NCBI GenBank assembly: GCA_009711805.1
Contig: VEMX01000051.1
Location: 1-39,874 of the forward strand
Reading direction: 5' to 3'
Length of the DNA stretch: 39,874 nucleotides
Source: Balneolaceae bacterium
GTDB taxonomy: Bacteria > Bacteroidota > Rhodothermia > Balneolales > Balneolaceae
Shown here: piece by piece, positions 1 through 39,874 of the stretch
How positions within the stretch are numbered: the stretch's first letter is position 1
Layout: the number at the start of each line of letters is the position of its first letter
Program-made: the position numbers and the translations under genes
Notes under the pieces: model-generated
Databases searched by the model: none
Told to the model about the DNA's origin: nothing
Seen by the model: the letters and a program-made list of their open reading frames with translations, nothing else

Positions 1-127
1 CGGCGCATTAAAATCGTTGAACGACACCTCAATAATAGACCTATTCGAAAATTTGGGTACCTTTCCCCCATACAGCAAACCCTAAAACACCACGCAGCCT
101 CTGTTGCATTAGTGACTTGAACACAGC
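1..127. repeat. Left copy of 127-bp terminal inverted repeat
   Basis: The first 127 bases are the exact reverse complement of the last 127 bases; identity stops at once on both inner sides (aaagat against tctcaa). On the left the inner edge falls exactly where HsdS homology is lost, and the repeat supplies the last codons and stop of the truncated hsdS. This fits the end of an insertion sequence present in at least two copies. 127 is also a common assembly k-mer length, so the true repeat is probably longer and was cut by the assembler. No transposase is visible and I do not recognise the family. Confidence 0.95.
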
Positions 128-651
128 AAAGATAAAAGTGGAGAGATGATTTTTTCATAGTTTCCATCAGCAGGTATTGGAATATTTCTTGATCTAAGGT
201 CAGTTTTATTGAATTTAGGCTGAGCACTTCCCGCGGTTATGGAATTCAATAAATGTTGTCCAACTGGAGAACTGAAAAAATAATACAGATAATCTTTTAC
301 CTCCTGTAAATCCACTCTGGGCTTCAGTAGCACTGAATTTGGTCCCAATGTCATTGGTTTTCCAAGATCTGGAACTTTAAAAACAGTTCCTGCATTTGCC
401 CCAACGTTTGAAATAACTACATCACCAGGCACTACACTACTTTTACCCAAAAACTCATAAGAAGTCTTATCTACAAAACGAAAATCTCCACCCCATCCAT
501 TATTATAATCTACCAGCCTAATTAAAATCGCATAACCATCATTTTCTATGTAATTAACATTTTCTTTTAAAGATGAGAAACTACCATTAGCTACATAGTC
601 AGTTACGTTAATAAAGTCTTCTACATTAACTTCAACTAATTCAGAGCTCAT
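109..651 (-). pseudogene. hsdS: Type I restriction specificity subunit HsdS, 3'-truncated
   Basis: HsdS chooses the DNA target of a type I restriction-modification complex through two target-recognition domains (TRDs) separated by conserved helices. These 180 residues cover one TRD: residues about 70-95 contain the GDVVISNVGANAGTVF stretch and about 140-160 the SAQPKFNKTDLRSRNIPIP stretch typical of TRD ends. It then enters the first conserved helix (KIISPLLSL) and runs into repeat sequence, adding CSSH and a stop. Full HsdS is about 400 residues, so the spacer helix and second TRD are missing. The ATG at 651 overlaps the end of hsdM by 11 bases, normal for an hsdMS operon. Unless a half-HsdS dimer forms, specificity is probably lost or depends on sequence beyond the repeat. 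Confidence 0.85.
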
Positions 652-2329
652 ACCCCAACCCCGCTAAATTTTCCTTGATCTTGGTTTCCAGGGTTTCGCT
701 TTCTTCAAACTGGATTTTCAGTCGGGCGGTCAGCTTCTCCATCTTTTCCGGGAAGGGAATACCGTCGTCTTCCGTTTCAGGAGCACCAACGTAACGGCCC
801 GGGGTGAGAACGTAATCATTTTTTTGAACCTCCTCCAGCGTCGCGGACTTACAGTAGCCGGGAATGTCTTCATACTCCTCGTCCTGCTGCCAGTCGTGGT
901 AGGTTTGGGCGATCTCCTTAATCTCTTCTTCTTTGAAGTCACGCAGGACACGGTCTTTCATGTACCCTTTTTCGCGAGCATCGATAAATAACACTTTGCC
1001 GGAGCGGTCGCCTTTTCCTTCCCCGTCCGGTGTTTTGGTACCGTTGGTTTTGTTCTTGGTCAAAAACCAGATACAGGCGGGAATTTGGGTGTTGGTAAAG
1101 AGTTGTCCAGGGAGGGCGACCATACACTCCACAAGATCATTTTCCAGCAGATTCTTTCTGATTTCGCCCTCCCCGCTGGTGTTGGAGCTCATCGAACCGT
1201 TAGCCAGTAGCAGGGCAAGACTCCCATTTGGAGACAAATGATACAGCATGTGTTGCAGCCACGCAAAGTTGGCGTTCCCCTGTGGTGGTGTGCCGTATTC
1301 CCAGCGCGGATCATCGGCCAGCTTCTCGTTCCACCAGTCACTAACATTAAATGGCGGATTTGCCATAACGTAATCGGCGCGGAGGTCAGGGTGCTGGTCG
1401 TTGGTAAAACTGTCGGCCGGTTGCTTGCCAAAATCAAAATCAATGCCACGGATGGCCATATTCATCGCCGCCAGACGCCAGGTAGTAGGATTACTTTCCT
1501 GCCCGTACACAGATATCTGACCAATTTTGCCGCCATACTCCTCAATAAACTCTTCGCTCTGTACAAAGAATCCGCCTGAGCCCATCGCTGGGTCATACAC
1601 GCGCCCTTTGAACGGCTGTAGCATCTGCACCATCAGTTTCACAATGCTTTTGGGGGTGTAATACTGTCCGCCTTTTTTTCCCTCAGCAAGCGCAAATTCT
1701 CCCAGGAAGTACTCGTACACGTGTCCCAGAATATCCTTAGAGTTCATTTCCAGCTTTTCGCCATTGTACTCTTTGGCAGTAAAATTAGCATCGGAAAACA
1801 GGTCAATGAGTTCGCCGAGCTTCTCCTGCGGAATCTGTTTCTGGGAGTAGGTCTTATCCAGAATATCCTTCAGATTGGAATTCTCCTTCTCGATGGCACG
1901 GTTGGCATCATCAATGAGCCGAGCCACATTTTTGAATTCGTAGGTTTCGCCTTCCGGTAGCTCAATCTCCGATCCGGCAGCCAGTTTATTGTTTTCTTTC
2001 AGAACTTCCCAGCGAGCCAATGGTGGCACCCAAAACACGTTTTTGGCTACATAGTAATCACGAACTTCAAGCTCCTCCTCAATGAATTCTTTATACTCGT
2101 CATCGGACATATCATCCTGCGGGATATAGTAGTCTTGATCGGGATCACGAAACTGCTCCCGAAGTTCCTGCCTCCGCTCCTCAAACGCATCGGAAACATA
2201 CTTCAAAAAGATGAGCCCTAATACCACATGTTTATATACTGCGGCATCGAGGTTATTGCGGAGTTTATCGGCCGCACTCCAGAGTTTTTTATCGAGGTCT
2301 TTGAGGAATTCCTGTTCGGCTTTATTCAT
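641..2329 (-). CDS. hsdM: Type I restriction-modification N6-adenine methyltransferase HsdM
   Basis: This is the modification subunit, which methylates adenine in the target chosen by HsdS using S-adenosylmethionine. The N-terminal HsdM helical domain (about residues 5-130) begins with the family pattern FLKDLDKKLWSAADKLR. The SAM-binding motif DPAMGSGGF is at residues 246-254 and the catalytic NPPF at 324-327, so the enzyme looks intact at 562 aa. It overlaps hsdS by 11 bases. No hsdR lies in the window, so the nuclease is either beyond the left repeat or absent. Its base composition looks more GC-rich than hsdS and the primase genes beside it, which suggests cargo of separate origin within the mobile element. 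Confidence 0.93.
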   Translation of the reverse strand: MNKAEQEFLKDLDKKLWSAADKLRNNLDAAVYKHVVLGLIFLKYVSDAFEERRQELREQFRDPDQDYYIPQDDMSDDEYKEFIEEELEVRDYYVAKNVFWVPPLARWEVLKENNKLAAGSEIELPEGETYEFKNVARLIDDANRAIEKENSNLKDILDKTYSQKQIPQEKLGELIDLFSDANFTAKEYNGEKLEMNSKDILGHVYEYFLGEFALAEGKKGGQYYTPKSIVKLMVQMLQPFKGRVYDPAMGSGGFFVQSEEFIEEYGGKIGQISVYGQESNPTTWRLAAMNMAIRGIDFDFGKQPADSFTNDQHPDLRADYVMANPPFNVSDWWNEKLADDPRWEYGTPPQGNANFAWLQHMLYHLSPNGSLALLLANGSMSSNTSGEGEIRKNLLENDLVECMVALPGQLFTNTQIPACIWFLTKNKTNGTKTPDGEGKGDRSGKVLFIDAREKGYMKDRVLRDFKEEEIKEIAQTYHDWQQDEEYEDIPGYCKSATLEEVQKNDYVLTPGRYVGAPETEDDGIPFPEKMEKLTARLKIQFEESETLETKIKENLAGLGYEL

Positions 2330-2625
2330 ATGCTACAATCAGTTATCGTTACTTAAACATTAAGTATATAATTTTTGGTGATTAAGATAACAGAATCTCT
2401 GAACTTCGAAAGGTGTGAATCCTAAATTTTATACTGTATGGTCCTTGAGTATAAAAAGTGAGAAGAGTAGTTGTAATGAGAAACGGTTGACTGCAGAGTC
2501 TTATAAACAACCTGATTAAGGTTCAAATCGAAAAATACATCTCTTCAAATTTCGCTTCTAAGACCCTATCTTTTTTGCCAGCAGGGTATGCATTTACAAA
2601 AAACGCTCATTTTTGAATTACTGAG
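2330..2625. other. Intergenic gap between hsdM and the primase module
   Basis: These 296 bases are AT-rich with no convincing reading frame. The hsdM promoter must lie here on the minus strand, but I cannot identify its boxes. I searched by eye for a second copy of the tRNA-Arg 3' end (an att site) and found none, so the far border of the integrative element is not here. Confidence 0.5.
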
Positions 2626-3480
2626 TCAAATCAAATAATCTGCTAAGTCGAAGCCTTCAGCTTTCTCTTTTTCTCCTGCCTTTCTTTCTAATAAATCCGA
2701 AATTGAAATTGTACATATTGTTGCTAATTCATTCATCTTCTCTGCCCAATCTTCGAATGCACCCAAGTCTGGAAATAATGTGACATGCCTGCCTCTGAGA
2801 GACGATGCATAACTTGCCTTTAAGGTTGCCTTCATACCTGTTGCCAGCCAAATAAATTCAGGGAAATGAGCACTTGCGATAACAGCCGTTTTCTCTGCTT
2901 CAACTATGGCTACTGGTTTCGTTTTATCAATTAGTAGGTGCTCCCCGAAGAACCTCCATTCAGGATAATGCTTCTTTTCAATGCCCAACATACTGTGTAC
3001 TGAATGTATTCTCCCTCTTCGACCAGTTTTAACATTATAAACGATAATTTTGCCCCTTCTGATATTTCCTTGTAGGTCAAGCTGATAAAAAATACAGCCT
3101 CCTTTTAACTTGGTAGAGGTACCAAGATGATACTTATTAATCGTTCTTTTGACGCTGGATGCATCTAATTTTGAGGAAAGATACTGCACGAAGTTATTAT
3201 TACGGTAGTTGCCTAAGCTTCTCTTATAAAGTTCATGTGGTATGTATTTGGGTTTTACTATACGCTTAGGAATGCTCACAGTATTTCTGCCTTTAAAGCG
3301 GTGATCATTATAAGGAGAGTAATGGTAAGAGCAGGCAACTTCACGATCACAGCGACCATATATATCTGAGATAAACTCTCCGGTTGATTGATCAATATAC
3401 CGCACAAACCTTTTCTTTTGACAGGAAGGGCAGCTGTACTTGTCTGAGCTGGGGTCTAATTGGTATCGAAAAGTCTTCAT
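2626..3480 (-). CDS. Zinc-ribbon/Toprim-like primase-associated protein (DUF6371-like)
   Basis: A 284-aa protein with an N-terminal zinc-ribbon arrangement (C17, C20, C44, C50; CPSC and GRCDREVAC). A later segment has Toprim character: VAIVEAEKTA at 190-199, with acidic residues E194 and E196, followed by LFPDLG with D238. This layout matches the DUF6371 proteins of Bacteroidota mobile elements, which resemble CHC2/Toprim primases. It sits just downstream of the P4-type primase/helicase on the same strand, so a joint role in element replication is inferred. The 112-bp gap between them holds a strong inverted repeat. The fold assignment is from motif layout only. Confidence 0.7.
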   Translation of the reverse strand: MKTFRYQLDPSSDKYSCPSCQKKRFVRYIDQSTGEFISDIYGRCDREVACSYHYSPYNDHRFKGRNTVSIPKRIVKPKYIPHELYKRSLGNYRNNNFVQYLSSKLDASSVKRTINKYHLGTSTKLKGGCIFYQLDLQGNIRRGKIIVYNVKTGRRGRIHSVHSMLGIEKKHYPEWRFFGEHLLIDKTKPVAIVEAEKTAVIASAHFPEFIWLATGMKATLKASYASSLRGRHVTLFPDLGAFEDWAEKMNELATICTISISDLLERKAGEKEKAEGFDLADYLI

Positions 3481-3496
3481 GAAAGGTTTTTATGGA

Positions 3497-3580
3497 GCAG
3501 CAGGTTTGACAGTATCAACAGGAATATGTCTTTAGAGCTATTAAACAAAGATCATCTGTCGATACTGTCAGTACTGCTGC
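3497..3580. repeat. Imperfect inverted repeat with 25-bp arms between replication genes
   Basis: Arms 3497-3521 and 3556-3580 match at 21 of 25 positions, each containing GACAGTATC or its complement, around a 34-base loop. It fills most of the 112-bp gap between the P4-type primase and the DUF6371-like gene. No T-run follows on the minus strand, so a simple terminator is unlikely. An operator, mRNA hairpin or replication-origin hairpin are the options. Confidence 0.75.
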
Positions 3581-3592
3581 TTGAAACATATT

Positions 3593-5047
3593 TTATTTTT
3601 CTTGAACGAGGTAAAATACTCGACCATATTCCTTTCGTTTCGTAGTAAATCCTGCATTCTTTAAACGAGAGCTAAATTTCTTATTCCCACAAGCTATATA
3701 GCCATCCTGCTCACAATACCTTTTGTATGCTTGATACAATTCTGTGAGCCGTGTATATAAAGTTGTGCTGGGTTTGTAACCTCTCTGATCTATAAAAGAC
3801 AACACTGAATCTGACTCGATTCGGTAGTTCTCGACCTGTTCTTTTACCTCGTCACTTTCAGTAAATCCCTTTTGTTCGAGAAGACGGTATAATCCTTCAA
3901 TTACCCAATTGAACACTCCTGACAATTCATTTTCTATAATCTTCTTAGATAATTCCTTGTCTTGCTCCTCAGGTGGAATGGTTACATTGAATGGGATAAT
4001 TAAGAATCGTCTGAAAAAAGCATTCGTATGCTCTACATCAGCTGGCAGTTCATTACAGTTAAAAATTGGCTTAGCATAGTTTTTCAAGGTAAATGGTTCA
4101 CCGTACGGCAGCCTCGCTTCAACTGGTTCACCGGACACCAGCTGCTTAAATAAGGCCGTATTCATTTCGCCATCTATCTCTGTGGCATAGTTAAGCAACT
4201 TATTGGCAAGCTTAGCTCTGTAATAACCATTTTGATTCGTCAGGCTCTTGAGTGTGTATGTGGATACATTCTCGTCTCCAAGCATCGCATTTACAATTTC
4301 AAAGAACACAGACTTCCCATTTGCACCCGTGCCATAAAGAAGCAGTGTTTTCTCAAGCTTCAAAGTTGATGGTTTTAAAAATATGTACCCTAAAAATTCT
4401 GCTAAAATTTTTTGCAGATCTTTGCTTGGCAGTACTCTGTCCAAATACTTCTCAAACAGAGGGGCTGTAGCAAATGGATCATATTCAAATGGTAACTGAT
4501 ACGTGATGAAATCATCACTATCTGGGGGTCTTAAATTTACTTTATTCTCTACCTCTGGGTTTATCTCAACCGTTCCATTTTGAAGGTTGATCAATACCTC
4601 AGAGCCTTTCTTTTCTGGAGCAGGTAGGTGAGCCATTACCATAAACTGTTTTAAGAGTTCATCTCTAAATCTATGGTACTTCGACTCAAACTTATCAACT
4701 CCCATTTTATATGCGACAGATCCCAGGAAAGTTTGCAGTGTATCCTCCTCAATTTCATCCCAATACGCACCATTGTACAGATAGATGAAATCATGACGCT
4801 TACATAACCCCCAGTCATGTTTTTTCGCAAGCTCAAGTATTTTCTCTACCGTTATCACAAGGAAGTGCTTTTTAGCCAGCTTTTTATCTGTTTTTGCCTC
4901 ATTTTGGTAATCCAAGGGCTCTACCTTATCAAGCATTTTTGATAATACATCCTTGTGTGGTACAACCTTCTTGGTTGGTATCTTTTCTTTTGCTTTTTGA
5001 AATGTACTCTTTACTCCTTTTATGAGTTCATTATATGATATTGGCAT
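3593..5047 (-). CDS. P4/D5-type phage-plasmid primase-helicase
   Basis: A 484-aa SF3-type helicase of the phage P4 alpha/poxvirus D5 family, which unwinds the element's DNA at its origin. The Walker A motif GTGANGKS is at residues 239-246. The preceding domain (about 60-235) contains a D5-N-like region ending in LAEFLGYIFLKP, and the C-terminal part ends in a winged-helix-like region (about 415-480). The ATG at 5047 follows a strong GGGGGAG ribosome-binding site that overlaps the end of the 61-aa gene upstream, so the two are translationally linked. With the integrase and DUF6371-like gene it forms the replication module of a satellite-like integrative element. Confidence 0.87.
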   Translation of the reverse strand: MPISYNELIKGVKSTFQKAKEKIPTKKVVPHKDVLSKMLDKVEPLDYQNEAKTDKKLAKKHFLVITVEKILELAKKHDWGLCKRHDFIYLYNGAYWDEIEEDTLQTFLGSVAYKMGVDKFESKYHRFRDELLKQFMVMAHLPAPEKKGSEVLINLQNGTVEINPEVENKVNLRPPDSDDFITYQLPFEYDPFATAPLFEKYLDRVLPSKDLQKILAEFLGYIFLKPSTLKLEKTLLLYGTGANGKSVFFEIVNAMLGDENVSTYTLKSLTNQNGYYRAKLANKLLNYATEIDGEMNTALFKQLVSGEPVEARLPYGEPFTLKNYAKPIFNCNELPADVEHTNAFFRRFLIIPFNVTIPPEEQDKELSKKIIENELSGVFNWVIEGLYRLLEQKGFTESDEVKEQVENYRIESDSVLSFIDQRGYKPSTTLYTRLTELYQAYKRYCEQDGYIACGNKKFSSRLKNAGFTTKRKEYGRVFYLVQEK

Positions 5048-5051
5048 TTGA

Positions 5052-5237
5052 TTACTCCCCCTTTAAAATTAATTTGGCTTCTTCTACTCGTCTCTCCATT
5101 GTCCGTAAGTCTTCTGCCAACTCATAAGCAGGATGATTTGGAGGAATACAGTCACTTATTGTTTTCACTTCATCATTACCACTTTCATTAATGGTTATCT
5201 CTATTTTCAGGTCTTTGTATCTAATAATTGTATTCAT
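5052..5237 (-). CDS. Small hypothetical protein of the integrative element
   Basis: A 61-aa acidic protein with a beta-rich start (TIIRYKDLKIEITI) and a C-terminal helix (LAEDLRTMERRVEEAKLIL). I do not recognise it. It is likely real: a near-perfect AAGGAGGT ribosome-binding site precedes its ATG, it starts 4 bp after the HTH gene's stop, and its own tail supplies the primase ribosome-binding site. Being packed between HTH and primase genes suggests a replication or control accessory protein, but nothing in the sequence shows the function. Confidence 0.7.
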   Translation of the reverse strand: MNTIIRYKDLKIEITINESGNDEVKTISDCIPPNHPAYELAEDLRTMERRVEEAKLILKGE

Positions 5238-5241
5238 GGCA

Positions 5242-5526
5242 CTACCTCCTTGAAACTGGTTTTAGTAAACGGTCGATGACTTTTCTTTCAAAGTATTTAC
5301 GGCGTCCCTTTCCGCTAATCTTCATACTTGGGATAAACCTTGGATTGCTGGGATGAAGATTGCTCCGGTTTAAGACCGTTCGTTGATCTATTCCAAATTC
5401 TGCTTCTATATCCTGAGCAGTTAGGTATTTGGTAGTGTCACGTTTACGCTGAAGGGCACTCACGACAAAATCGAGCTTGTCTTCCAAGCTTGTTATTCGG
5501 GTTAGTAATTTATTATCTGTAGTCAT
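5242..5526 (-). CDS. HTH/excisionase-like DNA-binding protein
   Basis: A 94-aa protein with a short coiled-coil-like N-terminus (about residues 5-28). A MerR/excisionase-like helix-turn-helix follows (about 34-55; YLTAQDIEAEFGIDQRTVLN), then a basic wing (SGKGRRKYFERKVIDRLL). Such proteins often act as recombination directionality factors or local repressors in integrative elements. It heads the minus-strand run HTH - 61 aa - primase - DUF6371. A 14-bp inverted repeat starts one base upstream of its ATG, the right place for an autoregulatory operator. Excisionase and repressor cannot be told apart from sequence. Confidence 0.7.
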   Translation of the reverse strand: MTTDNKLLTRITSLEDKLDFVVSALQRKRDTTKYLTAQDIEAEFGIDQRTVLNRSNLHPSNPRFIPSMKISGKGRRKYFERKVIDRLLKPVSRR

Positions 5527-5596
5527 TTTATAGTCTATATTTGGTTTCAGTTATTTGATTAACTCTACCAATGATCGTGACTATATGGACTATAAA
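5527..5596. promoter_or_regulatory. Candidate operator: inverted repeat upstream of the HTH gene
   Basis: TTTATAGTCTATAT (5527-5540) and ATATGGACTATAAA (5583-5596) are inverted copies with one mismatch, 42 bases apart. The first lies directly against the HTH gene's start. Paired half-sites in this position suggest binding by the HTH protein. This is inferred from position only. Confidence 0.45.
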
Positions 5597-5614
5597 GGAG
5601 GGTTTAACTCGATA

Positions 5615-5682
5615 AGTGAATTCAGATTTGGCATTTTGGTAAGCTATACAACGTATAAATTGCCAAATCTGAAAATTTCACT
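5615..5682. repeat. Strong hairpin in the HTH / 291-aa gene gap
   Basis: Perfect 13-bp arms, TTCAGATTTGGCA (5621-5633) and its complement (5661-5673), flank a 27-base loop. Pairing extends outward through GTGAA/TTCAC after a 3-base bulge. No T-run follows on either strand. It lies downstream of the 291-aa gene and upstream of the HTH operon, a plausible place for an origin or recombination accessory site. Confidence 0.7.
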
Positions 5683-5722
5683 TTAAATGCTCTTTCTACG
5701 GCTATATAGAGGCTTTCAAAAA

Positions 5723-6598
5723 TTAACTTTTGGCAAGAGAATTTCGTGCTTTTTTAAGTTTTGGCACAAAATGCTCTCTAACAGCCTTCTCGTATTTTCT
5801 CTGATTCAGCAGGTAGATATTATTCCCAATGACTTCATAGTTATTGACAACATGTTTGATTAAATCTGCATCATCCTTCCCTAAGATGCTTTTTTTGGGC
5901 TTACCTGTGGTGCTGTGTATAACATAGTCTTTATAAATATCAGATAAGCTCTCTCTTAACTTTCTAAATTTATATTTATCTCCACTTAATTTTGCCCGTC
6001 TTTCAGCGAATTGCAAAGCCTCCTCCATTAATCCTTTCTGAGCCACATTGATCAACTTCCTCTCAAAGTTAGTTAAAGTACTTTTTGGTATTTTTATAAG
6101 GGAAACAGTGTTTGTCTCTATTTTTTGTTTTTTATCACCCTCATTTCCCCTCTTTCTCCTTTCTCTCCTCTCATTTGATAGCAATTGGTCTCTCAATAAT
6201 TTTAGAACAACTGGGTGAGCGTGAGCATTTTCATTAAGGTCAAAGCAGATGTTTTTACTTTGTCCACGGATTTTATTTGATACAAATCTCAATAAATCAT
6301 CTACTGAGGTCTCAAGATCTTCTTGACAAAGCTCTATGGCCACTTCTTTATAGTCATCAGTAAAAATAGGTCGCTTTACTTCTTCAAAGTTTCGCAAGCA
6401 CGTCTCCATTACACTCCAATAGGTGCCATTATATTCCAAATAATTATAGGCGAATTTCTTTGGCAAATTGATGTATTCATCATGGCTGTGAGCCTTTGCG
6501 TGATTATCTATCCTTTCAGCTATAAGAGTTAGGTAAACGATATTTTCTGATATCGATTCTGGGTTTTTACCAGCTGTGATAAGTTTTTTCTCTGTCAT
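5723..6598 (-). CDS. Hypothetical protein of the integrative element
   Basis: A 291-aa hydrophilic protein, not recognised. Residues 140-165 are strongly basic (NERRERRKRG then KKQK) and the C-terminal half is lysine-rich and helical (EEALQFAERRAKLSGDKYKFRKL). No signal peptide, membrane segment or known catalytic motif is visible. It starts 24 bp after the integrase stop with a GAAGAAGGAT ribosome-binding site, so it is probably co-transcribed with the integrase. A DNA-binding or replication-initiation accessory role would fit the basic character and position but is not shown. Confidence 0.65.
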   Translation of the reverse strand: MTEKKLITAGKNPESISENIVYLTLIAERIDNHAKAHSHDEYINLPKKFAYNYLEYNGTYWSVMETCLRNFEEVKRPIFTDDYKEVAIELCQEDLETSVDDLLRFVSNKIRGQSKNICFDLNENAHAHPVVLKLLRDQLLSNERRERRKRGNEGDKKQKIETNTVSLIKIPKSTLTNFERKLINVAQKGLMEEALQFAERRAKLSGDKYKFRKLRESLSDIYKDYVIHSTTGKPKKSILGKDDADLIKHVVNNYEVIGNNIYLLNQRKYEKAVREHFVPKLKKARNSLAKS

Positions 6599-6621
6599 TT
6601 ATCCTTCTTCTATTCTATTTA

Positions 6622-7785
6622 TTACGTCGTTATTAACCCTAATTCTTCGGCTCTATTTTTTCGATCTTGGACACATAGACTTACATACCTCATAGTCACC
6701 TCAATGCTTTTATGCCCAAGCATTTCTTTTACCAGAGTCACATCAAACCCCTTACGAATCATAAATGTAGCGCATGAATGCCTCAATCCGTGGAAATGAA
6801 TACTTTCTTTAAGTTCTGCCTTCTTAACGTAGCCTTTAAATACCTTAGACACATAATCTCCTGGTAGAGCGAACTGATTTTTTTTAGAAGACTTTGGACT
6901 GGGAAATACTAATCCCTTTTTTGTATTACGACTTTGCTTTCTCCATTTGATGAGAACATCATGAACAATATCAAAAATCACTACAGTCCTCTCACTACCA
7001 TTTTTGGTGTCTGTAACACTAATTTCTCTGTTTTTTAGGTCAACTTGGTGCCATTTTATGTTTGTAATCTCCTTTCTGCGCAAGCCTGTGTAATAAGCCG
7101 TTGTTATCATAGGTATAAACCAATCTTGCCTCAGTGACTTCTGAACGATATGTCGGTTTTCTTTGCACTTCTTATGGTGTTCTTTGAACGCATCAAAAAT
7201 AGCTTGCAATTCCTCTTCACTGAATATCTTGTCAACGAGCTTATCTTTCTTTTTTGGAGGCGTAACACTGTCGCAGGGATTTTCACTAATAATGGATTGT
7301 TCCTTCAGCCATTTAAAAAACACCTTCAAGTGCTTATAATAGTTTCGTTGAGTAGCATTGGAGTACTTCTTTTTAAAGCAAAATGACCTAATGTCCTCCG
7401 GGCTAATTAGGTTTACAGTCATGGAGCGCCCAACATCTTCAATAAATAGCTTAATGACAGACTTATATCCGCTTTGGGTGGCTTCCGTAGTATGAGACTT
7501 GGTTTTTAGAAAGGTCTCTTTGAGTTCATCAAGGTAGTAACTGTCAACTACCATTCCTTTACCCTGACTTTCCTTTAGGTAATCTTCATAGGCTTTGACA
7601 CTCCAATTTTCTTGGAAAGGGTCGATTTCACCTTGATCGTATAGCTTTTGAAACTTAACCTTCTTCTCTTCCGCAATTTTTTTGTAAGTCGTCCCCAGTG
7701 AATAGGTCTTCTTAGTCTGCTTACCATCCTCACTCTTGCTGAAGACAATGTAGTAGTTTTTACCCCTTTTCTTTAGTGAAGCCAT
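6622..7785 (-). CDS. Tyrosine recombinase/integrase
   Basis: A 387-aa integrase that would insert the element at the neighbouring tRNA-Arg. An N-terminal Arm-binding-like segment (1-60) and a SAM-like core-binding domain (about 85-170) precede the catalytic domain (about 185-380). The active-site set is complete: R236 (TGLRRKEI), K261, H332 and R335 (HGLRH), H358 (LGH) and nucleophile Y367 (MRYVSL). Its start is 160 bp from the tRNA 3' end, the usual geometry for tRNA-targeting integrases. The most similar known group is the phage/ICE integrases of Bacteroidota. Confidence 0.93.
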   Translation of the reverse strand: MASLKKRGKNYYIVFSKSEDGKQTKKTYSLGTTYKKIAEEKKVKFQKLYDQGEIDPFQENWSVKAYEDYLKESQGKGMVVDSYYLDELKETFLKTKSHTTEATQSGYKSVIKLFIEDVGRSMTVNLISPEDIRSFCFKKKYSNATQRNYYKHLKVFFKWLKEQSIISENPCDSVTPPKKKDKLVDKIFSEEELQAIFDAFKEHHKKCKENRHIVQKSLRQDWFIPMITTAYYTGLRRKEITNIKWHQVDLKNREISVTDTKNGSERTVVIFDIVHDVLIKWRKQSRNTKKGLVFPSPKSSKKNQFALPGDYVSKVFKGYVKKAELKESIHFHGLRHSCATFMIRKGFDVTLVKEMLGHKSIEVTMRYVSLCVQDRKNRAEELGLITT

Positions 7786-7903
7786 ATTTGTTCATTTTTG
7801 GGTTATTAGCTCATTTGAAATGTACCCTTTTTTTTGAAAAAAACCCTAATATGTGAAAACTTTTCAGCGAATCTAATGTCAGGAAATGGCTAAAAAGCAC
7901 AAA

Positions 7904-7938
7904 AAAACCCGCTTTAAACTACATTAAAGCGGGTTTTT
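7904..7938 (-). terminator. Rho-independent terminator after tRNA-Arg
   Basis: On the minus strand the hairpin ACCCGCTTTAA/TTAAAGCGGGT is followed by a run of seven T. It lies just past the tRNA 3' end and before the integrase, and would end the tRNA transcript. Confidence 0.88.
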
Positions 7939-7945
7939 GTAAGTG

Positions 7946-8019
7946 TACGCCCGGAAGGATTCGAACCCTCAGCCTTCTGATCCGAAGTCAGACGCTCTAT
8001 CCAGTTGAGCTACGGGCGC
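7946..8019 (-). tRNA. tRNA-Arg(UCG)
   Basis: A complete 74-base cloverleaf. Acceptor arms GCGCCCG/CGGGCGT pair with a terminal G-U. The D arm is GCTC/GAGC, the anticodon stem TCTGA/TCAGA encloses loop CTTCGGA (anticodon TCG, decoding CGA), and the T arm is GAGGG-TTCGAAT-CCTTC. Discriminator A is present and CCA is not encoded. Its 3' end faces the integrase, so it is the probable attachment site of the element on the left. Confidence 0.95.
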
Positions 8020-8040
8020 ATATATCAATAAAAATTCTTT

Positions 8041-8131
8041 GTACGCCTGTCCCGAGCAATTCGGGGGAACCCTCAACCTTCTGATCCGAAGTCAGACGCT
8101 TCCCGAGTATTCGGGATTAAGCTACCGGCGC
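8041..8131 (-). pseudogene. Decayed tRNA-Arg copy with two palindromic insertions
   Basis: This repeats the neighbouring tRNA-Arg, with the anticodon arm intact (CTGACTTCGGATCAG). The D-loop is replaced by a segment containing TCCCGA-N4-TCGGGA (8101-8116), and the T-loop by one containing CCCGA-N5-TCGGG (8050-8064). The acceptor stem also carries changes. It cannot fold into a functional tRNA as written. It may be a remnant of an earlier integration at this locus or a tandem duplicate invaded by small palindromes. Confidence 0.75.
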
Positions 8132-8257
8132 ATATTTTGAATATCCATTATTTCAAAGGGCATCAAATATACGAATCGTTGGGTATAATTACAGCACGGA
8201 ATTACAATTAGTCTGTAGCTGTTCATAGAATGAATTATAAAATTAAAAACATAGCAA

Positions 8258-9109
8258 ATGAAATCATTGATATCTTTTTTAATGCTTGTATTGGTGATGG
8301 GAGTGGGGTGCTCGAAGAAGGAAAAGGCGTATGAAGACCGCATGATGGAAGAGCATGCAGAAGACAAACCGGTAGCAAATAAGGCCTGGTATGAGCCAGA
8401 AGCACCCGTAGACACCCAATCGGTAGTGTATGCCAAAATAGACGGAAAACAGGTGAACGGTTATCTTGCTCAGCCTGAAGGTGCCCCGGGAGATGCCCCG
8501 GGAATTATTGTGATTCATGAGTGGTGGGGACTTAATGATAATGTTAAAATGATGACCCGCCGAATTGCTGCTGAAGGGTATACGGCCCTGGCGGTGGACC
8601 TTTATAAAGGGCAGGTTGCAGAAAGCCCGGAAGATGCCCGGACCTATATGTCAGGGGTTATGGATGATATGTCTGCCAGTACCGAAAACCTGAAGGCGGC
8701 CTATCAATACCTGGATGAACAGCACAAAGCTTCGAAGGTAGGTACCATCGGCTGGTGCTTTGGCGGCGGCATGTCACTAACGGCTGCGCTCACTCTGCCC
8801 GCCAAAATTGATTTGGCCGTCATATACTACGGGCGACTGGTGACTGATAAGGATCAACTCAGGCTGCTTGAGATGCCCGTTATTGGTTTCTTTGGGGGTG
8901 CTGATCAGGGAATACCTGTAGCAACCGTTAAAGAATTCGAAACGGCCCTGGATAGTGCAGGTGTTGAAAATGAGATTTATATCTATAAAAATGCAGGACA
9001 TGCTTTTGCCAATCCATCAGGAAATAACTACCAGAAAGCAGCAGCAGAGGATGCCTGGTATAAAACCGTTGAGTTTTTGGACTACTACCTGACAGATCCG
9101 CTCAAGTGA
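8258..9109 (+). CDS. Dienelactone hydrolase family lipoprotein
   Basis: A 283-aa alpha/beta hydrolase of the dienelactone hydrolase (DLH) family with a lipoprotein signal (residues 1-17, C18 acylated). The DLH core starts at about residue 60: VIHEWWGLND, nucleophile elbow GWCFGGG with C167, an acid region at FFGGADQG, and catalytic His in AGHAFANPSG. Family members hydrolyse lactones or esters; the real substrate is unknown. Lipid anchoring puts it in the cell envelope, facing the periplasm or the surface. It stands alone on the plus strand just past the tRNA locus. Confidence 0.88.
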   Translation: MKSLISFLMLVLVMGVGCSKKEKAYEDRMMEEHAEDKPVANKAWYEPEAPVDTQSVVYAKIDGKQVNGYLAQPEGAPGDAPGIIVIHEWWGLNDNVKMMTRRIAAEGYTALAVDLYKGQVAESPEDARTYMSGVMDDMSASTENLKAAYQYLDEQHKASKVGTIGWCFGGGMSLTAALTLPAKIDLAVIYYGRLVTDKDQLRLLEMPVIGFFGGADQGIPVATVKEFETALDSAGVENEIYIYKNAGHAFANPSGNNYQKAAAEDAWYKTVEFLDYYLTDPLK

Positions 9110-9164
9110 CAAGATAATTACTGGATCATACGAATTTTGACTTATACTTTTTGGAAAGTGATTT

Positions 9165-10394
9165 TCAAAAGTAACTGGAAATTCCGATTTGAATGCCGGA
9201 AATTTTAGCCGGAGGATTACCCAAAATATCCTGTTGTTGCATATACCGGTAATTTAAACGGAGTACGGTTTGAGCAGATGGCCTAAAGCTTATACCGGGA
9301 ACAATGGCCCATAGATCATCTGAAATATTTGCCCCGGTTTCCCGGAAGGTTCCCACATTCCAATCTACATATTCCAGCCTGCAGGCCAGGTTCAGTACCG
9401 CATTATCAAAACCAGCAATAGTATTTCTTAAAACCGGCTGTACAATATCCACGAATCCTCCTTGTTGCTGGTCTCCGAATTGCTGGCCGTAGGTTTCTGG
9501 AACATCAACCATCACCCACGCCCATTCACCCGTAATATTGGTAGTTGTTTTTTCCAGGGTGGAATTAAAATCTACAGCAAAAACATCCAGCCGCCTTTTT
9601 TTATCCAGAATCAAACCGTCATCTTCAGAAGCATTGTAAATCCCCCCCATATAAGAAAGGCCTATTTCTCCAATGTTTTGGTTTTTTACAGCCAGTTTAG
9701 CTGTAATCAAAGGCTGACCGTTGCTGCTTTCTTCAAAGCGTTCGGCATTTTCTTTAGCCGCAGGCAAAAAGGTTCTGTTTTCTCCGTTTGCGATAATGCT
9801 GTTATCAAATCCGTTGGTGAGATAGATCTCATAGCCAAAGCCCCAATCGTTTACAAATCGCTTCCCGTAAAACCCAAAGCCCACATTGCTCCATGTAGCA
9901 GGCAACATTTTGGTCATGGCGATGGGGCGGTCAACAAATTCCCATTTAGGGCCGTCATGGTTCTGGTTAAAGGCTCCGATGGGGTTCATAATAATGCCCC
10001 CGCGAAGATTAAGCAGGGGAAAAAAGTTGATATCCAGTGCGGCAAATTCAATGGCTATTTCTTTCCCGCCCTCTTCAAATTCAGTTTCTGACAGGAACTT
10101 GATTTTTGGATGAAGGGAAGAGCCAACAAAAAGGGTAAACCGGGGAATACGGAAGGTATGGCCTTCGGTAATTCCGTCTTCTCCCATATATTGATAATCG
10201 GCTTCTACATAACCACCTACGGAAACGGGTGATGTACCAGCCTGAAAAAATGGTCGCTCATAAACAGCATCCATATTCATTGCTTCTGTTGATATCGTAT
10301 CACTCCGGGTATCTTTGAACAGGCTACTGTCAACCTGGGCATTAGCGGTAATGGAAGAGGCGAGAATTAAAAAAAGAAGTATATTTTTTTTCAT
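9165..10394 (-). CDS. Outer-membrane porin, phosphate-selective OprO/OprP type
   Basis: A 409-aa beta-barrel protein with a clear signal peptide (1-19, ending TANA). The mature part has alternating aromatic and polar strands (VGGYVEADYQYMG, LRLNYRYMQQQ) and ends in a C-terminal phenylalanine, the barrel-assembly signal. The pattern fits the phosphate-selective porin O/P family, but the actual solute cannot be read from sequence. It is the last gene of a minus-strand run after the Rieske and di-haem proteins, 39 bp from the Rieske stop. Co-expression with two redox proteins suggests uptake linked to an envelope redox process. Confidence 0.8.
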   Translation of the reverse strand: MKKNILLFLILASSITANAQVDSSLFKDTRSDTISTEAMNMDAVYERPFFQAGTSPVSVGGYVEADYQYMGEDGITEGHTFRIPRFTLFVGSSLHPKIKFLSETEFEEGGKEIAIEFAALDINFFPLLNLRGGIIMNPIGAFNQNHDGPKWEFVDRPIAMTKMLPATWSNVGFGFYGKRFVNDWGFGYEIYLTNGFDNSIIANGENRTFLPAAKENAERFEESSNGQPLITAKLAVKNQNIGEIGLSYMGGIYNASEDDGLILDKKRRLDVFAVDFNSTLEKTTTNITGEWAWVMVDVPETYGQQFGDQQQGGFVDIVQPVLRNTIAGFDNAVLNLACRLEYVDWNVGTFRETGANISDDLWAIVPGISFRPSAQTVLRLNYRYMQQQDILGNPPAKISGIQIGISSYF

Positions 10395-10433
10395 AGAATT
10401 GAGCGCATTTTTTAAAAGTGATGCGAAATGTGT

Positions 10434-10874
10434 TTATCCCATATCGATTTTTAATATGTTGCTGTCAACATGTACAGGGAAAGTTCGAAGCGGGGCTTCT
10501 GCCGGACCATTTTGCACCTCTCCATTTTGGGTAAATTCACTTCCATGGGCAGGACACTGAAGCCGGTCACCATATACTTGCAGTTCAGTTCCCTTGTGGG
10601 TGCATTTCATAAGCAAAGCGCGATATTCCATATCAGAAATCCTGAATATAGAAACCGGGTATTTTAGCTGGCTGTTATAGGCCACGAGGTATTTTCTGAA
10701 TTTCTTTTCGTCCTTACTCCCTAATTCAAACTCTGATAAGGGAACGAGGAGGAACTCTTTATCCAATTCAGCATGGAGATATTTTGGAGCGGCGCATCCT
10801 TCCAGGAAAAATGCAGCTCCCATCAGGCCAAGGCAGCTATAGCTACAGGTTTTTATAAAATCTTTTCGCTCCAT
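10434..10874 (-). CDS. Rieske 2Fe-2S lipoprotein
   Basis: A 146-aa Rieske-fold protein. The cluster ligands are C91 and H93 (CTH) and C107 and H110 (CPAH). The usual second cysteine pair of bc1-type Rieske proteins is absent, as in many small Rieske ferredoxin-like proteins. The N-terminus (ERKDFIKTC, hydrophobic stretch, FLEGC27) reads as a lipoprotein signal and is close to a Tat-type export signal without the twin arginine. It starts 10 bp after the cytochrome gene and probably passes electrons to or from that di-haem protein. Confidence 0.88.
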   Translation of the reverse strand: MERKDFIKTCSYSCLGLMGAAFFLEGCAAPKYLHAELDKEFLLVPLSEFELGSKDEKKFRKYLVAYNSQLKYPVSIFRISDMEYRALLMKCTHKGTELQVYGDRLQCPAHGSEFTQNGEVQNGPAEAPLRTFPVHVDSNILKIDMG

Positions 10875-10883
10875 ATTGTTTGC

Positions 10884-12083
10884 TCAAAGGGATTCTAAAA
10901 ATTTGATTAACGCTTCTTTTTCATCAGAAGAAAGCGCTTGAAATTGATCACGGCTGTTTTGAGCTTCACCACCATGCAACAAAATGGCCTCTTCAATGCT
11001 TTGAGCACGGCCGTCATGCATCAGGAAGTACTTCCCGCCCTGTGAATCAGGCGACAAGCCTAATCCCCATAAGGGAGGTGTTCTCCATTCGTAGGTTTCT
11101 GCCGAACCTTCCGTGGCTCCGTCATCCAGGCCAGGACCCATATCGTGCAGCAAAAGATCGGTGTATGGGTAAAATGCTTTGTTAGAAAGGGCGGCGATGT
11201 CTGTTTCCTGAGTTGTCCATTTAGGAGTATGGCATGAGCTGCATTGCAGGGTATTGAATACCTCTTTTCCTCGCATAATATCAGGATTGTTCGGTTTCCG
11301 CTGGATGGGAGCCTTTAACGTTTTCAGATAAAAGACAACATCTCTTACGATTTGATCCGATACTTCCGGGTCAATAGTCAATCCCGAGTAAACATCGTGT
11401 AATTCAAATGTGGAGGTAACGCCAATATCCTGGTTGTAGGCTGTAGCTGTTTGGTGCAGTAAATTAACTGTGGATGCCTTTTTTCCAAACCGGCCAATAT
11501 ATCTGCCGTTTTCTGGCTGGTGATGATCTTCCGGTATAAAGTAATCCGGCGGAGTAACATAGCTGGGAACCCCGGAAATGCCATCTCCGTCCTCATCATT
11601 GGGATCCGCATTTTCTAAAATTTGCTCATCCGTTAAGGCTGCAAGCAAGCCTAAGCCGGTTACGGCCGGTGGAGTCATTTTCATAAAAGGGACTCCGTCA
11701 GGTAATTTTTCAGGTTGATATCCTGGAATAGCCCGGTTTTGAAGTTGAGGGGCTCCGGATATAGTTGGAGCGGTATTGGGTTCGGTTTGTCCAAAACGGA
11801 TAAGAGAGGTTGAAGGATGCCCCTTTCCATCTCCGGGGTGACAGCTTCCACATGAAGTAGCCACAAAAGTAGGCCCTAAACCTGTTTTGGGTGTAAAAAC
11901 ATCATCATTAAAAGCGATGTCGCCTTTCAAAAATTGATCCTGTTCTTCATAGCTAAGTCCCGCTATCGGACCATCCAGCAAGTCTTCTTCAGCCGGAGCC
12001 TCCGGTATGATGGCCTCACAGCTTATCATCAAAAAGAAACCGGCCGTGAATAATACCAGCATCCAAACGATATGTTCTTTCAT
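10884..12083 (-). CDS. Di-haem c-type cytochrome lipoprotein, DUF1111 / COG3488
   Basis: A 399-aa protein of the di-haem oxidoreductase (putative peroxidase, thiol oxidoreductase-like) family. Two haem c sites are visible: C78-C81-H82 (CGSCH) and C281-C284-H285 (CSSCH). A calcium-loop-like DPNDEDGDGISG stretch lies at 160-171. The N-terminus is a lipoprotein signal with C22 (LMISC). Family proteins often occur with iron-uptake or imelysin-type genes, but none is here; the neighbours are a Rieske protein and a porin. Peroxidase activity is not established for the family. Confidence 0.88.
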   Translation of the reverse strand: MKEHIVWMLVLFTAGFFLMISCEAIIPEAPAEEDLLDGPIAGLSYEEQDQFLKGDIAFNDDVFTPKTGLGPTFVATSCGSCHPGDGKGHPSTSLIRFGQTEPNTAPTISGAPQLQNRAIPGYQPEKLPDGVPFMKMTPPAVTGLGLLAALTDEQILENADPNDEDGDGISGVPSYVTPPDYFIPEDHHQPENGRYIGRFGKKASTVNLLHQTATAYNQDIGVTSTFELHDVYSGLTIDPEVSDQIVRDVVFYLKTLKAPIQRKPNNPDIMRGKEVFNTLQCSSCHTPKWTTQETDIAALSNKAFYPYTDLLLHDMGPGLDDGATEGSAETYEWRTPPLWGLGLSPDSQGGKYFLMHDGRAQSIEEAILLHGGEAQNSRDQFQALSSDEKEALIKFLESL

Positions 12084-12515
12084 CGGTGTCCTGTTAAAAA
12101 TGATAAATTAGTCATGGCTAAAAATATAATTCGCTGCTATTAAAAACAAACATAAAAAGAGCATGATTAACTATTATGAATTCTTCTAGTAATAAATATT
12201 TTTAGTAAGAAAAGAGATTCGGATGCTCAGCTTTACCTTTAAAGAAATGGTTTCATTATATACTCATCATGAATTTGTAGCAGGTGGTGGGTATGTTGTT
12301 CATCAAGTATAGTAGCGGGCAGGTAAGAGTCGGTACTTCCCAGAAAAGTGTGTCTTCCGGTAGCATAAAAAAGTCTTCTTGTGTAGGTTTGGCGGCGCTG
12401 GCAGGGGTCTGTGAGAAATGGCGAGGAAAATACCGGCGATTTGCTCCCTTAAAAAATGAACCAAGATATCGGGCGGGGTTCACCTATCTAAACTACGGGG
12501 GGTATTAAAGAAGGA
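12084..12515. other. Intergenic, no supported gene; candidate promoter of the cytochrome operon
   Basis: The first part must hold the promoter of the cytochrome-Rieske-porin run. On the minus strand a Bacteroidota-type -7 box TATGTTTG lies at 12147-12154, but I see no matching -33 box. From about 12250 to 12515, open frames exist on both strands, but the proteins are low-complexity, unlike any family I know, and lack good ribosome-binding sites. Confidence 0.4.
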
Positions 12516-12518
12516 GTC

Positions 12519-12705
12519 ATCGCGGGCGAAGTGTATACGAAGACCCGCGATCTCCCTGGTACGGGCAAGGTGGTTAACAAGGAGGCCGTGGCAGGTGCAA
12601 CCCATGTGGCGGGAGATCCCGGATCGGCGACTTCACTTCGTTACGCCTTGTCCGGGATGACGGGGTTTTCCCGCACGCATCCCGATTTGATCGGGAGAAG
12701 ATGCG
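12519..12705. repeat. Cluster of REP-like palindromes
   Basis: Three hairpins lie in 190 bp: ATCGCGGG/CCCGCGAT (12519-12551), ATCCCGGA/TCCGGGAT (12616-12658), and CGCAT+TCCCGA/TCGGGA+ATGCG (12676-12705). The GTCATCGCG and GGGATGACG edges resemble the extragenic REP-type palindromes scattered through many bacterial genomes. The region is noticeably more GC-rich than its surroundings and contains no gene. Confidence 0.75.
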
Positions 12706-12759
12706 GAATCACTTTGTTAGGGCATGTAGCCATGGACAAGCGGTGCTACCGAAGAAAAG

Positions 12760-12874
12760 TACCCAATTAATACGATACGAATCTTTTTCCACCTGAGCCA
12801 GCTACCAACTAGCTCAAAAAATAAGTACGTTGTTAACCTACACTAGCAAGACCTCCAGGCACACTAATTGGGTA
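12760..12874. repeat. 115-bp segment bounded by TACCCAATTA inverted repeats
   Basis: TACCCAATTA (12760-12769) and its complement (12865-12874) bound 95 bases without coding capacity. A similar edge (GTACCCCAATTTT and AAAATTGGG) occurs around 17208-17274. These may be related small non-autonomous elements; the similarity is short. Confidence 0.45.
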
Positions 12875-12950
12875 AGTACCCGGGCCGTATTTCAGAGGTC
12901 GAATGGGCCCAACTAAATATAATATGGGTCCCCATACGCTAATTATCAGC

Positions 12951-13952
12951 TCACAAAATCAACATACCATCGCCGAAGGAGTAGAACCGGTATTTTTCTT
13001 TAACGGCGTGGGCATAGATGCGGCGCATTTCATCATAGCTCATAAAAGCAGATACCAGCATCAATAAGGTGCTTTTGGGTAGATGAAAGTTAGTAATGAG
13101 AGCGTCTACACATTTAAACTTATAGCCGGGAGTGATGAATATATCCGTTTCTCTGCTTTGCGGGGTGAAGGACTTGGTATCATCAATAGCAGACTCCAGC
13201 ACCCTCACACTGGTGGTGCCTACAGCCGTAATATGATAGGCGTCATTCAATTCATCACACGTTTGTGATTCTAACTGATACCATTCACTGTGCATTGAAT
13301 GGTTTTGGATTTCTTCGGTTTTAACTGGGGCAAAAGTCCCCAGCCCAACATGCAGGGTCACTTCCGATTTTTTAATACCGGATTGTTGCAGCTTTTCAAG
13401 AAGCTCATCGGTGAAATGGAGTCCCGCGGTGGGGGCGGCTTTACTGCCGAGATCCTTGGCATACACAGTCTGATATTCTTCTGAAAGGGATTCATCCTGT
13501 TTGATATAGGGTGGGAAAGGCGTGTGTTTATAGGGGATCAGTTTTGGGTCGTCCAGACTGCAGGAGATCCGGAGGGTTCGCAGGCCGTCATCGGCTATAT
13601 GGGTGGTGGTTGCGGTGATGCCGTTAGCCAGTTCCGTTTTTTTCCCGTGTTTAAACTTTTTTCCGGGTCTGACCAGGGCCTCAACCGTATTGTTGTTGCT
13701 TACCGAGGTAACAAAAATTTCTTTTTTCCCCTCCTGAAACAGCAGCCGGCACTTCTCTACTTTACTGTTATTTACCACCAGGGTGGTTTCGGATGGAAGG
13801 TATGCATCTAGGTTATAGAAATAGTCGTCTGTTATTTCCTGCGTGTGCCGGTTATAAACAAGCAGCCGGGCGTGATCGCGGGGCTGGGCTGGAGATTGAG
13901 CGATAAGATGCTCAGGTAAATCGTAATCAAAATCTGAAAGTGTGAAATTCAT
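12951..13952 (-). CDS. queA: S-adenosylmethionine:tRNA ribosyltransferase-isomerase QueA
   Basis: Makes epoxyqueuosine in the wobble position of GUN tRNAs by moving the ribosyl part of S-adenosylmethionine to 7-aminomethyl-7-deazaguanine. The 333-aa protein is near family length and starts with the usual FDYDLPEHLIAQSPAQPRDHARLLV. Other family patches are present: KAAPTAGLHFT, LHVGLGTFAPVKTE, GTTSVRVLES and TNFHLPKSTLLMLVSAF. On the minus strand a TAACTTTG box lies 4 bases before the ATG; as a -7 element it would give a nearly leaderless mRNA, so its role is unclear. It is monocistronic. Confidence 0.96.
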   Translation of the reverse strand: MNFTLSDFDYDLPEHLIAQSPAQPRDHARLLVYNRHTQEITDDYFYNLDAYLPSETTLVVNNSKVEKCRLLFQEGKKEIFVTSVSNNNTVEALVRPGKKFKHGKKTELANGITATTTHIADDGLRTLRISCSLDDPKLIPYKHTPFPPYIKQDESLSEEYQTVYAKDLGSKAAPTAGLHFTDELLEKLQQSGIKKSEVTLHVGLGTFAPVKTEEIQNHSMHSEWYQLESQTCDELNDAYHITAVGTTSVRVLESAIDDTKSFTPQSRETDIFITPGYKFKCVDALITNFHLPKSTLLMLVSAFMSYDEMRRIYAHAVKEKYRFYSFGDGMLIL

Positions 13953-14001
13953 GTTTCAAAGTTAGGCAGTTTTAAGCAAAAGACAGAACAGGAAATAAGC
14001 T

Positions 14002-14655
14002 TCAGGGTTGTTGGCTCTTCAGTTCTATAAATGTGTCTTCCTGCCGGCTGAGTTTAAGCGAGTCCATAGCTGTAAAGGTATCTCCCTGCTGAACAAGAAT
14101 TTTCAGACTATCTCCGATCAGGATGCTATTTTTGCCGTCGTAGAATATCTCCCCCAGGGCCAGGTTTCTTATGCTGATGGTAAACTCACCATCTTGGTTG
14201 GTTCGTTCAAAGGGGATGGTATGCAGCAAGGCACTATCAGGCTTGTTTACCAGGAAATAGCGTTCCGATTGTTGGGAAGTACCCGTGATGGTATAACGAT
14301 AGGTTCCGTTGGTGAGCAGGCTGTCGGCTATTGTAATGCGATGGTTACCGGTTTGTAATATTTCATCAACCAGGGTTGTGAGTGGACGGTTACTGCCGTA
14401 TCGGTATAGTTCGATGAGAAAATGACCTTCTTCAGTGACGGTAAACTCAAATCCTGTACTTCCTGATGATGGGGGCTCAGTAAACCCTCCGGGCACCAGG
14501 TAATTCCTAATATGAATAGCTGCATCAGCAACAGGTTGGCCGTCAGCAGTATTCACAACTCCGCGAAGTTGAGCTTTTGCGGGTGGATCCTCTTCATCAC
14601 AAGAGGTAATGGTTAGTGTAGTTAGCAGAAAGAGGGCAATTAAAAACGTCTTCAA
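14002..14655 (-). CDS. Lipoprotein with carboxypeptidase-regulatory-like beta domain
   Basis: A 217-aa protein starting at TTG. That start is supported by the lipoprotein signal that follows (hydrophobic residues 4-18, C19 in TITSC) and by the TTGA overlap with the dxs stop, which implies translational coupling. Residues about 30-100 (LRGVVNTADGQPVADAAIHIRN) match the carboxypeptidase regulatory-like/CnaB-type beta-sandwich of Bacteroidota surface proteins. The C-terminal part resembles T9SS-like structural repeats but carries no sorting signal I can recognise. Function is unknown; coupling to dxs may be only positional. Confidence 0.75.
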   Translation of the reverse strand: MKTFLIALFLLTTLTITSCDEEDPPAKAQLRGVVNTADGQPVADAAIHIRNYLVPGGFTEPPSSGSTGFEFTVTEEGHFLIELYRYGSNRPLTTLVDEILQTGNHRITIADSLLTNGTYRYTITGTSQQSERYFLVNKPDSALLHTIPFERTNQDGEFTISIRNLALGEIFYDGKNSILIGDSLKILVQQGDTFTAMDSLKLSRQEDTFIELKSQQP

Positions 14656-16577
14656 CTTTCTACAGGAGTAGGATCCAGCTTTCTTTTTATTTCTTCTACA
14701 ATCCCAACAGAATCGATCCCGATTTCGGCATGTAACTCTTCCTGGGTTCCATGTTCGATGATTTCATCTGGAATGCCCATGATGTTAAGGGTGGGTTTCT
14801 CTTTTTTCTCCGCCAGATATTCGGCCACGGCACTTCCGAAACCTCCCAGTTTGGTCCCGTCTTCCAGGGTAATAATATGATCATAGGATTGGCATGCTTC
14901 ATCAATCAAGCTGGTGTCCAGCGGTTTGGCAAAACGCATATCAAAGTGGCCGATTTCAATGCCTTCTTCAGCTAAAAGGTTTGCAGCTTCTGTTGCATAT
15001 TTACCGATGGGCCCAAAGCTAAGAATGGCAATGTTTTCACCATCTCGCAGCTTTTGCCCTTTTCCGATGTCTATTTTCTTAAAGCCTTCGGCTATTTTCA
15101 TTCCGGTAGCCCGTCCCCGCGGATAGCGAATTGCCCAGGCGGCATCTTCATACCCCGAGGCTGTGTACATCATATCCCGCAGGTCTTGCTCGTTCAAAGG
15201 TGAAGAGACAATCATATTTGGAACTGCCCGCAGGTAGGCAGTGTCATAGGCTCCATGGTGTGTAGGGCCGTCAGCCCCCACCAATCCGGCACGATCTATA
15301 CAAAATACTACCGGTAGCTTTTGGATGGCTACATCATGAATTACCTGGTCGTATCCCCGTTGCAGAAAGGTGGAATAGATGGCACAAAATGCTTTTTTAC
15401 CTTCTGCTGCAAGTCCGGCTGCAAAAGTTACAGCATGTTGTTCTGCAATACCTACATCAAAGGCGCGATTGGGGAATGTATTCATCATAGGCCAGAGACT
15501 AGATCCACTGGGCATGGCCGGAGTCATGCTTACAATGCGTTCATCGGCTGCCGCCAATTCTACCAAGGCTTCACCAAAGACATCTTGATACTTAGGTGCT
15601 TTTTGGGATTTTGGGGCCGGTGTTAAAGCTTTTCCGGTAATCTTATCAAAAGGACTGCTGGAGGCGTGCCATTTGGTTTGTTCCCGTTCAGCAGGAGCAA
15701 AGCCTTTGCCTTTTACGGTGACAATATGAAGCAGCTTAGGGCCTTTAATATTTTTCAGATCGTTGAGTATTTTATATAACCCATCTACGTCATGTCCATC
15801 GGTGGGACCATAATATTTAAAACCCAGGGCGCGAAAGAGAGAACCAGGAGTTAGTGCGGCGGTCATCGCTTTTTCCAATCGGGAAGCTACTTTACGCATC
15901 TTTTCTCCGGCCGATTTAAAGTGCCCGAGCATATCATAAATTTCGTCCCGCATCTTATTAAAGGTGCGGCTGGTTGTGATATCAGCTAAATATTCTTTGA
16001 GAGCTCCTACATTCGGGTCAATCGACATGTTGTTGTCGTTGAGGATGACCAGCATATCGGTATTCATGGCGCCGGCGTTATTCATAGCTTCAAATGCCAG
16101 CCCGCCTGTCATGGCTCCGTCACCGATTACAGCAATTACGTTGTTGTCTCCTTTATTCAGATCCCGTGCTACGGCCATCCCTAATGCGGCAGATATTGAA
16201 GTACTTGAATGCCCGACGCCAAAGGCATCATACTCACTTTCACTGCGTTTTGGGAAACCGGATAGCCCGCCATATCTCCGGTTGGTATGGAATTTTCCCC
16301 TTCTGCCGGTTAACAGCTTATGGCCGTAGGCTTGATGCCCAACATCCCATATAAGACGGTCCTGTGGGGTGTCAAACACATAATGAAGGGCGGTTGTGAG
16401 TTCTACAACACCAAGGCTGGCTCCAAAATGGCCGCCGTTTACAGATATGGTATCGATGATGTACTGTCGTAATTCATCACAAACATCCTGCAATTGTTCA
16501 GGCTGCAATTCCTTTAAATCGTCCGGGGAGTTAATTTTGGCAAGTAACTCTCCTGGTTTGGGGCTTTCTAATTCCAT
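14652..16577 (-). CDS. dxs: 1-deoxy-D-xylulose-5-phosphate synthase
   Basis: First enzyme of the MEP isoprenoid pathway: joins pyruvate and glyceraldehyde 3-phosphate using thiamine diphosphate. The 641-aa protein has the family's substrate His (GGHFGAS, H50) and the ThDP/Mg motif GDGAMTGG (152-159) with downstream NDNNMSI. It also has the catalytic-Glu segment DVGIAEQHAVTFAAG and the GADGPTHHG signature, so it should be active. xseB lies 13 bp upstream on the same strand; xseB-dxs neighbourhoods are seen in many bacteria. The stop overlaps the following lipoprotein start. Confidence 0.97.
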   Translation of the reverse strand: MELESPKPGELLAKINSPDDLKELQPEQLQDVCDELRQYIIDTISVNGGHFGASLGVVELTTALHYVFDTPQDRLIWDVGHQAYGHKLLTGRRGKFHTNRRYGGLSGFPKRSESEYDAFGVGHSSTSISAALGMAVARDLNKGDNNVIAVIGDGAMTGGLAFEAMNNAGAMNTDMLVILNDNNMSIDPNVGALKEYLADITTSRTFNKMRDEIYDMLGHFKSAGEKMRKVASRLEKAMTAALTPGSLFRALGFKYYGPTDGHDVDGLYKILNDLKNIKGPKLLHIVTVKGKGFAPAEREQTKWHASSSPFDKITGKALTPAPKSQKAPKYQDVFGEALVELAAADERIVSMTPAMPSGSSLWPMMNTFPNRAFDVGIAEQHAVTFAAGLAAEGKKAFCAIYSTFLQRGYDQVIHDVAIQKLPVVFCIDRAGLVGADGPTHHGAYDTAYLRAVPNMIVSSPLNEQDLRDMMYTASGYEDAAWAIRYPRGRATGMKIAEGFKKIDIGKGQKLRDGENIAILSFGPIGKYATEAANLLAEEGIEIGHFDMRFAKPLDTSLIDEACQSYDHIITLEDGTKLGGFGSAVAEYLAEKKEKPTLNIMGIPDEIIEHGTQEELHAEIGIDSVGIVEEIKRKLDPTPVES

Positions 16578-16590
16578 ATACAGTAAGGTT

Positions 16591-16791
16591 CTAAGTATGC
16601 TCTTCGTTCACCTGTTGGATACGAAGTTCTGCTTGTTCAAGTATCTCAGTACAAAACTTTGACAACTTGATTCCCTCTTCATAAAGTTCGACAGATTTTT
16701 CCAACGTAATATCTTCGTCTTCCAGGTTACTTACAATAGACTCCAATTCCTTTAAAGCTTCTTCGAAGCCAAGGCGTTCCTTTTCTTTCAT
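16591..16791 (-). CDS. xseB: Exodeoxyribonuclease VII small subunit
   Basis: A 66-aa helical hairpin protein with the XseB pattern FEEALKELESIVSNLEDEDI, then LEKSVELYEEGIKLSKFC. It binds the large subunit XseA to form exonuclease VII, which degrades single-stranded DNA to oligonucleotides. xseA is not in the window. It is the first gene of the xseB-dxs-lipoprotein transcription unit. Confidence 0.95.
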   Translation of the reverse strand: MKEKERLGFEEALKELESIVSNLEDEDITLEKSVELYEEGIKLSKFCTEILEQAELRIQQVNEEHT

Positions 16792-17416
16792 TAAAATACG
16801 TTAGTAGTACAAATTCGGTCTTTTGTTCCCACCCAAGGATACCGGTTTTTTAGCTAAAAGGCATGTTTTTTAGTAATTGAGTATGGGTGCGTACTCAAAT
16901 AGTGTGTCCGGGCATCTTCGATATTACCTTAATCATAGAATTCCCCGACGGCTTGGCCTCGGTATGGTCAACGATGACCACACCAGTTGCCATGAATGGG
17001 GAGACTGCCACGGTCTGGTTTGCCAGGCTTACACATCCCTCGCGTGCCGTAGACATCCTCACGGGAGAAGGCAATAATTGAAATCAGAACGAGCTCCCGT
17101 AGGTGTCTGCGGTATTGGTACTTAACCCGGATTATTCACCAAGAAATTTAATCGTACGCAAGGCGAAGTGGAAATGGGAACGGAAGGGTACTGTGGTACC
17201 CTGAGTACCCCAATTTTCACTTGAACGCAGCGTACGGGGAAATTTCGCCGCCTAATCCGTACCTCAAAATTGGGCTATTACATAAAGCAATTCAACGGTA
17301 ATATATTCAAGTGTATAGATCGCCATTTTGCATCCATTCGTGAATAATTCGGGTTAAAAAAGGGATGACCTCCGAATACGAAAATCACCCCAAATCTTTA
17401 AAAAGAGTTATGTTAT
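16792..17416. other. 628-bp intergenic region with decayed REP-like sequence
   Basis: There is no convincing gene. The left part should contain the xseB-dxs promoter. From about 16900 to 17080 there are REP-like fragments (for example around GGGGAGACTGCCACGGTCTG). A long imperfect palindrome fills 17117-17263. The open frames through here are short, overlap each other and give unrecognisable proteins. Confidence 0.6.
17117..17263. repeat. 147-bp imperfect palindrome
   Basis: Both outer ends read GGTAC...GGATTA inward on their own strand. The arms then share CGAAATTT or near matches, CGTACGC, an AAGTG block and a G-run. The centre holds GGGTAC/GTACCC. Folded, it makes one long stem-loop. It overlaps a second inverted pair, CCCAATTTT/AAAATTGGG (17209-17274). 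Size and non-coding nature suggest a MITE-like or REP-type element. Confidence 0.65.
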
Positions 17417-17419
17417 GGG

Positions 17420-18616
17420 CTATTTCACCTTAACCCCATCGATGATAACACCGGTGATATGTGATGTGTATTCAAGAGGATCTCCATCGAACATAGCAAT
17501 ATCGGCATCTTTGCCGGCTTCAAGAGAACCTACCCGGTTGTTGATCCCCAGCAGTTTAGCCGCTTCTATAGTCAGCACCTTTAGTGCATTTTCTTTACCT
17601 AAACCATTGGCGGCTGCAACTCCGGCTTCGAAGAGTATAACACGTGTTTTAGGTACATACCCCTCATAACCACTTTGAAAGGCAACCGGAATACCAGCTT
17701 GATACAGCTTGCCGGCTGTTTCAAAGGAGGCATTTTTGCCATCTCCGTAGGTACGCATCATAGTAGGATGTACAATAACAGGTACTCCGGCTGCTTTAAG
17801 TTCGTCTATAATCAGGTATGCTTCTGCACCTCCATCAACAACCATGGGGAAGTCGAACTCTTGCTGAAGGCGTAGTGCCGTCATGATATCATTGGCTTTA
17901 TGGACGGTGACAAGAGCTTTGATTTTACCATCCAAAAGGTCTGCCAGTGCTTCCATTCCAAGGTTTACGGAATAGTCGTCGCCGTTGGCTCTTTTTTTGG
18001 CGTAACTGCGGGCTTTGATAAGTTGCTGCCGTAACATAGCAACGCCTTTAGAACGTGTGCCCGGTTTCTTAATGGCACCGGAGATCATACTCCCCATGGT
18101 AAAAGCCAGCATGGTTGTGGAGTCGACCAGGGCTTCCTCTACGGTTTCTCCTGTTGTCTTCACAATCATAGTTTGTCCACTGATGAGAGCTCCCGGCCCA
18201 TGACCTGTATGAACGGTTGTGATTCCATGATCACGTAAATGTCCCACCAAAGCTTCCCGTGCGTTGTAAGCATCCATTGCCCGTAGTTCAGGCTGAATGG
18301 CACTGGAGGTTTCAAGCTGATCCTGATCATTATCTTGGTTCAGGTGGCCGGCAAGTCCCACTACCGAATGAGCATCAATAAGCCCCGGGCTAACAACCTT
18401 AGCTTCATGAATGGTATATCCGGAAGGAACAGTGATGTTTGAAGCCGGACCTACCCGCTCTATCTTTCCATTCTTAATTAATACGACTCCATCATTGATG
18501 GGATCTCCTGCCATGGTATAAACCGTTTCACCTTTCACAGCAATTTGCTGCGCCTGAAGAGGCTGCACAAGTAGTATGAAAGCAAAAACGAAAACGAATG
18601 ATTTAATATATCTCAT
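17420..18616 (-). CDS. Secreted amidohydrolase-like protein lacking metal ligands
   Basis: A 398-aa exported protein (signal peptide 1-22, ending LQAQ) with the imidazolonepropionase-like amidohydrolase fold. The edge strands match its upstream partner, including GSLEAGKDADIAMFDGDPLEYTSHI. The metal-binding residues do not: HxH is HSV (H83, V85), the barrel His seen as H270 in the partner is G262, and the HTDD Asp region reads QSGY (314-317). It is therefore probably not a metal-dependent hydrolase. Its start overlaps the partner's stop by ATGA, so the two are made together and may form a mixed complex. Confidence 0.85.
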   Translation of the reverse strand: MRYIKSFVFVFAFILLVQPLQAQQIAVKGETVYTMAGDPINDGVVLIKNGKIERVGPASNITVPSGYTIHEAKVVSPGLIDAHSVVGLAGHLNQDNDQDQLETSSAIQPELRAMDAYNAREALVGHLRDHGITTVHTGHGPGALISGQTMIVKTTGETVEEALVDSTTMLAFTMGSMISGAIKKPGTRSKGVAMLRQQLIKARSYAKKRANGDDYSVNLGMEALADLLDGKIKALVTVHKANDIMTALRLQQEFDFPMVVDGGAEAYLIIDELKAAGVPVIVHPTMMRTYGDGKNASFETAGKLYQAGIPVAFQSGYEGYVPKTRVILFEAGVAAANGLGKENALKVLTIEAAKLLGINNRVGSLEAGKDADIAMFDGDPLEYTSHITGVIIDGVKVK

Positions 18617-19926
18617 TGTGAACCTCCATCTGTATGGTGAGTGTGAACTTCTCCCCGGAATACTTCATAACCCCCGGTAGCAAATTTACGATCTTCTTCA
18701 TTTGCCCGGTTCCACACGTTATGGCCTTCTATCCAGGTTTGTTCAACATGAGTATATACACTGAAAGGGTCACCGGATAGTATGATGAAATCTGCATCTT
18801 TTCCTTTTTCAAGTGTGCCAACCCGGTCATCTATTCTCATCATTTTAGCATTGGCAATGGTTAAGGATTCCAATGCCCCTTTTCGGCTCATACCTTCTCT
18901 TATGGCCAGTGCAGCCGACCGAAGAAACAGGCGTGAATCGGTAATACCATCATCCGTATGTAAACCAACCATTACCCCGGCATCTTCCAGGTACTTGCCA
19001 TTTGCATTTTTGAGATCAACGGCTTCCAGTTTTCCACCAAAAGAATCGAGTGTTATGATGGATGCTGGTACGCCAGCCTCTGCAATTTCATCTGCTACCT
19101 TCCAGGCCTCACTCACATGTTGTAGTACCAAATCGTAGCCAAACTCCTGAGACAGGCGGATGGCGGTGAGTATATCGTCGTGGCGATGGGTATGATTGTG
19201 AACTGTGCGTTTACCTTCCAAAACCTGAACCAGTGCTTCCATACCAATATCCCGGGGAGGCATCTTGCTTTCATCACCACCTGCCGCATCAATTTTAGCC
19301 TGGTATTCCCGGGCTTTCACAAACAGCGAACGAACCAGGGCGGCTGACTTGGCGCGGGTGCCCGGAAAAGGAGGATTCCCAATGGGGTTGGTTCCGTTGG
19401 CCATTTTCATACCCCCGTAAATATTTTCTTCTTCATCAATCACCAGCAGCATATCTTCAATAGTGTTGGCTGGACGGAGCTTGAGGTATACCGTTTGCCC
19501 GCTCATCAGATGCCCGGAACCCGGCATCACATTTACCGAAGTGATTCCTCCTGCCAGAGCTTTGCGGAAAGTGTCGCTTCGCGGATCAATAGTATCCATA
19601 ATACGAACGTCCGGATGCAAAGCCGAGGAACGGTCTCCCCCGTCTCCTTCCCCAATATGGGAATGCGTGTCAACCAGGCCCGGCATAATTACTTTGCCGG
19701 ATACATTGTGCACATTGGCATCGGAAGGGATATTAGTGCTGGCACCACCAACAGTGGTTATTGTTCCATTTTCGACAATTAGTACTCCATTATTTATAGG
19801 CTCGCCGGAGATTGGAATAATCTGAGCTCCCTTAAAGGCTTGTGGGATAGATTGAGTATACCCGTTCAGGCTAAAAAGAAGAGCACAAATCGAAGCGAGC
19901 AAAATACTTCGGATAGGCTTGATCAT
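18613..19926 (-). CDS. Secreted metal-dependent amidohydrolase
   Basis: A 437-aa member of the imidazolonepropionase-like amidohydrolase family, with an N-terminal signal peptide (about 1-25). Visible metal ligands are H88 and H90 (DTHSH), a His cluster at 243-249 (HNHTHRH), H270 (LQHVSEAW) and D325 (HTDDG), so it should bind zinc and hydrolyse C-N or related bonds. The substrate is unknown; secreted relatives of this type are sometimes dipeptidases or act on small amides. It is the first gene of a two-gene unit with a ligand-less paralogue. Confidence 0.88.
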   Translation of the reverse strand: MIKPIRSILLASICALLFSLNGYTQSIPQAFKGAQIIPISGEPINNGVLIVENGTITTVGGASTNIPSDANVHNVSGKVIMPGLVDTHSHIGEGDGGDRSSALHPDVRIMDTIDPRSDTFRKALAGGITSVNVMPGSGHLMSGQTVYLKLRPANTIEDMLLVIDEEENIYGGMKMANGTNPIGNPPFPGTRAKSAALVRSLFVKAREYQAKIDAAGGDESKMPPRDIGMEALVQVLEGKRTVHNHTHRHDDILTAIRLSQEFGYDLVLQHVSEAWKVADEIAEAGVPASIITLDSFGGKLEAVDLKNANGKYLEDAGVMVGLHTDDGITDSRLFLRSAALAIREGMSRKGALESLTIANAKMMRIDDRVGTLEKGKDADFIILSGDPFSVYTHVEQTWIEGHNVWNRANEEDRKFATGGYEVFRGEVHTHHTDGGSQ

Positions 19927-20011
19927 AGGATGTAGTTAGTTAATAATTACGCAGCGCAATTTATAAAAATTGAAATGGCATAAAAGTAAAACTAAAAAAA
20001 AGATGAAGTGA

Positions 20012-20042
20012 TTCGGTAGTTCTGATTTGGAACATATGTTTG
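20012..20042 (+). promoter_or_regulatory. Candidate Bacteroidota-type promoter
   Basis: TTCG (20012-20015), 19 bases, then TATGTTTG (20035-20042) fits the TTTG - N19-21 - TAnnTTTG pattern known for Bacteroidota vegetative promoters, with one mismatch in the -33 box. It lies 46 bp before the AsmA-like gene start. Confidence 0.5.
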
Positions 20043-20088
20043 GCGTCCGTGTTCAAGAGCATACACATACAGGATAAAGATATGAGCA

Positions 20089-20757
20089 ATGAATAAGGCA
20101 TTAAAATTATCTATGCTGATAGCAGCAGTACTGGTTTCTCTGTTATTTATGACCACTCTTAGCATAGATGGCATAGTAAAGTCTGCAATAGAGCAGCAGG
20201 GATCAAAACTGTTGAAAGCGCAAGTAGAGATGGATGATCTCGATATTTCAATATTCGGAGGACGTGGAGAGATTAAAGGTTTTGTGATTCATAATCCGAA
20301 AGGTTTCAGCGATGAAGAGGCAGTTCGCTTTGATCAGATTTATATGGAAGTGAATCTTTGGTCTTTATTTGCGGACCGGGTGGTTGTAGAGGAAATGCTA
20401 ATACAAAAGCCGGAATTCTTTTTTGAGCAACAGGGTACCGGGATAAACCTCAGAAAACTAAATCAGAATATAGGATCTCCCTCGCGGGAAGAATCACAAA
20501 AAGAAGTGATTATAGAATATCTCCGGGTTGAAGAGGGAATTGTTAAATTAAGCACCGAGATTGAAAAAGAGCGTACTACCGAAATAGCAATGGGTTCGCT
20601 GGAATTAGAAGGAATTGGCAAAGAGGACAGCAATACTCTTCAGCAAACGGTGGGACAAGTGATGAGCCCATTACTTGAAAAAGCTGTGATTGAAGCTCTG
20701 AAAGGAGGCATTCTGAAACAGCTGGAAAATAAAGTACGAGATCTGGTTAGCGGATAG
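20089..20757 (+). CDS. AsmA-like envelope protein
   Basis: A 222-aa protein with one N-terminal membrane segment (about 7-24) and a following region (VEMDDLDISIFGGRGEIKGFVIHNPKGF, about 45-75) typical of AsmA/DUF748-type proteins. Those proteins have a repeated beta-groove fold and work in outer-membrane lipid or protein homeostasis. It is much shorter than full AsmA proteins, so it may have a narrower role. The C-terminal half is helical and charged. It is single on the plus strand and converges with the DUF2927-like gene. Confidence 0.65.
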   Translation: MNKALKLSMLIAAVLVSLLFMTTLSIDGIVKSAIEQQGSKLLKAQVEMDDLDISIFGGRGEIKGFVIHNPKGFSDEEAVRFDQIYMEVNLWSLFADRVVVEEMLIQKPEFFFEQQGTGINLRKLNQNIGSPSREESQKEVIIEYLRVEEGIVKLSTEIEKERTTEIAMGSLELEGIGKEDSNTLQQTVGQVMSPLLEKAVIEALKGGILKQLENKVRDLVSG

Positions 20758-20770
20758 TCGTTACCAGCTG

Positions 20771-21529
20771 CTATTGGACAACGTCATCGATAATGCTTTC
20801 AAGAACTGGCTGAACCTGAAACACAGAAAGTCCTGTTTTCATTTGAGGGTGGTACAATAATTGAATTACATCTTTATCCATTTCGGAATATTCGGTGACG
20901 GCACTGACGCTATAGGAGCTATTAAAAATACTATCTTCATATTTGGGAGAATCTTTAGCCATACCCAACGACTGCGTGAGTTCTTCACGTAAAAGGTGAC
21001 GTTGGTTTACTTTCTTAGGCCTGTAAATATCAACATACATGGTAGCTTGTCTTATCTCGTTATTGGGATTCCATGATAACCAAAACATACCGTAATTGGT
21101 TTCTGTGTATCCTATGGCTGGGGAAAAACGGCTTTCAAATTCTTGTCCTGATCCAAAGAAAATACTGAAGTTGGAAGAGTCAGGATCATGGGTAATACTC
21201 AGGGTGGTTTCCCCGTCATCGATAAGATCATTCAAATCAGCTATGATTATATCAAGCTCTTCCATTAAAGTAGAATCCTGTTCTCCTTCTACATATATGA
21301 ATATATCTTTTTGCCATTTTCGGGTGACCTCATCAACATTCCCAAACTCCATTCCTAAGGCAACATCCTTAAAATAAGCTATAGCTTCTTCTTGTTTGGT
21401 TAACGGTTGCTCCTCGGCTGTAACTTGTCCTTCTAAACAGGAAGTAAGAAACAGTAGCAAAAGAACGTAAGGTATTACATTGGTTACGGGAGTTTGGGTG
21501 GCGGATATTTCAGACAGCAATTTATTCAT
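20771..21529 (-). CDS. DUF2927-like lipoprotein
   Basis: A 252-aa protein with a hydrophobic stretch and a cysteine at residue 31 (LFLTSC), suggesting a lipoprotein with a longer than usual N-terminus. The true start could be further in, but no other Met precedes the hydrophobic stretch. Residues about 176-215 (RHLLREELTQSLGM, then YEDSIFNSSY) match the DUF2927 pattern of secreted proteins of unknown function. Its ATG overlaps the end of the amidohydrolase upstream by 8 bp, so they are co-expressed. No HExxH motif is seen. Confidence 0.65.
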   Translation of the reverse strand: MNKLLSEISATQTPVTNVIPYVLLLLFLTSCLEGQVTAEEQPLTKQEEAIAYFKDVALGMEFGNVDEVTRKWQKDIFIYVEGEQDSTLMEELDIIIADLNDLIDDGETTLSITHDPDSSNFSIFFGSGQEFESRFSPAIGYTETNYGMFWLSWNPNNEIRQATMYVDIYRPKKVNQRHLLREELTQSLGMAKDSPKYEDSIFNSSYSVSAVTEYSEMDKDVIQLLYHPQMKTGLSVFQVQPVLESIIDDVVQ

Positions 21530-22883
21530 TATAGTAGGATTTTATTTCGTTCAATTTTTTATTGATTATTTTACGAGAAAACCATCGGCCCTGTACCATA
21601 ACACCTTCATGATTCTTAATATGGGATATATCCTCCAGAGGATTGTGGTTTATCAAAATCAGGTCGGCCCGCTCACCTACTGTAATTGTGCCAAAGTTGT
21701 CCCGGCTTGAAAAATACTCTCCTACCCTTCTGGTTCCACTTTCGATAATTTGATAAGGAGTCATTCCTGCTTCTTCCATAAGTGGTAATTCCCGATGGAT
21801 AGAAAATCCGGGAACACTGAAAAGCTGTGGGGCATCGGTTCCCATAAGGATCTTAACCCCGGCTTTGTTCATTTCCGAAAGAATATGTTGCCGCAAGTCG
21901 GCATGTCCCTGCGCATTGACAGGGTCGTAATAGGCACTATTCTCAAGGTTATCTACATAGTTGATGTAATTGTTCAATACTGCTTCAGGGATGTATTTGA
22001 GTTCCTCATATTCTTGCAGGGTTTCATAATCAGCAGCACCGATAATGGTTTTCCAGAGGGCTTGCGTTGGTACAATCCATACATCATGCTTTTTTGTGAG
22101 CCGTACAATTTCGTCAAGCTTTGTTTGTTGTTCGGGGCCTTCAAATGTTTCCAGGTAGGAAACATAACCATCAATATGATCGATGGTTTTTTGGCCTGAT
22201 TTTATAGCATGTACTATTCCTACATCTTGTGGAACATGTCCTCCAAAAGTGATGCCTGCGGAATGTGCGGTTTCTGCTATAGCGTTGTACTCAGCCAGGG
22301 TAAGTCCGGGATGTATTTTAAGCAGATCCCACCCTTCTTTTTGTTGTTGTATTACCCGTTCTTTGGCTTGATCTGGAGAAGAAACGGTATTTCCGTTAAA
22401 ACTAGGTCCTGCCAGATACAGGTTTGGTCCGATAAGCTCTCCGTTGTTTATTCTTTTTTTCAGTTCTAACTGTCCCGGATATCCTAACATCCCCCGCACG
22501 GTAGTGATACCCGCCGATAGGTACAAAAACAAGGTGCTCTTCACATAGTAGTCATCAAAATAAGCCGGCATATTAGCAGTTCGTTTGCTTGGTGGGATGT
22601 GACCATGCATTTCTGCTAATCCCGGAAGCAGATATTTGTCTGAACCATCTATTACTTGCGTAGCTGAAGAGATTTCTGTTTCGCTTGATGGACTAACTGT
22701 TATAATTTTATCGTCACGTACTATTACTGTATAATTTTTCAGGAGGGCTTCGCTATTCATGGGAATTACATTCACATTGGTGAACGCAAATAAGGAGGGC
22801 TGGCTGGAAGTAGCTGTCGCGGGCAGTAAAAGAGAATCTGCAAGAAATGAACAAGACAGAAGCAGTGGCAGGATGAATTTCAT
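21522..22883 (-). CDS. Secreted amidohydrolase with full metal site
   Basis: A 453-aa exported amidohydrolase (signal peptide about 1-25). The ligand set is complete: H93 and H95 (MHGH), a lysine in DLLKIHPG, His in FGGHVPQ and DHIDGY, and Asp in MGTDAPQ. It belongs to the same broad family as the 17.4-19.9 kb pair but is diverged from them. Family members include imidazolonepropionases and secreted prolidase-like dipeptidases; the substrate cannot be read. It forms a two-gene unit with the DUF2927-like lipoprotein. Confidence 0.88.
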   Translation of the reverse strand: MKFILPLLLSCSFLADSLLLPATATSSQPSLFAFTNVNVIPMNSEALLKNYTVIVRDDKIITVSPSSETEISSATQVIDGSDKYLLPGLAEMHGHIPPSKRTANMPAYFDDYYVKSTLFLYLSAGITTVRGMLGYPGQLELKKRINNGELIGPNLYLAGPSFNGNTVSSPDQAKERVIQQQKEGWDLLKIHPGLTLAEYNAIAETAHSAGITFGGHVPQDVGIVHAIKSGQKTIDHIDGYVSYLETFEGPEQQTKLDEIVRLTKKHDVWIVPTQALWKTIIGAADYETLQEYEELKYIPEAVLNNYINYVDNLENSAYYDPVNAQGHADLRQHILSEMNKAGVKILMGTDAPQLFSVPGFSIHRELPLMEEAGMTPYQIIESGTRRVGEYFSSRDNFGTITVGERADLILINHNPLEDISHIKNHEGVMVQGRWFSRKIINKKLNEIKSYYNE

Positions 22884-23008
22884 AAGAGAATAGTTATTGA
22901 AGGTCTATACATCCCAATAAAGCTTAAAAATTGGGTATTAGGCAAGTACAATGCGGTACAATTAATTAAGTTTTACCCCTTGCTATAGGGAGTATGTTAG
23001 TGAAGGGT

Positions 23009-23812
23009 TTACTTTCTCAGCTTTCGAAAAGCTTCTGCTACCGTTTCCCAAAAGTGCCTCTTCTCTTCTTTAATATCATCGGCTTTAAGTACTTCCAGCT
23101 TGCGGGCTCCCCTATAAAAGCAATACATACTAATAGCCATTACCGTGTGGGCTACATCCAAATGATTAAACCAGGTGTGGATGCCAATTTCACTGGTATA
23201 GAAGAAAGCAGCCAGAGTAGCAAAAAGTACCGTCAGGAAAAATATACGGCTGCCTTCATTACGGGTTCGCCGGTACACCAAAAAGTGCAGGGGAAGAACA
23301 ACCAGTCCCAACCCATAAGCTGAGTGCACCTGGATAAAGAAAAAATTCAAAGTAGTGAAAGTGATAACAGCAAATGTGAGCAATTCTACCGCATTGGCTA
23401 CCTCCAGGAACTTACCGAATTTGTTGTTGATGACGGGCCGGGCATGCATGATGGAAGCCCGTTCAATGGACATCACTGACAGCATACTTATGAGCCAGCC
23501 GGGTAATTTCCATGAGAGCCCTACCGCATATTGAAAAGCATGCCCCAGTATGCCCCCTAAAAAAGTGGCAAGGGCCATGATGGAAAAATACCATCGCATA
23601 TACTGGTGTACCTTGCCTTGTTTATTGAGTTTATTAAGCTGATAAAATGCATATAGGCAGACAGCGGAAATCCAGAAGTCAGTGAAGGTAACCATGGGCT
23701 CCATGATGGTGATACCAAAAAGATCAATGGAAGGCTGTCCGGAGGCTGATTGCATAGCTGGATTGTAGTCTGTAGCAGATTGAAGACACAATAAACGAAA
23801 TTGATGGTTCAA
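23009..23812 (-). CDS. Polytopic membrane protein (DUF6962-like)
   Basis: A 267-aa protein with about seven hydrophobic segments between residues 42 and 245. Conserved-looking His residues lie near the membrane (GHAFQY; HTWFNHLDVAHTVM), an arrangement that recalls ceramidase/CREST-type membrane hydrolases. No family can be fixed by eye. The frame opens with TTG at 23812 and the first ATG is at 23755; the ATG at 23704, just before the first membrane segment, is also possible, and none has a strong ribosome-binding site. It is a single gene. Confidence 0.65.
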   Translation of the reverse strand: MNHQFRLLCLQSATDYNPAMQSASGQPSIDLFGITIMEPMVTFTDFWISAVCLYAFYQLNKLNKQGKVHQYMRWYFSIMALATFLGGILGHAFQYAVGLSWKLPGWLISMLSVMSIERASIMHARPVINNKFGKFLEVANAVELLTFAVITFTTLNFFFIQVHSAYGLGLVVLPLHFLVYRRTRNEGSRIFFLTVLFATLAAFFYTSEIGIHTWFNHLDVAHTVMAISMYCFYRGARKLEVLKADDIKEEKRHFWETVAEAFRKLRK

Positions 23813-23878
23813 TATTCAAGTGGAACCGAAGATTAACGGTCAATCGTCAATTATAAGCGGTAAGCTGTCTGGTTTTAT

Positions 23879-23914
23879 AAATAAAAAAGGCTCCAATGCA
23901 GAACATTGGAGCCA
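23879..23914 (-). terminator. Rho-independent terminator of metK
   Basis: On the minus strand, GGCTCCAATG, a 5-base loop and CATTGGAGCC are followed by six T. It lies 26 bp past the metK stop. Confidence 0.92.
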
Positions 23915-23939
23915 GTATAGTTATATCAGTTGTAGCTGG

Positions 23940-25064
23940 TTAGGTCAGCTTACTCACATAATCCAGCTGTTCCCAGGGGAATTCATCCCGCCCAAAGTGG
24001 CCATAGGCAGCTGTTTGTTTGTAGATGGGGTTTTTTAGCCCAAAGCGATCAATAATGCCTTGTGGAGTGCAGTCGAAGGTGTTGGCTACCTTAGCAGCCA
24101 GTTCGGTGTCGCTCATTTTACCAGTGCCAAAGGTATCAACGTTGATAGATACGGGTTCTACCACCCCAATGGCATAGGCCAGCTGAACCTGGCATTCGTC
24201 AGCGAGCTCGGCTCCCAGAATGTTTTTGGCAATATGGCGGGCGGCATAAGCGGCACTTCGGTCTACTTTAGATGGATCCTTTCCTGAAAAAGCTCCTCCT
24301 CCATGTGCTCCTCTTCCGCCATAGGTGTCTACAATAATTTTACGGCCGGTAAGTCCGGTGTCGCCATGTGGACCACCAATCACAAATATGCCCGTTGGAT
24401 TGATATGATAAATAGTGTCGTCATCAATCAATTCTGCAGGAATTACATTGCCAATCAAATGTTTTTTGATGTCAGCTTTGATTTGATCCTGCTCTATCCC
24501 GTCATCATGCTGGGTAGAAAGAACAATGGTATGAATACGGCTTGGTTGTCCATTGTCGTCATATTCAATGGTAACCTGGCTTTTACTGTCTGGGCCAAGG
24601 TAAGGCATTACATCTGTTTCTTTGCGAATACGGGCAAGTTCTTTCAGCAGGCTGTGCGAAAACTGAAGGGGCATTGGCATAAACTGTGGTGTTTCCCGGG
24701 TGGCATATCCAAACATCATACCTTGGTCGCCGGCGCCATTTCTGTCTACGCCTTGTGCAATATCCTGGCTTTGACTGTGAATAGTGGTTAACACACCACA
24801 GCTGTCGCCATCGAAACGGTAAGAGGCTTTATTGTAGCCAATATTGTTAATGGTATTACGGACAATTTCCTGAACATCAATATAGGCATCGGTAGTTACT
24901 TCCCCGGAAACAACAGCAAGGCCGGTTGTTACAAGGGTTTCTACGGCTACGCGTGATTCGGAGTCTTCGGCGAGAAGAGCGTCAAGTATAGAATCTGAGA
25001 TTTGATCGGCCACTTTATCCGGATGGCCTTCGGAAACGGATTCTGAAGTAAAGAGATTTTTCAT
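23940..25064 (-). CDS. metK: S-adenosylmethionine synthetase
   Basis: Makes S-adenosylmethionine from methionine and ATP. The 374-aa protein shows the start [20 protein letters not shown], the [12 protein letters not shown] hexapeptide region, and [22 protein letters not shown]. It is slightly shorter than the E. coli enzyme but all signatures are present. It is monocistronic with its own terminator. On the minus strand a TACCTTTG box (25150-25157) about 85 bp upstream is a candidate -7 element. I do not see an S-adenosylmethionine riboswitch in the 120-bp leader. Confidence 0.97.
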
Positions 25065-25183
25065 TCTTGAGAAATATTCTTGATAAGGTACTTGGGGTTA
25101 GGGAATAATCAATTGCGGCAGAATGTTATCTGTCAGCAAACAAGAACGTCAAAGGTAAAAAGAATCTGTGAGAAAATGAGGAA

Positions 25184-26197
25184 TCAATTAAACAAATCCC
25201 GTTCTGTTTTACCGGCATCAATATTCAAATACTGATAAGCCATTTTTGTAGCTACTCTTCCTTTGGGGGTTCGTTGTAAAAAGCCCTCTTTAATAAGAAA
25301 AGGTTCATATACTTCTTCGATGGTGCCTTTATCTTCACCTACAGCAACGCCCAATGTATTAAGCCCTACGGGTCCGCCAGAGTAGTTCTCAATAATAGCA
25401 TTCAAAATCCGTATATCCATTTCATCAAGGCCATTTTGATCTACATCCAGTGCATTGAGAGCTTTGTCGGCAATTTTTTCATCAATGGTGTCTAGTTCTT
25501 CTACCTGGGCAAAATCCCGGGTGCGGCGCAGCAGTTTATTTACGATGCGGGGTGTTCCGCGACTTCGCCGGGCTATTTCGTGTGCGCCAGACTCAGTAAT
25601 TCCCATGCTCATAATATGTGCTGTACGCAGGGCGATGCGCTGAAGAAGTTCTACATCGTAATAGTCGAGTCGCATGTCGATGCCAAAGCGGGCTCTTAGA
25701 GGAGCGGTTAGCAGCCCCTTTCGGGTAGTGGCGCCAACCAGGGTAAAGTGATTCAACTCAATCTGAATGCTCCGTGCATTGGGGCCGGAGTCTATAACAA
25801 TATCAAGTTTGTAATCTTCCATGGCCGAATACAGGTATTCTTCAATAATAGGGTTCAGCCGGTGGATTTCATCAATAAAAAGAACATCCCCCTCTTCGAG
25901 ATTAGTTAACATACCGGCCAGGTCACCGGGTTTTTCAAGTACCGGCCCGGTGGTAGGCCGGATCTTTACTCCCATTTCATGTGCAATAATGTAAGAAAGT
26001 GTAGTTTTACCCAAGCCGGGAGGCCCCGATAATATAACATGGTCGAGCGCTTCGTTTCTTTGTTTGGCCGCTTTTATGAAAACGGAAAGATTTGATATCG
26101 TTTTTTTCTGGCCGATAAATTCTTCCAGGGAGGAAGGCCGCACGTTTTGTTCAAAGCCATCTTCTTTTTCAAAGGGATCTAAAAGCGGATTGTTCAC
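25184..26197 (-). CDS. ruvB: Holliday junction helicase RuvB
   Basis: AAA+ motor that drives branch migration of Holliday junctions with RuvA. In the 337-aa protein, Walker A GPPGLGKT is at 58-65, Walker B FIDEIH at 107-112, sensor GATTR follows, and the C-terminal winged helix ends with [16 protein letters not shown]. ruvA and ruvC are not nearby. It is divergent from ppk across a 91-bp gap. Confidence 0.97.
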
Positions 26198-26225
26198 GTT
26201 TTAAAGCTTGAATATAAGTTTACAC

Positions 26226-26233
26226 TAAGTTTG
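26226..26233 (+). promoter_or_regulatory. Candidate -7 box upstream of ppk1
   Basis: TAAGTTTG matches the Bacteroidota -7 consensus TAnnTTTG, 56 bases before the ppk1 ATG in the divergent ruvB-ppk1 gap. The nearest TTG (26208-26210) is only 15 bases upstream, closer than usual. Confidence 0.35.
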
Positions 26234-26288
26234 AATAATTATACTTAGTTTTAGTGCTAATTGCGTATGCAAATTAAAGTATTGTAGA

Positions 26289-28529
26289 ATGAAAAAAGCA
26301 TCTCTTTCACCCGATGAAATAACATACGATCCGATCGAAGAACAAAAAAAACGTAAAGCCAGGAAGAGGGCAAACAAGAAGAAGAACGAAATCTTGAAAA
26401 AGAAAGGACTTCACAAAGATCCCAGATCAAGTAACCTTGAGATTTTCGGGAGCGATTATTTTTTGAATTATGAAATTAGCTGGCTGAAATTTAATGAGCG
26501 TGTACTGGCAGAGGCCAAGAACTCAAAGAATAAGCTATTAGAGAGGCTTAAATTCCTCTCCATTGTGTGCTCTAACCTGGACGAGTTTTTCCAAAAAAGA
26601 GTAGGAGGATTAAAGCGGCAACTTATGGCCGGTGTAAAGGAACTGACGGTAGACGGAATGACACCTTCCGATCAATTAAAAGAGGTGCGGAATGAGGTGC
26701 AGGAAATGATTGAAACGTATCGGAACTGCTTTTTTGAGGAACTGATACCGGCTCTTTCCAGTAAAGGCATTCACATAAAGTCGTACGAAGAACTATCCGA
26801 CTTCCAAAAAAGTGTAAGTGACCGTTATTTTCAAAAACAGATTTATCCCATTGTTACTCCTCTGGCTGTTGATGAAGCTCATCCCTTCCCCTTTATTTCC
26901 AATAAAAGCCTTTCTTTTGCAATTGAGTTGAGCAATCCACGTACGCAGGAAAGGTTTTTTGCACGGTTGAAAATTCCAGCTAACCGTCCTCGATTTGTTC
27001 AGGTACACCGCCATAAGGATGAGGTGGTATTGGTACCACTTGAGGATATCATTAAACAAAAGATAGGCCAGTTTTTTCCGGGGATGGAAGTGTTATCTGC
27101 ACACATATTCCGGGTGACCAGAAATGCTTCTCTTGAACGAAACGAGGAAGAAGCCGAAGATTTGCTGGAAACGATAGAAGATGAACTCCGGGAGCGAAAA
27201 TTTGCCGAAATTGTGCGTCTCGAGATTGATGCCAAAATGCCCAGGCATCTAAAAAAGTATATTATCGGGAATCTTAATATCGACTGGCATGATGTATATA
27301 AGGTACATGGTATTATTGGTCTCGCTGATGTTATGCAGATAGCTAAACTTGAAGGATTTTCAAGACTGAAAGAAAGAAATTGGACCCCGGTATTACATCC
27401 GGCGCTCAGGCATCCTGCAGATGAGGAAATTCCCAGTATGTTTGAAGTGATTCGTCGCGGAGATTTTATGGTGCATCATCCCTACCACAGTTTTGAGCTT
27501 TCAACACAGCGGTTTGTTGAGGAGGCCGCCAACGACCCTAATGTATTGGCGATTAAGCAAACATTATACAGAACCTCAAAAGATTCGCCTTTAATGCACT
27601 CATTGATGAAAGCTGCTGAAGAAGGCAAACAGGTAGCAGTATTGGTAGAGATAAAAGCGCGATTTGATGAGGAAAGAAATATTACCTGGGCTCAAAAGCT
27701 GGAAAATTATGGAGTTCATGTTGCATATGGAATACCCGGCTTAAAAATTCATACCAAACTTACGATGGTAGTACGGGAGGAAGAAGACGGCCTTAAAACA
27801 TATTGTCATATAGGAACGGGGAATTATCACCCTGATACGGCGCAACTTTATGAAGACTTGGGACTTTTTACTAACGACGAAGATCTGTGTTCTGATGTGA
27901 CAGATATTTTTAATCTGCTTACCGGATATGCTCCTGACCAATCCTTTGAAAAGCTTATTGTGGCTCCCAAGCATATGAGAAAATCGATGAACGAATTGAT
28001 TGATAAGGAAATAAGTGAAGCCCGGAAAGGCAACCAAGCCCGTATTGTGGCAAAAATGAATAGCCTGGAAGATCCCTTGATTATTCAGAAGTTATATAAG
28101 GCATCACAGGAAGGGGTAAAAATAGATTTAATTGTACGGGGTGTTTGCCGGCTGATTCCCGGGAAAAAGGGTATGAGCGAAAATATCAGAGTACATTCTG
28201 TAATAGGACGTTTCCTTGAGCATTCCCGGGTATATTACTTTTGCAATGGAGGCAACGACCGTTACTTCATCGGTTCGGCAGACTGGATGCACCGTAACCT
28301 GGATGACCGGGTAGAAGCCATTACTCCCATAGAGCAACCAGAGCTTAAAAAATACCTGCAGTTTATGATAAATTTATACCTGAGAGATAACAAGCAACGG
28401 TGGTTATTGCAAGAAGATGGCACTTACGTTCGAGCACAAAGAGCTAAAGGAGAAGAAAAGGTGAAGACACACAAAATACTGATGAATCATACCAAAAATC
28501 TGCTTAAGCCTATTCCCCAACAATGTTAA
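26289..28529 (+). CDS. ppk1: Polyphosphate kinase 1 with basic N-terminal extension
   Basis: Reversibly moves the terminal phosphate of ATP onto polyphosphate chains. The 746-aa protein has the PPK1 N domain from about residue 50 (NYEISWLKFNERVLAEA). Both active-site histidines are present: H488 (KIHTKL) and H507 (CHIGTGN), spaced 19 as in E. coli PPK. The C-terminal phospholipase-D-like half contains VRGVCRLIPG and GSADWMHRNLDDRVE. Residues 17-45 form an extra Lys/Arg-rich segment absent from the E. coli protein. Its stop overlaps the end of the convergent TPR gene by 4 bases. Confidence 0.96.
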   Translation: MKKASLSPDEITYDPIEEQKKRKARKRANKKKNEILKKKGLHKDPRSSNLEIFGSDYFLNYEISWLKFNERVLAEAKNSKNKLLERLKFLSIVCSNLDEFFQKRVGGLKRQLMAGVKELTVDGMTPSDQLKEVRNEVQEMIETYRNCFFEELIPALSSKGIHIKSYEELSDFQKSVSDRYFQKQIYPIVTPLAVDEAHPFPFISNKSLSFAIELSNPRTQERFFARLKIPANRPRFVQVHRHKDEVVLVPLEDIIKQKIGQFFPGMEVLSAHIFRVTRNASLERNEEEAEDLLETIEDELRERKFAEIVRLEIDAKMPRHLKKYIIGNLNIDWHDVYKVHGIIGLADVMQIAKLEGFSRLKERNWTPVLHPALRHPADEEIPSMFEVIRRGDFMVHHPYHSFELSTQRFVEEAANDPNVLAIKQTLYRTSKDSPLMHSLMKAAEEGKQVAVLVEIKARFDEERNITWAQKLENYGVHVAYGIPGLKIHTKLTMVVREEEDGLKTYCHIGTGNYHPDTAQLYEDLGLFTNDEDLCSDVTDIFNLLTGYAPDQSFEKLIVAPKHMRKSMNELIDKEISEARKGNQARIVAKMNSLEDPLIIQKLYKASQEGVKIDLIVRGVCRLIPGKKGMSENIRVHSVIGRFLEHSRVYYFCNGGNDRYFIGSADWMHRNLDDRVEAITPIEQPELKKYLQFMINLYLRDNKQRWLLQEDGTYVRAQRAKGEEKVKTHKILMNHTKNLLKPIPQQC

Positions 28530-29320
28530 TCATTGGCGTCTGATTCGAGGGGCTCAAAATCATAATTTCCCAAATCGTTATTAATTTTTTGCAGTAATAA
28601 GAAAGCAGGTTCTCTGAATATGCCTTCCATTGCATAAGCTTTATAGACAGCCTTTCGGGCTTCTTCCAGCTTATCCGTGTTTACAAGTGCATTTCCCAGA
28701 TACCAGTAGGCTTTTTCGGTTATCATTTGTTTGTTGGCAGATCGATCTGCTGCTTGCTGAAATGCAGGTATGGCCTTTTCATAATTTCCGTCATTGTAAT
28801 GAATAATACCAATATTGAGATACGCTTTGGAGAGGTAAGGTTCCTCTGGGTAGTTTTTTATTATCTGGTTATACAGTTCGAGGGCTCGGTCGTCATTGCC
28901 GGAAATAAATGCTTCAAACCCAAGATTTAACAGTGAGTCAGCAGTGCTAATGGCTAAATCTTTTGCCCGGATTCCATCTGCGGTTTCAATTTGTTCGGCC
29001 GAGATATGTTCTACCACAAAATCATTCATGGAAGTAGGGGTTTCAACTCTAAAAAATTGAACCATTATTGCAATCAATAAAACAGCAGCGGCTGCAGCTT
29101 GCCAGGTATACTTAGGCAAAGTGAATCTTTTGGCTTGTTTTTGGGAGACAAGCTGTCTTGAAATAATTTCTTTAATGGCTACTTCAATTTCCAAATCTTC
29201 CAATAATTCAGGTTTTTTAGCAAACTCAACCCATAATTTCTGAGTGTCATCTTCCGATAACTGCCCTTTTATATAGGCATCTATTTTTTTCCTTATTTCG
29301 CGTTCTTTCAAATCATCCAT
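28526..29320 (-). CDS. TPR membrane protein, probable ECF sigma partner
   Basis: A 264-aa protein with a cytoplasmic N-terminal region of anti-sigma-like layout (1-70; IDAYIKGQLSEDDTQKLWVEF) and one membrane segment at 73-90. An extracytoplasmic part (about 125-240) contains three or so tetratricopeptide repeats (FEAFISGNDDRALELYNQII and YLNIGIIHYNDGNYEKAIPA). It lies 77 bp downstream of the ECF sigma gene on the same strand. Position and topology suggest an anti-sigma or sensor role. A classic zinc motif HxxxCxxC is absent, so the call is by context. Confidence 0.7.
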   Translation of the reverse strand: MDDLKEREIRKKIDAYIKGQLSEDDTQKLWVEFAKKPELLEDLEIEVAIKEIISRQLVSQKQAKRFTLPKYTWQAAAAAVLLIAIMVQFFRVETPTSMNDFVVEHISAEQIETADGIRAKDLAISTADSLLNLGFEAFISGNDDRALELYNQIIKNYPEEPYLSKAYLNIGIIHYNDGNYEKAIPAFQQAADRSANKQMITEKAYWYLGNALVNTDKLEEARKAVYKAYAMEGIFREPAFLLLQKINNDLGNYDFEPLESDAND

Positions 29321-29339
29321 AGGTCTCTACTTTATGAAT

Positions 29340-29362
29340 CACTGTATTTGTTAAATACAGTG
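29340..29362. promoter_or_regulatory. Perfect hairpin between sigma and TPR partner genes
   Basis: CACTGTATTT-N3-AAATACAGTG has perfect 10-bp arms and no T-run, so it is not a typical terminator. It sits in the 77-bp gap of the sigma/TPR unit. It could be an mRNA-stability or attenuation hairpin that sets the ratio of the two proteins, or a DNA operator. Confidence 0.7.
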
Positions 29363-29397
29363 AGTTACAACAGTAAGTACGTTTTAAAGGTAAAACC

Positions 29398-29949
29398 TTA
29401 CACATGTAGCTGGCTTTTTTCCTTAAAACATGATTTTAGCACTTGAATAACCCTGTGTTTGCGAGTCCAGACATTATTTATCGAGATATTAAAATACTCT
29501 GCTACAGTGGAAGCATCACTGGCCGGGTTTTCAAACCAGTATTCAATAAAAGTTTTATAGTCGGCTTTAAGCTGTTCTATACATTCTTCAAGCAGGGTCA
29601 TTTTTTCTTCATCAATTAAGCGGGTCAGCTGCTCGCTTTTTTTAAAATGAGATTCCGGTACTTCTTCAAAATTAATTTCCTTATTCTTAGATTTACTTTT
29701 GAAATAATCGTACTTAGCTGTTGTAAAAAGATAGTAAATGATGGCATCAGGGCTATTGAGTTCATCTGCATGGATTTTTTCTATAGCTATCAATAATGTA
29801 TTTTGCGCACAATCTTCGGCATCGTGGTGGGAGGCACCATAACGCACTTTTAAAAACTTAATAAGCACAGGAATGATAACTTCGACTTGTCGAGCCACTT
29901 CCTTTTCGTCTTTTTCTATTATAGCCGTTACGAATTTGGAATAATCCAT
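29398..29949 (-). CDS. ECF-family RNA polymerase sigma factor
   Basis: A 183-aa sigma70-like factor with only regions 2 and 4. Region 2 (about 25-95) contains HDAEDCAQNTLLIAIEKI and the -10-binding helix YYLFTTAKYDYFKSK. Region 4 (about 115-175) contains ASTVAEYFNISINNVWTRKH as its helix-turn-helix. It is on the minus strand, divergent from scpA. Its target promoters are unknown; autoregulation and control of the nearby CHAT locus are possible. Confidence 0.85.
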   Translation of the reverse strand: MDYSKFVTAIIEKDEKEVARQVEVIIPVLIKFLKVRYGASHHDAEDCAQNTLLIAIEKIHADELNSPDAIIYYLFTTAKYDYFKSKSKNKEINFEEVPESHFKKSEQLTRLIDEEKMTLLEECIEQLKADYKTFIEYWFENPASDASTVAEYFNISINNVWTRKHRVIQVLKSCFKEKSQLHV

Positions 29950-30046
29950 ATACTTATTTTTGCCAATTTTTTGTCCCTGTATAAGATAAACTTACTCATA
30001 GAAAAAAAAATTAAGAAATTTAGTTATTAACGATGTAATTTTAAGC

Positions 30047-30787
30047 ATGTATAGAGTTCAACTTAAAAACTTCGAAGGGCCGCTTGATCTATTGCTATTC
30101 TTTATCAAGAGGGATGAATTAGACATTTATGACATTCCTATCTCTTATATAACCAAAGAGTTTTTAGAATATGTACACCTGTTGGAAGAACTTGACCTGG
30201 ATGTGGCAAGTGAATTTATACTAATGGCGAGCATGCTTATGGCTATAAAAGCCAAGATGATGTTACCCCGGGAGGAAGAAGAAGGCGAAGAACTGGATGA
30301 AAATGATCCCCGTTATGAACTGGTTCAAAAGCTGTTGGAGTATAAGCGATATAAAGAGATGGCTGAAAAAATGGCTGATATTGATGAGGAAGCCAGGAAA
30401 CAATATATGAGGGGCTATCCGGAAGCAGACCAGGTTGATAAACAGGCAACGGGTGAGGCACTGCAAGATGTTACTATATTTGACCTGATGGCGGCCTTTA
30501 AAAAAGTATTAAAGGATATTGAACGCAAAAATGTAGTTCATCATGTGGAAAAAGTTGAAGCTACCGTAGAGCAACAAGCAGAGTATATTTTAAATACACT
30601 TCAACAACGGGGACGCCAATCCTTTATACAGTTATGCAAAAACCTGGGAAACAAAGTGGTTGTGGTAGTCACATTTCTGGCCATGCTGGAAATGATAAAG
30701 GAACACCAGATAAACCTGTTTTTAGGTGAAGAACCCACAGAATTTTATATAGACTTAAAGCCCGTGGATGAAATAATCGGGGCATAA
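30047..30787 (+). CDS. scpA: Segregation and condensation protein A
   Basis: Kleisin subunit that bridges the SMC heads for chromosome condensation. The 246-aa protein opens with YRVQLKNFEGPLDLLLFFIK, the family hallmark, followed by LDIYDIPISYITKEFLEYV and a C-terminal winged helix (about 165-245). An acidic linker (EEEEGEELDENDP) precedes the middle helices. scpB is not in the window. The M28 peptidase gene follows 25 bp downstream and is probably co-transcribed. Confidence 0.95.
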   Translation: MYRVQLKNFEGPLDLLLFFIKRDELDIYDIPISYITKEFLEYVHLLEELDLDVASEFILMASMLMAIKAKMMLPREEEEGEELDENDPRYELVQKLLEYKRYKEMAEKMADIDEEARKQYMRGYPEADQVDKQATGEALQDVTIFDLMAAFKKVLKDIERKNVVHHVEKVEATVEQQAEYILNTLQQRGRQSFIQLCKNLGNKVVVVVTFLAMLEMIKEHQINLFLGEEPTEFYIDLKPVDEIIGA

Positions 30788-30812
30788 ATCACCAATCAAC
30801 AAAAATAGATAG

Positions 30813-32441
30813 ATGTTAAAAAAGTTACTATTTGTAGGAATTGCAGTCTCAATAGGGGCTTGCAGTGTTTTTAAGGGGACTGAAAGTTCAAAATCAAATA
30901 TCCATGATTTTAGTGATGAAATAACCGCAGAGGGATTATATAATGATTTGGCTGCTTTTTCTCATGATACACTTCGGGGACGCGAAACCGGCACAGAAGA
31001 CCTGGACAGAGCTGCAGATTTCCTGGTACGAAAGTACTCAGCATTAGGCCTTGAGCCGGTTGGAGATAATAACACTTATTTCCAGCATTTCGATCTTGCT
31101 CAACCTACTGTAAGTTCTTATAGTTATCGTATTTATAAGAATGATGAACTGATAGAAGAATCCGTTTTGTCTAAAGAAGAAGAGACCACTTATATAGCTA
31201 CCATATTCGGGGGCAGCGATCCTCTTAAGGGAGAAGTGATTTTTGCAGGCTATGGCATGTATAACGAAGAGGCAGGAGTAAACCATTACCCAGAAAATGC
31301 TGAAGGAAAATGGTTGATGGTTTTCTTTAAAAGAGGAACAACCAATATGGGGTACTTACAGTCGATGTTCCAGAACTCCGGAGCTTTAGGGGCACTGCTG
31401 ATAATGAGTCCTGAAAATCCAGCTGAGTTTGATCAGCAAGCAGCGGGGGTTCGCCAAAACCTTGGAAATTCAGGAAGATTGTCTTTGGCATATCTTCAAA
31501 ATGACAATGCAGGTGCCGCTCCCGCATATAACAGAATACACCCTATGTTGGCTGCAAGCCTGCTTGATTTGGACTCAACAGAAGCGTTGGTAGAGCTCAG
31601 TAACACATTGGCAGAAGAGCCGGAAGGCTTTGAAGCTCAGCAATTAGAGTATGTGGTTGAGCATGAAGCCAATGTGGAAGAAAATACGGTTACCAGTAAA
31701 AATATTGCTGCTTTTCTGGAAGGGAGTGACCCGGAACTGAAGGATGAAGTAGTAGTATTGAGTGCCCATTACGATCATGTAGGTGTAGGCCGCCCCGACT
31801 CAACCGGAGATGCTATCTATAATGGTGCAGATGATGACGGAAGTGGAACCATTGCAACCCTGCATGCTGCTAAAGCAATGGCAGCTGCCAAAAAAGCAGG
31901 AGTTGGGCCACGCCGAAGTGTACTATTTTTAAGTGTAGCCGGAGAAGAAAAAGGATTACTGGGTTCAAGATATTATTCTGATCACCCAATTTTTCCAATT
32001 GAAAATACCGTAACCAATATTAATATTGATATGATTGGTCGCGTAGATAAAGAGCATGTTAATGATAGCAGCTATGTATATATCATCGGAGGAGAGATTA
32101 TTTCTTCAGGATTAGATAGCCTGACTCAACTTGCCAATGCTAAAGGAGATAACATCAAACTAAGCAAGCGCTATAACGATCTTGAAGACCCCAACCAATT
32201 TTATCGACGAAGCGATCACTGGAATTTTGGTCGCTTAGGTGTCCCCTTTGTATTCTTTTTTAACGGCACACATCCCGATTACCACCGCCCGGGGGATGAA
32301 ATTGATAAGATTACCCTAAAACCATATCTGCAACGTACACGGTTGGTGTATAACCTCACGGCGGTAGTAGCGAATTCGGATGAACGTCCGGAGGTTGACA
32401 ACCAGGAGTTTATTCAAAAAACCCAGGTGCAAGCCCGTTAA
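30813..32441 (+). CDS. M28-family metallopeptidase lipoprotein with PA domain
   Basis: A 542-aa lipid-anchored peptidase (lipobox IGAC17). A protease-associated insert (about 110-220; GEVIFAGYGMYN) precedes the M28 zinc aminopeptidase domain. The ligands are in place: H319 (SAHYDH), Asp 340/341 (GADDDGSG), the Glu pair in AGEEKGLLGS, Asp in NIDMIG, and His in the HPDYHRPGDEIDKI stretch. The family mostly trims N-terminal residues from peptides. Anchored in the envelope, it probably serves peptide scavenging. It follows scpA closely on the plus strand. Confidence 0.92.
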   Translation: MLKKLLFVGIAVSIGACSVFKGTESSKSNIHDFSDEITAEGLYNDLAAFSHDTLRGRETGTEDLDRAADFLVRKYSALGLEPVGDNNTYFQHFDLAQPTVSSYSYRIYKNDELIEESVLSKEEETTYIATIFGGSDPLKGEVIFAGYGMYNEEAGVNHYPENAEGKWLMVFFKRGTTNMGYLQSMFQNSGALGALLIMSPENPAEFDQQAAGVRQNLGNSGRLSLAYLQNDNAGAAPAYNRIHPMLAASLLDLDSTEALVELSNTLAEEPEGFEAQQLEYVVEHEANVEENTVTSKNIAAFLEGSDPELKDEVVVLSAHYDHVGVGRPDSTGDAIYNGADDDGSGTIATLHAAKAMAAAKKAGVGPRRSVLFLSVAGEEKGLLGSRYYSDHPIFPIENTVTNINIDMIGRVDKEHVNDSSYVYIIGGEIISSGLDSLTQLANAKGDNIKLSKRYNDLEDPNQFYRRSDHWNFGRLGVPFVFFFNGTHPDYHRPGDEIDKITLKPYLQRTRLVYNLTAVVANSDERPEVDNQEFIQKTQVQAR

Positions 32442-32514
32442 CGAACATATTCAAAAAGTAAAGAGTCGATACCTGCAGAAGGAGCTTCCGCCCCATGATC
32501 ATGAACAGTTCAGC

Positions 32515-32777
32515 CTGTATATAGGATGAGTGAGATATTAACAGGTGCGTCTTCTAAATCTTGCTGTACATCTTCGGTAAGTATTAACGCTTTGGACACA
32601 GCGATGTATAGATATTTTTGACTGAGCCCTTTTCGGTCTATTACGGTCTGCCGGCTACAGTCCGTCTGACCGATTAGTTGTTCATCCCGAAGTGAACCCG
32701 TGAAAATCCATCAGACGGCGTTGGAGCCGGCAGATGGAGGAGTATAATTGGAAATAAAAATTTATGCCCTTTTGTCC
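32515..32777. repeat. 263-bp direct repeat, copy 1
   Basis: Begins CTGTATATAGG and ends CCCTTTTGTCC. It matches copy 2 over exactly the same length at well over 90 percent by eye. It contains a stem-loop with arms 32647-32669 and 32711-32734 (TCTGCCGGCT...CCGTCTGA, about 20 of 24 matching). Confidence 0.9.
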
Positions 32778-32947
32778 TCAAATCACCCTAAAGCTCTCTT
32801 AAGTCTTACAGTGAGTATCGGGAGGGCATTACAGAGTACGAAGCCCATCGAGCGCTGACTTAAGAGCAGTAGCTTCGCAAGAAGTCAGAGACTTCCCACT
32901 CATGTACTTTTCAGTCACTGCTCCGCTAAAGATTGAAAAGATCCGGG

Positions 32948-33210
32948 CTGTATATAGGATGAGTGAGATATTAACAGATGCGTCTTCTAAATCTTGCTGT
33001 GCATCTTTGGTAAGTATTAACGCTTTGGACACAGCGATGTATAGATATTTTTGACGGAGCCCTTTTCGGTTTATTACGGTCTGCCGGCTACAGCCCGTCT
33101 GACCGATTAGTTGCACCTCCGGAAGTGAACCCGTGAAATCCATCAAGACGGCGTTGGAGCCGGCAGATGGAGGAGTATAATTGGAAATAAAAATTTATGC
33201 CCTTTTGTCC
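32948..33210. repeat. 263-bp direct repeat, copy 2
   Basis: Second copy, 433 bp from the first, same orientation and length, differing by scattered substitutions. It carries the same stem-loop (arms 33080-33102 and 33143-33167). Equal length with sharp edges suggests a discrete mobile unit or a duplication. Confidence 0.9.
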
Positions 33211-33238
33211 GACCCCGCACACTCAATTACCACTCATA

Positions 33239-36172
33239 TTACTTTCCAATAAGAATAAAAGGAGCCCAATATACCGGGTGGTTATAGTACGGGTGTTCAA
33301 TCATTTTCAGTTTAGCTTCTCTTAATGCTTTGGCTTTATAATCGAACATAGGATGAGTGTAAAGGCCAAAGTAATCCAGTGATTTACTCCAGAGTCCGTA
33401 TTCCTGATTTTGATATGTAAGCATGCTGGAATAAAAATCTTTCATGAAAAGGGCGGTACTGCGATCAAATACATTCCACAGGCTTACCGAAACAGAAGAG
33501 GCCCCGGCCGTTAAAAACGAACGCTGAAGTCCCAGCAATCCTTCCCCGTTCATCTGCTTACCTACCCCGGTGTTACAGGCACTTAACACAACCATATCTG
33601 CTGACAAAGAAAGCATGGATATCTCAAGACTGTTTAAGAATCCATCCTCGCCAAACAAGGATTCCACTTCGGTGTTCTTGGATAGTATGAGCCCGCTTTG
33701 AGAAGGTTTTTGTTTATCAATTTCACCGTGAGTAGCAAAATGAAGGAAACGGAAGTCTGAATGGTCAAACGATTTAAAACCGGATTCGGTGACATCCTCA
33801 TTTTTGAGAACCTGGGTCTGCTCAAAATTTGTTGCAATAGAGTCTACCTCCAGTAAAGTAGAGGGCAAAGAAGCAAAAGAAGCTTCAGAACGGGTTTCAC
33901 TGGTGACGGAAGCACTTTTAAATCCGGTGCCGGCAAGGGCAAGCAAATCATGAGTTGTCTCGCGGTGAGGTTCCTGAATAAAATTATAAATAGTAACAGA
34001 GGGCAGGTATTTTACATTGTATTGCTCAATCAGGTATTGCCCGTCTATATCAAAAGCCTCGAAAGGAAGGAATGCAAGCGGGCCATCCGGTACGATAACC
34101 AGATTTTTAATCTCCGGGAGTTTTTCATTTAAATCAGCCAGTAAAACCCGGTACAGGGGCTTTGTAATTTTTTTCAACTCTTCAACAGGGATGGTTCCAG
34201 CTATCCCGGCACGGAATTGTTCTTCAAGGCCACTAAAATAATCCAGGGCAGGTGTGCGACCCACTGATTCAATAACAGAAGCAGTAAATTCATCTTTTGT
34301 TATACAAATACGCAGCAGTTTGTCTTTGGCAAAGGCATACTCTACAAAAGCGGTCTCTTCATCCAGCAGCTCCTGAGCCTTACGGGGAGTTATGGGATCT
34401 GGGTAGTCAAAGTTCTTCCACTCTTTGTTTTCCATCCGAACCTCGTTGAGAAAAGCCTGGTAATCAAACTCAGCATCGGCCAGTTGTTGCTTTAATACTG
34501 CCCTTTCTTCCGGGTTTTCAATATCACTCAGCTGGTCATTCAGTTTGTCAATATATTTTATTTTTTGCTGCTTTTTGATAAGTGTAGTTTCATCCAGCTG
34601 GACTAACGCCTGTCCCTGGGCTTCTGCTAACTCATCCAGCAATACCCTTGCTTTGGCTGCTTCAATAAGTTCAAAGGCCTTAAGGGACTGGCCATCCTCT
34701 ATATGCCAGCCGGCGACTTCGTAATAGAAACCGGCATAATTATTAAAAAACCCTCCTTTAAAAGTAAGGCCGGTAATATTTCGCTGCATAGAATCTATAA
34801 GGGCGAAGCTTTTTTGAGCCATAACATACGAACGGTCATTCCCTGTCTTTCGGTAAACTCGTGCCAAATTCATTAAAGGAGACATTTGCCATGTAAACGG
34901 CAATTTATTTGAAACCAATTGTGCAGTTCGGTAAGCCTCCATGCTTTGCTGCAAAGAATCAATACTACTGTATACTTCCCCTTTAAACAGGTTGCCTTTG
35001 CATATGACATAAAGAAAGTTTCTTTCATTTCCTATAGACAAGGCCTTTTCTGTTAGCATCAGGGCTTTGTCAACATTTCCGGTTTTATAAAGCAGGTTGG
35101 CCTGGTCCTGGTATAAGTCTGCCAGGGCTTTGGGGGCATGGGTATTTGCGAGTAGTGTTTCTGCCCGGTTATAATATGTTTTCGCTTTTTGAAAAGCTTT
35201 TTGTTTAATATACAAGTCGGCTATTTGCCGAAGGTTGGCAGCTATATCCCTCGGCCGGTCAGTTTGCTGATTATAGCCCAGGGCCTCTTCGTAATACTGG
35301 CGGGCAGTTTCCAGGTTGCCGGACTGCTCATATAAACTTCCAATTTCTGAAAGAGTTTCAGTAATATCATAAGGGTTGTCCAGTTTGCGGGAGAGGGCCA
35401 GCGAACGATGGTAATACACCAGGGCACTGTCGGTTTTGCCTTGCTGTTTAAACAACCAGGCCATATTGTGGTATCCCACATCCAGCAGATCGGGGTTATT
35501 TAAATGTTCGCGAATATAAAGACTTTCCCGCATATAGGATTCAGCCCGGTCATAGAGGCCAAGGTCTGCCAAGTCAGAAAAAACACCCGAAAGTGCTAAT
35601 GCAAGTCGATATTCCTGATTGCCCAAAGAGCGGTATATATCAAGACTTTGCCGACGGAGCTTTAAAGCTGATTCAAAATCTCCGAAATCGCTTTTAACAT
35701 TTGACATGTTGTAGCTAAGCCTGGCTATCATAAGCGAATCATTACTTCGTATAGCTAAGTTTAAGGCTTCGGTATAATATTGCTGTGCAACCTTGTTTTG
35801 CCTTATCTTGCGTGATGCCCAACCAATATTGTTATATGTTCGTGCTTTGTATGAAACAGGAGTATTAACAGGCTTCTTACGACGTACGGTATGAAACCAG
35901 TCCAACCCTTCTTGTACCTGTCCCTGGTCTACCAATGTTTCCCCGTAATAAAGAGTTGCATTTACCCATTTAACCGAATCATTCCGTTGTAAGAACTTCT
36001 CCATAGCTTGGTTAAAATACTGCCCGGCTTTCTCATAATTAGCTTTTGAAACATAAGTTTTCCCCTTTTTCATAAGGGAATCGGGATGAGTGGGCAAATC
36101 TGCCTGAGCAAGCACACTCCCGCCCAAGCCTACAAAAACAAGTATAAGAAATGAAATATATTGTACTTTCAT
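33239..36172 (-). CDS. TPR-CHAT protein (caspase-like protease)
   Basis: A 977-aa exported protein (signal peptide about 1-22, ending VLAQ). Tetratricopeptide repeats run from about residue 25 to 480 (about ten; for example YNNIGWASRKIRQNKVAQQYYTEAL starts near 107). A coiled-coil stretch (about 530-590) follows, and a C-terminal CHAT domain covers about 640-977. The caspase-type dyad is present: H815 (HFATHG) and C866 (LSACNTG). CHAT proteases include separase relatives and bacterial effectors such as gasdermin-activating and CRISPR-linked proteases; secreted TPR-CHAT forms are common in Bacteroidota and poorly understood. It is divergent from the small peptide gene and beside a peptide exporter. 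Confidence 0.92.
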   Translation of the reverse strand: MKVQYISFLILVFVGLGGSVLAQADLPTHPDSLMKKGKTYVSKANYEKAGQYFNQAMEKFLQRNDSVKWVNATLYYGETLVDQGQVQEGLDWFHTVRRKKPVNTPVSYKARTYNNIGWASRKIRQNKVAQQYYTEALNLAIRSNDSLMIARLSYNMSNVKSDFGDFESALKLRRQSLDIYRSLGNQEYRLALALSGVFSDLADLGLYDRAESYMRESLYIREHLNNPDLLDVGYHNMAWLFKQQGKTDSALVYYHRSLALSRKLDNPYDITETLSEIGSLYEQSGNLETARQYYEEALGYNQQTDRPRDIAANLRQIADLYIKQKAFQKAKTYYNRAETLLANTHAPKALADLYQDQANLLYKTGNVDKALMLTEKALSIGNERNFLYVICKGNLFKGEVYSSIDSLQQSMEAYRTAQLVSNKLPFTWQMSPLMNLARVYRKTGNDRSYVMAQKSFALIDSMQRNITGLTFKGGFFNNYAGFYYEVAGWHIEDGQSLKAFELIEAAKARVLLDELAEAQGQALVQLDETTLIKKQQKIKYIDKLNDQLSDIENPEERAVLKQQLADAEFDYQAFLNEVRMENKEWKNFDYPDPITPRKAQELLDEETAFVEYAFAKDKLLRICITKDEFTASVIESVGRTPALDYFSGLEEQFRAGIAGTIPVEELKKITKPLYRVLLADLNEKLPEIKNLVIVPDGPLAFLPFEAFDIDGQYLIEQYNVKYLPSVTIYNFIQEPHRETTHDLLALAGTGFKSASVTSETRSEASFASLPSTLLEVDSIATNFEQTQVLKNEDVTESGFKSFDHSDFRFLHFATHGEIDKQKPSQSGLILSKNTEVESLFGEDGFLNSLEISMLSLSADMVVLSACNTGVGKQMNGEGLLGLQRSFLTAGASSVSVSLWNVFDRSTALFMKDFYSSMLTYQNQEYGLWSKSLDYFGLYTHPMFDYKAKALREAKLKMIEHPYYNHPVYWAPFILIGK

Positions 36173-36260
36173 GAATTAGCTTGCCCTTCCTAATTGCATT
36201 TAACTTAAATATATACTTTTTTGGAAAGAACAACCTGAAGAAAACAAAAGAGGTTCAGTT
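36173..36260. promoter_or_regulatory. Divergent promoter region between CHAT and peptide genes
   Basis: This 88-bp AT-rich spacer must hold the promoters of both genes. On the plus strand TTGCATTTAAC begins at about 36201 and is followed some 17 bases later by TACTTTTTTG, a loose match to TTTG-N19-TAnnTTTG. The peptide's ribosome-binding site AAGAGGT is at 36248-36254. Confidence 0.45.
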
Positions 36261-36368
36261 ATGAAAAAAGAACACAAAAGTTGGTCAGATATACTTTATC
36301 AACGCCCGGGAGGAGATGGAGACGACAAGAAGGGAGGAGAAGACGATGATCCCCCGGATCCCACTTAG
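36261..36368 (+). CDS. 35-aa acidic Gly-Asp-Pro-rich peptide, candidate exported peptide precursor
   Basis: ATG at 36261, TAG at 36366, with AAGAGGT six bases upstream of the start and a hairpin terminator 30 bp after the stop; together these make it a likely real gene. The first half (MKKEHKSWSDILYQRPGG) is basic and leader-like. It ends in a double glycine (17-18) with Leu at -7, as in C39-processed leaders, though the usual hydrophobic residue at -4 is Arg. A second GG is at 25-26. The tail after G18 has seven Asp, one Glu, two Lys and several Pro, with no Cys, Ser or aromatic residue. The neighbouring C39 exporter could cut and export it. Function is unknown; it may instead be a small regulator of the CHAT protein. 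Confidence 0.6.
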   Translation: MKKEHKSWSDILYQRPGGDGDDKKGGEDDDPPDPT

Positions 36369-36400
36369 TGGTACAGAAACATACATTTTTTGATTCAAAT

Positions 36401-36430
36401 AAACCCCGCCTTAGCACGCTGGGTTTTTAT
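36401..36430 (+). terminator. Terminator between peptide and HlyD genes
   Basis: AAACCC (36401-36406) pairs with GGGTTT (36421-36426), with further GC pairing inside, followed by TTTAT on the plus strand. On the minus strand it lies 10 bases past the HlyD-type gene stop and may work in both directions. Confidence 0.65.
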
Positions 36431-36436
36431 ATTTCA

Positions 36437-37567
36437 TCAATAGGTAAAAGCCGTCCCTTTCAATTGGTCAAATAGCAGAAGGTCTCTTTCATGGGTGGGA
36501 GATAATATAAGTTGATACTGCCCATTTTCGTTTGCGGTAGTTGAAATGGAGGTAATACCGGCATCAATAAGACTTATATCTAAAAATGTATCGTTCCTGA
36601 ATACGATTTTTGCCTTTTTGTTCTCTGAAATTTTTAAAGCAATATGAGGAGATACGTGTGCTTCAAAGTAATAATTCCCTGTTTCTAAATAAGAGAATAA
36701 AATTGAACCCGACTCTACATATTGCTGGGTATTCAGATAGGTTAGGGGTGAGGAAAAATCTTTGGGAGTTAAAATGGTAATAGAACCAGGATTAACCTCA
36801 AATGCCCCATACTTCTGCTTAAACTTAGTTTTAGCCGAAATTATTTTTGACTGGATAGTAGTAAGAGCACCAAGAATTTGAACCTGACTGTTTTTTAATT
36901 GTTGTAATGCATTGCTATAGTTTAGATAAGATGTGCCTGGTTCTGTTTCAGATTGGTTTGTTTCAAAATTAAGCTGATACAACTTCTCTTTGTTATCAAT
37001 GTACTGCCGAAGTACAGATACCTTTTCCTGGTTTAACTTTGTTTTTGATTCAATTTCTTTTTCTAACAAAGTTTCGGATTGTAAAAGAAGTGCCTGGTTG
37101 AGAGAATCTACCTGTGAAACCAGATTTAATAGTGAAGCCCTGTATTCGGAAGACAACTGTTTCTGGTAATTTGCATTATTGCGAAGTTGCTGCTTTTGTT
37201 CATGCACTAACTTTTCGATTGTTGTGATAGATACTGAGTCAGTTGCTACAATTTTTTTGTAAAATTGTTCTTCACGTTTCAACCTTAGATAATTAGTTGT
37301 CTCTTCCCGGATTTGTTCGGATGTTATGGTTGCCAAGGGAGTTCCGCTTTGTAATGTTGAGCCAACCATAACATGTCGTTGAACAATCTCTACCCTTTCA
37401 TCAGAAATAAATGAATATTTATCAGGATATTTTACTGTTGCAGTGAATTTTGTAACCCCGGTAATAGATTGCAGAAAAAGAAAAACAACCACAATGACTG
37501 GTACTGCAAAAAAAGTCAGTTTTTTTAAAAAGCTGAATTTTTTATCGTTTTTAAGAAATGGATCCAT
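36437..37567 (-). CDS. HlyD-type periplasmic adaptor (membrane fusion protein)
   Basis: A 376-aa adaptor of the HlyD/bacteriocin-secretion type that links the inner-membrane exporter to the outer membrane. It has one N-terminal membrane segment (about 17-36) and a lipoyl-like half-motif (VMVGSTLQSGTPLATI, 66-82). A long helical hairpin (about 85-265) is followed by the second lipoyl half and beta-barrel (GSITILTPKDFSSPLTYLNTQQYVESGSILF). It starts 8 bp after the ABC exporter stop, so the two form one operon. No TolC-like gene is in the window. Confidence 0.85.
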   Translation of the reverse strand: MDPFLKNDKKFSFLKKLTFFAVPVIVVVFLFLQSITGVTKFTATVKYPDKYSFISDERVEIVQRHVMVGSTLQSGTPLATITSEQIREETTNYLRLKREEQFYKKIVATDSVSITTIEKLVHEQKQQLRNNANYQKQLSSEYRASLLNLVSQVDSLNQALLLQSETLLEKEIESKTKLNQEKVSVLRQYIDNKEKLYQLNFETNQSETEPGTSYLNYSNALQQLKNSQVQILGALTTIQSKIISAKTKFKQKYGAFEVNPGSITILTPKDFSSPLTYLNTQQYVESGSILFSYLETGNYYFEAHVSPHIALKISENKKAKIVFRNDTFLDISLIDAGITSISTTANENGQYQLILSPTHERDLLLFDQLKGTAFTY

Positions 37568-37575
37568 ACAATTTG

Positions 37576-39735
37576 TTAGGTTGATTGAAGAACAAAATTT
37601 TCATAGAGGCCTTTCTGTTTCATTAATTGGTTATGGTTTCCACATTCTGCGAGCTGCCCATCATCTATGACTAAAATCTCGTCAAACTTTTTTAATGCAT
37701 GTATTCGGTGAGCCACAGAAATAATCATGGTGTCCTTAAATTGTTGGTATGTGTTACTCAATAGCACTTTTTCTGCGTCAGGATCTAAAGAACTGGTAGC
37801 CTCATCAAGGATGATAACAGAGGGGTTACTCAAGAATAACCGAGCAAACCCAAATCGCAATTTTTGTCCGGTAGATAGTTTCATGCCCCTATCTCCTACT
37901 CTATGGTTTAACCCAAGGTAAAATTCATCTACCATATTTTTCAGTCCGGCAAGTTCGAGAGCCTGATATATTTCATTGTCTGAGGCTTCCGGGTTAGCTA
38001 CCAGCATGTTATTTCGAATAGAAACATCAAATAAATAAACTTCTGAAGGAAAATAGAATATATTTTTTCGGAGAGTTTTCTTTTTTATTTTGTTTATCGG
38101 CTCATCATTTAAGTAGATATTACCTTCATAGTGATCGTATAGTTGGATGATTAGTTTTATCAATGTTGTTTTACCAGAGCCATTTTTTCCAACAACACCA
38201 TATTTTTTTCCCTTATAAAAAGTAACATTGACCCCCTTTAAAATTTCAGCTTCACTATCATAGGAAAAATACAGATCTGAAATAGTAATAGATTGAATAT
38301 CAATTCTTTTGCTTTGTGTTTGCTCATCATTACTTTCTTCAATTTTTTTTATAAAAAAATCTGTTACCCGTTCAAGAGAATGATCAATCTTAATTAACCG
38401 ATTTCGTAAAAGCACCACCTGACTAACCGATCCCAAAGCCATGTAGTATATTGCATTGACAGCAATAAAATCTCCAAAACTGATACTTCCAGTCTGGATT
38501 AACAGTATAGAGGAAAAAAGAACAATGATCCTCGATACCAGAGAAGTTGCAATAATGTAAACCCGCTGTCCTATAACCAGCTCTTCCGAGTTAAATATAT
38601 TCAGGAGAGAGGATTTGTACATATTATCCCATTTGCTCGAAAAGTAGCCTTCTGCAGTTAATGGTTTTACATTTTTAAGCCCGAGAAATCCATCAAGGAA
38701 AATATTTAAGACTTTGTTCTTCTCATGAAAAATCAGGTTCTCATTATTGATAATGATTGGAGAGGTGTATAGAATAAGTGCTAAATTGACAAGAACAGTA
38801 ATAAAAGCAACAACAAATACTTCAGTACTTAGAACAAACAGTATCAGCAAATAGATGAAGAGAAAGACAGAATTGAAAAAAGAATCCAACAAACTTGAAG
38901 ATAACAAAGAACGAAGACGGTTGTTCTCACCAAAGCGGTTGATGATATCCTCTTTTTTGTACCTGTCAAAGTAACGTTGCTTTAATCGTATTAAATGATC
39001 GAAAAGAGAGGAAAAGTAAAAATGCTCGAAGCTGAACTTAATTTGAGAGAAAAGTTTGTCCCGGGAATAAAAACCCACCGCAATTAAGCCTACAGTTAAT
39101 AATGTAAATAAAAATAAAAAAGCCAAGCCTTCTATCCCTAACGATATTCCATAATCAAAAATAAATTTGATTAATAAGGGAATAATTAGGTAGAGTATTT
39201 TGATAGAAAAAGACAATGCAAAAAGAGAAAAAAATAGTTTCTTTTTGCTCTTTGCATATTCAATAAAGGGAGCAAACTTTAACGATTTATAGTTTTTTCT
39301 AAAATGTTCAAGATCGGTTTCCAAAGCCTGGCCTGAAAAACTTTCTGTTGGAGTTAACTCAAGAATAATACCATTCCATTTATCAAGAAATGCCTTTCGA
39401 TTTAGTTTATACTTGCCTATAGCCGGGTCCGAAATATAGAAAGCACTTTTGTTTATCTTGTGCAACACTACAAAGTGATTGCTCTCGAAATGTAATATGC
39501 ACGGTAATTGTACCTCCTGAAGTTCAGATACTGAAAGCTCATATCCTTGTGGATTTAAATGATACGACTTGGCAAGTTGAGAGATGTTAAACAGTGAGGT
39601 ACCACTTCGGGATAATTCTGACTCTTCATCTAATAATTGTTTCAGGTTTCCATATCCATAATATTTAAGAATAATAGCCAACGAAGTGGTGCCGCAAGCC
39701 ATACTGCTATTCTGCCGTAAATGGGGGAATTTCAT
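37576..39735 (-). CDS. C39-peptidase ABC exporter (bacteriocin/peptide type)
   Basis: A 719-aa peptidase-containing ABC transporter that would cut a double-glycine leader and export the peptide. The C39 domain (1-130) has Q8, C14 (ACGTT), H87 (NHFVV) and D103 (SDP), so the peptidase should be active. The membrane domain (about 155-450) has six helices. The nucleotide-binding domain has Walker A GKNGSGKT (about 512-519), signature LSTGQ (about 618), Walker B VIILDEA (about 641) and the H-loop His (about 675). The repeat begins 12 bp upstream of the ATG, so the native promoter is probably displaced. Confidence 0.93.
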   Translation of the reverse strand: MKFPHLRQNSSMACGTTSLAIILKYYGYGNLKQLLDEESELSRSGTSLFNISQLAKSYHLNPQGYELSVSELQEVQLPCILHFESNHFVVLHKINKSAFYISDPAIGKYKLNRKAFLDKWNGIILELTPTESFSGQALETDLEHFRKNYKSLKFAPFIEYAKSKKKLFFSLFALSFSIKILYLIIPLLIKFIFDYGISLGIEGLAFLFLFTLLTVGLIAVGFYSRDKLFSQIKFSFEHFYFSSLFDHLIRLKQRYFDRYKKEDIINRFGENNRLRSLLSSSLLDSFFNSVFLFIYLLILFVLSTEVFVVAFITVLVNLALILYTSPIIINNENLIFHEKNKVLNIFLDGFLGLKNVKPLTAEGYFSSKWDNMYKSSLLNIFNSEELVIGQRVYIIATSLVSRIIVLFSSILLIQTGSISFGDFIAVNAIYYMALGSVSQVVLLRNRLIKIDHSLERVTDFFIKKIEESNDEQTQSKRIDIQSITISDLYFSYDSEAEILKGVNVTFYKGKKYGVVGKNGSGKTTLIKLIIQLYDHYEGNIYLNDEPINKIKKKTLRKNIFYFPSEVYLFDVSIRNNMLVANPEASDNEIYQALELAGLKNMVDEFYLGLNHRVGDRGMKLSTGQKLRFGFARLFLSNPSVIILDEATSSLDPDAEKVLLSNTYQQFKDTMIISVAHRIHALKKFDEILVIDDGQLAECGNHNQLMKQKGLYENFVLQST

Positions 39736-39747
39736 TTCTTTTTGAGA

Positions 39748-39874
39748 GCTGTGTTCAAGTCACTAATGCAACAGAGGCTGCGTGGTGTTTTAGGGTTTGC
39801 TGTATGGGGGAAAGGTACCCAAATTTTCGAATAGGTCTATTATTGAGGTGTCGTTCAACGATTTTAATGCGCCG
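39748..39874. repeat. Right copy of 127-bp terminal inverted repeat
   Basis: Exact reverse complement of positions 1-127. Its inner end (GCTGTGTTCAAG) lies 12 bp before the exporter's start codon. See the left copy for interpretation. Confidence 0.95.

Follow-up and report, generated by a model that had tools for sequence, protein, structure and literature searches.

The gene pair analyzed in this study lies on the minus strand of a contig from a Balneolaceae bacterium (VEMX01000051.1, assembly GCA_009711805.1); the window, as the term is used below, is this whole stretch of 39,874 nt. The features of the locus are as follows.

18613..19926, minus strand: gene A, an amidohydrolase of 437 amino acids with a signal-like N-terminus (open reading frame, Pfam, 3ooq match, AF2 model).
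17420..18616, minus strand: gene B, a paralogue lacking the metal site, 398 amino acids with a signal-like N-terminal helix (open reading frame, 3ooq match, AF2 model).
18613..18616, minus strand: ATGA overlap, the start of B lying within the stop of A (sequence).
17362..17391, minus strand: terminator-like hairpin of 13 pairs with a T tail, just 3' of B (consensus scan).

The four bases common to the two minus-strand reading frames bear out the ATGA overlap reported in the preliminary description, and this arrangement is consistent with translational coupling of A and B. The hairpin is a weak candidate for the end of a two-gene operon A-B, since the terminator scan of the region yielded 3 sites versus 3.9 expected in shuffled sequences; the counts from the promoter and terminator consensus scans of the region were all near chance. 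In the 64 other loci containing both genes, A and B either overlap or are separated by gaps of up to 193 nt; some of the starts were taken as the first ATG of the frame, and the few large apparent overlaps (e.g., -130) are artefacts. A crude rule recognizes a hydrophobic N-terminal stretch in 58 of 65 A and 58 of 67 B proteins, and thus both proteins are probably exported.

A and B had been described as sharing a fold, and they indeed do: BLASTP aligns them over 393 positions with 35% identity (E 4e-63), and for both the best sequence match in the PDB is 3ooq, an amidohydrolase of Thermotoga maritima MSB8 (E 1e-64 for A and 1.1e-50 for B). Both exceed the cut-off of 25 bits for the Pfam family PF01979 (Amidohydro_1), with 64.1 bits for A and 43 bits for B, and the only Pfam families matched by the two proteins at E up to 0.001 are PF01979 and PF07969. 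The AF2 models, built from 55 A and 57 B sequences, have pLDDT values of 88.4 and 89.3, respectively (pTM 0.88 for B). The B model is aligned with 3ooq by Foldseek at TM 0.88/0.91 and rmsd 2.0, and the A model at TM 0.80/0.90, while other amidohydrolases reach a TM of about 0.6 or lower with these models; the fold search for B gave Z 49.7 for 3ooq versus 26.7 for the next entry. A and B hence belong to the 3ooq-type subfamily, the likeness in full-length sequence and fold being far above that to other amidohydrolases. The 3ooq crystal contains one kind of chain only, unlike the A+B pair, so that a partner may not be needed by enzymes of this kind. No paper on 3OOQ/TM0814 was found in the open-licence literature. 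As an arginine/lysine carboxypeptidase and a prolidase are among the nearest characterized folds, at ~16-20% identity, the substrate of A is, by analogy, perhaps a small peptide or amide.

The orthologues comprise 27 database loci and 40 stretches from 40 relatives, plus the window. With one hybrid gene (L116, described below) set apart, these loci contain 66 B and 64 A genes, that is, 67 B and 65 A sequences with the window; the hybrid was kept on the A side in alignment column counts and left out of the dN/dS and ligand tallies. The 40 stretches, the hybrid locus included, are the places taken for alignment, besides the window, from a sample of 58 relative genomes, of which five (G008, G029, G049, G052, and G055) were not aligned, B or A being broken or cut by contig ends.

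The residues H88, H90, K174, H245, H270, and D325 of A form a set of the binuclear amidohydrolase type, and we take them to be the HxH, Lys, His, His, and Asp metal ligands of this class; K174, located on a strand in the AF2 model, is presumably the expected carboxylated lysine. The sequence of 3ooq has counterparts of all six, and all six are present in each of the 65 A sequences. In contrast, B orthologues retain either none (28 of 67) or one (39 of 67) of the first five ligands, and an Asp in the strand-8 loop is absent from all 67; no orthologue with an intact site, which the preliminary description had named as evidence to the contrary, was found among them. The sole ligand retained in the B protein of the window is H88, a column occupied by H in 35 and by R in 32 of the 67 B sequences. 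The substitutions listed in the preliminary description (V for H90, G for H270, Q for H323) are real, and its G/Y for D325/D326 holds in a gapless reading, the Asp being gone in any alignment (MAFFT and BLASTP place E318 of B opposite D325 of A). The list was incomplete, since B also has A in place of K174 and T in place of H245. H323 of A is probably not a metal ligand, as 3ooq has M at this position in the sequence alignment. Judging by these residues, two metals are expected to be bound by A, which would hydrolyse its substrate, and B is not expected to bind them in the manner of A.

A is located directly upstream of B in 64 of the 66 B loci, and in the remaining two (L052 and L054) B is at a contig end. 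The 27 database loci, mostly metagenome-assembled, are assigned to Balneolota, Acidobacteriota, Planctomycetota, and Verrucomicrobiota. Among 296 genomes of the phylum, which are related so that the counts are not independent events, A was found in 69 and B in 68, all 68 being common to both (E up to 1e-80 for either gene; the 68 include the genome with the hybrid). The sole A-only genome, G028, has A running into a contig end. For 66 of the 67 B places, again with the hybrid apart, the A match shares contig and strand with B and is no more than 577 nt away from the B match; the exception is G251, where part of B adjoins A at the end of one contig and the remainder of B is on another. In the sample of 58 relatives, 46 genomes have B or pieces of it, ten have neither gene, and only A was found in G026 and G028, where it runs into a contig end in both cases. 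No reading frame fusing A and B was seen among the matches listed in the 58- and 296-genome searches. In the single-contig genome G033, one hybrid A/B gene (L116:4052-5275) replaces the pair, both intact genes being missing; its diagnostic residues are of the A type up to residue 246 and of the B type from residue 271. The hybrid, together with the ten relatives lacking either gene, indicates that the pair is dispensable.

The gene neighborhood of the 66 loci gave no functional hint. Besides A and B, no neighbor family occurs in more than 12 loci, and five of the 25 largest families (5 to 11 loci each) span both the mainly-Balneolota group and the other group; the A/B family itself was recovered in 63 loci and missed in L035, L049, and L097, where it was probably masked by longer overlapping frames. 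In the window, a third amidohydrolase of another subfamily (21522-22883, minus strand) is situated upstream of A on the same strand, with look-alikes upstream of the pair in 8 of the 66 loci by visual inspection. A divergent reading frame with a hydrophobic N-terminus (20089-20757, plus strand) has a similar-looking family beside the pair in 5 of the 66 loci, also judged by eye. One database locus labelled Chitinophagaceae (L034, LKNA01000055.1) has A/B scores against the window almost equal to those of the Rhodohalobacter locus L033, and its label or binning may be wrong.

The loss of the metal ligands could mean that B is a decaying duplicate that survives through its linkage to A, and one relative offers a B in such a state: in G052 (L212:113-1008), B is broken over two frames on a 4028-base contig with no A adjoining, and no good A match was found elsewhere in this genome. 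This is the exception, as no internal stops are present in the B-type places among the matches listed for the relatives sample, in which frameshifts had been named as a sign against the pseudoenzyme. In the 30 of 126 closer pairs for which dS is below 1.5 in both genes, dN/dS has a median of 0.121 in A and 0.123 in B (sequences recur among these pairs, which are therefore not independent). The 2080 pairs drawn from the 65 loci where A and B are both present have a mean identity of 0.599 in A and 0.560 in B; the A and B identities are correlated (r 0.88), as shared ancestry alone would make them. Other rows of a 57-sequence alignment are 51-80% identical to the B protein of the window, and in 67 B sequences 63 positions are near-invariant, with at most one row differing. 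Moreover, the related dead genes described below persist even where they are unlinked from an active paralogue. We consider decay of B to be very improbable and reject it on dN/dS and conservation. The ligand loss in all B proteins and the dN/dS constraint speak for that part of the preliminary description in which B was a pseudoenzyme and not a product of plain decay. The pair is retained in at least four phyla with equal selection on both genes, and this suggests a functional role for B alongside A rather than a broken gene.

The conserved positions also bear on what B does. Of the 63 near-invariant residues, 25 differ from the A consensus, and these include H139, G262, H283, P284, R288, Q314, G316, E318, Y320, P322, and K323, which the B model places after its barrel strands (as the model lacks Met1, its numbering runs one lower). 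All 67 sequences have R288, Q314, and E318. As these B-specific invariants are predicted near the barrel mouth, the mouth seems to have been rebuilt rather than abandoned.

Other sets of active and dead paralogues are found in the same subfamily. The window's own genome contains three consecutive amidohydrolase paralogues on contig 15 (about 41156-45239; L117:5157-9240), the middle one with the ligands and the upstream and downstream ones without them; similar triplets are present in loci L123, L124, and L126-L128. In a long-chain set, found in other genomes, a protein of ~1000 amino acids, whose C-terminal part is an intact amidohydrolase and whose N-terminal part is presumably a beta-propeller, is followed by a metal-less paralogue of ~455 amino acids. 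Sixty loci were taken around the downstream dead members of these sets, corresponding to 52 different genes, as eight genes occur in both lists. None of the dead members in the 60 loci retains more than one of the first five ligands, although an Asp is present in the strand-8 stretch of several. The active paralogue adjoins the dead one in 53 of the 60 loci (45 of the 52 genes; in L188 the active frame is cut). In the other seven loci no active paralogue was found nearby, nor over 17 kb around, and in each of these seven genomes an active copy is present elsewhere. The lone metal-less members with the active partner elsewhere are those of L142, L146-L148, and L156-L158 (families f29 and f33).

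In a search of 148 genomes, dead and active members of the related sets were found in exactly the same 85, at E below 1e-50 for the dead and up to 1e-60 for the active members; weaker relatives may lie beyond these cuts, and the cut for the dead members was chosen after the search to exclude B, dropping five genomes with B-only matches. The Fisher test of this co-occurrence (p 2e-43) treats genomes as independent and serves as a guide only. The two genes are unlinked in ten of the 85 genomes, being on different contigs in eight and about a megabase or more apart in two. Seven of the ten have no active gene in the 17 kb surrounding the dead member; in G079, G157, and G177, no active gene was found in the stretches taken around the main dead copy, and G177 has a second, cut dead copy at a contig end. 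The ten genomes belong to three families, and one or a few separations with long co-retention thereafter may therefore account for all of them.

These sets help to weigh two further explanations of B. It could be a metal-independent enzyme or a ligand-binding protein that acts on the same or the next compound, sharing a pathway with A and forming no complex with it. LigI is a metal-independent member of the amidohydrolase superfamily, several of the 25 near-invariant residues that set B off from A are polar, and H139, H283, R288, Q314, E318, Y320, and K323 are placed by the model near the C-terminal ends of the barrel strands; co-occurrence and linkage, too, fit proteins of one pathway that never touch. 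However, the downstream dead members of the related sets lack counterparts of H283, R288, and Q314 in the segments compared, and are equally tied to an active paralogue, so that a shared need for partnership is a simpler explanation than several new activities; we regard an activity of B's own as unlikely. The second explanation, a chaperone role of B in the expression or export of A with no lasting place in a complex, agrees with the overlap of the genes, the apparent export of both proteins, and the near 1:1 co-occurrence of A and B. It is less probable still, since the triplets hold two different dead paralogues per active gene, and the separation of the related pair in ten genomes is unexpected for a role on the nascent chain.

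The reading that we find the most convincing, and consider fairly likely, is that A is a probably exported binuclear hydrolase of the 3ooq type and B its dedicated pseudoenzyme partner in a hetero-oligomer, the contact between them and the role of B being what we infer. It draws on the absence of the metal site from all full-length B orthologues examined, equal purifying selection on both genes, the B-specific invariants, the near-perfect co-occurrence, and the related sets. The strict pairing, seen in the related sets even between unlinked genes, points to B as a structural and gating subunit. A and B, encoded in overlap and presumably co-translated, would be exported and then assembled into a hetero-oligomer, probably in the periplasm. 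In this complex A would perform the hydrolysis and B would stand in for a second catalytic protomer, giving stability and/or loops that gate or complete the substrate site of A.

Dead amidohydrolase relatives are known from other systems. The dihydropyrimidinase-related CRMP/DPYSL proteins have, like B, the amidohydrolase fold without metal ligands; they are eukaryotic cytoskeletal regulators and, unlike B, are not known to be encoded beside an active paralogue. A review describes the Mn/Fe hydroxylase AibH1H2 of Rhodococcus as a heterodimer in which AibH2 is catalytic and AibH1, mainly structural, maintains the complex and touches the metal loop of AibH2 (PMC12141560). An active and a structural subunit, both related to the amidohydrolase superfamily, are likewise proposed for A and B. 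Unlike in the A/B pair, AibH1 still binds metal, the enzyme is a hydroxylase needing electron carriers, and AibH2 is assigned to 'PF4909' (PMC12141560); A and B, at E up to 0.001, match PF01979 and PF07969 and not PF04909. The active/structural arrangement thus exists among the proteins of this superfamily. In Pseudomonas aeruginosa, a pseudo-dihydroorotase is described as an inactive homologue needed for the activity of its partner, the complex being far more heat-stable than its parts (PMC7053772). Like the proposed B, it is a dead amidohydrolase relative serving as a required subunit; its partner is aspartate transcarbamoylase and not a paralogous amidohydrolase (PMC7053772). Searches of the open-licence literature yielded no description of active/dead pairs of the present type. 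Pseudoenzyme partners are known as a kind, and no account of a lineage-wide rule for this subfamily was found in that literature.

The origin of the dead lineages was considered in quick trees of 18 A/B loci and the window, two long-chain loci, and six triplets. In a tree of 55 rows without outgroups, from which the upstream triplet member was left out, all 27 dead rows (B and both downstream types) are on one side of a branch with SH-aLRT 98; omitting the ligand columns lowers this value to 92. The dead and active sides mirror each other, with the long-chain and triplet members as sisters and the A or B clade apart on each side, as expected if the pair was duplicated as a pair. When long-branched outgroups and the upstream triplet member are added, B groups with the active rows (support 89) and the remaining dead rows are placed outside, a result that carries a warning that long branches meet. 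As these additions change the placement of B, the tree is not decisive between one loss and several.

Taken more widely, and here we are tentative, with the odds in our judgment slightly against, the 3ooq-type amidohydrolases of four phyla (Bacteroidota with Balneolota included, Acidobacteriota, Planctomycetota, and Verrucomicrobiota) may include an unrecognized class of obligate hetero-oligomers of catalytic and pseudo-catalytic subunits, occurring as pairs, long-chain pairs, and triplets with two dead members, in which the remodelled mouth of the dead barrel would complete or gate the active site of the partner. As part of this wider proposal, an ancient duplication would have given the dead lineage, which would then have been carried through later duplications together with its active partner. 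To our knowledge, pseudoenzyme partners have been known singly, and a rule for a whole bacterial subfamily would be unusual. Since B passes the Pfam cut-off for amidohydrolases, automatic annotation is likely to mislabel B-like proteins as hydrolases despite the missing metal site. The partnership is open to test in the ten genomes where the genes co-occur without linkage, and studies of A alone could fail for want of B.

Follow-up and report, generated by a model that had tools for sequence, protein, structure and literature searches.

A conserved acidic mini-protein gene accompanies one group of TPR-CHAT proteases in Balneolaceae

The window analyzed here is a stretch of 39,874 nt from contig VEMX01000051.1 (C37 in our numbering) of a Balneolaceae bacterium. 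A mini-protein gene of 35 aa lies on its plus strand (36261..36368) and translates as MKKEHKSWSDILYQRPGGDGDDKKGGEDDDPPDPT followed by a stop codon, with a head, MKKEHKSWSDILYQR, and a tail, PGGDGDDKKGGEDDDPPDPT. A Shine-Dalgarno (SD)-like sequence, AAAAGAGG, is located 5' of the ATG (36246..36253, +). On the minus strand, a gene for a TPR-CHAT protein (33239..36172) is transcribed divergently, and its start is 88 bp from that of the mini-ORF. The 88-bp intergenic region (36173..36260) is presumed, from its position, to hold the promoters of both genes; a consensus scan found no consensus sigma-70 promoter there. Downstream of the mini-ORF, a terminator-like hairpin, AAACCC...GGGTTTTT (36401..36428, +), is imperfect in the window and was missed by a consensus terminator scan, and it is stronger in a second copy on contig C67 of the same genome. 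Two minus-strand genes, convergent to the mini-gene, follow: a HlyD-like adaptor (36437..37567; Pfam HlyD_3) and a C39 peptidase-ABC transporter (37576..39735; Pfam Peptidase_C39, E=5e-32, and ABC_tran). The mini-gene matched no Pfam or NCBIfam model, and a tRNA was the sole Rfam match over the window.

The TPR-CHAT protein, 977 aa long, combines TPR repeats with a CHAT domain (Pfam CHAT, E=4e-63); its N terminus resembles a signal peptide, and it is predicted to be secreted. Its His/Cys pair (H815/C866 here) was identical in 15/15 orthologues. With TPR repeats and a CHAT domain carrying conserved His and Cys, it belongs to the TPR-CHAT class, its proteolysis being putative. The best PDB matches of its TPRs were the TPRs of kinesin light chain, and PADLOC returned weak matches alone, confined to the TPR part.

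Orthologues of this protease were found in 41/77 genomes of the family, counting the window genome. A short divergent ORF near the protease start was present beside all of them (41/41), a count that, like those of the motif and of the substitutions given below, shares ancestry and does not represent independent events. A fixed criterion identified 35 of these mini-ORFs, and the other 6 were recognised by looser inspection alone; the same fixed criterion picked out 2/820 dinucleotide shuffles and, when applied to the opposite strand, 0/41. The first-pass annotation, made from the window letters, had proposed an overlooked gene at 36261-36368. This was borne out: the mini-ORF is a real, conserved gene, one of 41 divergent acidic mini-ORFs beside orthologous proteases.

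Across the family, the mini-proteins are 28-49 aa in size, for example MGNILYKNPDPENDGDEDKKGGDSDTEQT and MNYIISNTEKFNIPDGDGKPGSGSGSGKEDTGGTGEV. The distance from mini-ORF start to protease start is 63-99 nt in many genomes and 150-590 nt in one group, and the spacing in the window matches that in its closest relatives. An SD-like motif precedes 24/41 members, and a terminator-like hairpin lies 3' of many. The head is short and usually has an aromatic residue. The tail is low-complexity and fast-changing, with a composition over the 41 members of D 0.24, G 0.25, P 0.15 and E 0.07, and hydrophobic residues are almost absent; Cys occurs in 1/41 mini-proteins. The best-conserved feature is the head/tail boundary. 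The motif [YFW]xxP[DG] was found in 14/41 members, compared with a mean of 5.3 in shuffled heads, and 0/1000 trials reached 14. The unusual acidic Asp/Pro/Gly tail described at first pass was likewise confirmed, and the window sequence is acidic and has no Cys, Ser or aromatic residue after its first GG. The suggestion that this tail binds calcium found no support as a family trait: on inspection, Asp spacing was not fixed across the 41 mini-proteins. Some tails are rich in Asp, others in Ser/Thr or in poly-Pro/Gly, and several consist mostly of the last two kinds.

We then compared the distribution of the mini-gene with that of its neighbors. In many relatives ftsY is the next, convergent gene, and close relatives have the order CHAT - mini-gene - ftsY. 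Twenty relatives without this TPR-CHAT orthologue (CHAT1) had no mini-ORF beyond ftsY (0/20), and 11 of those 20 ftsY regions hold another CHAT-like gene. In nine genomes (L143-L151), a second CHAT gene, CHAT2, lies between ftsY and CHAT1, and the mini-ORF stays adjoining CHAT1; the CHAT2 paralogue, about 1030 aa, has no mini-gene of its own. Present with CHAT1, absent without it and separable from ftsY, the mini-gene therefore tracks one specific protease. In the genomes compared, these data show that it occurs with one TPR-CHAT orthologous group, not with ftsY or CHAT2. Outside the family studied here (f1), the sole clear case is a TPR-CHAT homologue with a divergent acidic ORF, MSVIDELQMHGYAMMPDKDDDERNSDDSSTGKKSEDDPKDDEDDEKDKD (L104), from another family within the order; no mini-ORF was found beside distant CHAT homologues in families f4, f12 and f19.

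To examine protein-level selection, we counted substitutions in 12 disjoint close pairs, using nucleotide alignments that were not protein-guided. Third positions of the frame accounted for 161/323 substitutions, against one third expected (p about 7e-10). Between the window tail and its copy on C67, 6/7 codon-aligned substitutions were at third positions, and the single indel was 6 nt and in frame. The substitution pattern between relatives, put forward at first pass as a check, thus favors protein-level selection, and these alignments show a protein-coding mini-ORF constrained at the codon level.

Direct searches with the peptide in 97 relatives and 244 genomes of the class gave chance matches only. 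Those in G187, falling within a 238-residue open frame, and on the GC-rich contig C15 of G001 were both dismissed as chance. Because the tail is low-complexity, this kind of search is uninformative and synteny is required.

A DNA search of the same genome returned one relative, C67:234-357, which is 87% identical to window positions 36304-36433 (+). This break-point repeat covers the tail, stop codon, 3'UTR and terminator. It excludes the head, whose identity is 13/39 nt, no better than shuffles. On C67, ftsY lies 60 nt after the stop codon of this second tail copy. The C67 ORF reads MKTLTEEELRTVYGGPGGDEEDKKEEEDPPDPT, and its leader (peptide P0004) scores 18.6 bits with the double-glycine leader model TIGR01847, above the cut-off of 15.7. 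The ORF at C67:191-292 (G000; L003:191-292) is a chimaera in which the window gene's acidic tail follows a canonical double-glycine leader, with PGGDEEDKKEEEDPPDPT as predicted product.

The window genome thus carries the CHAT gene and the mini-gene on C37, then the HlyD and C39 genes, with ftsY on C67. The HlyD gene and the C39-ABC gene are presumed to form an inserted island: the window HlyD was absent from 76/76 family relatives and found in its own genome only. A search of the genome contigs for the C39 transporter returned distant transporters only. One end of a multi-copy insertion element (39747..39874) lies upstream of the C39-ABC gene, beginning about 12 bp from its start codon, and the promoter of that gene may have been lost to it. 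The opposite end of the window is the same insertion element (C37:1-127). It appears that the C39/HlyD island, with the insertion element, split an ancestral CHAT-peptide-ftsY locus, the assembly having a gap at the element, and that the island is a recent neighbor of the mini-gene. In the simplest reading, the island would have arrived with the tail-terminator segment duplicated at its edge, and the far copy would have acquired or brought the double-glycine leader. Other double-glycine peptide genes occur in this genome (L035:4931-5143, L037:7124-7339 and 9223-9447, L052:7106-7550, L033:8698-8919). They include a MNAIKLLSR.EMK..GG family with Cys-containing cores, and most of their contigs also hold C39 or HlyD sequences.

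The window ORF itself had been read at first pass as a double-glycine leader peptide giving a 17- or a 9-residue product, and the neighborhood could invite the view that it is the precursor of a bacteriocin or pheromone, with the adjoining, intact-looking C39-ABC and HlyD proteins as its exporter, all the more so as the leader of the C67 tail copy passes the TIGR01847 cut-off. We consider this very improbable, and we rejected a bacteriocin or double-glycine leader for the window ORF. The ORF (P0001) matched no bacteriocin-leader model, TIGR01847 included. Double-glycine leaders carry a hydrophobic residue at position -4; at this position the window ORF has Arg before the first GG and Lys before the second. 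The GG dipeptides are not conserved as a leader site among the orthologues, which lack a leader of this kind, and the C67 tail follows a canonical leader of its own that stops directly before the PGGD common to both tails, so neither predicted product stands. Because the true double-glycine of C67 precedes PGGD, the first GG of the window ORF is part of the tail (PGGD). Moreover, HlyD occurs in 0/76 relatives, yet the mini-protein is found in 40 of them.

Two further explanations were weighed. The short ORF might be a translated regulatory leader or spacer in a divergent promoter region, its product irrelevant, as a low-complexity, fast-changing peptide could suggest; the third-position excess, the conservation of composition and frame in 41 genomes and the terminator-like hairpin after many of the mini-ORFs argue against it, and we regard it as improbable. 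Still harder to sustain, and the least credible of the readings weighed here, is that the mini-ORF is conserved merely through a conserved ftsY-CHAT neighborhood. ftsY is indeed its convergent neighbor in many relatives, but the 20 ftsY regions without CHAT1 lack the mini-ORF, and 9 genomes keep it beside CHAT1, apart from ftsY. A third possibility makes the mini-protein itself the final product, either a processed peptide or a signal that is secreted, with the CHAT protein as a maturation protease that cuts near aromatic-xx-P-D and frees the tail. The conserved head/tail boundary fits such a cut, and on C67 it is precisely the tail that follows a GG leader, as though this were the part worth exporting. 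A Pro near the presumed cut site, however, disfavors many proteases, and relatives show no modification enzyme or exporter beside the pair; we hold this reading to be unlikely, though less so than the others.

The constant pairing of the mini-gene with one TPR-CHAT protease in related genomes suggests a dedicated partner or substrate. We therefore lean, by a modest degree, towards the mini-protein being a small, probably disordered dedicated partner of the divergent TPR-CHAT protease. The genomes compared show the genetic pairing; the biochemistry of the pair is inferred. The precedents of kinesin light chain and of Csx29-Csx30, described below, count in favor of this reading, as do the excess of the [YFW]xxP[DG] motif and the conserved His/Cys pair. 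The aromatic-acidic segment of the mini-protein would bind the TPR solenoid of the protease, and the bound mini-protein might be presented to the CHAT His-Cys site as a substrate or as an inhibitory or activating ligand. Against this partner reading, the Sec-type signal-peptide-like N terminus of the protease has no counterpart on the mini-protein, which carries no export signal, so the two may end up in different compartments. The TPRs are mostly acidic (net negative in 13/15 orthologues), and the idea that the acidic tail docks by simple electrostatics on a basic TPR found no support. The low-complexity, fast-changing tail, the single clear case outside f1 and the six members recognised by looser inspection also weigh against the partner reading. 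More tentatively, and with appreciably less confidence than for the partnership itself, we propose a previously undescribed two-gene system, in which an exported TPR-CHAT caspase-like protease would be regulated by, or act on, an acidic mini-protein via aromatic-xx-P-D, and in which, in one lineage, a double-glycine leader captured the tail and directed it to export through C39.

Secreted proteins of the TPR-CHAT type are widespread in the family. We found no description of a partner or substrate for them, nor of such a protease/mini-protein pair in the open-access literature, and the mini-protein is a concrete candidate. Its case illustrates that genomic context can bring to light a tiny gene to which Pfam and NCBIfam models are blind. 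The C67 chimaera, in which the same tail is joined to an export leader, is a natural leader-swap.

Among known systems, TIGR01847 double-glycine leaders, of the class II bacteriocin/ComC type, are found in the C67 chimaera and not in the window ORF or its orthologues, and the mini-gene is not a member of the GG-peptide/C39 loci, several of which occur in the same genome. Kinesin light chain TPRs bind Y-acidic peptides, that is, short aromatic-acidic peptides (PMC6214655). With their W-acidic/Y-acidic ligands they are the nearest solved TPR relatives of the protease, a likeness that lies in the TPR sequence only and would be compatible with a similar ligand. In type III-E CRISPR (Craspase), the TPR-CHAT protein Csx29 cuts a dedicated protein substrate, Csx30, for which H615/C658 are needed (PMC10028731). 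Csx29 works inside a CRISPR effector and is activated by RNA, whereas the window protease begins with a signal-peptide-like segment; the large Csx30 differs in turn from the low-complexity mini-protein of 28-49 aa. Both systems likewise combine a TPR-CHAT protein bearing a His/Cys pair with a dedicated partner encoded nearby, cleavage of the partner being putative in the pair described here.
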